DNA of 64,000 nt from Actinomyces ruminicola (GTDB lineage: Bacteria > Actinomycetota > Actinomycetes > Actinomycetales > Actinomycetaceae): NCBI RefSeq assembly GCF_900103885.1, contig NZ_FNIM01000001.1:62001-126000 (forward strand), read 5' to 3'. Of this stretch, positions 1 to 64,000 are shown in pieces. Numbering within the stretch: position 1 is the stretch's first letter; every line of letters starts with the position of its first letter. The translations under genes were made by a program, and so were the position numbers. The notes below the pieces were generated by a model that had not been told where the DNA came from, did no database searches, and saw only the letters and a list, made by a program, of their open reading frames with translations.

Positions 1-691
1 CACGCGCAGGCACTCGGGTCGGCGCGTGGCTGCCGTACGCTCCACAACCGCGCCGGCCCCGAGCGACGTCCATGTGGTCGGCGGCCTACGGGTGACCACG
101 CCGTTGCGCACCGCCATGGACTGCGCCTTCGACCTGCCGGCCCTGGATGCGATCGTGGTGGTCGACTCCGCCCTGCGCGCCGTCTGTCGGCCCGACCGAT
201 TCACCGGTCATTACGGCGGCGGTCTTTCGGCTGACACCGCAATCGACACGCTGAAAACAATGATTGAGAGGCAGGGACCGCGCGCGGGGAAGCAAAGAGC
301 ACGCGCCGTCGCAGCCATCGCCGATCCCCGGGCGGAGTCTCCCGGTGAGAGCGTGCTGCGCGGGGTGGTCCACGCCGTCGGCCTGCCCGCCCCGGAGGTT
401 CAGGAGCGCTGGGCCGACGACGGCGAAATGACCGAGTACTTCCTAGACCTGGCCTGGCCCGAGTATCGCCTCGCGCTTGAGTTCGACGGCTACGGCAAGT
501 ACCGCAGTGCCGAAGATCTTCGCAATGAGAAGCATCGTGAGATGCGGCTGCGCAACACCGGCGGCTGGCGGGTGCACCGCGTCGAGTGGGGCGATCTGCG
601 CGATCGTGAGGCCCTGGGGCGACGGCTGGTCGACTTGTTCCCGCCCTGCGTGGCACGGCTGACACGACGCCGAAAGGACCTGTGGCTGTAA
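1..691 (+). CDS. AbiEi/DUF559-type protein, 3' part (5' end outside window)
   Basis: The frame is open to the left edge, so the gene starts upstream. The GTG at 26 has no clear ribosome binding site and is probably internal. The visible 221+ residues begin in the middle domain of the actinobacterial 'AbiEi-like antitoxin plus DUF559' family; its usual N-terminal winged-helix region would be off-window. The C-terminal half (about residues 105-205 counted from position 26) is DUF559-like, with the Vsr/PD-(D/E)XK pattern: FLDLAWPE, then LALEFDG, then an E-K-H-R-E-M-R-L-R helix and a WRVHRVEW strand. Family knowledge: AbiEi proteins are DNA-binding antitoxin repressors, and DUF559 is a nuclease-like fold of unproven activity. 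No AbiEii nucleotidyltransferase toxin is seen next to it in the window. It is followed by the 747-830 repeat element. Confidence 0.7.
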   Translation, partial: TRRHSGRRVAAVRSTTAPAPSDVHVVGGLRVTTPLRTAMDCAFDLPALDAIVVVDSALRAVCRPDRFTGHYGGGLSADTAIDTLKTMIERQGPRAGKQRARAVAAIADPRAESPGESVLRGVVHAVGLPAPEVQERWADDGEMTEYFLDLAWPEYRLALEFDGYGKYRSAEDLRNEKHREMRLRNTGGWRVHRVEWGDLRDREALGRRLVDLFPPCVARLTRRRKDLWL

Positions 692-746
692 GCCGCCGAG
701 TGCACCGAGACACCTCATCGCTGACACACGCGAAACCCGTCTGGTA

Positions 747-830
747 CGAGCTTTTGTGCCCTGGTGTACGGGTATTCGCCGTACACCAGGGCACAAAAGC
801 TCGCAGTGGGGCACAAAGGGTCGCAGCAGG
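747..830. repeat. 25-bp perfect hairpin plus 20-nt direct repeat (array A)
   Basis: Bases 747-771 and 779-803 form a perfect 25-bp inverted repeat with a 7-base loop. The right arm runs into a second copy of its own motif. GCACAAAAGCTCGCAG starts at 791 and GCACAAAGGGTCGCAG starts at 811, a 20-base pitch with 16 of 20 positions identical over the full units. The element lies between two convergent genes (stops at 691 and 833), so the hairpin may act as a bidirectional terminator. A terminator does not explain the extra repeat copy, and there is no U-tract. See the array findings. Confidence 0.85.
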
Positions 831-832
831 CG

Positions 833-3800
833 TCAGCGCTTGAGACAGCCGGGGCCCAGCAGGGCCTTGATGTCGGAGTAGAAGGCCGCAGATGCCTCAA
901 CGCGCAGGGAGTTGTCAAGCTGGGTGCGCACCTCGCGCCCCGGGCTCGTCAGCGTCAGCCGCACGGTGGACATGCCCGGATGCTTCTCCAGCACGGTCTT
1001 GAACTGCTCCACCAGCGGGCCGGTGCAGCGGTTCGTGGGCAGGGTGATGGTGACCGCCTCATGCGTGGCGCTGGAGACGTCCGGCACCGTCATCTCCTGC
1101 ACGTACAGGGCGACCTGGCCGTCGCGGCGGTTCAGGCGCCCGCGCAGGGTCACGACCGTGTCCGGGGCCAGCATGGTGGATACCGTCTGGTAGGTGGAGG
1201 GGAAGAACAGCGCCTCAATGCTTCCGCCCAGGTCCTCGATCTGGGCTATCGCCCACAGGTTGCCCTGCTTGGTGGTCTTGCGGGTCAACGAGGTGATCAG
1301 GCCGGCGATGGTGACCATGGCGCCGTCGGGCCGGTCGTCGTCCTCAATGAGGTCGGAGATCTCGGTGTCCGCCAGCTTGGCCAGGGCACTCTCCAGGCCC
1401 AGCAGCGGGTGGTCGGAGACGTACAGGCCGAGCATGTCGCGCTCGTAGGCGAGCTTCTCCTTCTTGTCCCACTCGGGCAGGTCGGGGACCTCCGAGGAGA
1501 AGACCGGGCCGGAGCCGAAGCCGGCATCGGCCTCGCCGGCGGCGTCCCCCATGATGGAGGCGAACAGGTCGAACTGGCCGGCGGCCTCGTTGCGCTTGAC
1601 ACCGATGATCTCGTCCACGAAGTCCTCGTGGCAGGCCTGCAGCGCCCGCCGCGACTTGCCGAGCGTGTCGAAGGCGCCGGCCTTGATCAGGGAGTCGATG
1701 GTGCGCTTGTTGCACACGACCGCGGGGACCTTGTCGAGGAAGTCCTCGAAACTGGTGAAGTCGCCCTTCTGCTCGCGGGCCTTCACGATGGCGTCCACGA
1801 CGTTGGCGCCGACGTTGCGGATGGCGCCCAGGCCGAAGCGGACGTCGTCGCCGACGGCGGAGAACTGGGCCCGGGAGGCGTTGACGTCCGGCGGCAGCAC
1901 CTTGATGCCCATATGGCGGCACTCGCCCAAGTACACGCCCAGCTTGTCCTTGTTGTCCTTCTGCGAGGTCAGCAGGGCCGCCATGTACTCGGTGGGATAG
2001 TGGGCCTTCAGGTAGGCGGTCCAGTAGGAGACCACGCCGTAGGCGGCGGAGTGCGCCTTGTTGAAGGCGTACTTGGCGAAGGGCACCACCACGTCCCACA
2101 GGGCCTTGACGGACTCCTTGGAGAAGCCCCGCTCGACCATGCCCGCCTCGAACTCGACGAACATCTTCTCCAGGATGTCCATCTTCTTCTTGCCCATCGC
2201 CTTGCGCAGCGCGTCGGCCTTGCCCATGGTGAAGCCCGCCAGGTCGGTGGCGATCTTCATGACCTGCTCCTGGTAGACGATCAGACCGTAGGTCGTCCCC
2301 AGGATCGGCTCCAGGGCCTCCTTGAGCTCGGGGTGAATGGGGATGATCTCCTGGAGGCCGTTCTTGCGCAGGGCGTAGTTGGTGTGCGACTCGGCCCCCA
2401 TGGGGCCGGGCCGGTACAGGGCGCCGACGGCGGAGATGTCCTCGAAGTTGTCCGGCTTCATCAGGCGCAGCAGGGTGCGCATGCCGCCGCCATCCAGCTG
2501 GAAGACGCCCAGGGTCTCGCCACGGGCCAGCAGCTCGTAGGTGGCCCGATCGTCCAGTTCGATGTGGTCGATGTCGAGCGGCTCCTTGCCGTTGGCGACG
2601 ATGTTGTCCAGGGCGTCGGAGATCACCGTGAGGTTGCGCAGGCCCAGGAAGTCCATCTTGAGCAGGCCCAGGTGTTCGCAGGTCGGGTAGTCGAACTGGG
2701 TGATGAAGGCGCCGTCCTGCAGCCGCTGCATCATGGGGATGATGTCGGTCAGGGTGTGGCTGGACATGATGACGGCGCAGGCGTGCACGCCCCACTGGCG
2801 GGTCATGCCCTCCAGGCCGCTGGCCAGCTCGACGATCTTCTGCGCGTCCGGGTCCTCGGCGTGCAGGTCGCGGAACTGCTGCGCCTCCCCGTAGCGCGGG
2901 TCCTCGGGATTGAACATGCCCTTGATGGTGATGTCCTTGCCCATGATGGCCGGGGGCATGGCCTTGGTCAGGCGGTCGCCGACCGCGTAGGGGTAGCCCA
3001 TCACCCGGGAGGAGTCCTTGAGCGACTGCTTGGCCTTGATGACGCCGTAAGTCACCACCTGGCTTACGCGGTCGGACCCGTACTTCTGCTTGACGTACTC
3101 GATGACCTCGTCGCGCCGACGCTCGTCGAAGTCGACGTCTATATCCGGCATGGAGATGCGCTCGGGATTGAGGAAGCGCTCGAAGATCAGGCCGTGGTTG
3201 AGCGGGTTGAGCTCGGTGATGCCCATGGCGTAGGCCACCATGGAGCCGGCGCCGGAACCGCGGCCGGGGCCGACGCGGATGCCCTGCCGCTTGGCCCAGT
3301 TGATGTAGTCGGCCACTACCAGGAAGTAGCCGGGGAAGCCCATCTGGACGATGACGCCGATCTCGTACTCGGCCTGCTTGCGGCACTCCTCCGGGATGTC
3401 GCCGTGGAAGCGGCGGTCCATTCCCTTCCAGCACTCGCTTATGAACCAGGACTCCATGGTCTCCCCCTCGGGCACGGGGAAGACCGGCATGAAGGAGGCG
3501 CCGTCGTCGACGGTCTGGAAACTGACATTGCACTGCTCGGCCACCAGCAGTGTGTTGTCGCAGGCCTCCGGCATCTCCTTGAACAGGGCGCGCATCTCCC
3601 GGCCGGGGCGCAGGTAGTAGGTGTCGCCGTCGAACTTGAAGCGGTCGGGGTCGGAGAGCACGGAACCGGAGTTGATGCACAGCATCGCGTCCTGGATGGT
3701 GCGGTCCTCCGGACGCACGTAGTGGGAGTCGTTGGTGGCCAGCAGGGGGGCGTTGATGGTCTTGGCCAGGCGCAGCAGGTCCTTGGTGACGCGGCGCTCG

Positions 3801-4447
3801 ATCTCCAGCCCATGGTCCATGAGCTCGACGTAGAAGTAGTCCTTGCCGAAGATGTCCTGCAGCTCGCCGGCGGCGCGCAGGGCCTCGTCCCACTGGCCCA
3901 GGCGCAGGCGGGTCTGTACCTCGCTGGAGGGGCACCCGGTGGAGGAGATCAGGCCCTTGGAGTAGCGGGAGATGAGCTCTCGGTCCATGCGGGGCGCCTT
4001 GCCCCACTGCCCCTCCAGGGAGGCGAAGGAGTCCAGGCGCATGAGGTTGTGCAGGCCCTCGTCGTTGTGGGACAGCAGGGTCATGTGCGTGTAGGAGCCG
4101 CGGGCGGAGACGTCGTCGGAGCGCTGCGACTCGTCCCCCCAGAACACGCGGGTCTTGTCGAAGCGGGAGGTGCCCGGGGTCAGATAGGCCTCCACCCCGA
4201 TGATGGGCTTGATGCCGGCCTTCTTGGCGGCCGCGTAGAACTCGTAGGCGCCGAACATGTAGCCGTGGTCGGTGATGGCCAGGGCGCGCTGCCCCAGCCG
4301 CTTGGCCTCGGCCACGTAGTCCTTGATCTTGCCGGCGCCATCGAGCATGGAGTAGTCGGTGTGCACGTGCAGGTGGACGAAGTCGTCGTAGGGCTCCTTG
4401 CCGTCGGTCTGCTCGCCTGCCGCCTGCACCGCGTTCGCCTCTGCCAT
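833..4447 (-). CDS. dnaE: DNA polymerase III alpha subunit
   Basis: This is the replicative DNA polymerase catalytic subunit, about 1204 residues, normal for DnaE1. The N-terminus is a PHP domain (FVHLHVHTDYSMLDG near residue 22, AITDHGYMFG near 55). The polymerase active site is visible as PDIDVDF near residue 433. The helix-hairpin-helix region and a C-terminal OB fold (TIAGLITSLTRKTTKQG) follow. I chose the ATG at 4447, giving MAEANAVQ, with AGGATGAGG just upstream. An ATG at 4456 (MRHMAEA) would make a 4-base ATGA overlap with the stop of the upstream GNAT gene and is the alternative. It is last in the minus-strand run that begins with lspA and rluD, and is followed by array A. Confidence 0.97.
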   Translation of the reverse strand: MAEANAVQAAGEQTDGKEPYDDFVHLHVHTDYSMLDGAGKIKDYVAEAKRLGQRALAITDHGYMFGAYEFYAAAKKAGIKPIIGVEAYLTPGTSRFDKTRVFWGDESQRSDDVSARGSYTHMTLLSHNDEGLHNLMRLDSFASLEGQWGKAPRMDRELISRYSKGLISSTGCPSSEVQTRLRLGQWDEALRAAGELQDIFGKDYFYVELMDHGLEIERRVTKDLLRLAKTINAPLLATNDSHYVRPEDRTIQDAMLCINSGSVLSDPDRFKFDGDTYYLRPGREMRALFKEMPEACDNTLLVAEQCNVSFQTVDDGASFMPVFPVPEGETMESWFISECWKGMDRRFHGDIPEECRKQAEYEIGVIVQMGFPGYFLVVADYINWAKRQGIRVGPGRGSGAGSMVAYAMGITELNPLNHGLIFERFLNPERISMPDIDVDFDERRRDEVIEYVKQKYGSDRVSQVVTYGVIKAKQSLKDSSRVMGYPYAVGDRLTKAMPPAIMGKDITIKGMFNPEDPRYGEAQQFRDLHAEDPDAQKIVELASGLEGMTRQWGVHACAVIMSSHTLTDIIPMMQRLQDGAFITQFDYPTCEHLGLLKMDFLGLRNLTVISDALDNIVANGKEPLDIDHIELDDRATYELLARGETLGVFQLDGGGMRTLLRLMKPDNFEDISAVGALYRPGPMGAESHTNYALRKNGLQEIIPIHPELKEALEPILGTTYGLIVYQEQVMKIATDLAGFTMGKADALRKAMGKKKMDILEKMFVEFEAGMVERGFSKESVKALWDVVVPFAKYAFNKAHSAAYGVVSYWTAYLKAHYPTEYMAALLTSQKDNKDKLGVYLGECRHMGIKVLPPDVNASRAQFSAVGDDVRFGLGAIRNVGANVVDAIVKAREQKGDFTSFEDFLDKVPAVVCNKRTIDSLIKAGAFDTLGKSRRALQACHEDFVDEIIGVKRNEAAGQFDLFASIMGDAAGEADAGFGSGPVFSSEVPDLPEWDKKEKLAYERDMLGLYVSDHPLLGLESALAKLADTEISDLIEDDDRPDGAMVTIAGLITSLTRKTTKQGNLWAIAQIEDLGGSIEALFFPSTYQTVSTMLAPDTVVTLRGRLNRRDGQVALYVQEMTVPDVSSATHEAVTITLPTNRCTGPLVEQFKTVLEKHPGMSTVRLTLTSPGREVRTQLDNSLRVEASAAFYSDIKALLGPGCLKR

Positions 4448-4452
4448 GTGCC

Positions 4453-5079
4453 TCATCCTAGGGGCACGCACAGGGTGCGGGCCATGTCCTGGTGCCAGAT
4501 GCCGGCGTCCAGGTAGCGCTCCCCGGTGAGCGCCCGGTAGCCGCAGCGCCGGTAGAAGCCCATGGCCTGTTCCTGCGCCGAGAGCACCACGGTGATAGTG
4601 GCAGGGGGCTCGACGGATGCCGCCGCGGTACTGGTTTGGGACTCGCCGTGGGCCGCCGCCGATCCGACCGCGGCGGCGTGTTCCAGCGCGGCCCGTTCGA
4701 CGGCGGTCACCATCCGCGCCCCAAGCCCGGTGCCGCGGGCCGCTCGCCTGACGGCCAGGCGTCCCAGATGCACCCGGTCGGGATGGTCGGGGTCGAGGAG
4801 TAGCCGAGCGGCGGCGAGCGGGACGCCGTCGGCTCCGGAGGCGAGCACGTGGATGGTGGTCGCCTCGAAGTCACGGGCATCGACCTCCAGCGCGAGGGGG
4901 ACGTCCTGCTCGGCGACGAATACCTCCAGGCGCACGTCTACCAGTCCGCGCCGCAGCGCGTCCAGGGCGGGATCGGCATCGTCGCCCCGGGCGGTCGCGA
5001 AGTGAACCGGCTCGACGACGGCGCGCAACGGCTCGATGCACAGCGGCGGGCGGACGGTCGGGCTGGGCACGTCGGGCAC
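4453..5079 (-). CDS. GNAT family N-acetyltransferase
   Basis: A 208-residue Gcn5-related acetyltransferase. The acetyl-CoA pyrophosphate loop is R115-G-T-G-L-G120, preceded by the HLGRLAVRR strand, and the C-terminal MGFYRRCGYR segment matches motif B. A low-complexity Ala/Ser stretch (about residues 134-158) interrupts the domain. The VFVAEQDV segment resembles the ElaA-like subgroup, but the substrate cannot be told. The start is GTG at 5079 with a strong CCGGAGGTGAATC upstream. It runs straight into dnaE, overlapping or nearly so, so the two are probably co-transcribed. The repeat element at 5141-5180 lies in its upstream region. Confidence 0.85.
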   Translation of the reverse strand: MPDVPSPTVRPPLCIEPLRAVVEPVHFATARGDDADPALDALRRGLVDVRLEVFVAEQDVPLALEVDARDFEATTIHVLASGADGVPLAAARLLLDPDHPDRVHLGRLAVRRAARGTGLGARMVTAVERAALEHAAAVGSAAAHGESQTSTAAASVEPPATITVVLSAQEQAMGFYRRCGYRALTGERYLDAGIWHQDMARTLCVPLG

Positions 5080-5140
5080 GATTCACCTCCGGGGCGCGCG
5101 GTACGAGTACGGCCAGCGTAGCTCCCCTCCCGGACGACCG

Positions 5141-5180
5141 CTTCTACCGATCTCGGCACGTAACTTCTACCGATCTCGGC
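5141..5180. repeat. Two-copy 23-nt tandem repeat (array B)
   Basis: CTTCTACCGATCTCGGC occurs at 5141-5157 and again at 5164-5180, a 23-base pitch with the linker ACGTAA between. Each unit has an inner near-dyad, CCGA-TC-TCGG. It lies between the rluD stop (5185) and the GNAT start (5079). The same unit recurs three times at 43032-43094, so it is a dispersed family rather than a chance duplication. Confidence 0.9.
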
Positions 5181-5184
5181 GAAT

Positions 5185-6105
5185 TCAGGGCAGGCGCAGG
5201 ACCTCCAGGGCGTGGGCCAGGTCGTCCGGGTAGTCGCTGTGGAAGGTCAGCCGCCGACCGGTGATGGGGTGGGCGATGGTCAGCTCGGTGGCGTGCAGCC
5301 ACTGGCGCTTCAACCCGGTCTGTGCGGTCAGGGCGGGGTCGGCGCCGTAAGTGGAGTCTCCCACACAGGGGTGGCCGACGGCCGCCATGTGCACGCGGAT
5401 CTGGTGGGTGCGCCCGGTCTCCAGGTGGATCTCTACCAGGCTGGCGCGGGGCATGGCCTCGATGACGTCATAGTGGGTGATGGACTCGCGTCCGCCGTCC
5501 ACGATCGCCATCTTCCACTCCCGCCCGGGGTGCCGACCGATCGGGGCGTCGATTGTGCCCGAGGACGGATCCAGGTGGCCCTGCACCAGGGCGTGGTAGA
5601 CCTTGTCCACGGCGTGCTCCCGGAAGGCACGCTTGAGAACGGAGTATGCCTGCTCCCCCTTGGCGACGATCATGACGCCGGAGGTGCCCACGTCCAGCCG
5701 CGAGACGATGCCCTGGCGCTCGGCGGCTCCGGAGGTGGCCACGCGCACCTGCATGGCCCGCAGGGCCCCGAGCACGTCCGGCCCCTCCCAGCCGACGGAG
5801 GGGTGGGCCGCAACGCCGGCCGGCTTGTCGACGACGACGATGTCAGCGTCTTCGTACAGGATCCCCAGGCCGTGGACCGGCGTGGGCTCCGGCTGCTCGG
5901 GGCGGGGGTCGGGCAAGTCGGCCTCGATCATCGCGCCCGTCTCCAGGCGGTAGGACTTGTCCGCCGGGGCGCCGTCGATCCGGATCCTGCCCGCGGCGCA
6001 CAGGGCCTCCACCTTCGAGCGGGACAGACCGGTCATGCGGGCCAGGGCGGCATCGACGCGCTGGCCCACCAGCCCGTCCGGAACCGGCAGCAGGCGCAGG
6101 CTCAT
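5185..6105 (-). CDS. rluD: RluA/RluD family 23S rRNA pseudouridine synthase
   Basis: A 306-residue RNA pseudouridine synthase. The N-terminus is an S4 RNA-binding domain (about residues 13-70: [24 protein letters not shown] pattern). The catalytic core contains the family motif SRLDVGTSG near residue 138, whose Asp is the nucleophile, then GRTHQIRVH. In RluD this modifies helix 69 of 23S rRNA; the exact sites here are inferred. Its ATG overlaps the lspA stop by 4 bases, and the lspA-rluD pair is common in Actinobacteria and Firmicutes. Confidence 0.93.
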
Positions 6106-6707
6106 GCCTCGGTCTCCGCGTGGCGGCCACGGCCGTCACCCGCACGCGTACCGTCGAGCTCCCGGCCGCGCAGGGACAGCACCATGATGACGGCGGCGGC
6201 CCCCACAATCGCGATATCGGCTATGTTCCCCACGAACCAGCCCCCGTAGTCGATGAAGTCGACGACGTGCCCGCGCAGCACACCGGGGGCCCGCGCGAGC
6301 CTGTCGATGAGATTGCCCACCGCACCGCCCAGCACCAGGCCGAGAGCAACCGCCCACCACAGCGAGCCAAGCCGCCGCGACGCCCGGATCACCACCGCGG
6401 TCACGATGCCGGCGATGAGGGCGAATATCCATGTCTGACCGGTGGCGAAGGAGAAGGCGGCGCCGGGGTTGCGCACCAGCACCAGGGTCAGCCAGTCGCC
6501 CAGCAGCCGTACGCGGTGCCCGTCGGACAGGACCGCAACCGCCCAAGCCTTGGTCAGTTGGTCGAGCCCCACCACCGCCAGGGCCAGCATCCACAGCACC
6601 GCGAGGTAGCGCCGGGGACGTCGACCGGACTCGCCCGTCGCAGCGACGGCGTGCTCTCCGGCCAGGTCAGGCCGGATCGGCGTTACGGATTCGGTGGGGT
6701 CGCTCAT
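6102..6707 (-). CDS. lspA: Lipoprotein signal peptidase (signal peptidase II)
   Basis: A 201-residue inner-membrane aspartyl protease that removes signal peptides from diacylated prolipoproteins. About four membrane segments are visible. The two conserved regions are present: NPGAAFSF near residue 80, GNLID with Asp135, and GNIADIAI with Asp164, the catalytic pair. A charged cytoplasmic N-tail of about 33 residues is longer than in E. coli but usual in Actinobacteria. It overlaps rluD by 4 bases. A terminator-like hairpin separates it from divIVA, so it probably has its own promoter between 6708 and 6768. Two lipoproteins in this window (48395 and 58815) are candidate substrates. Confidence 0.95.
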
Positions 6708-6768
6708 GGTCCTTCACGGGTTGGTGCGGATGTACACGGATTCCGGGCACGGGAGGCCAAGACACACG

Positions 6769-6808
6769 GGTCGGGGGCGGCGCCCAGGCAGGTGCGCCGC
6801 CCCCGACC
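6769..6808 (-). terminator. Hairpin terminator after divIVA
   Basis: A perfect 15-bp stem (6769-6783 with 6794-6808) and a 10-base loop begin about 64 bases past the divIVA stop. There is no strong U-tract, as is common in high-GC bacteria. It would end the dcw transcript before lspA. Confidence 0.65.
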
Positions 6809-6871
6809 GGCGGATGTCCGATGGCGTCAGCGGCGGCGCCAAGAATCGCGCCGGGCTGCGCCGGTTGACCG

Positions 6872-7471
6872 TTACAGGCTCGGGGTCGCCGCCTCGTTGC
6901 CGTCCTCGACCGTGCTGAGCAGGTTCTGCAGGTAGCTCTTGAGGCGGGTGCGGTAGTCGGACTCGAAGCGACGCAGCTCGTCGATCTTGTGCTCCAGGCC
7001 GGAGCGCTCCTTCTCGAGCTGAGCCAGGGTGCGGTTGCGCTGGTCCTCGGCCTCGCGGACAACCTGCTCACCGGTTGCGCGGGCCTCGGCGATGATGCGC
7101 TCGCCCTCGGCCTTGCCGTTGGCAACGTGCTCGTCGTGCAGGCGCTGGGCCAGCTCGAGCATGCCGGAGGCGGCCGCAGGCCCCTGGGACTCGTCCGGGA
7201 CCGCAGCGGGGGCCTGCTCAACGACGGGCTCCACCACGGTGGTCTCCTGCGCGGCGACGGGAGCAGCCTGCGCGCCCTCACCCAGCTCCGCCACACGGGC
7301 GTTGGCGGCCTCGAGCTTGGCCTTCAGGTCGGCATTCTCAGCCTCGAGCTGGCGCATGGCCTCGACGACCTCGTCAAGGAACTCGTCGACCTCGTCCTGC
7401 TCGTATCCCTCGCGGAACTTGGTTGCCTGGAACTTCTTATTGAGGACGTCGTCTGCAGTCAGCAGCGTCAT
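6872..7471 (-). CDS. divIVA: DivIVA / Wag31 polar growth scaffold
   Basis: A 199-residue coiled-coil protein that marks poles and septa and recruits cell-wall synthesis. The N-terminal lipid-binding domain is unmistakable: MTLLTADDVLNKKFQ, then GYEQDEVDEFLDEV. It is followed by a coiled coil (about residues 30-65), an Ala/Val/Pro-rich linker, and a long C-terminal coiled coil with EDQRNRTLAQLEKE. The open frame extends 38 codons further upstream, but the ATG at 7471 has CGAGGTGACGACT before it and gives the family's N-terminus. It is the last division gene of the cluster. Confidence 0.96.
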   Translation of the reverse strand: MTLLTADDVLNKKFQATKFREGYEQDEVDEFLDEVVEAMRQLEAENADLKAKLEAANARVAELGEGAQAAPVAAQETTVVEPVVEQAPAAVPDESQGPAAASGMLELAQRLHDEHVANGKAEGERIIAEARATGEQVVREAEDQRNRTLAQLEKERSGLEHKIDELRRFESDYRTRLKSYLQNLLSTVEDGNEAATPSL

Positions 7472-7543
7472 AGTCGTCACCTCGGTGTCGTTACGGAAGA
7501 TGCCACGAGCACCGGAGAACCGGCGACTCATGCGGGCAGGATA

Positions 7544-7562
7544 CCTGAACTCGAGGTTCAGG
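7544..7562. promoter_or_regulatory. 19-bp palindrome in the divIVA upstream region
   Basis: CCTGAAC-TCGAG-GTTCAGG gives perfect 7-bp arms. It lies 73-91 bases before the divIVA start, inside the 234-base yggT-divIVA gap. It could be an operator or a leader hairpin. No regulator can be named. Confidence 0.4.
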
Positions 7563-7705
7563 CCATATTCAGAGGGGCATGTCACGCCCGTGGCGTCACA
7601 CCAACGTTACGCGGATGCCCCTGGAGTCACGCTACCATCACATTGCAGGGCGTGTTGTGTTGTCGCTGTGATCTTTTGTGGTTTCCCGGAGTCCCGGCAC
7701 GGCCG

Positions 7706-7999
7706 TCACACCAGCAGCAGGAGCAGCCGCTGGATGATGGCGATGCCGAACCACAGCACCAGGAAGCTGAGGTCGATTCCGACCGCGCCCAGGCGTACCA
7801 GGGGCATGAAGCGGCGGATCTGGCGCAGCGGAGGATCTGTCAGCCCATACACGACGTTGGCCAGCACGAGCACGACGCCGGTGGGACGCCAGCTCCGGGC
7901 GAACAGCTGAATCCAGTCCAGCACGACCCTTATCAGCAGGATAAGGACGTACAGGTTGAGCAGGCTCGACAGAATCGATACCAGTGGGGCCATGTGCAC
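7706..7999 (-). CDS. yggT: YggT family small membrane protein
   Basis: A 97-residue protein with two hydrophobic helices (about residues 8-25 and 75-95) and the family motif DWIQLFARSW...TDPPLRQIRRFMP between them. It occupies the usual sepF-yggT-divIVA position in Gram-positive division clusters. The molecular role is not settled; it is associated with cell division or membrane homeostasis. The start could also be the second Met at 7993. Confidence 0.88.
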   Translation of the reverse strand: MHMAPLVSILSSLLNLYVLILLIRVVLDWIQLFARSWRPTGVVLVLANVVYGLTDPPLRQIRRFMPLVRLGAVGIDLSFLVLWFGIAIIQRLLLLLV

Positions 8000-8013
8000 C
8001 GAGGCCAGCCTGC

Positions 8014-8487
8014 TCAGCTCTGGTTGAAGAAGCGGCCGTGGGCGTCCTCGGCGCCCTCGCCGTCGTCAATCTCGACCGAGGTCGGAGTCAGCAGGAAGAC
8101 GCGGGGGGTGACCCGCTCAATGGCGCCGTGCAGGCCGAACACGAGCCCGGCGGCGAAGTCCACCATACGGCGGGCGTCCGACTCGCTCATGTTGGTGAGG
8201 TTGACGATCACGGGAACGCCGTCCCGGAAGGACTCACCGATCACACGCGCCTCGTTGTAGGTGGAGGGGTGCACGGTCACGATGCGGCGCAGGTCCGGGG
8301 TCTCGGCGGGCGCGGGCACCTCCTCGAAGGGCGCCTCATAGACGTTGTCGCCGACCTCGCGGTCGGCGTAGTCGTCCGCGAGGTCCTGGGTGAAGTCGGC
8401 GCGAGAGTCCTCGGGGACGTCTGCGTAGTCTCCGTCGACAGGCTCGGAATAGCCGAGGAAGTTGGTCATCTTGCGCAGTGCGCTCAT
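8014..8487 (-). CDS. sepF: SepF cell division protein
   Basis: A 157-residue protein that anchors the FtsZ ring to the membrane, the actinobacterial substitute for FtsA. The N-terminal amphipathic start (MSALRKMTNFLGYSEP) is the membrane-binding helix. An acidic linker follows, then the SepF core (about residues 70-145) with VTVHPSTYNEARVIGESFRDG, VIVNLTNMSESDARRMVDF and RVFLLTP. It sits 14 bases before yggT. A nested inverted repeat (8509-8516 with 8543-8550) lies in its leader. Its expected partner is the C-terminal tail of FtsZ encoded two genes upstream. Confidence 0.95.
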   Translation of the reverse strand: MSALRKMTNFLGYSEPVDGDYADVPEDSRADFTQDLADDYADREVGDNVYEAPFEEVPAPAETPDLRRIVTVHPSTYNEARVIGESFRDGVPVIVNLTNMSESDARRMVDFAAGLVFGLHGAIERVTPRVFLLTPTSVEIDDGEGAEDAHGRFFNQS

Positions 8488-8600
8488 GAGTTGCTCCTTG
8501 TCCGTCCGGTCCCTGCGATCCGGACGTGGTTGACGGTATCGGGCAGGGACGGTCAGACAGCTGATTCACCGCGGCGTGTCATCGGATGACGGCATTGCGA

Positions 8601-8636
8601 GGCGGCCGCGGCGCCACTAATCGCGGTCCGGCCGCC
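8601..8636 (-). terminator. Possible hairpin directly after pgeF
   Basis: GGCGGCCG (8601-8608) pairs perfectly with CGGCCGCC (8629-8636) around a 20-base loop, starting at the base after the pgeF stop. No U-tract follows, so it could equally be an RNA processing or stabilising hairpin inside the operon. Confidence 0.4.
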
Positions 8637-9491
8637 CTATCGGCGCGGCGCCGGCACCACGACGCCGGCCTGCCTCCCGGTGACGCCGTCACGACGATAC
8701 GAGTACAGGCCGTCATCCTCGTAGGTGCACCGCTGAACGTCGGTGACGTGCCGCACCCCGGCACGCCTCAACTGAGCGGTCACGCCGGCGGCCAGGTCGA
8801 TGCCGGGAGTGCCCCAGCGGGTGGTGACCGCGCAGACCGGCTCAATCGCAGCTGCGTCGTCGTGCAGCTGTTCGGGGACCTCATAGCAGGCGCCGCAGAT
8901 CGCAGGACCAATCGCGGCGCAAACACCGGCAGGATCCACCCCGGCGACGCGCAGAGCATCCAAGACCGCCGGAACAATGCCTGCCAGCAGGCCCCGACGG
9001 CCGACATGGACAGCGGCCACGACCGCACCATCGGCGCCGGCCAGCAGCAGCGGCACGCAGTCGGCGACGAGCACGGCAGCGGCCGCCGGCCCCGGCCGCG
9101 CGGAGGCTCGCGGTCGGGAGTCGGCATGGCCCGGATCCGCGGCGCGGGTGTCGAGGAGCAGGGCGTCGGCGGTCGGCGCCGCGTCGGCCCGTGCGGCGGC
9201 AACGCTGGTGGAGTGGACCTGGTTCATCCAGGCGATGCCGGCCCGGCTGAGGTCGTCTCCGCCCGCAGCCGCGGCTGGGCCCGAGCCGACGCCGAGTGCA
9301 CGCGCGAGCCGATTCCGGTGGCCGACGACTCGTGCGGCGTCGTCGCCGACGTGGAGGGCGAGGTTGAAGCCCGCATATGGGCCGCCCTCCGCGGCGGGCG
9401 CGTCCGGCGCCGTGCGGGTGGTGAAGTACCCGGCGGCACCGGCGCCCAGGTCGACCGTGATCAGCCCGCGCGTGCGCGCGTCGTCCAGCAC
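8637..9491 (-). CDS. pgeF: Peptidoglycan editing factor PgeF (laccase-domain, YfiH family)
   Basis: A 284-residue polyphenol-oxidase-fold protein. The putative metal site of the YfiH/YlmD family is present: His93 (NQVHSTS), Cys145 (ADCVPLL) and His162 (AVHVGRRG), plus GPAICGACYEV near residue 195. Family knowledge: YfiH proteins remove misincorporated L-Ser from peptidoglycan precursors and have purine nucleoside activity in vitro. The GTG start at 9491 lies 3 bases after the ftsZ stop. Many Gram-positive clusters have yggS between pgeF and sepF; here there is only a 149-base gap. Confidence 0.92.
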   Translation of the reverse strand: MLDDARTRGLITVDLGAGAAGYFTTRTAPDAPAAEGGPYAGFNLALHVGDDAARVVGHRNRLARALGVGSGPAAAAGGDDLSRAGIAWMNQVHSTSVAAARADAAPTADALLLDTRAADPGHADSRPRASARPGPAAAAVLVADCVPLLLAGADGAVVAAVHVGRRGLLAGIVPAVLDALRVAGVDPAGVCAAIGPAICGACYEVPEQLHDDAAAIEPVCAVTTRWGTPGIDLAAGVTAQLRRAGVRHVTDVQRCTYEDDGLYSYRRDGVTGRQAGVVVPAPRR

Positions 9492-9494
9492 CGG

Positions 9495-10724
9495 TCAGCG
9501 CAGGAAGTCGGGCAGGTCGATGTCGTCCTTCTCGGCGTCGACGCCGATGATCCGGGGGACGGCCAGTTCCGGCTCGGCCTCGGGCAGCGAGTCGTCTACG
9601 TAGGTCGGCACCTCGGACGTGGCGGGCTCCGAGACCGTCGGCACCGGCCGCGTAATCGGGTTCTCGGCGGCGTGAGCGCCGCGCGCCGGGGTGGCGGGGC
9701 TCGCGGTGCGGGCCGGGGCAGTTGCGGCAGCACGCGACAGGCTCACGTTGCCCGCCTCGACACCGGCGTCGGCGGGGGTCTCCTCGTCGAAGCCGGCGGC
9801 GATCACGGTGACGCGCACCTCGTCGCCGAGGGCGCCGTCAACCACGTTGCCGAAGATGATGTTCGCCTCGGGGTGAACGGCCTCGCGGACGAGGTTGGCG
9901 GCCTCGGAGATCTCGAACAGCCCCAGGTCGCTTCCGCCCTGGAAGAAGAGCAGCACCCCGTGAGCGCCGTCGATGGAGGACTCCAGCAGCGGGGAGGCGA
10001 TCGCCTGCTCGGTGGCGGTCAGGGCGCGGTCCTCCCCGGTGGCGGAGCCGATGCCCATCAGGGCGCTGCCGGCGTCCTGCATGACGGACTTGACGTCGTT
10101 GAAGTCCACGTTGATCAAGCCGGGCGTGGTGATCAGCTCGGTGATGCCCTGAACACCCTGCAGCAGCACCTGATCGGCCTGCTTGAAGGCGTCGACGACG
10201 CTGATGTTGCGGTCGGCGATCTGCAGCAGCCGGTCGTTGGGGATGACGATGAGGGTGTCGACCTCGGCGCGCAGGTTGGTAACGCCGTCCTCCGCCTGGG
10301 TGGCCCGGCGCCGTCCCTCGAAGGCGAAGGGCCGCGTGACCACACCGATGGTGAGGGCGCCCAGGGAGCGGGCCACCTTGGCGACGATGGGAGCGGCGCC
10401 GGTGCCGGTGCCGCCGCCCTCGCCGGCGGTCACGAAGACCATGTCGGCCCCCTCGAGGGCCTCCTGGATGTCGTCCTGGTGGTCCTCGGCGGCCTTGCGG
10501 CCGATGCTCGGGTCCGCGCCGGCACCGAGACCACGGGTCAGGTTGCGACCGACGTCCAGCTTGGTATCGGCGTCGGACATGAGCAGCGCCTGCGCGTCGG
10601 TGTTGACGGCGATGAACTCGACGCCGCGCAGACCGGCCTCGATCATGCGGTTGACGGCGTTGACGCCGCCGCCGCCAACGCCCACCACCTTGATGACTGC
10701 TTGATAGTGCTGCGATTCCGCCAC
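9495..10724 (-). CDS. ftsZ: Cell division GTPase FtsZ
   Basis: The tubulin homologue that forms the division ring, about 409 residues. The nucleotide-binding motifs are clear: [11 protein letters not shown] at the N-terminus and [10 protein letters not shown] near residue 106. The T7 loop NVDFNDVK supplies catalytic Asp residues. The variable linker is Ala/Pro-rich and ends in the conserved tail [10 protein letters not shown], the docking peptide for SepF and FtsW. The start is GTG at 10724, giving [14 protein letters not shown] with GGAGGCAGACA upstream. An open frame continues 15 codons further but lacks a better signal. The 146 bases before it could carry a dedicated promoter. Confidence 0.98.
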
Positions 10725-10870
10725 TGTCTGCCTCCGCGTGTAGTGCCGAGCCCCGGGGACTCCCCTCAACCTTCAACCTGAAGTCGAGGTCTATACTTAT
10801 GTCATTCTTCCAATGACGTGCCCAACGCTATGGGGCTCCCAGCCGCCTCCGGGGGATTTGGTTCGGCGTG
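10725..10870 (-). promoter_or_regulatory. Probable ftsZ promoter region with a dyad
   Basis: The ftsQ-ftsZ gap holds GTCATT-CTTCC-AATGAC (10801-10817), a perfect 6-bp dyad. On the minus strand it is followed by CATAAGTATAG, which could supply a -10 element, with TTGGGC upstream as a possible -35. An ftsZ-proximal promoter is common in Actinobacteria. The assignment here is by eye. Confidence 0.4.
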
Positions 10871-11791
10871 TCAGGAGGTGGTCGGGCTGTGCGGACTGGA
10901 CACGTCGTAGGTCTGTGCCTCCTGCCCGAGCAGCACCGCCAGCACCTGTGCCTTGAGGGCGTTTTCGGTGTTGTCTCCCCACACCACCTTGGCACCGCTG
11001 GTGAGGGTGAGGGTCACCTGTCCGGTGTCGGAAACCTTCCCCTCGGCCACCTGGGCGCGCACGTCGGCGTTGAGGCTGCCGATGGCCTCGGTCACTGCCG
11101 CCACCTGGGACTCAGACAGGTCCCGCCCGGGCTCCGCCGCGATTACGGCCAGGCCATCTGGCGCCCGCGTCGGCGTCTCGAGCACCACCGCCTCGCCGTC
11201 GAGCACCTCGTAGCCGTCATCGGTCTGCCGGACGGCTACCGGCACGCGCAGGTTGAGCCGCACCGACAGGCCATGCGGCCAGGAGCGCGTCACCGTCGCT
11301 GACTTCACCCGGACCAGCGAGTCGGCGACCTCCTCGCCCAGGGCGGTGACGTCCAGGCGCAGCAGGGACTGGCCGGTGTGAGCCGATAGCGCCTCCTGCA
11401 CCGCGCCGGCATCCACGGTGGCATCCGCTCCCGTAACCGTGATCTCCGCCGGGCGCAGCGCCAGCAGGGGCGAGAACAGGGCCGCCCACACCAGCAGGGC
11501 GGCGACCGTCAGGGCACCCGCTGCCCGCAGCAGCCTGCCGTGGCGCAGGCGACGGTGCGCACGGCGGCGCTCCTCGAGCCGATCGGCCAGCCCGGTGGAC
11601 ACCACCCGGTCGCGGTTCTCCCCCCGTGTGGCAAGCACTCGCGCCGTCCCGCCGTAACCGGCCGGGGTCAGCTCGTCGCCGACGCGTTCGGGGACCGAGT
11701 CGGCGGCAGCAGCGGGGACGGGATCGGCCTGCGGGACCTCGGCGGAGTCTGCGGCGCCGCGCGGGCGGGGCCGGCTCGGCTTGCGCATCAT
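10871..11791 (-). CDS. ftsQ: Cell division protein FtsQ
   Basis: A 306-residue bitopic membrane protein linking FtsL/FtsB-type proteins to the divisome. A long Pro/Arg-rich cytoplasmic N-tail (about 105 residues) precedes a single transmembrane segment (AAGALTVAALLVWAALF). The POTRA domain comes directly after (LRPAEITVTGADATVDAGAV), and the LRVPVAVRQTDDGYEVLDGEAVV block is the FtsQ beta domain. Its start overlaps the murC stop by 4 bases (ATGA), so translation is likely coupled. Confidence 0.93.
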   Translation of the reverse strand: MMRKPSRPRPRGAADSAEVPQADPVPAAAADSVPERVGDELTPAGYGGTARVLATRGENRDRVVSTGLADRLEERRRAHRRLRHGRLLRAAGALTVAALLVWAALFSPLLALRPAEITVTGADATVDAGAVQEALSAHTGQSLLRLDVTALGEEVADSLVRVKSATVTRSWPHGLSVRLNLRVPVAVRQTDDGYEVLDGEAVVLETPTRAPDGLAVIAAEPGRDLSESQVAAVTEAIGSLNADVRAQVAEGKVSDTGQVTLTLTSGAKVVWGDNTENALKAQVLAVLLGQEAQTYDVSSPHSPTTS

Positions 11792-13311
11792 GCCGGGTCT
11801 GTGCCTTCGGCGAGAGCGCTCAGGATCACCTGTCCCAGGCGGGTGACATCGCCGGCACCGATGGTCAGGATCAGGTCGCCGGGGCGGGCCAGCTCTGCCG
11901 CGGCGCGCGCCGCGGCCTCGGCGTCGGCGATGTAGCTGCCGTTGCCCGGGAGGCGATCAACCACGCACCGGCCAGTGACCTCGGGGAAGTCTGCCTGAAC
12001 CTCGCGAGCGGGGTAGATCGCGGTGACGATCGTGTAGTCGGCGCCCGCCAAGGCGGCGCCGAAACGGTCGGCGAAGTTGCGGGTGCGGGAGAACAGATGG
12101 GGCTGGAACAGGGCGATGACCCGCCCGCCACGAGCCTCGGCAACCTCCCGGGCGGCCGTCAGCAATGCCTCGATCTCGGTGGGGTGGTGGGCGTAGTCGT
12201 CAATGACGCGCACGCCGGCCGCCTCACCGCGCTCCTCGAACCGGCGGCCGGTGCCGTCAAAGCCACCCAGGGCTTGGGCCATGGTGATCGGGGCGACGCC
12301 GAGCTCCCGTCCGGCCTCCCAGGCGGCCGCGGCGTCGAGAGCCACATGGTCGCCCGGCATGCTCAGTTCCAACGGCACCGGTCCCAGGTCGGGCTGCGCG
12401 CAGGTTGCTGGGGAACCGGCGCCTCCCCAGCGGCTGAGTGCTGCGCGCGTCCCGGTGGCGCTGCGAGAAGTGATCTCGACCCGCACGTGGGCGGCACCGG
12501 GAACCGGCCCGCCGGGGATCGCAGCGGGAGCCGTGGTGCCGTAGGTGGTCACCCGGGCACCGCCCGCTGCCGCCTGGCGGGCCAGTCGCAGGGCTCCGGG
12601 GTCGTCGGCGCAGGCAATGAGCAGGCCGCCGGGCACCAGACGCTCGGCGAAGGCGACGAAGGCGGCAGCGAATGCCTCCGGGGTGCCGTAGTTGTCGAGG
12701 TGGTCGGGCTCGATGTTGGTGACGATCTCAATACTGGGCGCGTAGTTGAGGAAGGAGCGGTCCGACTCGTCTGCCTCGGCGACGAAGGCGCGGCCTGCAC
12801 CCAGGTGGGCACCGGTGTGCAGGGCGCGGACCACTCCCCCGATGGCGAAGGAGGGGTCCTGACCGGCGGCGGTCAGCGCCTGGGCGAGCATGCCGGACGT
12901 AGTGGTCTTGCCGTGGGCGCCGGCGACGGCAACGAAGTCGCGGCCGCGTGCGGCCAGGGCGAGGGCCTGCGAACGGTGGATCACGGCCTGTCCGCGGTCC
13001 TGTGCCTGGCGCAGCTCGGGGTTGGAGCCCTTGATGGCAGTGGAGACCACCACGGTGGCGTGCTCCGGGACGTTGGCGGCAGCATGGCCGAGGAACACCT
13101 GCAGGCCCCGTTCACGCAGCTGCTCGAAGGCTTCGCCGCCGTTGGCGTCCGAACCGGTGACCTCGGCGCCGCGCTCGGTCAGGATCTGGGCGACGACACT
13201 CATGCCGGCGCCACCGACACCGATCAGGTGGAAGGCGTGGCCGGTCAGGTCTCGCGCCGCGGGCGTGCTTTCCCGCACCGGGCTGTGGTCGGAGGCGTGT
13301 TCCACGGTCAC
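11788..13311 (-). CDS. murC: UDP-N-acetylmuramate-L-alanine ligase
   Basis: A 507-residue cytoplasmic ATP-dependent ligase that adds L-Ala to UDP-MurNAc, the first stem-peptide step. The Rossmann N-domain begins HLIGVGGAGMSVVAQIL near residue 29. The P-loop is GAHGKTTTSGML near residue 133, NIEPDHLDNYG follows, and the C-terminal domain has DDYAHHPTEI. Two insertions rich in Ala/Gly (about 260-310) are slightly longer than average. It overlaps murG upstream and ftsQ downstream by 4 bases each. Confidence 0.97.
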   Translation of the reverse strand: MTVEHASDHSPVRESTPAARDLTGHAFHLIGVGGAGMSVVAQILTERGAEVTGSDANGGEAFEQLRERGLQVFLGHAAANVPEHATVVVSTAIKGSNPELRQAQDRGQAVIHRSQALALAARGRDFVAVAGAHGKTTTSGMLAQALTAAGQDPSFAIGGVVRALHTGAHLGAGRAFVAEADESDRSFLNYAPSIEIVTNIEPDHLDNYGTPEAFAAAFVAFAERLVPGGLLIACADDPGALRLARQAAAGGARVTTYGTTAPAAIPGGPVPGAAHVRVEITSRSATGTRAALSRWGGAGSPATCAQPDLGPVPLELSMPGDHVALDAAAAWEAGRELGVAPITMAQALGGFDGTGRRFEERGEAAGVRVIDDYAHHPTEIEALLTAAREVAEARGGRVIALFQPHLFSRTRNFADRFGAALAGADYTIVTAIYPAREVQADFPEVTGRCVVDRLPGNGSYIADAEAAARAAAELARPGDLILTIGAGDVTRLGQVILSALAEGTDPA

Positions 13312-14561
13312 TGGCTCTGCTCCTGGCTGTCGGGGTCATCTCCATGGGCGGCGGTGTCGCCGCGGTGTGCACCGGCGACGTCACGGATCAGCGCCGCCAG
13401 TCGCTGCGCCCCGTCACGCACCCCGGTCGAAGCGGCTGCCGCCGCCGCGGCGGCACGGCGGGAGGAGTCCGTGAGCAAAGCGGTGAAGTCCAGGACGGCG
13501 TCAACGTCCAGTTCGGCGTCGCCCACGAGCCGCCCGCCGCCGGCCGCGACGCAGTCGGCGGCATTGAGCCGCTGCTCCCCGTTGCCGATGGGCAGGGGGA
13601 CGTACAGGGCGGGCAGGCCCAGGGCGGTGAGCTCGGCGACAGTGCCCGCGCCGGAGCGGCAGATGACGCCGTCGGCACAGGCGTAGGCCTGCTCCATCGC
13701 CGTCAGGTAGTCCAGGACGTGGTAGCGCTCAAGCAGCCCGGGGGCGCCCTCTGCCGCCTGCTCCAGAGCGGTGCGCACCGGCGCGTCCTTGCCACGTCCG
13801 GTCAGGTGCAGCACCTGCAGCTCGGCAGGCAGACTGCCGGCGCAATCGCACATGACTTCATTTAGGTGCTGTGCTCCCAGCGAGCCTCCGGTCACCAGCA
13901 GGGTGGGGGCCTCGGGGTCCAGGCCCAGGGCCGCGGCCCCCTCCCGACGGGCGGCGTCGGCGTCGGCCTGCAGGCGGGAGACCAGGCCGCCGATCGCGGG
14001 GCGCAGCGGCAGCCCGGTGACCTCCGTGCGGCCGTGGGCGGCCGCGAGCGGCGTGGAGGCGAAGGTGAGGGCGACGACCGCGGCCCAACGGGCGCCCAGG
14101 CGGTTGGCCAGCCCGGGCCGGGCGTTCTGCTCGTGGATGACCACGGGCACGCCGGCGCTGCGGGCGGCCAGATAGGCGGGGGTGGATACGAACCCGCCGA
14201 AACCGACCACGACGTCCGCCCCGATCTGTTCAATGGCCTGCCCGGCGGCCGTTACGGCGCCGCGCAGACGGCGCGGCAGCAGCAGCAGGTCGCCGGTGGG
14301 ACGGCGGGGCATGGGTACGCGGGGCACGTGGGCCAACGGGTAGCCGGCCTCGGGCACGAGTCGCTCCTCCAGCCCCTCCCTGGTGCCCAGGACCAGGATG
14401 CGGGTGTCGGGATCGCCGCCGGAAGCCGCATCGCGCAGGGCGGCGGCCGTGGCCAGGAGGGGGTTGACGTGGCCGGCGGTGCCGCCGCCGGCGAGCAGCA
14501 CCCGCAGCGGTCGGCCCGCGTGGCCGTCCGCAGTGGAATCCTGGGTGGGGGTGTCAGACAC
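13308..14561 (-). CDS. murG: UDP-GlcNAc:lipid I N-acetylglucosaminyltransferase
   Basis: A peripheral-membrane GT28 glycosyltransferase that turns lipid I into lipid II, 417 residues. The N-terminal glycine loop GGGTAGHVNPLLA is at about residues 23-35. The acceptor/membrane region carries GFGGFVSTPAYLAAR and HEQNARPGLANR, and the second loop is GGSLGAQHLNEVM. The UDP-GlcNAc site CRSGAGTVAELTALGLPALYVPLP is in the C-domain. The start is GTG at 14561 with AGGAGGAAAC before it. The upstream open frame is not used because it overlaps ftsW heavily. It overlaps the ftsW 3' end by 8 bases and murC by 4. Confidence 0.97.
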   Translation of the reverse strand: MSDTPTQDSTADGHAGRPLRVLLAGGGTAGHVNPLLATAAALRDAASGGDPDTRILVLGTREGLEERLVPEAGYPLAHVPRVPMPRRPTGDLLLLPRRLRGAVTAAGQAIEQIGADVVVGFGGFVSTPAYLAARSAGVPVVIHEQNARPGLANRLGARWAAVVALTFASTPLAAAHGRTEVTGLPLRPAIGGLVSRLQADADAARREGAAALGLDPEAPTLLVTGGSLGAQHLNEVMCDCAGSLPAELQVLHLTGRGKDAPVRTALEQAAEGAPGLLERYHVLDYLTAMEQAYACADGVICRSGAGTVAELTALGLPALYVPLPIGNGEQRLNAADCVAAGGGRLVGDAELDVDAVLDFTALLTDSSRRAAAAAAAASTGVRDGAQRLAALIRDVAGAHRGDTAAHGDDPDSQEQSQ

Positions 14562-15846
14562 GTTTCCTCCTGCGCGGTGAGATGACTGCCAGCGTACGGC
14601 GTACGGCGCCGGTGCGGGAGCGCAGCGCCTCGGACGCGCCGGGCTCGTTGCGGGCGAAGGCGAGCAGCACCCCGATGGCGAGCAGCACCGACACCAGGGC
14701 GGAGCCTCCCGCACTGATCAGCGGCAGCGGCACGCCCAACACGGGCAACAGCCCGACCACCACGCTCATGTTGATCAGGGCCTGCCCGACGATCCAGGTC
14801 ATGATGCCACCGGTGGCCACGGCGACGTACAGGGACTCGCTGCGACGGATGATGCGCAGGCAGCACCAGCCGACCACGGCGAACAGAACGATCACGCACA
14901 AGGCGCCCACCAGCCCGAACTCCTCGCCGAGCACGGCGAAGATGTAGTCGGAGTCGGCTTGGGTGAGGTAACCCCACTTCTGCCGTGACGAACCGGGCCC
15001 AACCCCCCACCAGCCGCCGGTGCCCAGGGCGTAGCGCCCATGCAGGGGCTGATAGCCGACGTCGAGGGGGTCGTAGCGATCCGGGTGCAGCCAGGCGAGG
15101 ATCCGGCCACGGCGGTTGGCGGACAGCATGGAGGCGCCCGCGAAGCCGACCAGCCCCACGATTCCCAGGGTGGCGAACCAGCGCCAGCCGAGACCCCCCA
15201 GCCAAAGCGCCCCGGATACCAGCGCAGTGAGCACCAGTACGGTGCCGAGGTCGCCGCCCGCCATGACCATGCCGATGCCGACGCCTGCCGGCAGCAGGAT
15301 CCAACCGGCGAAGCGGGCGAGCTCACGCCCGGTGCCCACGCCGCCGAGGAAGGCGTCCCGGCGGGTGGAGACCATGACGCCCAGGTACAGGCACAGCCCC
15401 AGCTTGATGAACTCTGAGGGCTGGGCGGTGCCCAGGCCGGCGGGCAGCTGAATCCAGTTCCGGTTGCCGTACACGTCAATGCCGATACCGGGGACGAAGA
15501 CCAGCAGCTGCAGGGCGAAGGCCAGCAGCAGCGCCGGCCACGCCAGCCGCTTGAGCGCCCGCAGTGGCAGCCGCGACAGCACGACCATCCCCACCAGCCC
15601 CACGGCGGCGAATACCAGGTACTTGGAGAAGGCGGTGAAGGCGTTGCCGCCCTGCGCGGCAGTGGTCACCGACTGCACCGAGAAGACCATGATCAGCCCG
15701 AAGGCGAGCAGAGCCAGCGTTGCGATCAGCAGCGCGTAATAGCTCAGGGTGCTGCTCTCACCCTTGACCGGGCCATCCGCCCCCCGCAGGCGCCTCCACC
15801 AAGCTGGTCCCTGGCGTCGGTCGACGTTCCCCCGTGCCTCCCCCAT
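14554..15846 (-). CDS. ftsW: FtsW, SEDS-family septal peptidoglycan polymerase
   Basis: A 430-residue multi-pass membrane protein (about ten helices) that polymerises lipid II at the septum with FtsI. Characteristic SEDS segments are visible: GNRNWIQLPAGLGTAQPSEF, GGDLGTVLVL, and the extracellular loop with YQPLHGRYALGTGGWWGVGPG. Near the C-terminus is LPVLGVPLPLISAGGSALVS. The start is ATG at 15846 (MGEARGNVD), one base after the murD stop, with GAGGACGGG upstream. The open frame extends 61 codons into murD but that part is not membrane-like. Confidence 0.96.
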   Translation of the reverse strand: MGEARGNVDRRQGPAWWRRLRGADGPVKGESSTLSYYALLIATLALLAFGLIMVFSVQSVTTAAQGGNAFTAFSKYLVFAAVGLVGMVVLSRLPLRALKRLAWPALLLAFALQLLVFVPGIGIDVYGNRNWIQLPAGLGTAQPSEFIKLGLCLYLGVMVSTRRDAFLGGVGTGRELARFAGWILLPAGVGIGMVMAGGDLGTVLVLTALVSGALWLGGLGWRWFATLGIVGLVGFAGASMLSANRRGRILAWLHPDRYDPLDVGYQPLHGRYALGTGGWWGVGPGSSRQKWGYLTQADSDYIFAVLGEEFGLVGALCVIVLFAVVGWCCLRIIRRSESLYVAVATGGIMTWIVGQALINMSVVVGLLPVLGVPLPLISAGGSALVSVLLAIGVLLAFARNEPGASEALRSRTGAVRRTLAVISPRRRKRV

Positions 15847-15847
15847 C

Positions 15848-17380
15848 TCAGCGCCCGTCCTCGTCGGCGTCGGGGGCGGCGGCCGCCTGGGCGACTCTGG
15901 CAGCGGCCCGGGCGAACAGATCACCCCGCTGGGCGTAGGAGTCGAACTGATCCCAGGAAGCGCAGGCGGGAGCGAGCATGACGGTGTCGCCGGGGCGGGC
16001 CAGAGCGGCGGCCGCGGCGACGGCCGCATCGGTCACGGCTTCGGGGGTCCCGTCCGCAATCGCGGTCACGGGCAGTCCCGGGGCCTGGCTGGCCAGCGCC
16101 TCCAACACGATGGTCTGGTCCTTGCCGATGACGACGGCGCCGCGCAGGTGCCCGCGCACGGCGCGCACCAGTTCGTCGAAGGCGGCGCCCTTGGTGTCGC
16201 CGCCCACGATCCACACGCCGGTGCCCGCGCCCAGCGCGGTCAGCGCGGCCTGAGCGGAGTGGGGGTTGGTGGCCTTGGAGTCGTCGATCCAGGTCACTCC
16301 CCCGCCCTGGGCGACGGTGACGATGCGATGGGCGCCCGGGCGGTAGCTGCGCAGTCCGCGGGCGATGGCCGCGGGCTCGGCGGCGACGGCGGGGGTGGCC
16401 AGGGCCAGGGCCGCGGCGGCCAGGGCGTCGGCGACGACGTGGGCGGGCAGCTGCGCGGCGTCGCCTCCCGGGGCCAAGTGCGCCAGATCTGCGAAGGTGG
16501 CCAACTCGATTCCGCTGCTGCGCCGGTCGGCGTGGTAGGCGCGGTCGACGAGCACGTCCTCTACCCGACCGACCTGTCCCAGCGTCGGCGCCGCCGTGGT
16601 GAAGCCGATAGCGCGGCAGCCCTCGACGACGTCGGCCTCCTCGACCATCGTCAGGGTGGCGACATCGGCGACGTTGTAGACGGCGGCGCGTTGGGTGCGG
16701 GCGTAGACGCGGGCCTTGTCGGCCCTGTAAGCGGCCATGCCGCCGTGCCAGTCCAGGTGGTCGGGGGCGAGGTTGAGGCAGGTGGCCGCCAGGGGGCTGA
16801 GGGTGTGCGTGGAGTGCAGTTGGAAGCTGGACAGCTCGACGGCCAGGGCGTCGGCGCGTCCCTCGGCGACGGTGGTGATGGCGGGGGCGCCGATGTTGCC
16901 GACGGCGGGGGCGTTCAGCCCGGCGGCGGCGAGGATCGCCGCGAGCATGCCTACGGTGGTGGTCTTGCCGTCCGTGCCGGTGACCGCCAGCCAGGGCACA
17001 TCCCGGCGAGCGGAGGCGCGCTGGAGGCGCCAGGCCAGCTCGATCTCGCTCCAAGTCTCCAGGCCCTTGGCACGAGCGGCGGCGAGCACCGGCCCGGTGG
17101 CGGGCACTCCGGGCGAGACGATGAGCAGGCGCAAGTCGCTGTCGGTGATGGCGGCCGCCAGCCGCGCGTCGTCTCCGGAGGTGGCGCCGGTCAGGCGGGC
17201 GGCCGTCTCCGCGCCGACTGTGCCCGCCAGGGCGTCGATGGCGCAGCGGCGGGTGTCGAAGACGGACACCCGGGCGCCCAGCGCGATCAGGACGTCGACG
17301 ACGGCCACGCCGGTGCGACCGAGTCCGACCACGCCCACACGCGCCCCGGAAAGTGCCTCAACCGGTGTGCTGCTGCTCAT
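15848..17380 (-). CDS. murD: UDP-MurNAc-L-Ala-D-glutamate ligase
   Basis: A 510-residue Mur ligase adding D-Glu. The N-domain is GARVGVVGLGRTGVAVVDVL, the P-loop is VTGTDGKTTTVGML near residue 134, then LNLAPDHLDWHGGM and the C-domain WIDDSKATNPHSAQAAL. The C-terminus (APACASWDQFDSYAQRGDLF) is the family signature. The start is ATG at 17380. It is separated from mraY by 97 bases, the only real gap in this part of the cluster. Confidence 0.97.
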   Translation of the reverse strand: MSSSTPVEALSGARVGVVGLGRTGVAVVDVLIALGARVSVFDTRRCAIDALAGTVGAETAARLTGATSGDDARLAAAITDSDLRLLIVSPGVPATGPVLAAARAKGLETWSEIELAWRLQRASARRDVPWLAVTGTDGKTTTVGMLAAILAAAGLNAPAVGNIGAPAITTVAEGRADALAVELSSFQLHSTHTLSPLAATCLNLAPDHLDWHGGMAAYRADKARVYARTQRAAVYNVADVATLTMVEEADVVEGCRAIGFTTAAPTLGQVGRVEDVLVDRAYHADRRSSGIELATFADLAHLAPGGDAAQLPAHVVADALAAAALALATPAVAAEPAAIARGLRSYRPGAHRIVTVAQGGGVTWIDDSKATNPHSAQAALTALGAGTGVWIVGGDTKGAAFDELVRAVRGHLRGAVVIGKDQTIVLEALASQAPGLPVTAIADGTPEAVTDAAVAAAAALARPGDTVMLAPACASWDQFDSYAQRGDLFARAAARVAQAAAAPDADEDGR

Positions 17381-17477
17381 CGCTGCCTATGACCTCTGTT
17401 TCGCGATTGACTGGTTGCAGGTGCTGTGGGGCGCCGGCACCGACGGCGTCATGCCCGAGGAGCCTCATCAAGGCGAG

Positions 17478-18566
17478 TCAGGAGACCAGGTACTCGGCAT
17501 AGAACAGGCCCAGGCCCAGTACCACACACACGCCGGTGATGATCCAGAAGCGGATGACGACGTTGACCTCCGTCCAGCCGCCCAGCTCGAAGTGGTGATG
17601 CAGCGGAGCCATGCGGAACACGCGCCTGCCCGTGGACTTGAAGGACACCACCTGGATGATGTCACTCATGACCTCGGCGACGAACAAGCCGCCGATGAGC
17701 ACCGCCAGGAACTCGGTGCGGGTGAGGATGGACAGCCCAGCCAGGGCGCCGCCCAGGGCCAGCGAGCCGGTGTCCCCCATGAAGATCTTCGCCGGCGAGG
17801 CGTTCCACCACAGGAAGCCGAAGCAGGCGCCCATGAGAGCAGCGGCGATCATGGCCATGTCGCGCGGGTCGCGGGTCTGGTAGCACAGGGTGGCGACGAC
17901 GTCGGCGTGACCGTAGGTGCATGACTGGTTGGTCTGCCACACGCCGATGAGCGTGTAGGCGGCGAACACCATGGCGGAGCAGCCGGCGGCCAGGCCGTCG
18001 AGCCCGTCGGTGAGGTTGACCGCGTTGGACCAGGCGGTGATCAGGAAGTTGGACCAGATGGTGAACAGGATGATGCCGCCGATGACCCCGGCGAAGGCGA
18101 GGTCCAGACCCGAGTCACGGGCGAAGGAGATGCGAGTGGAGGCGGGGGTCAGCCCGTTGCTGTTGGCGTAGTTCAGGGCGGCCACCGAGAAGGTGATGCC
18201 GATGAAGGCCTGGCCGAGGATCTTCTGCCAGGGGCTCAGCCCCAGTGAGCGCTGCTTGGAGATCTTCTCGAAGTCGTCCATGAAGCCGATGAGCCCCAGA
18301 CCGCCTACGAGGAAGAGCAGCAGGACACCGCTGGCGTGCGGGGTCCTCAGCTCGGTGAGGTTGGCCACCGCGTAGCCGAGCACCGTGGCGATAATGATGA
18401 CCAGCCCACCCATGGTGGGGGTGCCGCGTTTGGTGAAGTGGCCCTGTGGGCCGTCTTGCCGGATGAACTGCCCGTACTCGCGCTTTTGCAGAAAACGGAT
18501 GAGCAGGGGGGTGCCGAGTAGTGACACCAGCAGGCCGACCGCCGCGGACACGAGGATTGCTGTCAT
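17478..18566 (-). CDS. mraY: Phospho-MurNAc-pentapeptide transferase
   Basis: A 362-residue polyprenyl-phosphate transferase with about ten membrane helices that makes lipid I. The Mg-binding and catalytic signatures are present: GFMDDFEKISKQRSLGL near residue 94, NAVNLTDGLDGLAAG near residue 183, and the C-terminal MAPLHHHFELGGW. It overlaps the murF stop by 4 bases, so the two are translationally coupled. Confidence 0.98.
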   Translation of the reverse strand: MTAILVSAAVGLLVSLLGTPLLIRFLQKREYGQFIRQDGPQGHFTKRGTPTMGGLVIIIATVLGYAVANLTELRTPHASGVLLLFLVGGLGLIGFMDDFEKISKQRSLGLSPWQKILGQAFIGITFSVAALNYANSNGLTPASTRISFARDSGLDLAFAGVIGGIILFTIWSNFLITAWSNAVNLTDGLDGLAAGCSAMVFAAYTLIGVWQTNQSCTYGHADVVATLCYQTRDPRDMAMIAAALMGACFGFLWWNASPAKIFMGDTGSLALGGALAGLSILTRTEFLAVLIGGLFVAEVMSDIIQVVSFKSTGRRVFRMAPLHHHFELGGWTEVNVVIRFWIITGVCVVLGLGLFYAEYLVS

Positions 18567-20038
18567 TGGGCTTGCATCTCCTTGAGGCTGTCCCGGAGGT
18601 GGTCGGCCAGGCGCCAGGCGCCCGACCCGTTTGATCCCTTGACCAGGACGACGTCGCCGTCGTGCAGTGGGCCGTCCGGTGCGTCCAGAGCCGTCAGGGC
18701 CGCGTCGGCGTCGGGCAGCTCCAGGGTGTCGACGCCGGCGGCGCGGGCGGCCGCCGCGGCGGGGGCGGCGCCGGCGCCAACGGTCACCAGCAGCGCAACA
18801 CCGCTCTGGGCGGCGAGTTCGCCGGTGCGAGCGTGGTCCGCCGCGGAGGAGGCCCCCAGTTCCAGCATCTCGGAGATGATGGCGACCCGGCGCCGGCTGC
18901 CGGCGAGCGAGTGCAGGGAGTCGAAGGCGGCGGTCATGGAGTCGATGTTGGCGTTGTAGGCGTCGTCGATCAGCAGCAGGTCCCGGCCCAGGAGGGTGAC
19001 ATCCATCCGGTGGGGGCTCTCCAGGTGGACGTGGGCGAGGTGCTCGGCGATGCGTTCGGGTGCGGCACCGGCGGCGAGCGCCATGCCCGCGGCGGCGAGC
19101 GCGTTGGCGACGTTGTGCGCACCCGGCACGGCCAGCCGCAGCCTGCGGGGCGCCTCCAGGCCGGGCAGGTGCAGGTCGAAGACGGCGTGGGCGGCGGCGT
19201 CGAGTTCCACGGTGTCGGCCCGGATGTCCGCTTCCGGCGCTCCGGAGGCCGAGAAGGTCAGCGTCCTCGGGGCCAGCTCCGCCATGGCCGCGGTGCGGGG
19301 GTCGTCAAGGTTGAGCACGGCGGTCCCGGAGGGCACCAGGCCGCGGACGATCTCGCTCTTGGCCCGGGCGACCCCGTCCACCGAGCCGAAGCCCTCCATG
19401 TGGGCATGGCCGACCATGAGCACGGCGGCCGCGTCCAGCGGGGCGATATCGGTCAGGTAGGCGATGTGCCCGGGGGCGGAGGCGCCCATCTCCAGCACGA
19501 GGAAGCGGGTATCGGCGTCGGTCTCCAGCACCGTCAGGGGGAGGCCGATCTCGTTGTTGAAGGAGGCGATCGGCGCAACGGTCGGGGCCTGGGCCGCCAG
19601 CAGCTGGCGGGTCAGGTCCTTGGTAGTGGTCTTGCCCACCGAGCCGGTGACGGCCACCACGGTCAGCGCCCCGCCGTGTCGAGCGGCCCGGCGGCGCAGG
19701 TCTGCCAGGTGCTGGCGAGCCAGTGCCCCGAGCGCAGCCACGGTGTCGGGCACCTCGATCAGCGGCAGCACGGCTCCGGCGTCGCTGAGCGAGGCGCGCG
19801 CAGCGGCGACATCGCTGACCAGGGCGGCGATGGCCCCGGCGGTTGCCGCCGTGCCGACGTGGGCGTGCCCGTCGGTGCGCTCGCCGGCCAGGGCGACGAA
19901 CAGGGCCCCGGGACCCACCCGGCGGGAGTCCGTCACCACCGTGGACACGATCTCCGGCCCCGGTGCGGGGACGGCGTCGGTCGGCAGCAGCGTGCCGGAC
20001 GCGAAGGCGGCGATCTCAGTCAGGCAGCGGTCGATCAT
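18563..20038 (-). CDS. murF: UDP-MurNAc-tripeptide-D-alanyl-D-alanine ligase
   Basis: A 491-residue Mur ligase that adds the D-Ala-D-Ala dipeptide. The P-loop is VTGSVGKTTTKDLTRQLL near residue 130, ASFNNEIGLPLTVL follows, then LEMGASAPGHIAYLTDI and the C-domain DDAYNANIDSM. The start is ATG at 20038 (MIDRCLTEIA), which makes an ATGA overlap with the murE stop. An upstream in-frame ATG at 20053 is inside murE and less likely. Confidence 0.97.
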   Translation of the reverse strand: MIDRCLTEIAAFASGTLLPTDAVPAPGPEIVSTVVTDSRRVGPGALFVALAGERTDGHAHVGTAATAGAIAALVSDVAAARASLSDAGAVLPLIEVPDTVAALGALARQHLADLRRRAARHGGALTVVAVTGSVGKTTTKDLTRQLLAAQAPTVAPIASFNNEIGLPLTVLETDADTRFLVLEMGASAPGHIAYLTDIAPLDAAAVLMVGHAHMEGFGSVDGVARAKSEIVRGLVPSGTAVLNLDDPRTAAMAELAPRTLTFSASGAPEADIRADTVELDAAAHAVFDLHLPGLEAPRRLRLAVPGAHNVANALAAAGMALAAGAAPERIAEHLAHVHLESPHRMDVTLLGRDLLLIDDAYNANIDSMTAAFDSLHSLAGSRRRVAIISEMLELGASSAADHARTGELAAQSGVALLVTVGAGAAPAAAAARAAGVDTLELPDADAALTALDAPDGPLHDGDVVLVKGSNGSGAWRLADHLRDSLKEMQAQ

Positions 20039-21654
20039 GCGGGCTCCCCCCACTTGGCGAGGACCGCCTCACGCATGACCGGGGCGTCGTTGTAGCGGAT
20101 GAACTCATCGGCGATCTCCAGGAAGGGCTCGTGCCCCTTGCCAGTGACGATGACCGTGTCCTGCGGGCCGCACAGCTCCACGCCGCGGCGCACCGCGTCC
20201 CCCCGCCAGGTGGTGATCTCCTCCACGTCGCGCAGGTCGGGACGCGCGGCGCGCACGCCCTGCAGGATGGCGTCGCGGATCGACTGCGGGTCCTCGCTGC
20301 GGGGGTTCTCATCGGTGACTACGAGTACATCGGCCAGGCGGGCACAGACCTCGCCGAGCAGGGGCCGTTTGCCGCGGTCGCGGTCGCCGTCGGAGCCGAA
20401 GACCACGATGAGCCGCCCGGGGGTGATCTGGCGCACGGCCTTGAGGGTCAGCTCCATGGCGTCGGGGGTATGGGCGAAGTCGACTATGCAGGTTCCGCGC
20501 ACGCCGTCGCGCTGGCTGATGCGCTGCATGCGGCCGGGGATGTTGTGGGCGGTGGCCAGCGCGGCCACCGCCGTCTGGGCGGGCACGCCGGCGCGAATGG
20601 CCATCACCAGGGCGAGGGCGGCGTTCTGGACGTTGACGAGCCCGGGCAGCGGGCAGGCCGCGGCGATGGTCTCGCCCGCGGGACCGTGCAGGGTGAAGGT
20701 GGTGGCGGAGTCGGTCATGGATACGGCGGCGTCGCTGACCCACCAGTCGGTGCCGTCCGGGCCGGCGGCGTGCTCGGTGTAGGCCCGCACCCGGTCGACC
20801 GGGATCTGCCCGGAGGCAGCGATGCGCTCGGCCAGCTGGGCGCCCCACTCGTCGTCTACGCAGATGACGGCGCGGCGGGCGTGCTCGGGGGTGAACAGCT
20901 GCGCCTTGGCGTCCAGGTACTCCTGCATGGTCTGGTGGAAGTCCAGGTGGTCGCGCTGGAGGTTGGTGAAGCCGGCGACGTCCACCACCAGCCCGTCCAG
21001 GCGGTGCAGCACGATGGCGTGGCTGGAGGCCTCCAGGCTGGCGGCGCCCACACCCTCCTCCGCAGCCAGGGCGAGCATGCGCTGCAGCACCGGGGCCTCG
21101 ACGGTGGTGCGGGGGGACTCGACCGAGATGTCGCCCACGCGCAGTTCGACGGTGCCCGCGATCATGCAGGCGCCCCGGTGCGCGGTCAGGATCGCGTCAA
21201 GGAAGTAGGAGGTGGTGGTCTTGCCGTTGGTGCCGGTAACGGCGGTGGTGAGCAGGTGCTCGGCCGGGCGGTGGTAGACGGCCGCAGCCAGCGGCCCCGC
21301 AACGGCGCGTGGATCGGGGTGGGTGAGCACGGGGGTGCCGGGGCAGTCGGCGTGCACCCGTTCCGCGCCGGCGGGGTCGGTCAGCACGGCCACGGCTCCC
21401 GCGGCGACGGCCTCGGCCGCGTATGCGGCACCGTGGGTCTTGAAACCCGGAAGGGCGGTGAACAGCTCGCCGGACGCCACGTCGCCGGAGTCGACGCTGA
21501 CGCCGCTCACCTCCAGCGCCTCCACCGAGTCGGTGCCTCCGTCCTCGCGCCGGGCAGGGGTCAGCGAGAAGGCCCGCGCGAGATCGCTCAAGGGTGTGGG
21601 TGCGCACCGTTGCGGGCGCAGCCGGGCGGCCGACTCGTAGGCGTGGTTGCTCAT
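20035..21654 (-). CDS. murE: UDP-MurNAc-tripeptide synthetase MurE
   Basis: A 539-residue ligase that adds the third stem-peptide residue. The N-domain contains VSVDSGDVASGELFTALPGFKTHG, the P-loop is VTGTNGKTTTSYFLDAIL, and DNPR-position residues read DENPR in VVTDENPRSEDP. In DAP-adding enzymes this is DNPR. Many Actinomyces have L-Lys or L-Orn walls, so the substrate (meso-DAP, L-Lys or L-Orn) cannot be set from this motif alone. The ATG at 21654 gives MSNHAYESAARLRPQ; the ribosome binding site is weak (TGGGG). Longer in-frame starts run into the ftsI 3' end. Confidence 0.95.
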   Translation of the reverse strand: MSNHAYESAARLRPQRCAPTPLSDLARAFSLTPARREDGGTDSVEALEVSGVSVDSGDVASGELFTALPGFKTHGAAYAAEAVAAGAVAVLTDPAGAERVHADCPGTPVLTHPDPRAVAGPLAAAVYHRPAEHLLTTAVTGTNGKTTTSYFLDAILTAHRGACMIAGTVELRVGDISVESPRTTVEAPVLQRMLALAAEEGVGAASLEASSHAIVLHRLDGLVVDVAGFTNLQRDHLDFHQTMQEYLDAKAQLFTPEHARRAVICVDDEWGAQLAERIAASGQIPVDRVRAYTEHAAGPDGTDWWVSDAAVSMTDSATTFTLHGPAGETIAAACPLPGLVNVQNAALALVMAIRAGVPAQTAVAALATAHNIPGRMQRISQRDGVRGTCIVDFAHTPDAMELTLKAVRQITPGRLIVVFGSDGDRDRGKRPLLGEVCARLADVLVVTDENPRSEDPQSIRDAILQGVRAARPDLRDVEEITTWRGDAVRRGVELCGPQDTVIVTGKGHEPFLEIADEFIRYNDAPVMREAVLAKWGEPA

Positions 21655-21727
21655 AGAACCCCAATCTATCGTGACAGGACGGTTACGGCCGCCAAACGCG
21701 GAGCGGCGCATGCCAGGAAGAGGGTAC

Positions 21728-23554
21728 TCATCCTTCCTCACCTGCGCTTTCGTTCTGCGCCGCCTCGACGGCGGCATCCGCCTCGGCCGCGGCCTGCGCG
21801 GCGATGACGCTGGGGTCCGGGGCAATGCCCAGGGTGTGCATGGCGGCCAGCGCGACCTTGCGGAACACCGGTGCGGACACCGTGCCGCCGTAGGTGCCCT
21901 CCGGACGGTAGACGATGACGGCGACGGCGATGGCCGGGTCGCGTGCAGGAGTGAAGCCTACGAAGGAGGCGACCGTGCCGTCCTCGGTGAGGATCTCGGT
22001 GGTACCGGTCTTTCCGGCCACCAGGTAGCCGTCGATTGAGGCCGCCTCGGCGGTACCGCCGTCCTGGGTGACGCCGATGAGCATCTCCGTGAGCGTCTGG
22101 GCAGTCTCTTCGCTGAGCACCCGTACCCCGGCGGGGGTCTCCTGCGCAGTCTCGTTGCCTTCGGCGTCGATCCAGGCGTCCACCACCCGCGGGGACACGC
22201 GCACGCCCTTGTTGGCGACGGTGGCGAGCACCTGAACGGCCTGCAGGGCGGTGCCGGCAATGCCCTGCCCGAACATGGTGGTGTAGCGGGTGCGATCGTC
22301 CCAGTCGGCCACGGCGCTGACCATGCCGGCGGACTCGGCGGGCATCTCGATGCCGGTCGTCTGCCCATAGCCGAACTGCTTGAGGTAGTTGTAGCGGACC
22401 TCGTCGTCGAGCTGCTCACCGATCTGGACGGTGCCGACGTTGGAGGACTCGGCCAGGACCCCGGCAGAGGTGAGGGTCTGCGTATCGTGGTAGTGGGAGT
22501 CGTGGAAGCTCTGCCCATTCGCGGCCGTCCAGGTGTACGGGACCGTCCAGGTGTCTTCCGGATCCAGGGTGCCCTCCTCAAGGGCGGCCGCGAAGGTTAT
22601 GACCTTGCCGACACTTCCCGGTTCGAAGATGGCCTGAACGCTGCGGGCGTTGCGGGACTCCTCCGGGGTGGCGGCTGGATCGGAGGGGTCCACCGCCCCG
22701 GAGTCGGCGAGCACCAGCAGCTTGCCGGTTGACGGCTCCATGACCACTACGCAGCCCCAGTCGGCCCCCTGGGCGCCGACCACCTCGTCAATGGCCTCCT
22801 GGGCGATCGCCTGCAGATCGGGGTTGATGGTGGTGCGCACACTGGTGCCCGCGGTGGCCGCGACCTCCTCCTGCTCGCCGGTGGGGATGATGGCGCCTGA
22901 CTTGCCGACCTCCACGCTGCCCTGCCCGTCGACGCCGGTCAGGACTTCGTTCTGAGTCAGTTCCAGTCCGGCCGAGCCGATGAGCGCGCGCCCGTCCCCC
23001 TCGTAGGTGTAGCCCAGGACGTTGCCGGCGACGGATCCGGCCGGGTAGGTGCGCCGGGTGCGCTGGTCCGGTTCCACGCCGGGGATGGCCAAGGCGTTGA
23101 TACGGCGCCAGGTGTCCGGGTCGACCGCCTCGGCGACGACGGCGTAGGTGGACTCCCCCACCATCTTGGCGCCGAGTTCCTGGGCATCCACCCCCAGGAT
23201 CTCAGCCATCTGCTCGGCTGCCGCCGCCGCGCCGTGACCGACGACCTCGTTGCTGGTCTGCCCGGTGGTGGGGTCCGTGAGTTCCTCGGTGCGTTCATAC
23301 TGGGCGATCTTCACCTGGTTGACGCCGATGTCATAGGACACGGCGGAGGAGGCGAGGATCGTGCCGTCACGGCCGAGAATGTCGCCTCGGGGGGCCCGGT
23401 TGACCCAGGTCACGGTGCGTTCCGCCTGCGCCTTGGCAGCCAGTGCCGGACCGTCAACCACTTGCAGCCAGGCGGTTTTGCCCGCCAGCGCACCGAATCC
23501 CGCCAGCCCCATCAGCTGCAGGACGCGGCGTCGGCTCGGGTTGACCGGGTTCAC
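21728..23554 (-). CDS. ftsI: FtsI / PBP3 septal transpeptidase (class B PBP)
   Basis: A 608-residue bitopic penicillin-binding protein that crosslinks septal peptidoglycan. The N-terminus has one membrane segment (about residues 12-28). The dimerisation domain starts with NRAPRGDILGRDGTILA. The transpeptidase motifs are Ser314-x-x-Lys317 (EPGSVGK), Ser370-Ser371-Asn372 and Lys515-Thr-Gly517. The very N-terminus, SRRRVLQLMGLAGFG, looks like a twin-arginine signal, which is odd for FtsI. Its ATG overlaps the ftsL stop by 4 bases. FtsW is its expected glycosyltransferase partner. Confidence 0.97.
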   Translation of the reverse strand: MNPVNPSRRRVLQLMGLAGFGALAGKTAWLQVVDGPALAAKAQAERTVTWVNRAPRGDILGRDGTILASSAVSYDIGVNQVKIAQYERTEELTDPTTGQTSNEVVGHGAAAAAEQMAEILGVDAQELGAKMVGESTYAVVAEAVDPDTWRRINALAIPGVEPDQRTRRTYPAGSVAGNVLGYTYEGDGRALIGSAGLELTQNEVLTGVDGQGSVEVGKSGAIIPTGEQEEVAATAGTSVRTTINPDLQAIAQEAIDEVVGAQGADWGCVVVMEPSTGKLLVLADSGAVDPSDPAATPEESRNARSVQAIFEPGSVGKVITFAAALEEGTLDPEDTWTVPYTWTAANGQSFHDSHYHDTQTLTSAGVLAESSNVGTVQIGEQLDDEVRYNYLKQFGYGQTTGIEMPAESAGMVSAVADWDDRTRYTTMFGQGIAGTALQAVQVLATVANKGVRVSPRVVDAWIDAEGNETAQETPAGVRVLSEETAQTLTEMLIGVTQDGGTAEAASIDGYLVAGKTGTTEILTEDGTVASFVGFTPARDPAIAVAVIVYRPEGTYGGTVSAPVFRKVALAAMHTLGIAPDPSVIAAQAAAEADAAVEAAQNESAGEEG

Positions 23555-24026
23555 TGGGCGTCGTCCGCCTCGGCGGCGGCGCCGCCCGCCAGAGTGGAGT
23601 CCGTCAGATCAATGACTCCGGGAGCCGCCGCCGGGACCATGCCCAGCTCGGCCGCCCGGGCCGCCAACGTGTCTGCGGCGGAAGCCTCCTGAACCTCGGC
23701 GCGCACGGTCTCGATGTGGTCATTCAGCACGTTGAGCTCGACCTGCGCGGTCTTCATCTTGTAGGCCGTGTCCGCCATCCAGGCGTTGAGCAGCATGGAG
23801 GACACCAGGGCGCAGGCGAGGACACCGATGACCAGGGCCAGGAAGGGCAGGGTGCGAGGAGAGGGGATGATGCCGCGCACTACGCGCAGCTCGGGCCGGC
23901 CGGAGGCCTCCCCTGCGGGACGCGCCTGCGGCGCGGGCCTGCGGGCAGCCCGGGCAGTGGCGCCGTCGGTCAGTGAGCGCCAGGACGGACTGGCCGTGGC
24001 GCTGCGGCGGACCTTCGCTGCGGTGG

Positions 24027-24030
<4 letters not shown>
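23551..24030 (-). CDS. ftsL: FtsL-like septum protein
   Basis: A 159-residue bitopic protein. A basic Ala/Arg-rich N-tail leads to one transmembrane helix (about residues 60-84, PFLALVIGVLACALVSSMLL). A coiled coil follows (YKMKTAQVELNVLNDHIETVRAEV) and then an Ala-rich acidic tail. Position between rsmH and ftsI and this layout identify FtsL. Sequence conservation in the family is low, so position carries much of the weight. It overlaps both neighbours by 4 bases. Confidence 0.87.
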
Positions 24031-25097
<1,067 letters not shown>

Positions 25098-25363
25098 GAG
25101 TGTCCTCCTTCCGTGCGGGTGTGGATCGGCCGTGCCCCTGCTGTGGGGCTCGGCGCTTACTGGGCTTTTGGTGCTGTTGGGCTGGGGGCGCCGTTCGGCC
25201 AGGACTCCTCCCGCGGGTTCCGGCGCCGGGGAAGAGGCGTCGGACGCTGCGGCGGGCGGAGACCTCACGGAACGGGGCCCGTTTCCGGTCGTCCTCCGGG
25301 GCACCGGGACTCGGCGGATGCCGGCCCGAGTGCCTGATGGCTGTGTGCAGTTGTGCCGCCGGG

Positions 25364-25795
25364 TCAGAAGAACCCGGGGATGATCTCCTCGGCGGTGTCG
25401 GCGAACACCTGCTCCTGGGCGGCGAGGTAGGTCTCCCACGCCCCCGCATCCCAGATCTCCACGCGCGCGCCGGCGCCGATGACCGCCAGGTCGCGGCCGA
25501 GCCCGGCGTAGGCGCGCAGTGGAGCGGGGATGGTGATGCGGCCCTGCTTGTCGGGGATCTGCGAGTCGGCGCCGGAGAGCATGACGCGGACGTAGTCGCG
25601 CGCCTGCTTCTGCGCCAGGGGAGCCTCGCGGAGCTGGGCGTACATGCGCTCGAACTCAGCGGAGGTGAAGGCGTAGATGCAGTGCTCCTGGCCACGGGTG
25701 AGGATCACGCCCCCGGCAAGCTCGTCACGGAACTTCGCCGGGAGGATGAGCCGCCCCTTCTCGTCCAGGCGGGGAGCGTGGGTGCCCAGGAACAA
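25364..25795 (-). CDS. mraZ: Transcriptional regulator MraZ
   Basis: A 143-residue AbrB-fold DNA-binding protein. Two SpoVT/AbrB half-repeats are visible: [22 protein letters not shown] and then [22 protein letters not shown]. MraZ forms a ring that binds tandem GTGG-type repeats before its own gene and represses the dcw cluster. The start codon is TTG at 25795; the next codons upstream run into an in-frame TGA, and GTGAGGTCCG precedes it. It is the first gene of the cluster, and a repeat operator sits 35-74 bases upstream. Confidence 0.96.
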
Positions 25796-25829
25796 CGGAC
25801 CTCACACTCCTTTCCCCTCGACGATCCGA

Positions 25830-25869
25830 CGTGCCCCACATTACTCCACTTCCCTCCCCTTTCTTCCAC
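25830..25869 (-). promoter_or_regulatory. MraZ operator: four 10-bp repeats
   Basis: Read on the minus strand: GTGGAAGAAA, GGGGAGGGAA, GTGGAGTAAT, GTGGGGCACG, four back-to-back 10-base units of GTGG[A/G]N5 type. This is the known MraZ box layout in front of mraZ. The TAATGT in the third unit could double as a -10 element, which fits autorepression. Confidence 0.8.
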
Positions 25870-25953
25870 TATGCGGCCGCAAACCCGGGTCACGATCGCG
25901 TCGACGCGGCCGACAGACAGGACTTTTCCCTGCAATCACGCACCCCAGCCGGG

Positions 25954-26110
25954 GTGGAGGAAGGTGGAGGAGAAGGGGCGCCCGGTGGCGCCGCGGGCGT
26001 GGCGGCCTCCGCCGACGGCGGGCGACTCCAGAGCAGTGCGGGCGCGGGCAGGGCGCATTGATCTGTGGCGGCGCCGAGTCAGCACCGCCCGTGGAGGAAA
26101 GTGGAGGGGC
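25954..26110 (+). promoter_or_regulatory. Two additional GTGGAGG 10-bp repeat pairs, opposite orientation
   Basis: GTGGAGGAAG-GTGGAGGAGA starts at 25954 and GTGGAGGAAA-GTGGAGGGGC starts at 26091. They have the same 10-base pitch as the MraZ operator but lie on the plus strand, 85 and 222 bases further from mraZ. No plus-strand gene follows them. Confidence 0.5.
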
Positions 26111-26160
26111 CGCGTGCGCCCGGCACCAAGGGGCGGGCATAGTCGGCCTCTTCAGGCCAG

Positions 26161-26252
26161 TTGGACCGCTCACGCGCGCTTGGACCGCCGTAACCGGCGG
26201 CTACGGCGGTCCAAGCGGACTACATGGGTCCAGTCGGGGAATAGGGGTCCAA
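26161..26252. repeat. Mirrored TTGGACC array, 19-nt pitch (array C)
   Basis: TTGGACC starts at 26161 and 26180. Inverted copies (GGTCCAA or GGTCCAG) end at 26214, 26233 and 26252. All spacings are exactly 19 bases and the two halves share one symmetry centre at 26197. The inner pair forms a perfect 16-bp stem (26177-26192 with 26202-26217). The same array type recurs at 47566-47677. Confidence 0.92.
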
Positions 26253-26311
26253 CTACGGTGTCCGCGGTCGCGCTCCCAGGCCCGCGACCGACCGCCGACA
26301 CCCAACCGGCC

Positions 26312-26692
26312 CTAGTGCTGGCCGTCGCGGCGCCGCTCCCAGCGCTCGGACTGCCGCTCCATGAAGGATGAGCGGCTCGTCCCGGGTGAGGCCGCCTCAT
26401 CCTTGACGGCGCCTCCACGGGTGAGCATGAGCGTGACGCCCCACACCGCCAGGGCGAATCCGAGCACGCCCAGGAGGATGGAGACGACGATGCCGTTGCC
26501 AACGGCCACCCCGGCGATTACCACGGTCAGGCCAACCAGCAGCAGGGCGATTCCGGCGCCGACACGGCGCGGCGAGGGCCGGCGCAGCGTCTTTTCGGCA
26601 TGCTGCATGGTCTCGGCCAGCGAGGGATCCTCATCGCTGAGCTGCTCCTCGAGGTCGCGCAGCACCTGCTGCTCACGTTCTGACAATGCCAT
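26312..26692 (-). CDS. DUF3040 membrane protein
   Basis: A 126-residue protein with the DUF3040 layout: an N-terminal MALSEREQQVLRDLEEQLSDEDPSLAE segment, then two transmembrane helices (about residues 45-65 and 70-90) and a charged C-tail. The family is actinobacterial and often encoded next to mraZ and the dcw cluster; its function is unknown. AAGGGAGGCGTGCC precedes the ATG. The hydrophilic tail (SRSSFMERQSERWERR) is typical. Confidence 0.9.
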   Translation of the reverse strand: MALSEREQQVLRDLEEQLSDEDPSLAETMQHAEKTLRRPSPRRVGAGIALLLVGLTVVIAGVAVGNGIVVSILLGVLGFALAVWGVTLMLTRGGAVKDEAASPGTSRSSFMERQSERWERRRDGQH

Positions 26693-26890
26693 GGCACGCC
26701 TCCCTTCCGCTTATGGGCCTACGCGGACGGCCTGGCGGGTCGTCTCGGCCGATCCGCCCGAACACCACCCAGGATAGGCGGTCGTCGTCACAGGAGGAAA
26801 ACCGGAACGTCCCTACATGGGACAGAACAATGCGCCGATCCGGGATCTTCCCGGCGGTCGCCCCGGTACGTCCCCACGGGGCGCGGCGGC

Positions 26891-28147
26891 TCAGCCCCGG
26901 GGCCGATCGGTGCCGTCGGGGCGGGCGGTGGGATCCGGTCGGGAGAGCAGGGTGGCGGGAGCCAGTGCCCCGCTGCCCCAGCGCCGGCGTACGGCGTCGG
27001 CCGCGCGCTCGGGAGCGCCGCGGCGCGGATCGTCGTCGAGCAGCAGCTGGACGCCGTCGTCGCCCCGGGACAGCCCCTCCACGCGCACCCCGAGCAGGCG
27101 GAAGCCGCCGCCCGGAGTGGGCAGTGCGTCGAATAGCGCTTCGACAACGGCGAATAGGTCGCGCGCCAGGTCGGTGGGCGCCGCGATGGTGCGGGAGCGG
27201 GTCACGGTGGTGAAGTCGGCGCCACGGGCCTTCAGGACGACGACGCGACCACGCATCCCTCCGGCGCGCAGGCGCGCGGCGCACTGGTGGGCCTGGTCGA
27301 GCAGGACCCGGCGGGCGTGATCGCGGTCGGTGATGTTGTCGAAGAAGGTGGTCTCCGTGCCCACGGACTTCTCCTCGCGCTGCGGGGCCACCGGGCGCGG
27401 GTCGATGCCGTGCGAGAGGTCGTGCAGCTGCCGGGCGGCGGCGGTGCCGAGGATGCGCTCCAGACGACGCACCTCGGTGGCGGCCAGCTGTCGGACATCG
27501 GTGATGCCCCAACGGGCCAGTGCCTGGGCGCTCTTGTCCCCCACCCCCCACAGGGCGCCGACCGGGAGCACATTGAGGAAGTCCTGAGTGGCGTCCGCCG
27601 GAATGAGCAGCAGACCGTCGGGCTTGGCGTGTGCGGAGGCGAGCTTGGCCACGAACTTGGTGGCGGCGACCCCGACGGAGGCCGGCACGCCGACCCGATC
27701 ATGCACCTCGCGGCGGATCCAGCGCCCGATGACGACCGGCGAGCCCATGCGGCGGCGGGCGCCGGAGACGTCGAGGAAGGCCTCATCGACGCTGACCCGT
27801 TCGAGCATCGGGGTGACCTCGCCGAGGATGCTCATCACGCGCCGGGACACCGCCGAGTACAGGTCGTGGCGCACCGGGAGCACCACGGCCTGCGGGCAAC
27901 GGCGCAAGGCCTCATTCATGGGCATGGCCGAGGCGACGCCGAAGGCGCGGGCCTCATAGGAGGCGGCGGAGACGACGCCGCGCCCGTCGCGGCCGCCGAC
28001 GATGACGGGGCGGCCGGCCAGTTCGGGGTGCTCCAGCAGCTCGACCGAGGCGAAGAAGGCGTCCATGTCCACGTGCAGGATGGGGGTGGCGGAGTCGTCC
28101 TCGCCCCAGGAGCGGCGCGCGGCGTCCGCCCGCGGTGCCCTGCTCAT
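26891..28147 (-). CDS. dinB: DNA polymerase IV (Y-family)
   Basis: A 418-residue translesion DNA polymerase. The catalytic start ILHVDMDAFFASVE is near residue 23, YEARAFGVASAMP follows, and SVDEAFLDVSGA carries the second acidic pair. A helix-hairpin-helix region (LWGVGDKSAQALARWGITDVRQLA) and the little-finger domain complete it. All catalytic acidic residues are visible. GGAGGGACGCGT precedes the ATG. There is no beta-clamp-binding motif I can point to with confidence at the Ser/Pro/Arg-rich C-terminus. A weak 6-bp hairpin (26859-26864 with 26878-26883) follows the stop. Confidence 0.95.
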   Translation of the reverse strand: MSRAPRADAARRSWGEDDSATPILHVDMDAFFASVELLEHPELAGRPVIVGGRDGRGVVSAASYEARAFGVASAMPMNEALRRCPQAVVLPVRHDLYSAVSRRVMSILGEVTPMLERVSVDEAFLDVSGARRRMGSPVVIGRWIRREVHDRVGVPASVGVAATKFVAKLASAHAKPDGLLLIPADATQDFLNVLPVGALWGVGDKSAQALARWGITDVRQLAATEVRRLERILGTAAARQLHDLSHGIDPRPVAPQREEKSVGTETTFFDNITDRDHARRVLLDQAHQCAARLRAGGMRGRVVVLKARGADFTTVTRSRTIAAPTDLARDLFAVVEALFDALPTPGGGFRLLGVRVEGLSRGDDGVQLLLDDDPRRGAPERAADAVRRRWGSGALAPATLLSRPDPTARPDGTDRPRG

Positions 28148-28232
28148 ACGCGTCCCTCCCCCGCAAGCCCCGGCCGGGTCCGGCCCGGGCGCTGCGCGAC
28201 GGCGTCTTACGCCGCCACGATAACGTGCCCCT

Positions 28233-29081
28233 GTGACACGCGGTCAATCATCCTCCCGTAGGCGCTCCCGGCACAGCGGCTCCGAACGCGCCTGCGTCTC
28301 CCGGTCCCTCCCCACCGGTCCGGTGGAGACCTCCTGTGCGACCGCCCACCTTGAGATTCGCGATACCGGGGTGCTTCTGCTGCTGGACGGCACCGAGTCG
28401 TCCTGGATCGACCTGCACGATCCCACCCATCTGGACTTCGAATACCTGCAGCAGATGGACGCCGTCGTCTCCGCCCTGCGCGGACCGGCGGCACCGGTCC
28501 ATGCGGTGCACCTGGGCGGAGCCGGCTGCGCCCTGGCCCGGGCGTGGGACGCCGCCCGACCGGGCTCGGAGCAGCTGGCGGTGGAGATCGACGCGATCCT
28601 GGCACGCAAGGTGCGCGAGTGGTTCGAGCTGCCGCGCGCACCGCGTCTGCGCATTCGTGTGGGTGACGCCGCCCGGGTGGTCAGGACCCTGCACGCCGAC
28701 TCATGGGACGTAGTGGTCCGCGACGTATTCGCCTCCGGTCTGGTCCCGCCCGCCTGCACCGGGCGCGAGTTCCTGACCGAGTGCCGGCGGGTCCTGGCCC
28801 CGGACGGGGTCTACCTGGCCAATACCGTCTCACCGCCGCGGCAGGCGGTGGCGGCAGAGCTGGCGCGGCTGCGCGAGGTATTCGGCGCGGTGCTGGTGGT
28901 GGCGGATGCGGCCGTGGTGCGCGGGCGGCGTCCCGGCAACCTGGTGTTCGTGGCCCGCGTGCAGCCGTGGACCGAGGAAGAGCTCGGCGAGATGGAACGG
29001 GCCGTGCGGCGACTGCCGCTGCCCGTGCGCACCTGGCGGGCGGACGACCCGGAGCTGCCGCAGCCGCCCGCCGGGTGCTGA
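28233..29081 (+). CDS. Spermidine-synthase-like methyltransferase-fold protein
   Basis: A 282-residue protein with the SpeE-type Rossmann fold. It has TGVLLLLDGTESSWIDLHDPTHLDFEYLQQM, a degenerate glycine loop VHLGGAGCALARAW, an acidic VEIDAILARKVREWF and VVVRDVFASG. Actinobacterial genomes often encode such orphan SpeE-like proteins. No SpeD or decarboxylase gene is nearby, so real polyamine synthesis is not supported. The GTG at 28233 lacks a Shine-Dalgarno; the Arg/Ser-rich first 30 residues are probably untranslated, and GTG 28323 is an alternative start. It ends 9 bases from the convergent PAC2 gene. Confidence 0.75.
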   Translation: MTRGQSSSRRRSRHSGSERACVSRSLPTGPVETSCATAHLEIRDTGVLLLLDGTESSWIDLHDPTHLDFEYLQQMDAVVSALRGPAAPVHAVHLGGAGCALARAWDAARPGSEQLAVEIDAILARKVREWFELPRAPRLRIRVGDAARVVRTLHADSWDVVVRDVFASGLVPPACTGREFLTECRRVLAPDGVYLANTVSPPRQAVAAELARLREVFGAVLVVADAAVVRGRRPGNLVFVARVQPWTEEELGEMERAVRRLPLPVRTWRADDPELPQPPAGC

Positions 29082-29090
29082 GGCGCCGGG

Positions 29091-30008
29091 CTACTTCTGC
29101 AGGCCGTCGCCGGAGGTGTTCTCGTTGGCCTCCAGGAATGCCTCCAGGCGGGCACCGATCTCGTCCGCGCTGGGCAGGTCGAGCGTCGGCGCCCCCTCGA
29201 AGCTCAGCCCCTCGGTCTGCTGCAGCATGGCGTCGTACTGGGCCTCCAGGGCGGAGACCACGGCACTGACCTCGGGCTGCTGCGCCGCCTCGGCGTCGAT
29301 CTCGGCCCGGTTGATGTTGGCGGCCGCCTCCAGGTCTCCCAGGGGCAGTGCCAGACCGGTGTTGTCGGCTACGGCGCGCAGCAGCGCCGCGGCTCCCTGC
29401 GGGAAGTCGTCGCGGGCGATGTAGTGCGGGATGGAGGCGGACAGGCCGCGGGAGTCGATGCCGGCCTCACCCAGTCGCAGCTCCAGGAAGGCCCCCATGG
29501 ATCCGGGCAGTTCGACCCGGCCGAACACCTCCGCCTGCGGGTTGAGCCTGTCCGGCTGCGAGCCGTGGACGTGCACGTAGGTGGGGCGGGTGTGGGGGAT
29601 GGCCATGGGAATACCGCCAATGCCCACGGCCTGGCTCACCCCCATGGACACCGCCAGATGGGTGACCGCCGCAGTGAACTCCTGCCAGCGGTAGTCGGGC
29701 TCCGCCCCGTGCAGGAGCAGCAGGTCCTCGCCCTCGTCGTCCTGCAGCAGGTCCAGGACCAGCTCGGGCATGGACACCTCGCTGTAGGTGTTGTGATCAA
29801 AGGTCATGACCGGCCGGCGCGCGCGGTAATCGATCAGGGAGTCGACGTCGAAGGTGGCCAGGCGGGTGTGCGGCAGAGTCATGACGAGCTGTTCGACGGC
29901 GAGGGAGCCGGCGTGGCCGGCGTCCATGGCGCCCTCGAAGTGATGCAGGAGCACACGCGGCGAGACGGGCTCCCCCGCAGGGTGCTCCACGGTGTATAGC
30001 GGTCGCAT
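29091..30008 (-). CDS. PAC2 family protein
   Basis: A 305-residue proteasome-assembly-chaperone-2 domain protein. LLHHFEGAMDAGHAGSLAVEQL opens the fold, then PDYRWQEFTAAVTHLAVSMG and VGIGGIPMAIPHTRP. The C-terminus is an acidic coiled-coil tail. PAC2 proteins are widespread in Actinobacteria, including those without a proteasome, and their role there is not established. The ATG at 30008 follows AGAGGAGGAGCA. The frame extends another 101 codons upstream without similarity. Confidence 0.9.
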   Translation of the reverse strand: MRPLYTVEHPAGEPVSPRVLLHHFEGAMDAGHAGSLAVEQLVMTLPHTRLATFDVDSLIDYRARRPVMTFDHNTYSEVSMPELVLDLLQDDEGEDLLLLHGAEPDYRWQEFTAAVTHLAVSMGVSQAVGIGGIPMAIPHTRPTYVHVHGSQPDRLNPQAEVFGRVELPGSMGAFLELRLGEAGIDSRGLSASIPHYIARDDFPQGAAALLRAVADNTGLALPLGDLEAAANINRAEIDAEAAQQPEVSAVVSALEAQYDAMLQQTEGLSFEGAPTLDLPSADEIGARLEAFLEANENTSGDGLQK

Positions 30009-30380
30009 TGCTCCTCCTCTCGCGCATTTCGCGCTTGTATTCAAGATGCCGGCGTCACCGGGGCGACCGGGCGTCGGCTGGTGCAACACCGCGGCGGGTA
30101 CGCCTGTTCCCGGCGGAGCGCGAATCCCGCGGCTCACCCGCACGTATTCCCTCCCCGCGAACGAGCGGGGACACATGCGGCTGCGGGAGCCGGCGGGGAG
30201 ATAATGGACGATCCCGCCGATCCGGGTCCCGCACCGCGCGGGCGGCCCGCACCGGCCAATATCCACCGTACACGACGCCCATCTGCACGCTTCCATCCGC
30301 TCCGCACACACCAGTTACCGCCAGTCTTTGTCCGCCCCTTGTCAAGCCGCCGTTGAAGGCTGCACTCCTAGCGAGGTCAC
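30009..30380. other. 372-base divergent intergenic region
   Basis: It separates PAC2 (minus) from helR (plus) and must hold both promoters. I see one small hairpin, CCCCGC (30153-30158) with GCGGGG (30165-30170), and no periodic repeat. A 96-codon open frame on the minus strand here has no ribosome binding site or recognisable domain. Confidence 0.6.
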
Positions 30381-32945
30381 GTGAGCCAGCACCACGCCCC
30401 CGAGTCCCCCCAGTCCCCCCGCCGGCAGCACGCGGATGCGCCCGCCGAGCAGGCGGCCCCGCTCGCCACCCGCGACCGGGAGATTGCTGCGGAGCAGGAG
30501 ATCATCGATGTGGCCTACACCGAGCTGGACCGGCAGCTGTCGCAGGCTCGCCGGTCGCTGGCAGCCACCCAGGCCCGTGGCGCCAGCGGCACACACCAGT
30601 CGCGCGGCGAGCGCGATGCCTACGCGGCTCACTACTCGGGTCTGATCTCCTCCCTGGAGGGGGTCGAGGACCGGCTGGTCTTCGGGCGCATGGACATGGC
30701 ACAGCCGGCGGCTGATGGCACCGACGCCACTGCTGCCGCCTCCAATGCGGTCGACACCGACCTGACCGCCGCGGGGCGACGCCACTATGTGGGACGCATC
30801 GGCCTGCACGACTCCCACCACCGCGAGGTGGTCCTGGACTGGCGCGCCCCACTGTCCCGCGCCTTCTACCAGGCCACCGCCTCCGAGCCGATGGGACTGG
30901 TGCGGCGCCGACACATCGATACGCGCGCCCGCCGCGTCATCGGGCTGGAGGACGAGCTGATAGACGTGCATGCGGCGGAGTCAGCGGCGCTGACCGCGGC
31001 CAGTTCTGAGGAGACCGGGACGGCGGGCATGAGCGTTGACGGTCTCCAAGGCGAGGGCGCGCTGATTGCGGCCATGTCCGCTGCGCGCGACGGGCGCATG
31101 GGCGACATCGTCGCTACCATTCAGGCCGAGCAGGACCGGGTGGTCACCGGCGACGGCAAGGGTGTGCTGGTGGTGCAGGGCGGCCCCGGCACTGGCAAGA
31201 CGGCGGTGGCCCTGCACCGCGTCGCCTACCTGTTTTACGCCGAGCGTGAGCGGCTGGAGCGCTCCGGGGTGCTGCTGGTGGGACCGTCCCGCACCTTCCT
31301 GCGCTATGTGGAGCAGGTGCTGCCCTCCCTGGGGGAGACGGGAGTGGTCTCGACGACGCTGGCCGACCTGGTGCCCGGGGTGCACGCCCGCGGCACCGAA
31401 CCGGCGCAGGTGGCGGAGCTGAAGTCCCGCCATGTCTGGGCGGACATTCTGCGCCGGGCCGTACGCGATCTGCAGCGAGTACCCGGCGAGCCGCGGGACA
31501 TCGTGGTGCAGGGCACCCGTCTGCAGCTGCTGCCCGCGGATGTGCGCGAGGCGGCCGCCCGGGCCCGCCGCAGCGGCAAGCCCCACAACCTGGCGCGCGA
31601 GACCTTCGTGCTGTGGCTGTTGGAGCGCCTGACCGACCAGTTCGCCACCGCCACGCATCAGGACGCCACTGACGCAGACACCCGCGCCTGGATCCGTGAG
31701 GATATTCGCACCGCCCGCGATGCCCGTCGAGAGATCAACCTGTGCTGGATGCCGACGACGCCGGTGGGACTGTTGGAGCGGCTGTGGTCCCGTCCGGAGC
31801 TGCTGGCCCGGCTCACACCCGAGCTGCGGCCGGCTGAGCGTCGGCTGCTGGCCCGGCCGGCAGGCAGCGAGCTGACTGAGGCGGACGTGCCGCTGATTGA
31901 TGAGCTGGCCGAGCTGTTGGGCCCGAGTGAGGACGCCGAGGCGCGCCGGGCCCGCCTGGAGGCGCGGCGGCGTGAGTCACTGGTCGCCTACGCGGCGCAG
32001 GCGATCGAGGCGCAGGAGCTGGGCGGAGGCATGGTCAGTGCCGAGATGCTGGCCGACCGGGTGGAGGAGACCGGGCCGTCGCTGACGCTGGCGGAGCGGG
32101 CCCGAGCGGACCGCAGCTGGACCTACGGGCACGTCGTGGTCGATGAGGCCCAGGAGCTTGGCGCCATGGCATGGCGGGCCCTGGCCCGCCGCTGCCCGGT
32201 GCGCTCCTTCACGATCGTCGGCGACCTGGCCCAGTACTCGGGGCCGAGCCGTCCGCGCTCATGGCGGCACGTGCTCTCCGCCTTGGGCACGCGTCCGCGC
32301 AAGTCCCGCCGTGGCGGCCGCGGAGCCCGGGTCGAGCAGGCTTCGACGCCGCTGCGCGAGGAGGCACTGACCGTCTGCTATCGCACGCCGACGACGATCA
32401 TGCGCGCCGCCGAGCAGGTGGCTGCGGGACTGGGGCAGCCGGTCGCCTATCCGGTGACCTCGGTGCGCGACCTGCCCGCCTGCCTGGCGGTGGACGACCT
32501 CTCCCGCTCCCCCGCTGCAGCCGCCCCAATCGGGAGCAACGCCCGGCTCGCGGACGCGGCCTGGGGGCAGGCCCTGCGGGCGGCGGTGGCGGAGGAGTCG
32601 GCTGCGCTGGACGCCGCGGTCGGCACCAATGCCGGACGCATCGCGGTGATCACCCCCGAGCCGCAGCCGACCGCGGCGCTGCTGGCGCAGGACGCCGCGC
32701 TGAGCGCGGCCATGGAGGCACCGGGCGGTGACATTCTGCGCAGCCGGCTGGCGGTCATGAATCCGCACCTGTCCAAGGGGCTGGAGTTCGACGTGGTGGT
32801 ACTGGTCGACCCCGCGATGATCGGGGCGGTCAGCCCGGGTGACCTGTATGTGGCCATGACCCGGCCGACGCGCCGCCTGCGGGTGGTCTCGCGCGTTCCG
32901 CTCCCGGCGGGGCTGCGGCCGACGCACGGGCAGCGCGCAGGCTGA
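30381..32945 (+). CDS. helR: HelR/HelD-type RNA polymerase recycling ATPase
   Basis: An 854-residue SF1-like ATPase. The N-terminal helical arm (about residues 25-75) is a coiled coil. It is followed by the class-specific block YVGRIGLHDSHHREVVLDWRAP and GLVRRRHIDTRARRVIGLEDE. Walker A is QGGPGTGKTAVALHR near residue 265. VVVDEAQELGAMAWRAL supplies Walker B, and LSKGLEFDVVVLVD plus DLYVAMTRPTRRL the C-terminal helicase motifs. Family knowledge: these proteins insert arms into RNA polymerase and release stalled complexes; some actinobacterial HelR proteins displace rifamycins. Unlike UvrD it lacks a full DNA helicase core. The start is GTG at 30381 after GCGAGGTCAC. It stands alone. Confidence 0.87.
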   Translation: MSQHHAPESPQSPRRQHADAPAEQAAPLATRDREIAAEQEIIDVAYTELDRQLSQARRSLAATQARGASGTHQSRGERDAYAAHYSGLISSLEGVEDRLVFGRMDMAQPAADGTDATAAASNAVDTDLTAAGRRHYVGRIGLHDSHHREVVLDWRAPLSRAFYQATASEPMGLVRRRHIDTRARRVIGLEDELIDVHAAESAALTAASSEETGTAGMSVDGLQGEGALIAAMSAARDGRMGDIVATIQAEQDRVVTGDGKGVLVVQGGPGTGKTAVALHRVAYLFYAERERLERSGVLLVGPSRTFLRYVEQVLPSLGETGVVSTTLADLVPGVHARGTEPAQVAELKSRHVWADILRRAVRDLQRVPGEPRDIVVQGTRLQLLPADVREAAARARRSGKPHNLARETFVLWLLERLTDQFATATHQDATDADTRAWIREDIRTARDARREINLCWMPTTPVGLLERLWSRPELLARLTPELRPAERRLLARPAGSELTEADVPLIDELAELLGPSEDAEARRARLEARRRESLVAYAAQAIEAQELGGGMVSAEMLADRVEETGPSLTLAERARADRSWTYGHVVVDEAQELGAMAWRALARRCPVRSFTIVGDLAQYSGPSRPRSWRHVLSALGTRPRKSRRGGRGARVEQASTPLREEALTVCYRTPTTIMRAAEQVAAGLGQPVAYPVTSVRDLPACLAVDDLSRSPAAAAPIGSNARLADAAWGQALRAAVAEESAALDAAVGTNAGRIAVITPEPQPTAALLAQDAALSAAMEAPGGDILRSRLAVMNPHLSKGLEFDVVVLVDPAMIGAVSPGDLYVAMTRPTRRLRVVSRVPLPAGLRPTHGQRAG

Positions 32946-33022
32946 GGCACTAGGGTGCCGCCCCGCCGGGGCCGGCAGTGAGCCTTATGCCACAGCACGC
33001 GTATTCATAACGCACCCGCGCA

Positions 33023-33053
33023 CCTACGCAACCGTAGGTTACGGTTACGTAGG
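33023..33053. promoter_or_regulatory. Palindromic operator candidate before the acyl-CoA ligase pair
   Basis: CCTACGCAACCGTA (33023-33036) and TACGGTTACGTAGG (33040-33053) are inverted with one mismatch over 14 bp and a 3-base spacer. It lies 48-78 bases before the start at 33101. The shape suits a dimeric TetR- or GntR-type fatty-acid regulator; no regulator gene is present in this window. Confidence 0.7.
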
Positions 33054-33100
33054 CCAGGTCGGCCCGCCGGGCACGGGCGGGAATCAGGGGAAGGGGAACG

Positions 33101-34993
33101 ATGACCAGTTTCGATCAGGCAGGCGACTCCTGCCGCCATGCCCGCCCGAGCGCAGCCTCCGCCGACTACCTGCGCCCCCACTACGCTCCGGGAGTCCCCA
33201 GCGTCATCGCCCCCATAACCGAGCCGCTGCCGTGCATGCTCGCCGACGCCACCCGGCGCTTCCCGGAGCGGATCGCCCTGGACTTCATGGGGCAGTCCAC
33301 CACCTACCAGCAGCTGAGCAGCCAGGTGGCCCGGGCCGCGGAGGCGCTGCGCCGTCTGGGTGTGGGCCGCGGCGACGTCGTCGGCGTGATCCTGCCCAAC
33401 TGCCCCCAGCACGTGGTGATCGCCTATGCCGCCTGGCGTCTCGGCGCAATCGTCGCCGAGCACAATCCCCTGGCACCCGCCGCCCAGATCCGTGAGCAGA
33501 TCAACATGCACCACGGCCGGGTGATCATCGCCTGGGAGAAGTCGCTGGCGCGGATCGCGCAGGCCGTGGGCTCCCTGGATGCGGCCGGCATGGCCGCGGC
33601 GCAGGTGTTCTCGGTGGACCTGTCCCGGGGGCTGCCGTGGGCCAGCCGCCTGGCGCTGAAGCTGCCGGTGGCGGCCGCCCGCTCCCAGCGCAGCGAGCTG
33701 CGCGGCAAGGTTCCGGCGGGGGTGGCCTCCTGGGACGCTCTGGTCGCCACCACCGCGCCGCTGCCCTCGGGCCACCCGCTGCCGGGAGTCTCTGACATCG
33801 CCGTGCTGCTGTACACCGGCGGCACCACCGGCACCCCCAAGGCCGTCCAGCTGACCCACGGCAATGCGCGCGCCAATGCGGAGATGAGCCTGGCGTGGGC
33901 CTCCCAGACCTGTGAGGCCGGCCAGGAGACCTTCTACGCCGTCCTGCCGTTCTTCCACGCCTTCGGCCTGAGCCTGTCGCTGCTGTGCGCCGTCGGCCTG
34001 GCCGCCACCCAGGTAGTGCTGCCCAAGTTCGGGGCGGACATGGTGCTGGCCGCATGGAAGCGGCATCCGGCCACCTTCTTCCCGGGCGTGCCGGTCATGT
34101 TCGACCGCATCGTCACCCGCGCCCGGGTCACCGGGGCGGACCTGTCCAGCTGCAAGATCGCCGTCTGCGGGGCGGCCCCCACCCCCCAGGCCGTCGCCAC
34201 CGCCTGGGAGGAGGCCACCGGCGGCGTCATTATCGAGGGCTACGGCATGACCGAGACCGCCCCCATCATCCTGGGCAATCCGATCTCCCCCGAACGGCGC
34301 CCCGGCGCGCTGGGCGTGCCCTACCCATCCACCGACGTGCGCCTGGTGGATCCCGACCATCCGGACACTGAGGTGGAGCCGGGACAGATCGGCGAGCTGG
34401 TGGTGCGCGGCCCGCAGGTGTTCACCGGCTACTGGGAGAACCCGGAGGAGACGGCCGCCGTCATGCTGCCGGGCGGCTGGCTGCGCACCGGCGACCTGGT
34501 CCGCCAGGAGGAGGACGGCTTCTACGTGATGGCCGACCGCCGCAAGGAGCTGATCATCTCCGGCGGCTTCAACATCTACCCCAGCGAGGTGGAGGCGGCG
34601 GTGCGCTCCATGCCGCAGGTGGAGGAGGTAGCCGTCGTCGGGCTGCCGGCGGAGGCAGGCAACGAGTCCGTGGTCGCCGCCATCCTGCCCAAGGACGGAC
34701 AGACGGTCACGCTCGACCAGGTGCGTGCCTGGGCCGAGAAGACCCTGTCCCACTATGCGCTGCCCCGGCAGGTGGCCATCCTGACGGAGATGCCGCGCTC
34801 CCAGATCGGCAAGGTGCTGCGCCGGGTGGTACGCGAGGAGCTGCTGGCCGCCCGGGAGGCGGCCGCGAGTGCGGCGACTGCGGCCGCCGCCGCCTCCCAA
34901 TCCGCCGCCACCGCCCTGGTGGAGCGCCTGGGCGAGGTCGGCCGCGGCGAGACCGGCATACCCGATAGGGGCACCAGGGAGGAGACCCGATGA
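33101..34993 (+). CDS. fadD: Long-chain fatty-acid-CoA ligase (AMP-forming), first copy
   Basis: A 630-residue member of the adenylate-forming superfamily, expected to activate a fatty acid to acyl-AMP and then acyl-CoA. The AMP-binding P-loop is YTGGTTGTPK near residue 237, GYGMTETAP near 380, GWLRTGDL near 460, and the C-terminal catalytic Lys is in RSQIGKVLRR near 569. After it comes an Ala-rich tail of about 45 residues not needed by the fold. AAGGGGAACG precedes the ATG. It overlaps the next ligase by 4 bases (ATGA), forming a two-gene operon downstream of the palindrome at 33023. The chain-length preference cannot be told. Confidence 0.93.
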   Translation: MTSFDQAGDSCRHARPSAASADYLRPHYAPGVPSVIAPITEPLPCMLADATRRFPERIALDFMGQSTTYQQLSSQVARAAEALRRLGVGRGDVVGVILPNCPQHVVIAYAAWRLGAIVAEHNPLAPAAQIREQINMHHGRVIIAWEKSLARIAQAVGSLDAAGMAAAQVFSVDLSRGLPWASRLALKLPVAAARSQRSELRGKVPAGVASWDALVATTAPLPSGHPLPGVSDIAVLLYTGGTTGTPKAVQLTHGNARANAEMSLAWASQTCEAGQETFYAVLPFFHAFGLSLSLLCAVGLAATQVVLPKFGADMVLAAWKRHPATFFPGVPVMFDRIVTRARVTGADLSSCKIAVCGAAPTPQAVATAWEEATGGVIIEGYGMTETAPIILGNPISPERRPGALGVPYPSTDVRLVDPDHPDTEVEPGQIGELVVRGPQVFTGYWENPEETAAVMLPGGWLRTGDLVRQEEDGFYVMADRRKELIISGGFNIYPSEVEAAVRSMPQVEEVAVVGLPAEAGNESVVAAILPKDGQTVTLDQVRAWAEKTLSHYALPRQVAILTEMPRSQIGKVLRRVVREELLAAREAAASAATAAAAASQSAATALVERLGEVGRGETGIPDRGTREETR

Positions 34994-36750
34994 GTGGGTC
35001 CGAGGACGCGGCGCGCTACCGGCGTCCGCACTATCAGCCGAACATTCCCGCCGTCATTGAGGTCCCCGAGACTCCACTGGGTGAGCTGCTGCGCACGGCC
35101 GCCGAGTTCTACGGGGACCGGGTGGCCCTGGACTTCATGGGGGCGACCCTGACCTACCGCGAGTTGCTGGAGGCCTCCGAACGCGCCGCCGGGCTGCTGC
35201 GCCGGGCGGGTGTCAAGGCCGGTGATCGCGTGGCCCTGCTCATGCCCAACTGCCCGCAGCACGTGGTGGCCATCTATGGGGCGCTGCGCCTGGGGGCGAT
35301 CGTGGCGGAGCACAATCCGCTCGCCCCCGCCGAGGAGATCCGCGCCCAGTTGGCCCACCACGGCGCGCGCGTGGTGATCGCCTGGGAGAAGGGCGTGGAG
35401 CTGGTGCTGGATCCGGCGTCGTCGGCCGGCGGCGGCGCGGATGCGGCGGCGGACCCGCTGGCCGGGCGCACGGTGTTCAGTGTGGACCTGGCCGCGGCCA
35501 TGCCCGCCCGGCTACGCGCCGCCCTGCACCTGCCTATTGCCAAGGCGCGCCAGACCCGCGCCTCCATGCGGGCCGACTCATTGCCTGCGGGGGTGCGCTC
35601 CTGGGACCGGGAGGTGTCCCGCGCGCAGCGGCTGGAGGCGTCCTGGCCCCAGCCGGGCGGGGATGATGTGGCCGTGCTGCTGCACACGGGCGGCACCACC
35701 GGCATGCCCAAGGCGGCGATGCTCACGCACAAGAACCTGCGTGCCAATGCGAATCAGGCGATCGCCTGGGTGCCGATGCTGCACGAGGGCGGGGAGACCT
35801 TCCTGGCACTGCTGCCCTTCTTCCACGCCTTCGGGCTGACCTTCAACGTGTTCTGCGCGGTGCAGAAGGCGGCCACGCAGGTGATGCTGCCTAAGTTCTC
35901 GGTCAGTCAGGTGCTGGAGGCGCACCAGCGGCGTCCCTTCACGTTCTTCGTGGGGGTGCCGGTGATGTTCGAGCGGATCCTGCGGGGCGCCCAGAAGAAG
36001 GGCGTGTCGCTGAAGACGCTGCGCTACGGCGTGTGCGGGGCGGCCCCGATGCCGCCGGCCGTGGGCGCGGAGTGGGAGGCCGCCACCGGCGGCTACTTCG
36101 TGGAGGGCTACGGCATGACCGAGACCAGCCCGATCGTCTCGGGCACCCCCATGGGTCCCAGCCGCCGCCTGGGGGCGCTGGGGCTGCCCTTCGCCTCCAC
36201 CGACGTGCGGGTGGTGGACCCCGACGCCCCGGACCCCGAGCGGGAGGTGCCCGACGGGGAGCCGGGCGAGCTGCTGGTGCGTGGGCCGCAGGTATTCGCC
36301 GGCTACTGGGACGACCCGGAGGCGACGGCGGCGGCGATGCTGCCGGGCGGCTGGCTGCGCACCGGTGACATGGTGCGCCGCGAGGACTCCTTCCTGTGGA
36401 TGGCCGACCGGCGGCGTGAGCTGATCCTCACCGGCGGTTTCAACGTCTACCCCTCCCAGGTGGAGGCGGCGATTCTGACCATGGACGGCGTGGCGGACGT
36501 CGCCGTCGTCGGGCTGCCCGGCGGGGCGGGCGGGGAGCTCGTGTGCGCCGCGATCGTGCTGGAGCCGGGCACGCCGGAGGGCCGGGTCACCCTGGAGGCG
36601 GTGCGCGCGCACGCGGAGCGGACGATTCCCCACTACGCGCTGCCGCGGCACCTGGAGCTCATCGCGGAGATGCCGCGCTCCCAGATCGGCAAGATCCTGC
36701 GCCGCGTGGTGCGCGAGCAGATCGTCGGCCGGGTCGACGCCGCCGCCTGA
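34990..36750 (+). CDS. fadD: Long-chain fatty-acid-CoA ligase (AMP-forming), second copy
   Basis: A 586-residue paralogue of the preceding gene. HTGGTTGMPK is near residue 231, GYGMTETSP near 373, and the catalytic Lys in RSQIGKILRR near 563. Both copies share the N-terminal RPHYxPxxPxVI start and the NCPQHVV and EHNPLAPA blocks, so they arose by tandem duplication. They differ in the 145-180 region and in the C-terminal tail, which may reflect different substrates. GGAGGAGACCCG precedes the start and translation is probably coupled to the first copy. Confidence 0.93.
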   Translation: MSGSEDAARYRRPHYQPNIPAVIEVPETPLGELLRTAAEFYGDRVALDFMGATLTYRELLEASERAAGLLRRAGVKAGDRVALLMPNCPQHVVAIYGALRLGAIVAEHNPLAPAEEIRAQLAHHGARVVIAWEKGVELVLDPASSAGGGADAAADPLAGRTVFSVDLAAAMPARLRAALHLPIAKARQTRASMRADSLPAGVRSWDREVSRAQRLEASWPQPGGDDVAVLLHTGGTTGMPKAAMLTHKNLRANANQAIAWVPMLHEGGETFLALLPFFHAFGLTFNVFCAVQKAATQVMLPKFSVSQVLEAHQRRPFTFFVGVPVMFERILRGAQKKGVSLKTLRYGVCGAAPMPPAVGAEWEAATGGYFVEGYGMTETSPIVSGTPMGPSRRLGALGLPFASTDVRVVDPDAPDPEREVPDGEPGELLVRGPQVFAGYWDDPEATAAAMLPGGWLRTGDMVRREDSFLWMADRRRELILTGGFNVYPSQVEAAILTMDGVADVAVVGLPGGAGGELVCAAIVLEPGTPEGRVTLEAVRAHAERTIPHYALPRHLELIAEMPRSQIGKILRRVVREQIVGRVDAAA

Positions 36751-36784
36751 GGGGGCTGTGACCTGCTGTCGGCCATGCTGGCCC

Positions 36785-37363
36785 TCACCGGCTGCCCAGG
36801 TCCCTGCGCATGAGTACCCGTGGGAACCCGTTGAGCACGGAGGCGGTCTCGCCCGCCTTGTGGAAGCCGGCCCGTTCGAACATGGAGCGCGTTCCCACAT
36901 AGGCCATGGTCGGGTCTACCTTCTGGCTACCGTTGTCGACCGGGTAGGCCTCCACCGCGGGGGCGCCGCAGGTGCGAGCGTACTCAGCGGCGCCCTCAAT
37001 GAGGTGGTGGGTTACCCCCCGCCGGCGATAGCCCGGCCGCACCCGCAGGCACCACAGGGACCACACCGCCAGCTCATCCAGGTTAGGTATGCGCCGACTG
37101 CGGGCGAAGCTGGTGCGCGAGCGCGGGTGGACCGCCGCCCAGCCGATAGGTTCGCCTTCGAGGTAGGCGATGACGCCCGGAGCGATCTCCTCGGCGCACA
37201 ACTGACGGACCCTCTCGGCACGGGCGGGTCCGCGCAACGCGTTGTTCTCCGCCGAACCGAGCCGGTGGCTGAGGCAGAAGCACACGTTCGAAGTCGGTTT
37301 GCGCGGGCCGATCAGGGTCGCAACGTCCTCAAAACGTGTTGCGGGCACCACGGCGATCTCCAT
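36785..37363 (-). CDS. GNAT family N-acetyltransferase
   Basis: A 192-residue acetyltransferase. The CoA loop is RPGYRRRGVTHHL near residue 103, preceded by WSLWCLRVRP. The N-terminal NVCFCLSHRL segment is a hallmark of an actinobacterial GNAT subgroup; its substrate is unknown. There is no Shine-Dalgarno. TACACT lies 7 bases before the ATG, so the mRNA may be leaderless. It is convergent with the second acyl-CoA ligase. Confidence 0.82.
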   Translation of the reverse strand: MEIAVVPATRFEDVATLIGPRKPTSNVCFCLSHRLGSAENNALRGPARAERVRQLCAEEIAPGVIAYLEGEPIGWAAVHPRSRTSFARSRRIPNLDELAVWSLWCLRVRPGYRRRGVTHHLIEGAAEYARTCGAPAVEAYPVDNGSQKVDPTMAYVGTRSMFERAGFHKAGETASVLNGFPRVLMRRDLGSR

Positions 37364-37399
37364 GTCCGGCAGTGTACCGAGACGGATACCGGCCGCCCT

Positions 37400-37424
37400 G
37401 CCTGGGCCGTGCGCAGGCCCGGGC
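37400..37424 (-). terminator. Hairpin directly after dapA
   Basis: GCCTGGGCC (37400-37408) pairs with GGCCCGGGC (37416-37424) with one G-T pair and a 7-base loop. It starts one base past the dapA stop. There is no U-tract. Confidence 0.45.
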
Positions 37425-37425
37425 C

Positions 37426-38322
37426 TTAAAGCAGGCCACAGGCCTCCAGCACCATGCGCAGGGCGGCGACCTCCGCATCGGTGGCCCGCACCAGCGGCAG
37501 GCGCACGGTGGCGCTGGGGATGCGCCCCTGCAGGGCCAGCGCCTCCTTGGCCATCACCGCGCCCTGGCCGCCGCCCATGATGGCCCGCACCAGCGGGCGC
37601 ATGCGCTGGGCCACGGCGCGGGCGCCGGGCAGGTCGCCGGCGTCGACCTCGCGGATCATCTCCCGCCAGGAGTGGGCGTCGGCGTGGGCGACCACGGAGA
37701 CGACGCCGCTGGCGCCGTGGGTGAGCCAGGCGAAGTTCAGCCCGTCGTCGCCGGAGTAGTACTCCAGGCCGGTGGCCTCCATGCGCTCGAAGCCCTGCTC
37801 GACGTCGCCGGTGGCGTCCTTGACCGCCAGCACCCGCTCGTGCTCGGCCAGGCGGGCGAGGGTGTCGTCGGTGATCTTCACGCCGGTGCGGCCGGGGATG
37901 TCGTAGATCATGACCGGCAGGTCGGTGGCCTCGACCACCGCCATGATGTGCTGGTAGACGCCCTCTTGGCTGGGGCGGTTGTAGTAGGGGGCGTTGATGA
38001 GCAGTCCCTGTGCGCCGGCCTCCTGGGAGCCCACGCCGATGCGCACCGCGTGGGCGGTGTCGTTGGAGCCGGCGCCGGCCACCAGCATGGCCCGTCCGGC
38101 CAGGGCGTCCTTCACCTCGCGCAGGAGGGTCTGCTTCTCCGGCAGGTGGGTGGTGGGGGCCTCACCCGTGGTGCCGGCCAGCAGGATCATGTCGGCGCCG
38201 TCGTCGACCAGGGAGACCGCCAGGCGCTGGGCGGCCTCGACGTCGATCTCTCCCTCCGGGGTGAAGGGGGTGACCATGGCTACGCCGACGGAGCCGAAGG
38301 ACCGGCTGGGGAGAGTGCTCAT
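37426..38322 (-). CDS. dapA: 4-hydroxy-tetrahydrodipicolinate synthase
   Basis: A 298-residue TIM-barrel aldolase that condenses aspartate semialdehyde with pyruvate, the first step toward diaminopimelate and lysine. The GTTGE motif is at residues 50-54, YYNRPSQEG near 113, Tyr140 in MIYDIPGRTG, and the Schiff-base Lys168 in LAVKDATGD. The ATG at 38322 gives MSTLPSRSFGSVG. No Shine-Dalgarno is visible, and TAGTCT lies 7 bases upstream, suggesting a leaderless mRNA. dapB is 1.6 kb away with a permease and a GNAT in between. Confidence 0.96.
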   Translation of the reverse strand: MSTLPSRSFGSVGVAMVTPFTPEGEIDVEAAQRLAVSLVDDGADMILLAGTTGEAPTTHLPEKQTLLREVKDALAGRAMLVAGAGSNDTAHAVRIGVGSQEAGAQGLLINAPYYNRPSQEGVYQHIMAVVEATDLPVMIYDIPGRTGVKITDDTLARLAEHERVLAVKDATGDVEQGFERMEATGLEYYSGDDGLNFAWLTHGASGVVSVVAHADAHSWREMIREVDAGDLPGARAVAQRMRPLVRAIMGGGQGAVMAKEALALQGRIPSATVRLPLVRATDAEVAALRMVLEACGLL

Positions 38323-38363
38323 AGTGAGCAGACTAACGTTGTTCGCGCGTGCATGGGGCGGGC

Positions 38364-38378
38364 GCTCACAGGGTGAGC
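38364..38378. promoter_or_regulatory. 15-base dyad upstream of dapA
   Basis: GCTCAC-AGG-GTGAGC is a perfect 6-bp dyad, 42 bases before dapA and 27 bases past the permease stop. It could be an operator for dapA or a short terminator for the permease gene. Confidence 0.35.
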
Positions 38379-38404
38379 CGACCGTCCGGGGCGGTGCGTA
38401 GCCG

Positions 38405-39130
38405 TCACAGCGCGAGGACTCCCTGGACCGCGGTGGAGACGGCGCCGACAAGGGCTACTGCAAAGATCGCGCGGTCTGCGGTGCGTTCGTCAATCCGGGA
38501 GGCGATCAGTCTCCCGAGGGAGAGTCCGACGATTACAGACACCGCGAGCAGCGCCCACACGGGCCACGGCAGTACCGGCAGCCCCCGCCCCAGCAGCGAC
38601 AGCGTGGAGATACCGAGGAAATACACCTGGATTGTGGCCAGGTAGCCCGCGTAGGCCCACCGGTTGGTGCTCGCGTAGATCACCATCGGTGGCCCGCCCA
38701 CCCCGGCCGTGACATTCATGAATCCCGACACCATTCCGGCCACCACCCTGCCGTGCGGATCCTCGAAGACCGGGTTGCGCCGTACCAGCCGGCTCAGCAG
38801 CAGCGCGGCCGCCACGAGTACACCGATCACCACCGACAGCCACGCCGTCGGCAGCACGCGCGCCACCCAGGTACCCGGAATGATGCCCAGGGCGGCGCAG
38901 GCGATCAGGACGGCAGCGCGGCGCCAGTCGACGTTGCCGCGCAGGCTCCAGGCGTTGATGGTACACACCGTGATCCCGACGACCTGGAGGGTCTGTACGC
39001 CCAGATTCGGCCCCAGAACCAGCACGATGAACGGCGCCGCCACCAGCGCCAGGCCCATGCCGGTCACGCGCTGCACCATGGCGCCCAGCAGGATCACAGC
39101 GGCAGCGCCGCACGCGGCTAGTGTCGACAT
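38405..39130 (-). CDS. TauE/SafE family membrane transporter
   Basis: A 241-residue membrane protein with seven to eight hydrophobic helices. The two TauE/SafE half-repeats are visible: GMGLALVAAPFIVLVLGPNLGVQ near the N-terminus and GFMNVTAGVGGPPMVIYAS near residue 120. The family exports or imports sulfite, sulfoacetate and related organic acids. No sulfur gene is nearby, so the substrate is open. CACGGAGCGCC precedes the ATG. Confidence 0.88.
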   Translation of the reverse strand: MSTLAACGAAAVILLGAMVQRVTGMGLALVAAPFIVLVLGPNLGVQTLQVVGITVCTINAWSLRGNVDWRRAAVLIACAALGIIPGTWVARVLPTAWLSVVIGVLVAAALLLSRLVRRNPVFEDPHGRVVAGMVSGFMNVTAGVGGPPMVIYASTNRWAYAGYLATIQVYFLGISTLSLLGRGLPVLPWPVWALLAVSVIVGLSLGRLIASRIDERTADRAIFAVALVGAVSTAVQGVLAL

Positions 39131-39244
39131 GGCGCTCCGTGGCTTGGGGGCTGCTGAGAAGTACGCGTCTGGGCGTTAACGACATTCCTGCATAGCGCGT
39201 TCACGCTGCTGAGTCGTCCCGCGGCAGACGTTACGCTCAACCCC

Positions 39245-39919
39245 ATGACGAAGTCCACGGGTTCCCCTCGCGAGACACCCCTCAATCACAGTGGATCCGC
39301 CCCCAGCACAGCCGGTTTTGTGCGCGAGGCCACGGACGCGGACCTGGAGGCGATCGGACGGGTGCATGCCGCCGCCATGCTGTCCTCGCTGCGCGCGGCT
39401 CACGCCTCCGCCCACGATGCGCCGCTGCCTGCGGGAGTGGAGGCGATGGTGGCACCGCCGGTGATCGCCGCCGGCTGGGAGCAGGCGGTGTCCAGCCCGC
39501 CGTCGTCGGCGCACCGCGTACTCGTGGCCGTCGGGGAGAGCGGAGAAGTGGTGGGGCTAGTCGGCGTCGCTCCCTCCCCCGACGACGGCGCTAATATGAA
39601 GAAGACGGCGGGCGCGGCCGATGGGCACACCGTCGACGCCGGAGCGGGCGCGGTCCCCGTGGCCAGCCGGGGCCTGGAGATCACTGCGCTGGGCGTAGCC
39701 CCGGAGTGGCAGCGCCGCGGGCACGGTTCCCGGCTGCTGGCCGCCGCCACGGAGCATGCGCACGCCCAGGGGGCCGACGTGCTGCTGGTGTGGGCGGTGC
39801 GCGGGGACGAGTCCCTGGCCGGGTTCCTGCGCGGCGCCGGCCTGGAGCGCACCGACTCGTTCCGTCGGCTGCCGGTCGGACAGGGCGTCATCGAGGACTG
39901 CTGGGTGGCGGCGCTGTAA
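39245..39919 (+). CDS. GNAT family N-acetyltransferase
   Basis: A 224-residue acetyltransferase. FVREATDADLEAIGRVHAAAM starts the fold, and the CoA loop is VAPEWQRRGHGSRLL near residue 145, followed by the LAGFLRGAGLER helix. An insertion of about 30 residues (PDDGANMKK to VASRG) lies between the beta strands before it. No Shine-Dalgarno precedes the ATG at 39245; TACGCT lies 7 bases upstream, hinting at a leaderless mRNA. It is convergent with dapB, 35 bases apart. Confidence 0.83.
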   Translation: MTKSTGSPRETPLNHSGSAPSTAGFVREATDADLEAIGRVHAAAMLSSLRAAHASAHDAPLPAGVEAMVAPPVIAAGWEQAVSSPPSSAHRVLVAVGESGEVVGLVGVAPSPDDGANMKKTAGAADGHTVDAGAGAVPVASRGLEITALGVAPEWQRRGHGSRLLAAATEHAHAQGADVLLVWAVRGDESLAGFLRGAGLERTDSFRRLPVGQGVIEDCWVAAL

Positions 39920-39954
39920 CGCGTCGGACGACCGGACCAACCAGGCCGGCGCCG

Positions 39955-40707
39955 TCAGAGGTCGAGCAGCTGGTCCAGGCCGATGGTCAGGCCCTCGCGG
40001 GCGCCCACCTCGCGCACGGCCAGCACCACGCCCGGCATGAAGCTGGCGCGGTCGAAGGAGTCGGTGCGGATGGTCAGCTGCTCGCCGGGGTTGCCGAGCA
40101 CGACCTCCTCGTGGGCGGTGAGTCCGCGCAGGCGCACGGCGTGCACGTGCACGCCGTCGACCACGGCGCCGCGGGCGCCGTCGGGGTCGGTCTCGGTGGC
40201 GTCGGGAACCGGTCCCAGTCCCGCCTCGGCCCGGGCGGCGGCAATTCCGCGAGCGGTCGCGATGGCGGTGCCGGAGGGGGCGTCCACCTTGTTCGGGTGG
40301 TGCAGTTCGATGACCTCGGCGGACTCGAAGTAGCGGGCGGCCTTGGCGGCGAAGCTCATGGTCAGCACCGCGGACAGGGCGAAGTTCGGCGCGATGATGA
40401 CGCTGCAGCCGGCCGCTTCGGGGCGCTCCAGGTGCTCGCGCACGCGCTCGTAGGACTCATCCGTCCAGCCGGTGGTGCCGACCACCACGTCCACGCCGGC
40501 GTCGATCAGGGCGTGGACGTTGTCCTCGGTGACGGCCGGGTGGGTGAAGTCAACGGCGACGTCGGCGCCGTTCAGGGTGGCCAGGGTGAGTTCGTCGCCG
40601 ACGTCGAGGCGGGCGACGAGTTCGAGGCCGTCGGCGTCCTGGACGGCCTGGCAGACGGTGGATCCCATGCGCCCTGCGGCGCCGACGACGGCAACGGCGA
40701 TGCTCAT
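39955..40707 (-). CDS. dapB: 4-hydroxy-tetrahydrodipicolinate reductase
   Basis: A 250-residue NAD(P)H-dependent reductase acting right after DapA. The nucleotide loop is VVGAAGRMG at residues 8-15, DFTHPAV at 53, VVGTTGW at 75, and the catalytic site HHPNKVDAPSGTA with His136/His137 and Lys140. It supplies meso-DAP for lysine and, if MurE uses DAP, for the wall. AGGATGCCTGC precedes the ATG. The 437-base gap upstream holds array D. Confidence 0.97.
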   Translation of the reverse strand: MSIAVAVVGAAGRMGSTVCQAVQDADGLELVARLDVGDELTLATLNGADVAVDFTHPAVTEDNVHALIDAGVDVVVGTTGWTDESYERVREHLERPEAAGCSVIIAPNFALSAVLTMSFAAKAARYFESAEVIELHHPNKVDAPSGTAIATARGIAAARAEAGLGPVPDATETDPDGARGAVVDGVHVHAVRLRGLTAHEEVVLGNPGEQLTIRTDSFDRASFMPGVVLAVREVGAREGLTIGLDQLLDL

Positions 40708-41144
40708 GCAGGCATCCTAGCCAGCAATGACACATTCGGGGGCGGGGCCCGACCCTGTTCGCGCGGGTGCTTGGGCCGCAAGGCGAGGCCGGCGGCATGT
40801 TCGTGCCCGCAGCCGAGTCGTCTACTACGCCGGTTCGTGCTCTACTACGCCACCTAGGCCTTTACTGAAGGGCTCTGGCCCCTTCAACAGACGTCGAAGT
40901 GGCGTAGTAGAGGTCGAATAGGCGTACCCAACGCCATCTCCCTAGGCCGCACACGCCCAGCAGCCCCCGCACCTCCACACCGTGTTGCCTCGCCGACCCA
41001 CACCTCCGACACCACACTCTCAACCACGAAGCACCCTCAATCCCCGCGCCTCGGGGCACCCGCGATAAGTCTCGTCGGGGCGTTGACTACCGTGCGGTCG
41101 GCGGATTAGTGCACGTATCACACTTCACATTCAAGGAAGCCTCC
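40708..41144. other. 437-base divergent intergenic region with array D
   Basis: It separates dapB (minus) from the small membrane protein (plus). It holds the 20-nt-pitch array at 40821-40931. A possible promoter for the plus-strand gene lies at 41083-41111: TTGACT, 17 bases, then a poor -10 (TTAGTG). Nothing else stands out in 40932-41082. Confidence 0.6.
40821..40931. repeat. Mirrored TCTACTACGCC array, 20-nt pitch (array D)
   Basis: TCTACTACGCC starts at 40821 and 40841. The inverted GGCGTAGTAGA ends at 40911, and a partial inverted copy (GGCGTA) starts 20 bases on at 40921. The right half also reads as GTCGAAGTGGCGTA and GTCGAATAGGCGTA, 20 bases apart. Both halves share the symmetry centre 40876. 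A small hairpin (TGAAGGG with CCCTTCA, 40866-40886) sits at the middle. Confidence 0.88.
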
Positions 41145-41522
41145 ATGTCGCAGCTCGGCTATGGCTCGTCAAGCAGCCCATGCTTAAACCCAGTGCGCGA
41201 GGTTCGGCAGAGCGTCATATCGTCGTTGTCTGTCGTCGCCATCGCCGCCCTGAGCGGGGTTCTCGTCCACCTGAACTGGGATACCCCGCAACAAGCGGTG
41301 ACAATCGCCGTCGCAATCTCCGCCACAAGCACGGCATTCGCAGTCGCCACCGGCCTGCAGACCCTGAAGGCGATTTCCGCCGTGGCACTGGGAGTCATGA
41401 TAGCGGTTGCCCTCACTCATCCCACGGGCATGGCCGGAGCATGGGTGATCGGCACGGTCCTCTTCTTCGTTTTTGCCGTATGCCAGCCGCAGTGGCTTCG
41501 GGGACGGCAGCCACAAGGCTGA
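41145..41522 (+). CDS. Small multi-pass membrane protein, unknown
   Basis: A 125-residue hydrophobic protein I do not recognise. After a polar N-tail with one Cys (SSSSPCLNPVREVRQ) it has three or four membrane helices (about residues 22-42, 47-65, 68-85 and 88-110). It ends in a short basic tail, WLRGRQPQG. AAGGAAGCCTCC gives a good site for the ATG at 41145; an ATG 36 bases earlier is less well placed. Codon use is less GC-biased than in the neighbours (many A/T third positions), which could mean recent acquisition. The nearest feature upstream is array D. Confidence 0.6.
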   Translation: MSQLGYGSSSSPCLNPVREVRQSVISSLSVVAIAALSGVLVHLNWDTPQQAVTIAVAISATSTAFAVATGLQTLKAISAVALGVMIAVALTHPTGMAGAWVIGTVLFFVFAVCQPQWLRGRQPQG

Positions 41523-41596
41523 GCCCGTGCACTTCACCGCATCCTCACCACCGCCGCGATCGCTGTTTACGACCGCACCGTCCGCTACTACTTCTC

Positions 41597-42958
41597 TCAG
41601 ACACCCGGCCCGACCACGACGCGGCAGCGGTCCTGGGCGGCGAGCTGGGCCGCCAGGGCGCGCACGTCGGCGGCGGTCACCGCCTCCAGGCGGCGCAGGT
41701 TCTCCTCCATGGAGCGCAGGCGGCCGGTGACGACCTCGGCGCGACCCAGCCGCCCCATGCGCGCCAGCGAGTCCTCTCCCCCAAGCACCATGGAGCCGCG
41801 GATCTGGCCCCGGGCGCGCTCCAGCTCCCGCGCGGTGACGCCGTCGGCGGCAAGCGACTCGAACTCGCCGGCCATGACGGCCAGAACCTCGTCGACGTCG
41901 CCGGGGGCGCAGCCGGCGTACAGCCCGAAGGCGCCGGCCCCCGCGTAGGGGGTGTCGAATGCGTATGTGGAATAGGCCAGGCCGCGCTTCTCACGGATCT
42001 CCTGGAACAGGCGCGAGGACATGCCACCGCCGAGGATCGTGGTGAGCACGCTCATGGTCCAGCGGCGCTCGTCCAGGGCGGGGATGCCCTGGCAGGCGAG
42101 GTAGACGTGGGACTGCTCGGCCTCGCGCACCACGGTGATGTCTTGGACGGTCAGTTCCGCCACGGGCTCGGTCTCGAAGCGGCGGGGCCGCGGGGCGACG
42201 GCCCCGGTGGTGTCCCAGCCGGCGGCGGCCAGGTCCGCGGCGACCCGCTCGCAGATCTCGTCGTGGTCGACGGCGCCGGCGGCCGCGACCACGAGGGTGT
42301 CGGAGGCGTAGGTGCGCTGGTAGTGCTCCCAGACGGCGTCGCGGGGCACGGCCGAGACGGTCTCGTAGGTGCCGCCGATGGGGCGGCCCAGTGGGGTGCC
42401 GTCGCCGAAGGTGGCGCGGGCGAAGGCCTCCTGGGCGATCTCGGCGGGGTCGTCGGCGGCGTCGGCCAGCTCGGAGACGATCACGCCGCGCTCGGTCTCC
42501 ACCTCACCCGGGTCCAGGCGGGAGGAGGTGACCATGTCGGCGAGCACGTCCAGGGCGGTCAGGTCGTCGGGGCCGAGCACGCGGGCGTAGTAGGAGGTGT
42601 GCTCCTTGGCGGTGGCGGCGTTGGACTCGCCGCCGATCATGTCGAAGGCCTCGGCGATGTCGTGGGCGCTGCGGGTGGCCGTGCCCTTGAACAGCAGGTG
42701 CTCCAGGAAGTGGGTGGAGCCCTCCTGGCCGGCGCGCTCGTCGCGGCTGCCTACGCCGAACCACATGCCCAGCGAGGCCGAGCGCAGCGCGGGCACGTGC
42801 TCGGTGATCACCCGCACCCCGCCGGGCAGGATCGAGCGGCGGATGGCGGCGCCGTCGTCGACGAGGCGGAGCTCGGTGCCGGGAGCGCCGGCGGGTGCAC
42901 GCTCAAGGAGGACTTCGGCGAAGCTGGTTTCGGGGCCGGTGGGCGCGGGAGTGGTCAC
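41597..42958 (-). CDS. M16 family zinc metallopeptidase (processing-peptidase-like)
   Basis: A 453-residue insulinase/PqqL-type peptidase. The inverted zinc motif HFLEH is at residues 83-87 (His83, Glu86, His87), with the third ligand Glu163 in GVIVSEL. The C-terminal half carries GGGMSSRLFQEIREKRGLAYSTYAF, the R/Y pair of active M16 proteins. It follows pnp in many Gram-positives, as in the B. subtilis MlpA (YmxG) arrangement, and dapB is the next minus-strand gene downstream. The start is GTG at 42958 with weak upstream AGGAG-like bases. The physiological substrate is unknown. Confidence 0.92.
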   Translation of the reverse strand: MTTPAPTGPETSFAEVLLERAPAGAPGTELRLVDDGAAIRRSILPGGVRVITEHVPALRSASLGMWFGVGSRDERAGQEGSTHFLEHLLFKGTATRSAHDIAEAFDMIGGESNAATAKEHTSYYARVLGPDDLTALDVLADMVTSSRLDPGEVETERGVIVSELADAADDPAEIAQEAFARATFGDGTPLGRPIGGTYETVSAVPRDAVWEHYQRTYASDTLVVAAAGAVDHDEICERVAADLAAAGWDTTGAVAPRPRRFETEPVAELTVQDITVVREAEQSHVYLACQGIPALDERRWTMSVLTTILGGGMSSRLFQEIREKRGLAYSTYAFDTPYAGAGAFGLYAGCAPGDVDEVLAVMAGEFESLAADGVTARELERARGQIRGSMVLGGEDSLARMGRLGRAEVVTGRLRSMEENLRRLEAVTAADVRALAAQLAAQDRCRVVVGPGV

Positions 42959-43031
42959 CGCATGAGCCTAGACGACCGACCTCCTGCCGATCTCAGACAT
43001 GTCCTGCCCACCGCCGAGCGACGCGTCACCA

Positions 43032-43094
43032 TTACGACCGATCTCGGCACGTTACTTCTACCGAACTCGGCACGTAACTTCTACCGATCTCGGC
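43032..43094. repeat. Three-copy 23-nt tandem repeat (array B')
   Basis: Units start at 43032 (degenerate), 43055 (CTTCTACCGAACTCGGC) and 43078 (CTTCTACCGATCTCGGC), each 23 bases apart with the linker ACGTWA. It has the same unit and pitch as 5141-5180, 38 kb away. A more degenerate copy (CTCCTGCCGATCTCAG) lies at 42981. It sits between the pnp terminator and the M16 start. Confidence 0.92.
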
Positions 43095-43101
43095 GGGAGA
43101 G

Positions 43102-43148
43102 AGGGCCGGGCCCCGGGCAATCGTGATGATCGTCCGGGGCCCGGCCCT
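43102..43148 (-). terminator. Terminator hairpin after pnp
   Basis: A perfect 15-bp GC-rich stem (43102-43116 with 43134-43148) and a 17-base loop begin 45 bases past the pnp stop. No U-tract. It separates pnp from the M16 gene. Confidence 0.75.
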
Positions 43149-43193
43149 GATGGGATTACCGAGTCGGTGGCCTGTTGCGGCCTACCGGCGGGC

Positions 43194-45563
<2,370 letters not shown>

Positions 45564-46079
45564 ATGTAACGTGTCTCTTTCTATGTCGATCGTTCGGCCG
45601 GCCGTGGCCTTCGATCGAGGCCCACGGAGCTGCGCGCACGCTGTTCCGGAGGCCACCACCGAAAACCGACGGGCCATGCCGTCCGGCCGCCGAGTCCATC
45701 CCGGCCGCCAGGTCCGCTCCCCCTGCGCTCTCCAATGGGCCGACGACGCCGCTGCCGGCGCCGCCCACATACGGTGGCGTGGGCTCCTCCCGGAGCTGGC
45801 TGCGGGCCGACGCATCCGGGCAGTCACCTGCCGGCGCCCGGGAAACGCACTGCCGCTGCCGCTAGCTTCGGAGACGGACGGCTAGATCCTACCGTTCCGC
45901 CGGGGAGCGCGGGAGCGGCGAACCGAGCCTCCGACGTGAAATAGGACGCGCCGACGGGCTCGGGACCTTCGGGCCTACCGCATGAGGAGAACCTCATGAA
46001 ATCGTTTCAAACGCGGGCGGCGGCACGCGGACCCCGCCCGTAGACCTGACACCGGCGAGCTACACCAAGGGAGCGCTCA
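45564..46079. other. 516-base divergent region between pnp and fucO
   Basis: On the pnp side a hairpin CCGTGGCCT...AGG-C-CCACGG (45602-45627, one bulged base) lies 39 bases before the start and could be an RNase-processing or autoregulation element, as known for E. coli pnp; this is inference. On the fucO side are CATGAGG-AGAA-CCTCATG (45981-45998) and TGAAATCGTTTCA (45997-46009). No gene is supported in between. Confidence 0.6.
45981..46009. promoter_or_regulatory. Overlapping dyads before fucO, one LacI-like
   Basis: CATGAGG-AGAA-CCTCATG is a perfect 7-bp dyad. It overlaps TGAAATCGTTTCA, which resembles the half-sites of LacI-family sugar repressors (TGAAA-N3-TTTCA). The pair ends 71 bases before the fucO start. 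No LacI-type gene is in the window. Confidence 0.5.
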
Positions 46080-47231
46080 ATGACCTACCGCATGATCTTC
46101 AACCAGACCGGCTACTTCGGACGCGGCGCCATTGCCAACATCCCCACCGAGATCACCGCCCGCGGCCTGAGCAAGGCCTTCATCGTCACCGACCCGGTCC
46201 TGGCCGACAACGGCACCGCCGCCCGCATCACCGACCTGCTCGACGGCGCCGGCATCTCCTGGGAGATCTTCTCCGATGTGGTCCCCAATCCGCCGGTGGA
46301 GAAGGTGCAGGCCGGCCTGGCCGCCTTCCGGGATTCGGGCGCCGACATCCTCATCGGCCTGGGCGGCGGCAGCCCGCAGGACACCTGTAAGGCCATCTCG
46401 GTGATCGCCACCAACCCCGAGTTCGAGGACGTACTCAGCCTGGAGGGCCTCTCCCCCACGAAGAACCCGGGCACACCCATCATCGGGGTGCCCACCACGG
46501 CGGGCACCGCCTCGGAGACCACCATCAACTACGTCATCACCGACACAGCAAACCAGCGCAAGTTCGTGTGCGTGGACCCCCACGACATCCCGGTGGTCGC
46601 CGTGGTCGACCCCGACCTCATGGACGGCATGCCCCGCGGCCTGAAGGTCGCCACCGGCCTGGACGCCCTCACCCACGCCATCGAGGGGTACATCACCCCC
46701 GGCGCCTGGGAGCTGTCCGACGCCCTGTGCCTGCGCTCCATCCAGATGATCGCGAAGAACCTGCGCCAGGCCGCCGACGGCGACGCCGACGCCGTGGAGC
46801 AGATGGGGCTGGCCGCATACATCAACGGCATGGCCTACTCCAACGTGGGCCTCGGGCTGGTGCACGGCATGGCGCATCCGCTGGGCGGGCGCTACAACGC
46901 CCCGCACGGGGTGGCAAACGGCATCCTGCTGGCCCCGATCATGGCCTTCAACGCCGAGTACACCGGGGAGAAGTACCGCGACATCGCCGAGGCCTTCGGG
47001 GTTGCCGACGCCCAGACCATGCCGCTGGAGGACGCCCGCACCGCCGCCGTCGAGGCGGTCGCCCAGCTGACCCGGGACCTGGGCAACCCCACCCGCATCA
47101 GCGAGGTGGGCGTGGACGAGTCCGGCATCGCCGCGCTGACCGAGGACGCCTTCGCCGACGTGTGCACCCCGGGCAACCCGCGTCCGGCCACCCGCGAGGA
47201 CATTGAGGCGCTGTACCGCTCACTGCTGTGA
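46080..47231 (+). CDS. fucO: Lactaldehyde reductase / propanediol oxidoreductase (iron-dependent)
   Basis: A 383-residue group III alcohol dehydrogenase, the same length as E. coli FucO and recognisably close to it along the whole chain (RMIxNxTxxFGRGA, GGGSPQDTCKAI, KFVCVDPHDIP). It reduces L-lactaldehyde to 1,2-propanediol during fucose or rhamnose fermentation. The NAD loop is GGGSPQD. Metal ligands are Asp about 195 and His about 199 in TGLDALTHAIEGY, and His about 262 and 276 in HGMAHPLGGRYNAPHG. AAGGGAGCGCTCA precedes the ATG. No other fucose gene is nearby. It is the only plus-strand gene between rpsO and pnp, which suggests insertion. Confidence 0.93.
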   Translation: MTYRMIFNQTGYFGRGAIANIPTEITARGLSKAFIVTDPVLADNGTAARITDLLDGAGISWEIFSDVVPNPPVEKVQAGLAAFRDSGADILIGLGGGSPQDTCKAISVIATNPEFEDVLSLEGLSPTKNPGTPIIGVPTTAGTASETTINYVITDTANQRKFVCVDPHDIPVVAVVDPDLMDGMPRGLKVATGLDALTHAIEGYITPGAWELSDALCLRSIQMIAKNLRQAADGDADAVEQMGLAAYINGMAYSNVGLGLVHGMAHPLGGRYNAPHGVANGILLAPIMAFNAEYTGEKYRDIAEAFGVADAQTMPLEDARTAAVEAVAQLTRDLGNPTRISEVGVDESGIAALTEDAFADVCTPGNPRPATREDIEALYRSLL

Positions 47232-47241
47232 GCCCCTGCGG

Positions 47242-47277
47242 GGTGCGCCGATCCCGCTTAGTAGGCGTCGGCGCACC
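47242..47277 (+). terminator. Terminator hairpin after fucO
   Basis: GGTGCGCCGA (47242-47251) pairs perfectly with TCGGCGCACC (47268-47277) around a 16-base loop, 10 bases past the fucO stop. Confidence 0.7.
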
Positions 47278-47565
47278 TAGCGGCAGCGGGTTGTCGGCGT
47301 GAGTCTCGCACTTCGCCCCGACGCTTCGGCGCTTCCTGCGACGGTTCGTGCGTCTACCCCACGGTGTTGTGCTCTTGCTTCTAGGACGATCGGATCTCAT
47401 GAGTTCTGGGAGTGCCGGAAGCAGTGAGACCCTGGTGGCGGCAGATGCGTTGACGGAAGGTCCTGTCGGTCGACCGCTGCTGCGCAGCGGCCGGGCTTCG
47501 TGCGCCTGCCCCGCCGCGCCCCCAGATACTTGTGCCGACTCGCCATCCGCCTCTGCATGCACCAC

Positions 47566-47677
47566 TTGGACCGCCTTGCTCTATTTGGACCGCGGGTGTC
47601 CACTTGGACCGTCTGAGAGCGCAAGCTAGGACGGTCCAAATGGCAGTAGGCGGTCCAAATGGCGGCAGAGAGTCCAA
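47566..47677. repeat. Mirrored TTGGACC array, 3+3 units, 19-nt pitch (array E)
   Basis: TTGGACC starts at 47566, 47585 and 47604. Inverted copies end at 47639, 47658 and 47677 (the last with TTGGACT). Every step is exactly 19 bases and all three pairs share the centre 47621.5. The 11-12 bases between motif copies vary from unit to unit, though CGCC or CGTC often follows. The inner pair forms a 10-bp stem (47604-47613 with 47630-47639). Same family as array C. Confidence 0.94.
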
Positions 47678-47835
47678 AAGGTACGAACCGTCAGCACCGG
47701 GTCCCGTCCGCCGCCTGCCCTGCCGATAACCCGTGAATACGCCAAGCGGACGGGACACCAGGCTCGTCCCCTCGAAAGCAGCCTGCCGCACGCAACAACC
47801 ACCCGTCCGAAAAACCCAGTACCCCAGTCATCACG

Positions 47836-47876
47836 CACCGGGCCCCGACCTCCACGGTGGAGGTCGGGGCCCGGTG
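47836..47876 (-). terminator. Strong terminator after rpsO
   Basis: Perfect 20-base arms (47836-47855 and 47857-47876) around a single central base; in RNA about 18 bp of stem with a small loop. It starts 21 bases past the rpsO stop. On the minus strand a GTTTTTCGG run follows about 20 bases later. Confidence 0.85.
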
Positions 47877-47897
47877 TCGGCTTTGAATCGCGGCCGC

Positions 47898-48167
47898 TCA
47901 GCGGCGGATGCCGAGGCGGGAGATGAGCTTGCGGTAGCGCTCGATGTCCTCGCGCTCGAGGTAGTCCAGCAGGCGGCGGCGCTTACCGATCAGCAGGTAC
48001 AGGCCGCGGCGTGAGTGGTGGTCGTGCGCGTGGGACTTGAAGTGCTCGGTCAGGTTGGAGATCCGCTCGGACAGGATGGCGACCTGAACCTCCGGGGAGC
48101 CGGTGTCGCCCTCGTGGGTGGCGTACTCGGCAATGAGCTCCTGCTTGCGTTCGGGGGAAATCGACAC
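47898..48167 (-). CDS. rpsO: 30S ribosomal protein S15
   Basis: An 89-residue primary 16S rRNA-binding protein of the small subunit platform. [27 protein letters not shown] opens it, then [18 protein letters not shown] and [10 protein letters not shown], all hallmarks of S15. The GTG at 48167 has AGCAGGAGTCATC upstream. The open frame continues far upstream but only the last 89 codons match. It is cut off from pnp by 2.3 kb containing fucO and array E, and has its own strong terminator. Confidence 0.98.
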
Positions 48168-48394
48168 GATGACTCCTGCTTTCTCGTTGCGCGGAGCGCC
48201 GGGGCTGGTTCTCCCGGGCATGACACGTCCGCGGCCGATCGACGGCTGGGCAACCATATCAGCCAAGAACCGCCCGCCTGGCCCGCAGACCGGTGGCATC
48301 GGGCACACGCCGCCGCCCTGCACAGTCGCCGCGCCGCCTATACTCTTGTCACCTTGGCCCCTGTGAACACCGTCGTTTTCCCTGAGGAGTCCCC

Positions 48395-49480
48395 GTGTCA
48401 TCCCCCCAACAGCCATTCTCAAGCACTCCCCCACGCCACCGCATGCTCGTCATCGCCTCCGTCATCGTCGCTGTGCTCGCACTGATCGCATCCGTCACGG
48501 TGACCGGGTGCGGCTCCGACTCCGCCTCTTCGGGCTCCGCCGACTCCACCGGGTCAGCCGTGCAAGCCTGCACCCGCGCGCTGTCCGGCACGCAGACCGT
48601 CGAGGTCGCCTTCACCGGCGAGACCTACCCGGTTCGGGTGCATGTGCCCACCGACGCCGATCCCAACACGCCGCTCCCCCTGGTCCTGGACCTGCACGGC
48701 TCCAACTCCAACGGCACCTCCCAGGCGGAGATCAGCGGGCTCGACGCCGTGGCCGACGCCGATGCCGACGGCTTCATCGTGGCCGAACCGACCGCCGCGA
48801 TCGCCCTGGACACCGATGATCCGCTGCCCGACGGCAACTGGGCGTGGAACGTGCCCGGCGTGCCCACCACGGCCGGCGAGTACCCCGACGATGACGCCCG
48901 AGACGACGTCGCCTTCCTGGCCGCAGTCATCGACTCCCTGACCGAGCAGGCCTGTGTGGACGCCGACCGCGTCTACGCGACCGGCTACTCGGGCGGCGGC
49001 CGCATGGCCAGCGCGCTCGCCTGCGAGCGCCCCGACCTGATCGCCGCCATCGCGCCGGTGGCGGGGCTACGGGCCGGTCGTGCTACCGAGGACGACGTAA
49101 CCGTGCTCGACCCCACGACCTGCGCACCGGACCGGCCGGTCTCCGTGCTCACCTTCCACGGCACCGAGGACCAGGTCAACCCCTTCGCCGGCAACGACGA
49201 TGCCCGCTGGGGCTACAGCGTCGAGGCTGCCGTCAGCGCCTGGGCGGATCTGAACGGCTGCACCGATGAGGCGGCCACCGAGAAGGTCTCCGACCACGTG
49301 TCCCTCACCCGTTATGGCTCCTGCGAAGGCGAGGCCGCCGTGGAGCTGTACACGGTCGACGGCGGCGGCCACACCTGGCCGGGCACCGGCGTCGACATCA
49401 GCGCACTGGGCACGACCACCCAGGAGATCAGCGCCTCCGAGCTCATGTGGGACTTCTTCGCCGCCCACCCCGGGCAGTGA
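48395..49480 (+). CDS. Secreted lipoprotein esterase (PHB depolymerase / feruloyl-esterase-like, LpqC type)
   Basis: A 361-residue alpha/beta-hydrolase. A signal peptide with a hydrophobic core (residues 17-36) ends in a lipobox, VTGC with Cys39, so it is predicted to be a lipoprotein. The catalytic triad is Ser199 in GYSGGG, Asp259 in HGTEDQV and His326 in GGGHTWPG. The oxyanion strand is [12 protein letters not shown]. This matches the CE1/PHB-depolymerase family and mycobacterial LpqC; the substrate may be a plant or mucosal ester and is not set. GAGGAGTCCCC precedes the GTG. It is divergent from rpsO and convergent with ribF. Confidence 0.85.
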
Positions 49481-49530
49481 TCACGTCCGTCCGCAGCGTC
49501 GGCGCCGCCGCAGACGTCCCGGCGCAGCGG

Positions 49531-50577
49531 TCAGAGCGCGGTGACGTCCTCGGGCCGTATGGGCTCGGGCTCGGGTACGCCCAGCACGGCCGCGATGTCG
49601 CGCACGTCCTGACGCATCTGCACCAGCAGCGGTTCCAGGCCGTCAAAGGCGAGCATGGGACGCAGCCGCTCGACCAGTTCGATGACCACGACCTCCCCGT
49701 ACAGGTTCAGGTCCGCGCGCCCGAGCACGTGCGCCTCGACGGTGCGGTCCGGCACGTCGTCGAAGGTCGGATTGGTACCGATGGAGATGGCGGCCGGCAG
49801 ACGCTCCTCGCCCGTCGCCACGCCGCCGACCACCCCGGCCTCCGGTGAGCGCACCAACCAGCCCGCATAGACGCCGTCGGGCGGCACCACTCCGGCGGTG
49901 GCGGCGTCAAGGTTGGCGGTGGGGAAGCCGAACTCGCGGCCGCGACGGTGCCCGCGAATGACCGTGCCGCGCAGCCGGTGGACGTGACCGAGTACTGCTG
50001 CGGCGCCGCGCATGTCACCGGCCTCCAACAGCTCGCGCACCCAGGTGGAGGACCAGCGGCGGCCGGAGGGGGCGACCACGTCGGCGACGATCTCCACGTC
50101 GATGCCGTCGACCTGGCCGATCTGTCGCAGCGTGTTCGCGTCGCCGCAGTTGCCGCGACCGAAGCGCACGTCGTCGCCGACCACGATCGCGCGCGCCCCG
50201 AGCAGATCCTCGAGCCAGTCGCGCACGAATTCCTCCGGCCCCTGCTCGGCGAAGGCGAGCGTGTAGTGGACCACGAGCACCGCGTCCAGGCCCGTGGCCG
50301 CCAAGGACTCCAGCCGGTCGGCGAGCGAGGTGATCATGGGCAGCCGGGTCTCGGGGCGGTGCACCACCGCCGGATGCGGGTCGAAGGTCAGGGCGATGGC
50401 CCGGGGACGGCGCCCGTCGGTTCCGGCCTCCCGCCGGGCCCGCTCTACGACGCGGCCGAGGATCGCCTGGTGCCCGCGGTGCACACCGTCGAAGACGCCC
50501 ACGGTGACGATGCTCCCCGGCCCGTCCGGGTCCCTCAGGGCTGCGGGCACCTGCTCGGCGCCGTACCAGATCTCCAC
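49531..50577 (-). CDS. ribF: Bifunctional riboflavin kinase / FAD synthetase
   Basis: A 348-residue enzyme that makes FMN and then FAD from riboflavin. The N-terminal nucleotidyltransferase has GVFDGVHRGHQ at residues 27-37 and LTFDPHP near 65. The C-terminal kinase has RGREFGFPTANLD and IGTNPTFDD, plus the VEAHVLG strand. It lies 129 bases after truB in the usual truB-ribF-rpsO order. Confidence 0.96.
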   Translation of the reverse strand: MEIWYGAEQVPAALRDPDGPGSIVTVGVFDGVHRGHQAILGRVVERARREAGTDGRRPRAIALTFDPHPAVVHRPETRLPMITSLADRLESLAATGLDAVLVVHYTLAFAEQGPEEFVRDWLEDLLGARAIVVGDDVRFGRGNCGDANTLRQIGQVDGIDVEIVADVVAPSGRRWSSTWVRELLEAGDMRGAAAVLGHVHRLRGTVIRGHRRGREFGFPTANLDAATAGVVPPDGVYAGWLVRSPEAGVVGGVATGEERLPAAISIGTNPTFDDVPDRTVEAHVLGRADLNLYGEVVVIELVERLRPMLAFDGLEPLLVQMRQDVRDIAAVLGVPEPEPIRPEDVTAL

Positions 50578-50706
50578 TGCGAGCCCCGCCTCAGTCCGCG
50601 TCCCCGAGGCCGCGCGGGACGCGGCCGCTCGTGATCTGGTTCAACTGTGTCTCCTGTGCTGTGGGTGGCGGTCCGGGCGACGGCGTCGCCCGGACGGGTT
50701 GCGAGG

Positions 50707-51717
50707 TCACTCGGGCGACTTAGGCAGTACGAGCACGGGGCGGGTGCGCCCGCCCTTATGGGCCAACAGTGCCACGAGCCTGCCCTCCGGGTCGAACCCG
50801 GCGGCCACGCCCGGCGCGTCCCCGGCGGAGGTCTTGGAGACAACCGGATGCGCCGGTGCCGCCGCCCGATCCAGCACCTCGGCGGGTAGGGCCTGCCCGT
50901 AGCGCAGGGCTCGCGCCTGCTCCGCCTCCAGGGCGACGGCGGGGAAGCAGCGGCGGGCCACCACCGCCAGGGGCAGCACGGGCAGTGCCTGCCCGGCGGC
51001 GACGGCGTCGATCAGGGAGTCGATGCCGTCGGCCTCTTCGACCGTGAACGGGCCCACCCCGGTGCGCCGCAGTGCAGTCAGGTGCGCCCCGCAGCCCAGG
51101 GCGGTGCCGAGGTCACGGGCCAGGGCGCGCACGTAGGTGCCCGAGGAGCAGTGCACCTCCAGGTCGACGTCTACCACGGCCGTGCCGTCCGCAGCGGCCC
51201 CGGGCCGCGGGTCGCCTCTGCGCTCGAGGGCGTGGATGGTGACCGGGCGGGCCGGGAGGACGACCTCCTCGCCGCCGCGCACGCGCGCATAGGCGCGCAC
51301 GCCGTTGACCTTGATGGCGGAGACCGCCGACGGCACCTGCATGATCTCGCCTGTCAGAGAGGTCAGCGCCGCGTCGATGCGGGCGGGCAGATCGGGAGCG
51401 GCCGTGCAGCCGGGGGAGGTGGTTACCTCGCCCTCGGCGTCCTCGGTGAGCGTGGCCTGGCCCAGGCGGGCCGTGGCCAGGTAGGTCTTGTCGGCGCCGA
51501 CCAGGTAGGTCAGGAAGCGGGTGGCGCGGCCGATGCCGAGCAGCAGCAGTCCGGTGGCCAGGGGGTCCAGCGTGCCGGCGTGGCCGACCTTGCGGGTGGC
51601 GGCCAGGCGACGGGTCATGGCGACCACGTCGTGGCTGGTGACGCCGGCGGGCTTGTCCACCGCCAGCAGCCCGTCGGCCGCGGTTCCAGTGCCGCGGGGG
51701 ACGTCGGCGTATCTCAC
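50707..51717 (-). CDS. truB: tRNA pseudouridine55 synthase
   Basis: A 336-residue enzyme making pseudouridine at tRNA position 55. DKPAGVTSHDVV at residues 21-32 and the catalytic Asp51 in GHAGTLDPLATG define it. The C-terminal half is the actinobacterial TruB C-domain (SPEV...PPKSPE-type ending: VLVLPKSPE). It overlaps the rbfA stop by 4 bases. Confidence 0.96.
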   Translation of the reverse strand: MRYADVPRGTGTAADGLLAVDKPAGVTSHDVVAMTRRLAATRKVGHAGTLDPLATGLLLLGIGRATRFLTYLVGADKTYLATARLGQATLTEDAEGEVTTSPGCTAAPDLPARIDAALTSLTGEIMQVPSAVSAIKVNGVRAYARVRGGEEVVLPARPVTIHALERRGDPRPGAAADGTAVVDVDLEVHCSSGTYVRALARDLGTALGCGAHLTALRRTGVGPFTVEEADGIDSLIDAVAAGQALPVLPLAVVARRCFPAVALEAEQARALRYGQALPAEVLDRAAAPAHPVVSKTSAGDAPGVAAGFDPEGRLVALLAHKGGRTRPVLVLPKSPE

Positions 51718-52271
51718 GCGTCGTCTTCCGCGTCGGCCCCGGTGCCGGCCGGCTCGTAGTCGTCATGGTCCACTGCGTCGTAGTCCGTGGCATCCCCGGA
51801 ATCCGCCGACTCGTAGTCAGCCGCATCTTCGTCGCCGGCGTCGTAGTCGTCTTCGTCGTCGTGACGGTAGGGGTCGGCGTCGCCGGCATAGGTGGCGCCG
51901 GCGTAGGTGCGGGCGATCTGCTCATCGCGGGCGCGTGCCTGGGCGAGCGCGTCCTCGAATGCCTGCGCCTGGGTGGGCAGCGAGTCCAGCTGGAAGGCAA
52001 TCGACGGGGTCAGGCGAATTCCGAGCGCCCGTCCGACCTCGGAGCGGATCAGGCCGGTGGCCGAGCGCAGTGCGGCGGCGGTGTCCTCGCGCTCCTCGTC
52101 GCTGCCGTAGACGGTGTAGAAGATGGTCGCCTGCTGCAGGTCGCCGGTGACGCGCACGTCGGTGATGGTGATGAAGCCGAGTCGAGGGTCCTTGATCCTG
52201 CCCTGCAGGAGGCGGGCGACGGTCTCGTGAATGCGGTCGGCGACCTTGCGAACGCGGGCGGCGTCTGCCAT
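51714..52271 (-). CDS. rbfA: Ribosome-binding factor A with acidic tail
   Basis: A 185-residue 30S maturation factor. The KH-like RbfA core covers residues 1-115 (VADRIHETVARLLQGRIKDPRLGFITITDVRV pattern and the ATIFYTVYG strand). The remaining 65-70 residues are a low-complexity Asp/Tyr/Ala tail (DDEDDYDAGDEDAADYES), longer than in most RbfA proteins. The ATG at 52271 has AAGGAGTCCTC upstream. infB, its normal neighbour, is separated by rarD. Confidence 0.93.
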   Translation of the reverse strand: MADAARVRKVADRIHETVARLLQGRIKDPRLGFITITDVRVTGDLQQATIFYTVYGSDEEREDTAAALRSATGLIRSEVGRALGIRLTPSIAFQLDSLPTQAQAFEDALAQARARDEQIARTYAGATYAGDADPYRHDDEDDYDAGDEDAADYESADSGDATDYDAVDHDDYEPAGTGADAEDDA

Positions 52272-52487
52272 GAGGACTCCTTGAGAATCGAGTGCTGCGA
52301 TGGTGGCGACGGCTGCGAGTGCGGCGCGCGGTCGATGGCCACGACTGCAACCGGCGGACGGAATATTGTGCCCCACCACCCGCCCGATCGCCAGACGGTG
52401 GCAGCGGGAGCACCCCGACGAGGTCTGCCGCGCCCCGGGTTTATCCTCGTGCGCATCCCCTTCCCCGCCCGAACAGGAGCGCCGCAC

Positions 52488-53474
52488 GTGAACGCCGCCT
52501 CCCCCGCTCCCGAATCGCCGCCCGCCACCGCCCCGGCGTCTGCCCCGGTGGGGGCGGGTGCCGCCGCCGGCGACGCCTCGGGCGTGGCGATGGTGCTCGG
52601 CTGCTACCTGCTGTGGGGCATGTTCCCCCTGTACTTCCACCTGCTGCAGGCGGCCGGCAGCGTGGAGATCATCGGGCACCGCCTGGTGTGGACCTTGGCG
52701 ACATGCCTGGGGCTCACCGCCCTGCGCCGCTCCTGGCCGGCTCTCCGGACCGCTGTCACAACGCCACGCATCCTCGGCGTCCTCGCGGCCAGCGGCCTGC
52801 TGGTGTCGGTGAACTGGCTGGTGTACGTCTACGCGGTCAACTCCGGTCGCACCGCGGATGCGGCCCTGGGGTACTTCATCAACCCGCTGGTCACGGTGGT
52901 GCTGGCGGCGCTCTTCCTCGGTGAGCGGCTGCGGCCGGCACAGGGAGTCGCGGTTGGCATCGCGGCGGTCGCCATCGCCGTGCTGGTGGCGGCGCAGGGC
53001 TCGCTGCCGTGGATTTCCCTGTCTCTGGCCCTGTCCTTCGGCCTTTATGGGCTGGTGAAGAAGCGGGTTGGCGCGCGCGTGGACGCGCTCACCGGCCTGA
53101 CGGTGGAGAGCGGCTGCATGACCCCGGTGGCGCTGGCCTATTTCGCCTGGCTGTACGCGGGCGGGCAGGGCGCCCTGCAGGGGACGACGACATCCGGGGC
53201 GCTGGCCGCGGGGCTGGTGCTGGCCGGTCCGGTTACTGCGGTGCCACTGCTGCTGTTCGCCGCGGGCACGCGCCGGGTGCCGCTGTCGATCGTGGGGCTG
53301 AGCCAGTACATCACTCCGGTCATGCAGTTCCTGCTGGCCTGGGCGGTGTTCCGCGAGGAGATCTCACCGGCCCGCTGGGTCTCGACGGCGCTGGTGTGGG
53401 TGGCGGTGCTCGTGTTCATCACCGACCTGCTGTGGCAGCTATCCCGCCGCCCACGCCCCGGCAAGCACCGGTGA
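52488..53474 (+). CDS. rarD: RarD-type EamA transporter
   Basis: A 328-residue drug/metabolite transporter with ten predicted helices in two EamA repeats. GCYLLWGMFPLYFHLLQ, EIIGHRLVWTL, NWLVYVYAVNSGRTADAALGYFINPLV and the C-terminal LSQYITPVMQFLLAWAVF are RarD hallmarks; E. coli RarD is linked to chloramphenicol sensitivity, but the substrate is unknown. The GTG at 52488 follows ACAGGAGCGCCGCAC. The frame is open 241 codons upstream, antisense to rbfA. It is the plus-strand insertion between infB and rbfA. Confidence 0.92.
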   Translation: MNAASPAPESPPATAPASAPVGAGAAAGDASGVAMVLGCYLLWGMFPLYFHLLQAAGSVEIIGHRLVWTLATCLGLTALRRSWPALRTAVTTPRILGVLAASGLLVSVNWLVYVYAVNSGRTADAALGYFINPLVTVVLAALFLGERLRPAQGVAVGIAAVAIAVLVAAQGSLPWISLSLALSFGLYGLVKKRVGARVDALTGLTVESGCMTPVALAYFAWLYAGGQGALQGTTTSGALAAGLVLAGPVTAVPLLLFAAGTRRVPLSIVGLSQYITPVMQFLLAWAVFREEISPARWVSTALVWVAVLVFITDLLWQLSRRPRPGKHR

Positions 53475-53520
53475 CCCGCGCGCACCGGAACCTGTGATGC
53501 CGAGACCGGGCGAAGACGAC

Positions 53521-53559
53521 GCCGGTGCCGCCGCTCTCGAAAGAGCCGGCGGCACCGGC
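53521..53559. terminator. Bidirectional terminator between rarD and infB
   Basis: Left arm 53521-53537 pairs with right arm 53542-53559, 17 bp with one bulged base and a CGAA loop. It lies 47 bases past the rarD stop and 59 past the infB stop. Confidence 0.78.
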
Positions 53560-53617
53560 GCTCATATGGTCGCTGGGCCCGGCATGCTCCCAGGCCCGTC
53601 GACCGTGGAGGTGTCGA

Positions 53618-56545
53618 TCACTCGCGGGGCTTCTCGCGCATCTCCCAGGTCTCGATGACGTCGCCCTCGGCGATGTCGCGGAAGCTGAGGTTGATACCGC
53701 ATTCGTAGCCCTCGCGGACCTCGGTGACGTCGTCCTTCTCGCGGCGCAGCGTCTCCACCGTGAGGTCCCCGTTCACCACGACGCCGTCACGCACCAGGCG
53801 GGCCTTGGCCCCGCGCTTGATGACGCCGGAGCGGACGATCGAACCGGCGATCGAGCCGAACTTCGAGGAGCGGAAGACCTGGCGGATTTCCGCCGTGCCC
53901 AGCTCGACCTCCTCGTAGATCGGCTTGAGCATGCCCTTCATCGCTGCCTCGACGTCCTCGATGGCGTTGTAGATGACCGTGTAGAACTTCATGTCGACGC
54001 CCTCGCGGTCGGCCAGCTCGGCGACCCGCACCGCGGGACGCACGTTGAAGCCGATGATGACGGCGGAGTCCACGGTGGCCAGGTCGACATCGCTCTGCGT
54101 GACCGCGCCGACGCCGCGGTGGATGACCCGCAGGGCGACCTCGTCGCCGACGTCGATCTTGAGCAGCGAGTCCTCCAGTGCCTCGACCGCACCCGAGCTG
54201 TCGCCCTTGAGGATGAGGTTGAGGGTGTCGACCTTGCCCTCCTTGAGCACATCGGTGAGGTTCTCCAGCGAGACGCGCTTGCGGCGCTTGGCGAGCTCCG
54301 CGGCGCGCCCGGCGGCCTCGCGCCGGTCGGCGATCTGCCGGGCGGTGCGGTCGTCGGGGGCGACGATGAAGGAGTCGCCCGCGCTGGGGACGCTGGTCAG
54401 GCCGAGCACCTGGGCGGGCCGGGCCGGGCCGGCCTCCTCCAGCGTGTTGCCGTGCTCGTCGAACATGGCGCGCACGCGCCCGTAGGCGCTGCCGGCGACG
54501 ATCGGGTCACCGACACGCAGCGTGCCGCGCTCCACCAGGACGGTGGCGACGGCGCCGCGGCCGCGGTCCAGCTTCGCCTCCACCGTGACACCGCGGGCGT
54601 CCGTGTTCGGGTTGGCGCGCAGGTCCAGGGCGGCGTCGGCGGTGAGCAGGACCGCCTCCAGCAGGCCGTCGATATTGGTGCGCTGCTTGGCGGAGATGTC
54701 GACGAACATGGTGTCGCCGCCGTACTCCTCGGGCACCAGACCGTACTCGGTGAGCTGGCCGCGGATCTTCTCCGGGTTGGCGCCCTCCTTGTCGATCTTG
54801 TTGACGGCCACCACGATCGGCACGCCGGCGGCCTGGGCGTGGTTGAGCGCCTCAACGGTCTGCGGCATGACGCCGTCGTCGGCGGCGACCACCAGGATGG
54901 CGATGTCCGTCACCTCGGCGCCGCGGGCACGCATGGCCGTGAAGGCCTCGTGACCGGGGGTGTCGATGAAGGTGATCGGGCGGGTCTCGTCACCCAGGTG
55001 CACCCGCACCTGGTAGGCGCCGATGGACTGGGTGATGCCACCGGCCTCGCCGGCGACCACGTCGGTGGAGCGGATGGCGTCCAGCAGCTTGGTCTTACCG
55101 TGGTCGACGTGACCCATGACGGTGACCACCGGCGGGCGCGGCAGCAGTTCGGCGTCGTCCTCGCCGGCCTCCTCGGCCTCGAGGTCGATGTCGAAGGACT
55201 CCAGCAGCTCGCGGTCCTCGTCCTCGGGAGACACGATCTGGACGTCGTAGCCCAGTTCGGCGCCCAGCAGGGCGAAGGTGTCCTCGTCCAGGGACTGGGT
55301 GGCCGTAGCCATCTCACCGAGGTGGAACAGCACGGTTACCAGTGCCGCCGGGTTGGCGTTGATCTTCTCGGCCAGGTCGGTCAGCGTGGCGCCCTGGCGC
55401 ACACGCACCGGGGTGGAGCCGTCACCGCGGGGAACGACGACGCCGCCGATGGTCGGCGCGCTCTGCTGCTCGAACTCCTGGCGCTTGGCCCGACGCGACT
55501 TGCGCCCGCGCGGAGCGCCGCCGCCGCGCCCGAAGGCGCCCTGCGTCGAGCCGCGGCCGCCACGGCCCCCGCGGGGGCCGCCGAAGCCGCCCCGCGGACC
55601 GCCGCCGCCCGAGCCTCCCCTGCCGCCGGAGCCGGGACGGCCGCCACGGCCGCCCTGACCACCGCGGGCCGGAGCACCGGGGCGACCGACCGACGAGCGG
55701 CCCGGCATCATGCCCGGGTTGGGGCGCGGGCCACCTGAACGCGGGCCCGGGCGCGGGCCGCCCTGACCGGGACGGGACCCCTGCGGGCGCGGACCGCCGC
55801 TACCGCCGGGACGGGGCATGCCCTGGGAGGTGGCGTACGGGTTGTTGCCCGGACGCGGGCCGCCCGAACGGGGACCCTTGCCGCGCCCGCGACCGCCGGA
55901 GCCGCCGGGACGGGGCATGCCCTGGGAGGTGGCGTACGGGTTGTTGCCCGGACGCGGGCCGCCCGAACGGGGACCCTTGCCGCGCCCGCGACCGCCGGAG
56001 CCGCCGGGACGGGGCATGCCCTGGGAGGTGGCGTACGGGTTGTTGCCCGGACGGGGTGCGCCGGGCCGCGGGCCGGGCGTGGGCGCAGCCGGCCGGGGCC
56101 CCGGGGTCGGGGCGGTCGGCCGGGGTTGCTCGTCGGCTCCGGCAGTCGGGGCGGACTGCGGAGCCGGAGAGGCCGGAGCCGGAGACGGCTTGGGGCCGCC
56201 GGGCTTGGGCGTGCCCGCGGGCTTCGGGGCGGCCGCCGCAGGCTTGGGGGGCGCCGGGCGTGCACCCGGCTTGGGTGCGGTCGGAGCCGGCTTGGGTGCG
56301 GCGCCGGGAGTGGGCGCCTTGGACTTGGCCGCGGGCTTGGGCGCCGCCGGCTTGGGGGCCTTGGCCTCGCCCTGGGCGGCGAAGTGCTCGCGGACCCGGC
56401 GAGCGACGGGGGGCTCAACGGTGGAGGACGCCGCCTTGACGAACTCCCCCTGATCCTTGAGCCAGGCCAGAATCACCTTGGAGGTGATCTTCTTGCCAGT
56501 GGGGTCGAGCTCCTTCGCGAGCTCATGAACGCGTGGTTTTGCCAC
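53618..56545 (-). CDS. infB: Translation initiation factor IF-2
   Basis: A 975-residue GTPase that brings initiator tRNA to the 30S subunit. The N-domain begins with the IF2N motif [21 protein letters not shown] Pro/Gly/Ala-rich region of about 290 residues follows, with an exact internal repeat (55811-56053). The second IF2N region comes next. The G domain has G1 GHVDHGKT near residue 477, G3 DTPGHEA, G4 NKID, and domains II-IV end in [20 protein letters not shown]. The GTG start has CCGGACAGGAGAAAA upstream. A hairpin at 56563-56584 lies in the leader. ylxR precedes it as usual. Confidence 0.98.
55811..56053. repeat. Perfect 99-bp tandem repeat inside infB (2.45 copies)
   Basis: Copies start at 55811, 55910 and 56009 (partial) and are identical base for base. 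They encode a 33-residue unit that starts [18 protein letters not shown] and continues Gly/Arg/Lys-rich, at about IF-2 residues 165-245. The reading frame is kept, so copy number can vary without a frameshift. Confidence 0.95.
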
Positions 56546-56562
56546 TTTTCTCCTGTCCGGTT

Positions 56563-56584
56563 GCCCACCCCGAACAGGGTGGGC
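56563..56584 (-). promoter_or_regulatory. Hairpin in the infB leader
   Basis: GCCCACCC (56563-56570) pairs perfectly with GGGTGGGC (56577-56584) with a 6-base loop, 18 bases before the infB start and 65 bases past the ylxR stop. It could tune translation or attenuate transcription; no U-tract. Confidence 0.5.
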
Positions 56585-56648
56585 GCTAGTAGAGGCAGCT
56601 CATCGCCGGGTACTCATCGGGTGCCCATCAGCTTCCTACCCGCCTTTG

Positions 56649-56966
56649 CTATCGGTCCGCCGTCCCCGGTCGGGGACGGTGTGTACGGCTGTAGTCAGCC
56701 CCGTGGAGGCCGACCCAGTCGCGTACGGGGGCCACATCGGGTGACCCGCGCAGGCGCAGGGCGCGCCCGAAGGCGCGCCTGCGCTCGGCGAGATCGACGC
56801 ATGCCGGGTCCGGGTGGATCCATGCGCCGCGCCCCGGCATGAGTGCCCGGGCGTCGACGGTCAGCTCGCCACTGTCCGTCAGGGCCAGGCGCAGCAACTG
56901 CGCCCGTGGGGCCTTGCCGCGGCAGCCGATGCAGGTGCGTTCGGGCACGTGGGGGGTGTTGACCAC
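56649..56966 (-). CDS. ylxR: YlxR family protein (RnpM-like)
   Basis: A 105-residue DUF448 protein. RTCIGCRGKAPRAQLLR (Cys12, Cys15), GRGAWIHPDPACVDLAERRRAFGRALR and the nusA-ylxR-infB position identify it. In B. subtilis the homologue binds RNase P RNA or acts in regulation. A 103-base gap separates it from infB. Confidence 0.93.
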   Translation of the reverse strand: MVNTPHVPERTCIGCRGKAPRAQLLRLALTDSGELTVDARALMPGRGAWIHPDPACVDLAERRRAFGRALRLRGSPDVAPVRDWVGLHGADYSRTHRPRPGTADR

Positions 56967-57075
56967 CGGCTGGCCGCGTCCTTCCGCTCGCTGTCGAATA
57001 CCGCCGCGGGACGCCGGGCGGCAGCCCGGCGCATGCCCGCAGGCAGGCCGGGAATAAGTGTAGCGGGGTCGGGCG

Positions 57076-58122
57076 CTAGTCCTGGGCGCCGGGCGTTGAG
57101 GGACCAGTCACGTCGTCGGCATGGGAGTCACGACCCGGCGTGACCTCACCCGACTCGGTGTCGGCGTGGATGTCGATCTTCCAGCCCGTCAGCCGGGCCG
57201 CCAGGCGGGCGTTCTGCCCCTCCTTGCCGATTGCGAGCGAGAGCTGGAAGTCCGGGACGATGGCGCGGGCGGAGCGTTCCGCGGCATCGAGCACCGTGAC
57301 GGAGGAGACGCGGGCCGGGGACAGGGCGTTGGCGACGAAACGGGCCGGGTCCTCGGAGTAGTCGACGATGTCGATCTTCTCCCCTCCCAGCTCGGCCATG
57401 ACCGCGCGCACCCGCTGCCCCATGGGGCCGATGCAGGCGCCCTTGGCGTTCACGCCGCGCACGCGGGCGCTGACCGCGACCTTGGTGCGGTGTCCGGCCT
57501 CCCGGGCCACCGAGACGATCTCGACGTCGCCGGAGGAGATCTCGGGGACCTCGCGCTCGAACAGCTTGCGCACCAGGCCCGGGTGGGTGCGGGACAGAAT
57601 GATCTGCGCGCCCTTGGGACCGCGGGACACCTCGGTGACATAGGCGCGGATGCGGTCTCCGTGCCTGTAGCGCTCGCCGGGCACCTGCTCGTGCGGGGGC
57701 ATGATGCCCTCGTGCTCGTCGTCCAGGCGCACGTATACCAGGCGCGGGTCACGGCCCTGCTCGACGGTGCCGGAGATGAGCTCGCCGGCCTTGTCCTTGA
57801 AGGCGCCCAGGACCTCGAAGTCGCGGCGGTCCTGGATGCGCTGCACGATCACCGAGCGGGCGGTGGCCTGAGCGATGCGGCCGAAGTCCTCGGGGGTGTC
57901 GTCGAAGTACTCGCCGGTGGGCTCGTCGTTCTCGTCGACCTCCGGGGCGAGCACGGTCATATGCCCGGTCCTGCGGTCGATCTCCACGTGGGCGCCGCGG
58001 ATGGCTCCGGGGACCTTGCTGTATGCGCCCAGGATGGCGTCCTCGATGGCGGGCAGAAGATTGTCCAGGTCGATGCCCAGCTCGTCGGCTGCACCTCGCA
58101 GCTCCGGCATGTTGATGTCCAT
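57076..58122 (-). CDS. nusA: Transcription elongation factor NusA
   Basis: A 348-residue short NusA of the actinobacterial type without the C-terminal acidic repeats. The N-terminal RNAP-binding domain (MDINMPELRGAADELGIDLDNLLPAIEDAI) is followed by the S1 domain (ISGTVEQGRDPRLVYVRL) and KH1 (RGVNAKGACIGPMGQRVRAV). KH2 (LAIGKEGQNARLAARLTGW) is next, then a 25-residue polar tail. It follows rimP after 106 bases. Function: pausing, termination and antitermination. Confidence 0.97.
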   Translation of the reverse strand: MDINMPELRGAADELGIDLDNLLPAIEDAILGAYSKVPGAIRGAHVEIDRRTGHMTVLAPEVDENDEPTGEYFDDTPEDFGRIAQATARSVIVQRIQDRRDFEVLGAFKDKAGELISGTVEQGRDPRLVYVRLDDEHEGIMPPHEQVPGERYRHGDRIRAYVTEVSRGPKGAQIILSRTHPGLVRKLFEREVPEISSGDVEIVSVAREAGHRTKVAVSARVRGVNAKGACIGPMGQRVRAVMAELGGEKIDIVDYSEDPARFVANALSPARVSSVTVLDAAERSARAIVPDFQLSLAIGKEGQNARLAARLTGWKIDIHADTESGEVTPGRDSHADDVTGPSTPGAQD

Positions 58123-58228
58123 GGTTCCTAGATTCCTGTTGTCTCTGTCTCGTCTCGTCCCTCGGCGGTCGGCTCCGTGGGATCTGTCCCCGGCCGGGTG
58201 AGCGCCGGGGCGGGGCGTGGTGGGCCGA

Positions 58229-58705
58229 CTACATGCGCACGACCATACGGGCGGCGGTCACGTCCGCCAACGCAATGGTGCGGGGCGCGTCGTCCACGGT
58301 GAGGGTGACGGTGTCCTCGTCGGCGCCGGCGACCTCGCCCTCCAGGGTCTGCTCCTGCGCGTCTGAGGCGGTGGTGATCACCGCGCGGTGGCCGACGGCG
58401 CGGCGGAAGTGGCGGGGTGTGCGCAATTCCCGCTCGGCGCCGGGGGTGGATACCTCCAGCGTGTACTGGCCGGCCACCGGGTCGGCGTCGTCGACGGCCT
58501 CGGAGATCGCCCGGGTGGCCTCGCCGAGGGCATCCAGGTCGAGGTCGCCGGGGCCGTCGGGAAGATCGACGACCACCCGCAGCGTGGTGTACTTGCCGGC
58601 CCGCGCCAGGCGCACGTCCTCCAGGAAGAGCCCGGCCTCCTCGACGACGGGGGCAAGCAGCTGCCGCAGGCTGGACTCCTGGCTCCGGGCGGACGCGTCG
58701 GTCAT
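58229..58705 (-). CDS. rimP: Ribosome maturation factor RimP
   Basis: A 158-residue 30S assembly factor. The N-domain has LLAPVVEEAGLFLEDVRLARAGKYTTLRVVVD, then ISEAVDDADPVAGQYTLEVSTPGAERELRTPRHFRRAVG, the RimP signature. The C-terminal SH3-like domain ends in DVTAARMVV. The ATG at 58705 follows GGGAGGAACCTCCAC; a further 19 codons upstream are probably leader. It is first in the nusA operon and divergent from the DUF4439 gene. Confidence 0.95.
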   Translation of the reverse strand: MTDASARSQESSLRQLLAPVVEEAGLFLEDVRLARAGKYTTLRVVVDLPDGPGDLDLDALGEATRAISEAVDDADPVAGQYTLEVSTPGAERELRTPRHFRRAVGHRAVITTASDAQEQTLEGEVAGADEDTVTLTVDDAPRTIALADVTAARMVVRM

Positions 58706-58814
58706 GTGGAGGTTCCTCCCGTAATGGGCCTGTGGGGGCCGGTGGTGTTTGAGTTGCTTCAAGTCGGATCGGATTGATCAGGTCCATGCTACCCGTCCGT
58801 GCGAGGATGACCAC

Positions 58815-59795
58815 GTGACACCCACTTTCACCGCCGGCCCGGCTGCCTCCTGTGCCCTTCCCACCCGTCGCGTACTGCTGCGCCGTGCGGGCGTCCTCGC
58901 CCTGACGGCGGCAGTGGCGGCCACCGGCGCCTGCAGCCTGCGGGTCGGCGGCGGCTCCCCCGCCTCCCTGCCGACGGCGTCCGCCCAGGAGGCGGTGCGT
59001 GACGGCCTGGCCCGGCAGGCGACGTTGATCGGTTCGACGGCGGATGTGGTGGCCCGCTCCCAGGACGCCGAGCAGTCCGCCCTGGCCGACGCGATTGCCG
59101 CCAGTGCCGCCACCCAGCTGGAGGCGCTGGGCGGGGTATGGGACCCGTGGGCGACGCCGGTGCCCACCACCTATGAGACGGTCTCCCCGGCGCCCTCTGC
59201 CGCAGCGGATGCCGACACCGCCGACCTGGCCGCCGCCCTGACCGACGGGGCCGCCATGGCGCGCGAGGCGGCCGTGGCTTGCGATGACGCCGACACCGCC
59301 CGTCTGTACGCCTCCCTGGCGGTGGCCTGGTCGCTTCAGGCGCTGCGGCTGGACGGGAACGCGGTGGAGGTCTCCGGGAGGGATGCGTCCGCCCTGACCG
59401 AGGCGCTGCCCGGCGAGCTGCTGTCCGCCTACGACGCGGCCCGCTATGCGCTGGAGGAGGTGGCGGCGCGCTCGACGGGTGCGGCCCGCACCCGCGCCGA
59501 GGCGGACGTGGCCTACGCCCGGGCGCTCGTGAGCGCCTCGGTCGCGCTGGGCGGAGAGGACACCCGGCTGCCCGCCTACTCCGCCCCGACCGAGGCGGCG
59601 GACTCGGCCACGTCCATCGATGTCACCTGGGCGCGGCGGGTGTGGCTGGGAGTGGAGGAGACCGAACTGGCCGGCGTGGTCGCAAGCGGCGGTGACGCCA
59701 CCGAGCAGGCGATAGACGCGGCCCTGGATGCGGCCCTGCGCGCCCGAGCCTGGGGCGCGGATGTGGACGCTCCCCTGCCCGGATACGCCGCCTGA
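58815..59795 (+). CDS. DUF4439 ferritin-like lipoprotein
   Basis: A 326-residue protein. The N-terminus carries TRRVLLRRAGVLALTAAV, a twin-arginine type signal, and a lipobox ending at Cys40 (ATGAC), so it is probably a Tat-exported lipoprotein. The C-terminal half (about 185-320) matches the DUF4439 ferritin-like four-helix domain: LYASLAVAWSLQALRLDG, YDAARYALEEVAARSTG and the final ALDAALRARAWG. Its divergent position next to rimP is conserved in Actinobacteria. Function unknown; I see no complete ferritin iron site. The GTG at 58815 follows GAGGATGACCAC. Confidence 0.83.
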   Translation: MTPTFTAGPAASCALPTRRVLLRRAGVLALTAAVAATGACSLRVGGGSPASLPTASAQEAVRDGLARQATLIGSTADVVARSQDAEQSALADAIAASAATQLEALGGVWDPWATPVPTTYETVSPAPSAAADADTADLAAALTDGAAMAREAAVACDDADTARLYASLAVAWSLQALRLDGNAVEVSGRDASALTEALPGELLSAYDAARYALEEVAARSTGAARTRAEADVAYARALVSASVALGGEDTRLPAYSAPTEAADSATSIDVTWARRVWLGVEETELAGVVASGGDATEQAIDAALDAALRARAWGADVDAPLPGYAA

Positions 59796-59819
59796 GCGGC
59801 TCGATTCCTGCCAGGTGGG

Positions 59820-60068
59820 CTATCGTCCCGCCGACAGGTCGCGCTCGTACGCCCTGTAGACCGCAATGGTGGCCCCAATAGCGAGTACGGCGCTGAGCAG
59901 CGCCCACCAGGTCTGCCAAGAGACCAGCAGGTCATTATTGTCTGCACCGGGATTGAGATCGGCTTCATACCCCAGCGCGACCAGCGCGCCGACGGACAGC
60001 GCCAGGGAGAAGAAGGCGAACACCTGGATTATCAGCCGGGTAATGAAACTGGTGAACATATTGTTCAC
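59820..60068 (-). CDS. Small two-helix membrane protein, unknown
   Basis: An 82-residue hydrophobic protein I do not recognise. Two membrane helices (about residues 10-33 and 52-70) flank a polar loop, GYEADLNPGADNNDLLVSWQ. GAAGGGGTGA precedes the GTG at 60068. It is followed on the other strand by the DUF4439 stop 25 bases away and preceded by the helicase stop 58 bases away. Real translation is likely from the membrane-protein pattern and ribosome binding site. Confidence 0.62.
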   Translation of the reverse strand: MNNMFTSFITRLIIQVFAFFSLALSVGALVALGYEADLNPGADNNDLLVSWQTWWALLSAVLAIGATIAVYRAYERDLSAGR

Positions 60069-60125
60069 TCACCCCTTCACCTGCGATCAACAAGTCCACA
60101 CAACCGACTGGCGTTAGTCTAGCGG

Positions 60126-63011
60126 TCAGTCGATCCAGACACGCTCGCACGCGACGTCGACCAGCTCGCCCGCCCCCAGCCTGCCCCGGGCCGCGATAAG
60201 TGCTTCCAGATCAGCCTCTTCCCGCACCAGGTGCAGACTGCACGGGCCAACCTCCCGCTGCCAGGCCTCGACAAAAGCAGCCACCACCTCCCGGGAGCGT
60301 CCCAAGATGCGCGGCACCGCCAGGTAGAGCCGCTCCCTGCCCCGCGCCCGTTCCACCGCGTCCAGTGCGCGTCCCAGCAGCCGCCGTAGTCGTCCCGGCG
60401 CGGTGGCCTTACGCAGGGTCCAGCGCGGAACCTCCAGAACGAACCGTGGGTTTGACCGCGGCGGCGAGGCGAGTGCCACCAGCGTGTCAGCGGCCAGTCT
60501 GCGCTCGTTCTCCGTGCCGCCACTGAAGGCGACGCGCACGCCGGTCTCGGTCTCCTCCAGCACAAGCGCAGCGAGGCGGGTCGTGTGCGGCCGCCCGCCG
60601 GCTCGGAGTCCGGCCATCACGCTGCGCGCCGCCCCGTACCAGAACCGGGCCGGGTCGCCCCGGCGCAGCATCCCGGCCGCGCAGGTCAGCAGCACGGCCC
60701 GCGCCTCTTGCCCGGCGCCGAGCGGGGCCGGGCTGCGGCGGAAGGCGTGGCCGTCGTCCGAAAGCGGGGCCAGCCAGGCGCTTCCCTCCCGCTCGCGGGG
60801 CCCCAACGGGGTTGCGGCATTCAAGGCCCGAACCGCCTCGGCATCGGCGCCGTCGTGAACGGTGGCCAGGATGTGCCGCTGCTCCGGCGTGAGGGCAGCG
60901 CTCAAGCCCGTGCGTATGGATGCGGTCTCCACCGTGCCGTCGGCGCTCGGGACCGCGCTCCACAAGTAATCATGCCGCCGTCGGAGCCGTTCCAGGTCGC
61001 TGCCGGATCCGGCACCGGTCTGTGGCGGCAGCAGGCAGGTGACCGACCAGTTGTGGGCGCTCTTGCCCGGCCAGGCGGGGTCCAGGCGCAGCGTGCGGCC
61101 GCGCAGCTGCTGGACCGAGGTAGCCGTGGTGACCGTGGTCAGGTCAATCAGGGTGTTGACGGACGGGCAGTCCCACCCCTCCCCCAGCAGACCCCGCGTG
61201 CCGACCACCAGCCGCACGGCGCCCTGGACTACCAGCTCGCCGACCGCGCCAACGAGTCGCGCGGCACCGGCCTCCGGGCCACGCACACGCACGATCCAGC
61301 CGTCGTCGGCGGCGGGCAGGGCCAGGCCGGTGGCGGCACGCAGGTGGTCGAGCAGATCGCCGTCTCCGGAGGCCAGTTGCAGGTGCCGGCCGGTCAGGAG
61401 CACGGGATGCAGGCCACGCACAACCGCATCGCTCAAGATCGTCTCGTAGCAGCGCAGAGCACCGCCGGGGGGCCGACGGGTTCCGGCGGCGGCGGAGCCG
61501 GCCAAGACGTCCAGCGCCCGATGGGCGGCGGAGTGCTCGGCGGCGTCGGTGACCACGACGGCGCGCAGGCGCCGCCCCAGACAGGCGTGCTCCGCACGCA
61601 GAATATCGACGACCGCGGTGTCCTTGGCCCGGGAGGCCGCACAGACGACGTCCTGCGGCGAGCGCCCGGCGCGCAGCCCGGAGTCGGTCAGGTGGTATCC
61701 GTATCCGGCAAGCAGCTCCTTGACGTCCTGCCACTGGGAGCGGCGGCCGGGGTCGGGCAGGAGCCGGGCCAGGGCGTAGCGACCAAGCAGTTCCAGCACC
61801 TCGTCGACGCCCAGCAGCCCAGTGGTGGGCAGCAGGGGCACCAGCGCGGTCGTCAGTTCGGTGGGGGCGTAGGCACCCAGACGCTGGGTCAGTAGTGCGG
61901 CGGCGGCGGTGGCGCTCAGCGGGTCGGAGTCGAAGCCGGCCACCATGCGGGCGGCGAGTGCGTCCTCGTGCACGTCCCCGGGCGAGGAGGCGGTGCCCGG
62001 GGCGGGGGCGACGGCGTCGGCGAGGAACTGTACGCCGTCGGGGGACAGCAGCAGCTGGTCGACGCGGTGGCTCAGCTCCGCCCCTGCGCTGGTGAGGAAG
62101 GCCCGTTCCGAAGCATCGGGCAGTGTGAACCGCACCAGGTTGCGGCTCGGCGCGAGGCTGCCGGCGCGGACGACGGCGGGGATGGGGATCTCATAGTCGA
62201 CATCGCCCAGCAGGGTCTGGTAGCGGCGGCGGGAGCCGTCCTCCGCGGAGGGCAGTGTGGCGGTCAGCCCGATCAGGGTGGGGCGGGCCCCCACGGCTTT
62301 CAGGCGGGCCAGCAGGTAGTGGACGACCGCCGCCCAGTGAGCGCGCAGGTGGTGACACTCGTCGACGACGATCGTGGCGACGCGCTCGTCCACGAGGGCG
62401 TCGAGTCGGGCGCGCGCCGTCGGGCGAAGCAGGGAAGCAAGGTGATCGATGTCGAGCGAAGCCAGTGCGGCACGCATGGCCGAGGCGCGCCGGGAGATGC
62501 CGGAGCGATAGGCGGCGGAGTTGGTACGGGAGAGCTCCTCAAGCCAGGTTTCGGCGCGTCCGGGGGCCTGTCCCGAGGCGGTGAGCTCTTCGAGCCAGCG
62601 TTTGCGGGCGGCATCGCGCCAGCGCACCGAGGTGTCGACCACGGACAACGACTGGTAGGTGAGCACCGTGAGCCCGGCCGGTGCGGCGTCGTCGGCTGGA
62701 TTCTCGCAGGTGTCACGTATGCTCGGCGCCCGCCCATCCGGTGTACGCAGGTGAGTGCGGGCCTGTTCGCACCACTGCTCGCGAATGACCGTGGTGGGGG
62801 TCAGGACAAGTGCCCGACGCCCGTTGGCGCGCGCAAGGGCGAGACCGATCAGGGTCTTTCCGGAACCCGGCGGCGCCACCAGGTGCAGACGCGCGCCGTC
62901 GGCAGGGTCCACGGCGCGCATCAGGTCCGCCTGGTAGCCGCGCAGCGGCACGGCCAGGCTCCATTCCCGCAGCGGTCGCGGCTGGTGCTCGCCGTTAGGC
63001 GTGCGCTTCAT
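60126..63011 (-). CDS. Large SF2 DECH-box helicase-like ATPase
   Basis: A 961-residue protein. Walker A is [14 protein letters not shown] near residue 46 and the DEAD-type box is [12 protein letters not shown] near 217, with GLTATLPS soon after. The second RecA domain has [21 protein letters not shown] and motif [12 protein letters not shown] near 637. Between the two lies a 250-residue insertion, and about 280 C-terminal residues have no motif I know. The layout is like restriction or DNA-repair helicases, but no nuclease or methylase partner is nearby. The ATG at 63011 lies inside the proS 3' end (17-base overlap) with a weak ribosome binding site; ATG 63047 is an alternative. Confidence 0.8.
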
Positions 63012-64000
63012 CCCGGGATAGTGCCGCCTGCACCAGGTCACGTACATGGGCGGCGGCCTGTTCTGCGGGCACGGAGGTGCGCTCGCCGCTGCGGCGGTCG
63101 CGGATCTCCACGGTGCCCTCCTTGGCCAGGTCGCGGCCGACCACCACGGTGTAGGGCATGCCGAGCAGCTCGGCGTCCTTGAACTTAACGCCGGCGCTGA
63201 CCTTGCGGCGGTCGTCGTACAGGACCTCCACTCCGGCCTCGTCCAGCGCGCCGGCCAGATCGGCGGCAGCCTCGAAGACGGCGTCGTCCTTGCCGGTGGC
63301 CAGCACCTGCACCTGGTAGGGCGCCACCTGGATGGGCCAGGCCAGTCCCTGCTCGTCGTGGTTGGACTCGGCCAGGGCGGCCAGGGCGCGGGTGACGCCG
63401 ATGCCGTAGGAGCCCATGGTGACCACGCGGGACTTGCCGTTCTCGTCCAGCACGGTCAGGTCCAGGGCGCGCGCGTACTTGCGTCCCAGGGCGAAGATGT
63501 GCCCGAGCTCGATGCCTCGGGCCAGGTGCAGGGGGCCCGAGCCGTCGGGGGCGGGGTCGCCCTCGCGGATCTCGGCGGCTTCGATGGTGCCGTCGGCGGT
63601 GAAGTCGCGGCCGGCCACCAGGTCGAGCACGTGCCGCTGGTGGGCGTTGGCGCCGGTGACCCAGGCGGTGCCGGGCACCACCCGCGGGTCGAGCAGGTAG
63701 CGCACCGAGCCGGTGAGCACCTCATTGCCGTCAGTGTCCCGCTCCACGCGGCGCTTCGGCGAGTTGGGGCCGATCGCCGCCGGGCCGATGTAACCGCGCA
63801 CCAGCTCGGGGTGAGCGGCGAAGTCGGCGTCGGTGGCCATCTCCACCTCGGCGGGGGCGACGGCGGCCTCCAGGCGCCGCATGTCGACGTCGCGATCGCC
63901 GGGAATACCGACGACCAGCAGCTCGCGCTCGCCGGAGGGATGGGTCAGGGCGACCACGACGTTCTTGAGCGTGTCCGCGGCGGTCCAGGCGCGCCCGTCG
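62995..64000 (-). CDS. proS: Prolyl-tRNA synthetase, C-terminal part (5' end outside window)
   Basis: About 335 codons are in view and the frame is open to the right edge. The N-terminal visible part belongs to the YbaK-like editing insertion ([29 protein letters not shown], then [13 protein letters not shown]). Class II motif 3 follows ([27 protein letters not shown]), then the anticodon-binding domain ([42 protein letters not shown]). This is the bacterial-type ProRS with proofreading. Its stop lies inside the start of the SF2 helicase gene. Confidence 0.96.

Follow-up and report, generated by a model that had tools for sequence, protein, structure and literature searches.

Tandem short motifs with a pitch near 20 bp are familiar from iteron arrays and clustered operators, and IS5-family MITEs are short elements whose inverted ends resemble those of an IS5-family element and which carry a CTAG duplication. 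Among dispersed bacterial repeats, REP, BIME and REPIN sequences have been described as extragenic, palindromic, hairpin-forming, species-restricted and non-autonomous, with more than 100 copies possible in one genome, and BIMEs as regularly spaced palindromes (PMC2817692, PMC3116915, PMC3733652). REP sequences are also described as targets of insertion sequences, with ISPsy8, ISPpu9/10 and ISRm19/22 entering a dispersed palindromic repeat at a specific place (PMC1525189).

Here we describe a mirrored array of the motif TTGGACC from the window, by which we mean the whole 64,000-nucleotide stretch of Actinomyces ruminicola DNA that was analyzed (genome of 3.10 Mb in 39 contigs). Like REP and BIME sequences, TTGGACC arrays are dispersed intergenic palindromes of high copy number; unlike them, their unit is not itself palindromic, and each array consists of two mirrored direct-repeat arms with a 19-bp pitch and a fixed centre. 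No constant GTAG or CGTC tag was noticed at the hairpin foot on inspection of the flank listing. The Y1/RAYT transposase (PF01797) had no match in 41 genus genomes, the same search being positive in 5 of 14 control genomes, and this absence rules out RAYT-type REP identity. Iterons and clustered operators differ from the arrays, which are many and dispersed, have mirrored arms and share no adjacent gene. We consider the window array, with a probability of roughly 75%, to belong to a family of palindromic, non-autonomous mobile repeats confined to the genus, and the favored reading is that of BIME- or MITE-like non-autonomous repeats serving as an IS target.

The Window Array and Its Distribution in Actinomyces

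The array proved to be laid out as the first-pass annotation had described it, with direct copies starting at 47566, 47585 and 47604, inverted copies ending at 47639, 47658 and 47677, and a 19-base pitch throughout (Table 1). Start and end positions sum to 95243 for all three copy pairs, so that the symmetry about a single centre is exact. Five of the six copies are exact, and the outermost inverted copy, AGTCCAA, has one mismatch. The flanking minus-strand gene (47898..48257) is, from its sequence and place, presumably rpsO. Rfam gave no match in the window at the gathering score.

Table 1. Coordinates of the array, its parts and its neighbors in the window.
Feature	Position	Strand	Basis
TTGGACC mirrored array, class I, 3 direct + 3 inverted copies, pitch 19	47566..47677	.	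sequence
Array centre, TTGGACC + 22 bases + GGTCCAA, 36 bp	47604..47639	.	
Left arm, two 19-base units, spacers GCCTTGCTCTAT and GCGGGTGTCCAC	47566..47603	+	
Right arm, two 19-base units, 1 mismatch in outermost motif	47640..47677	-	
Left flank partly common to other element copies in the same genome	47377..47565	.	
Second mirrored array family, two left units (GACGCTTCG, GACGGTTCG), 20 apart	47320..47348	+	
Second mirrored array, right unit CGAACCGTC, immediately past the TTGGACC array	47684..47692	-	
Second TTGGACC array in the window, class II, 2 direct + 3 inverted copies (one mismatched)	26161..26252	.	
Flanking gene, lactaldehyde reductase / iron-containing alcohol dehydrogenase	46080..47231	+	
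Flanking gene, codon-model call	47898..48257	-	

In the window the exact pattern TTGGACC-N12-TTGGACC occurs as four pairs (both strands) and in none of 200 dinucleotide shuffles. Only the exact pattern stands out there; with up to three mismatches the count is unexceptional, at eight matches where 3.97 are expected, a number reached by 5 of 100 shuffles. The genome-wide search that had been proposed for this pattern returned 68 exact pairs, against none for a reversed-pattern control, and this control together with the window shuffles rules out a chance origin of the exact pattern. Across the 59 genomes searched, the exact pattern is present in 10 of 37 from the genus, this one included, missing from the other 27, and found in none of 22 genomes of the order outside Actinomyces. 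The four richest relatives hold 207, 187, 176 and 151 exact pairs and the five other matching genomes between 1 and 21.

Three direct copies in a row were found in 86 stretches; among the 80 of these that were listed, 73 belong to Actinomyces, with A. ruminis, A. glycerinitolerans, A. succiniciruminis, A. massiliensis and A. dentalis as named carriers, and seven come from elsewhere (two from Methylobacterium and one each from Bosea, Sulfitobacter, Methanosarcina, Phycisphaerae and Planctomycetaceae). These seven, which are set aside in the counts of setting and anatomy given below, carry copies in a single orientation, save the Sulfitobacter stretch (L071, 794-863), where three inverted copies in 19-base steps are preceded by one direct copy 25 bases ahead; an unrelated bacterium may here carry a small mirrored array of similar form.

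A different repeat also lies in the window, a direct tandem repeat of period 23 (ACCGATCTCGGCACGTAACTTCT) at 43037-43094, just past the 3' end of a large minus-strand gene (43194-45563) that we take to be pnp. A similar period-23 array is found in genome G030 (L169, 13000-13079).

Architecture of the Arrays

In the family plan a fixed centre of 35 bp separates a left from a right arm, and the two arms differ in their 12-base spacers. At the Actinomyces array loci examined, exact motifs spaced by no more than 30 bases on the same strand are 19 apart in 243 pairs, 20 in 12, 24 in 1 and 18 in none, and the offset from the start of TTGGACC to the start of GGTCCAA across the centre is 28 in 101 cases and 29 in one. 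This single exception is the window array, so that the centre measures 35 bp in 101 of 102 exact-motif centres and 36 bp in the window. There are three main centre sequences; of 116 arrays with a 35-bp centre, 57 are class II, 28 class I and 28 class III, with 3 belonging to none. Arms carry up to seven motif copies in the main survey (and none where an array is interrupted or cut), with longer arms elsewhere, and the number of units differs between orthologous arrays. A very large array in genome G005 (L280, 3940-4354) has 3 direct and 15 inverted exact copies, mostly in 19-base steps. In G022, a distant Actinomyces, some centres at loci L183-L188 are shortened to TTGGACC-ACGGT-GGTCCAA, and the flanks of these loci carry a common CGCCGCCATGA-like stretch.

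The spacers on the two sides of the centre differ at fixed positions, which gives the element a polarity. Identity between the innermost left and right spacers falls to 0.00 at position 3 in class I (n=25), to 0.02-0.04 at positions 4, 5 and 7 in class II (n=53) and to 0.00 at position 10 in class III (n=24). The match between innermost left and right spacers is no closer when both come from one array than when they come from different arrays of the class, the observed value being reached by 871, 566 and 549 of 1000 shuffles for classes I, II and III. This lack of left-right covariation rules out RNA pairing as a constraint on the spacers.

The arrays thus combine tandem arms in mirror orientation, a constant pitch, spacers specific to each side and a single centre of fixed form. 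Neither this architecture nor the family is described in the titles and abstract openings of the papers listed on the 7-mer, on Actinomyces repeats, on the three rumen species or on REP, IS481, BIME and MITE sequences, and in the A. glycerinitolerans genome note the one passage matching any of five repeat-related terms concerns CRISPR.

Genomic Setting and Neighboring Genes

Array sites overlap no called gene in 126 of 127 cases, and 17 of the 127 have no called neighbor on one side. The 109 scorable arrays, a sample that leans to large arrays because the named ones were ascertained by three direct copies, lie in 36 convergent, 53 co-directional and 20 divergent gaps. Background gaps of at least 150 bp (n=91) divide into 13 convergent, 50 co-directional and 28 divergent, and all background gaps (n=225) into 40, 147 and 38. 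The convergent setting pointed out in the first-pass annotation therefore holds at the window locus, while for the family as a whole, with 36 of 109 arrays convergent, it does not generalize.

That convergent gaps are represented at 36/109 as against 13/91 and 40/225 would suit a transcription terminator or an mRNA-protecting hairpin at gene ends, as would the strong RNA folds of six array stretches (z of -3.71 to -8.24; window array -7.85 on the plus and -7.26 on the minus strand), but several features make this explanation quite improbable. Divergent gaps hold 20 of the 109 arrays, the innermost spacers show no better pairing within arrays than between those of the same class, and the window array has no T run; the hairpin with a T run, confined to gene ends, that typifies an intrinsic terminator is not what we find. 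Moreover, a separate hairpin starting at 47840 adjoins the rpsO end, and a comparable one is visible by eye in six array-free relatives, in whose inspected gap sequences the two window flanking genes lie 85-100 bp apart. The earlier view that the array is not an ordinary terminator is thus borne out by the missing T run and this separate hairpin.

No gene family is shared beside most arrays among 236 neighbor proteins. The largest cluster, ABC-ATPase-like on visual inspection, has only 11 members with orthologues counted, and the next two have 7 (a single orthologous family) and 5 (LacI-like on inspection), which rules out a partner gene beside the arrays. In G030, A. glycerinitolerans and A. 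ruminis (L043, L102, L196) two arrays flank an ORF whose G000 form has no Pfam or NCBIfam match at E 0.001; at the corresponding place in A. succiniciruminis (L055) there is one array and the intervening stretch is absent, as array-array recombination would leave it. At G030 L167, an identical 743-bp duplication (3905-4647 and 6356-7098) carries one array per copy. The array on contig C35 has a repeated left flank that begins some 40 bases after the end of a tRNA-Thr gene (L134, 1742-1816), and this array is itself interrupted by an IS481-family element.

Conservation of the Motif and Helical Phasing

Nine orthologous array pairs passed our test, six of the same class and three of different classes. 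In the same-class pairs, differences amount to 3 of 238 motif bases, 39 of 264 spacer bases and 8 of 126 centre bases, and all three motif differences come from the pair whose orthology is least sure (L131/L064, 69% identity around). The different-class pairs, all of them one locus in three species, have no differences in 42, 49 and 42 motif bases, and 21 of 48, 28 of 60 and 25 of 48 in the spacers; few loci are represented overall. Unit detection allowed at most one mismatch per motif and so biases the motif difference figure downward, to an extent that in our judgement is too small to account for how low it is. Since TTGGACC is nearly unchanged while the spacers vary, the motif appears to be read as sequence, probably by a protein, and the sequence-specific recognition suggested earlier is what a conserved 7-mer would point to.

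The accompanying proposal that all copies face one side of the helix fails on arithmetic. At 10.5 bp per turn, 19 bp amounts to 1.81 turns, and successive copies rotate by about 70 degrees, so that they share no face.

Retention of TTGGACC and of the 19-bp pitch while spacers change could also be expected of a host chromosome-organizing or regulatory site, at which a nucleoid protein would bind the array as a multimer, and several orthologous gene gaps do hold arrays of different classes in different species. In most of these gaps the shared flanks end before the array, so that the gap is shared and identity of the site is not sure. We regard such a host site as unlikely: the absence of an exact match from 27 of 37 genus genomes argues against a core function, the sites do not lie on one face, the nesting and IS insertion described below suggest tolerance and not constraint, and no candidate protein was identified. 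Given those 27 genomes, a host function is possible and is not needed to explain the data.

Mobility, Empty Sites and Nesting

In A. glycerinitolerans, one class II copy (L053) is carried by a 200-bp element that has GTC..GTTGTGTAAGT as its inverted ends and CTAG on each side; genome G012 has the empty site, GAGCA-CTAG-AAACC, with a single CTAG. Target-site duplication and empty site were found together at this one locus, and inverted ends related to those of an IS5-family element were found for class II only. The 200-bp element resembles IS5-family MITEs in its short length, IS5-like inverted ends, CTAG duplication and empty site, and differs from them in carrying the TTGGACC array as an internal passenger; such ends are lacking in many other arrays. 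With up to two mismatches, ends of this type with CTAG number 34 in G014, of which 24 pair in inverted orientation 208-550 bp apart, and 35 in G030, where related ends with CTAG bound a 1,004-bp IS5-family element (NF033580, 236 bits).

The window locus itself differs among relatives. G012, G014 and G030 have at this place a mirrored GACGGTTCG array, of pitch 20-21, and no TTGGACC element, and G005 has its own TTGGACC array with a single palindrome and other DNA. As units of the GACGGTTCG array flank the TTGGACC element on both sides, the window element sits within a second array, and insertion of the class I array into that array is supported by the sequence comparison, with element edges placed to about 15 bp and neither a TIR nor a duplication delimited. 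Its left flank, from about 47377 partly common to other copies, matches that of the contig C35 copy at 82% (query 1298-1544) and that of the contig C29 copy at 79% (query 1358-1598). A mechanical test flagged such nesting in 5 of 142 arrays, two or more left units being present in three of them (window, L118, L127), and a 427-bp stretch around L127, both arrays included, is absent in G012. The GACGGTTCG family occurs in all five TTGGACC-rich genomes searched, with 11 to 56 exact pairs, and in none of G010, G027 and G022.

Two of the searches that were followed yielded junctions (L053, L127), while the bare array L124 gave none that was clean. For bare arrays, a form that many class I copies take, the searches produced no clean empty site showing a duplicated target. 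Class III arrays have a left module, GGGTTATCGGCG, on one side only, and their right terminus was not found.

An IS481-Family Element Enters the Arrays

Of ten contig ends near arrays that were read in this genome, nine break in an IS481-type end within the array and one, on contig C6, in other sequence. Pieces of the transposase score 69.5 and 65.7 bits against the IS481 family model, a shortfall from the full-length cut-off of 224 that is expected of pieces. The end pattern has 21 matches in this genome, comprising 14 ends and 7 second internal repeats of counted ends. All 14 ends lie in arrays, 13 in the centre and 1 in an adjacent spacer; as two ends in a draft assembly can belong to a single insertion, they represent 7 to 14 sites. 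The preference is weaker in other genomes, where 4 of 9 sites are in TTGGACC arrays (2 of 2 in G030, a short remnant included, 2 of 5 in G005 and 0 of 2 in G014); one of the G014 sites is the centre of a GACGGTTCG array, and G012 has no match to the end pattern.

Within the centre the element inserts at a specific place. Complete copies are bordered by 15-bp direct repeats, which read CCACCTGAAACGCAC where the centre is class I and CCGCCGCAACCGGTG where it is class II (there around a shortened 437-bp copy); both repeats start at the CC of the motif and cover bases 6-20 of the centre, and several class III junctions in this genome stop at the equivalent position or at its mirror position. For a copy lying outside arrays the direct repeat is GCCGGGGACAGCGCA. 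Entry at a specific place recalls the insertion sequences that target REP sequences, whereas the 15-bp duplications, the half-centre entry and the differing centre sequences from array to array set this case apart. Near its ends the element bears 2-4 tandem repeats, each about 25 bases long, and derivatives shortened to 437 and about 530 bp are also present. Since it has end repeats of its own and inserts inside the array, identity of the array with an IS end is ruled out.

These end repeats, together with arms that differ by side, give rise to the most interesting rival explanation, namely that an array represents collapsed transposon ends, the left-end and right-end site arrays of one extinct transposon family joined via a 21-bp remnant, with the TTGGACC unit as transposase-binding site. 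Spacers fixed by side are what a transposon's left and right ends can show, and the IS481-family element offers both tandem end repeats and shortened derivatives as a precedent, yet we hold this origin to be possible but doubtful. All 32 motif clusters in 27 G030 stretches have both arms close together (31 with exact copies in both arms and one with one-mismatch inverted copies), so that none brackets a gene between its arms; the array is internal and not terminal in the MITE at L053; constant terminal bases were not noticed at array edges; and no autonomous parent with TTGGACC arrays at its own ends was found in the genomes examined.

Implications

Under the favored reading of non-autonomous mobile repeats, the arms would gain and lose 19-base units by duplication and loss, and TTGGACC would be kept because it is read by a transposase or a DNA-binding protein that the element needs. 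The IS481-family transposase may recognize the palindrome of the centre, either in DNA form or once extruded as a hairpin. The first-pass annotation had anticipated the recurrence of the array, its distinction from an ordinary terminator and recognition of the motif; it had missed the link to mobile elements, and its one-face and general convergence proposals did not stand.

More speculatively, and improbably in our estimation, the arrays could be nucleoprotein platforms and a distinct class of mobile DNA, in which a dedicated protein would read TTGGACC and the centre would act as a landing pad that diverts IS elements and other arrays from genes, either protecting the host or feeding mobile elements.

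The entry of the IS481-family element into arrays means that the draft assembly breaks at several array places. It also provides a natural, repeated example of an element that picks the same position of a palindrome despite differing class sequences, and whether IS481-family elements choose their target by symmetry or by the 7-mer thereby becomes directly testable.
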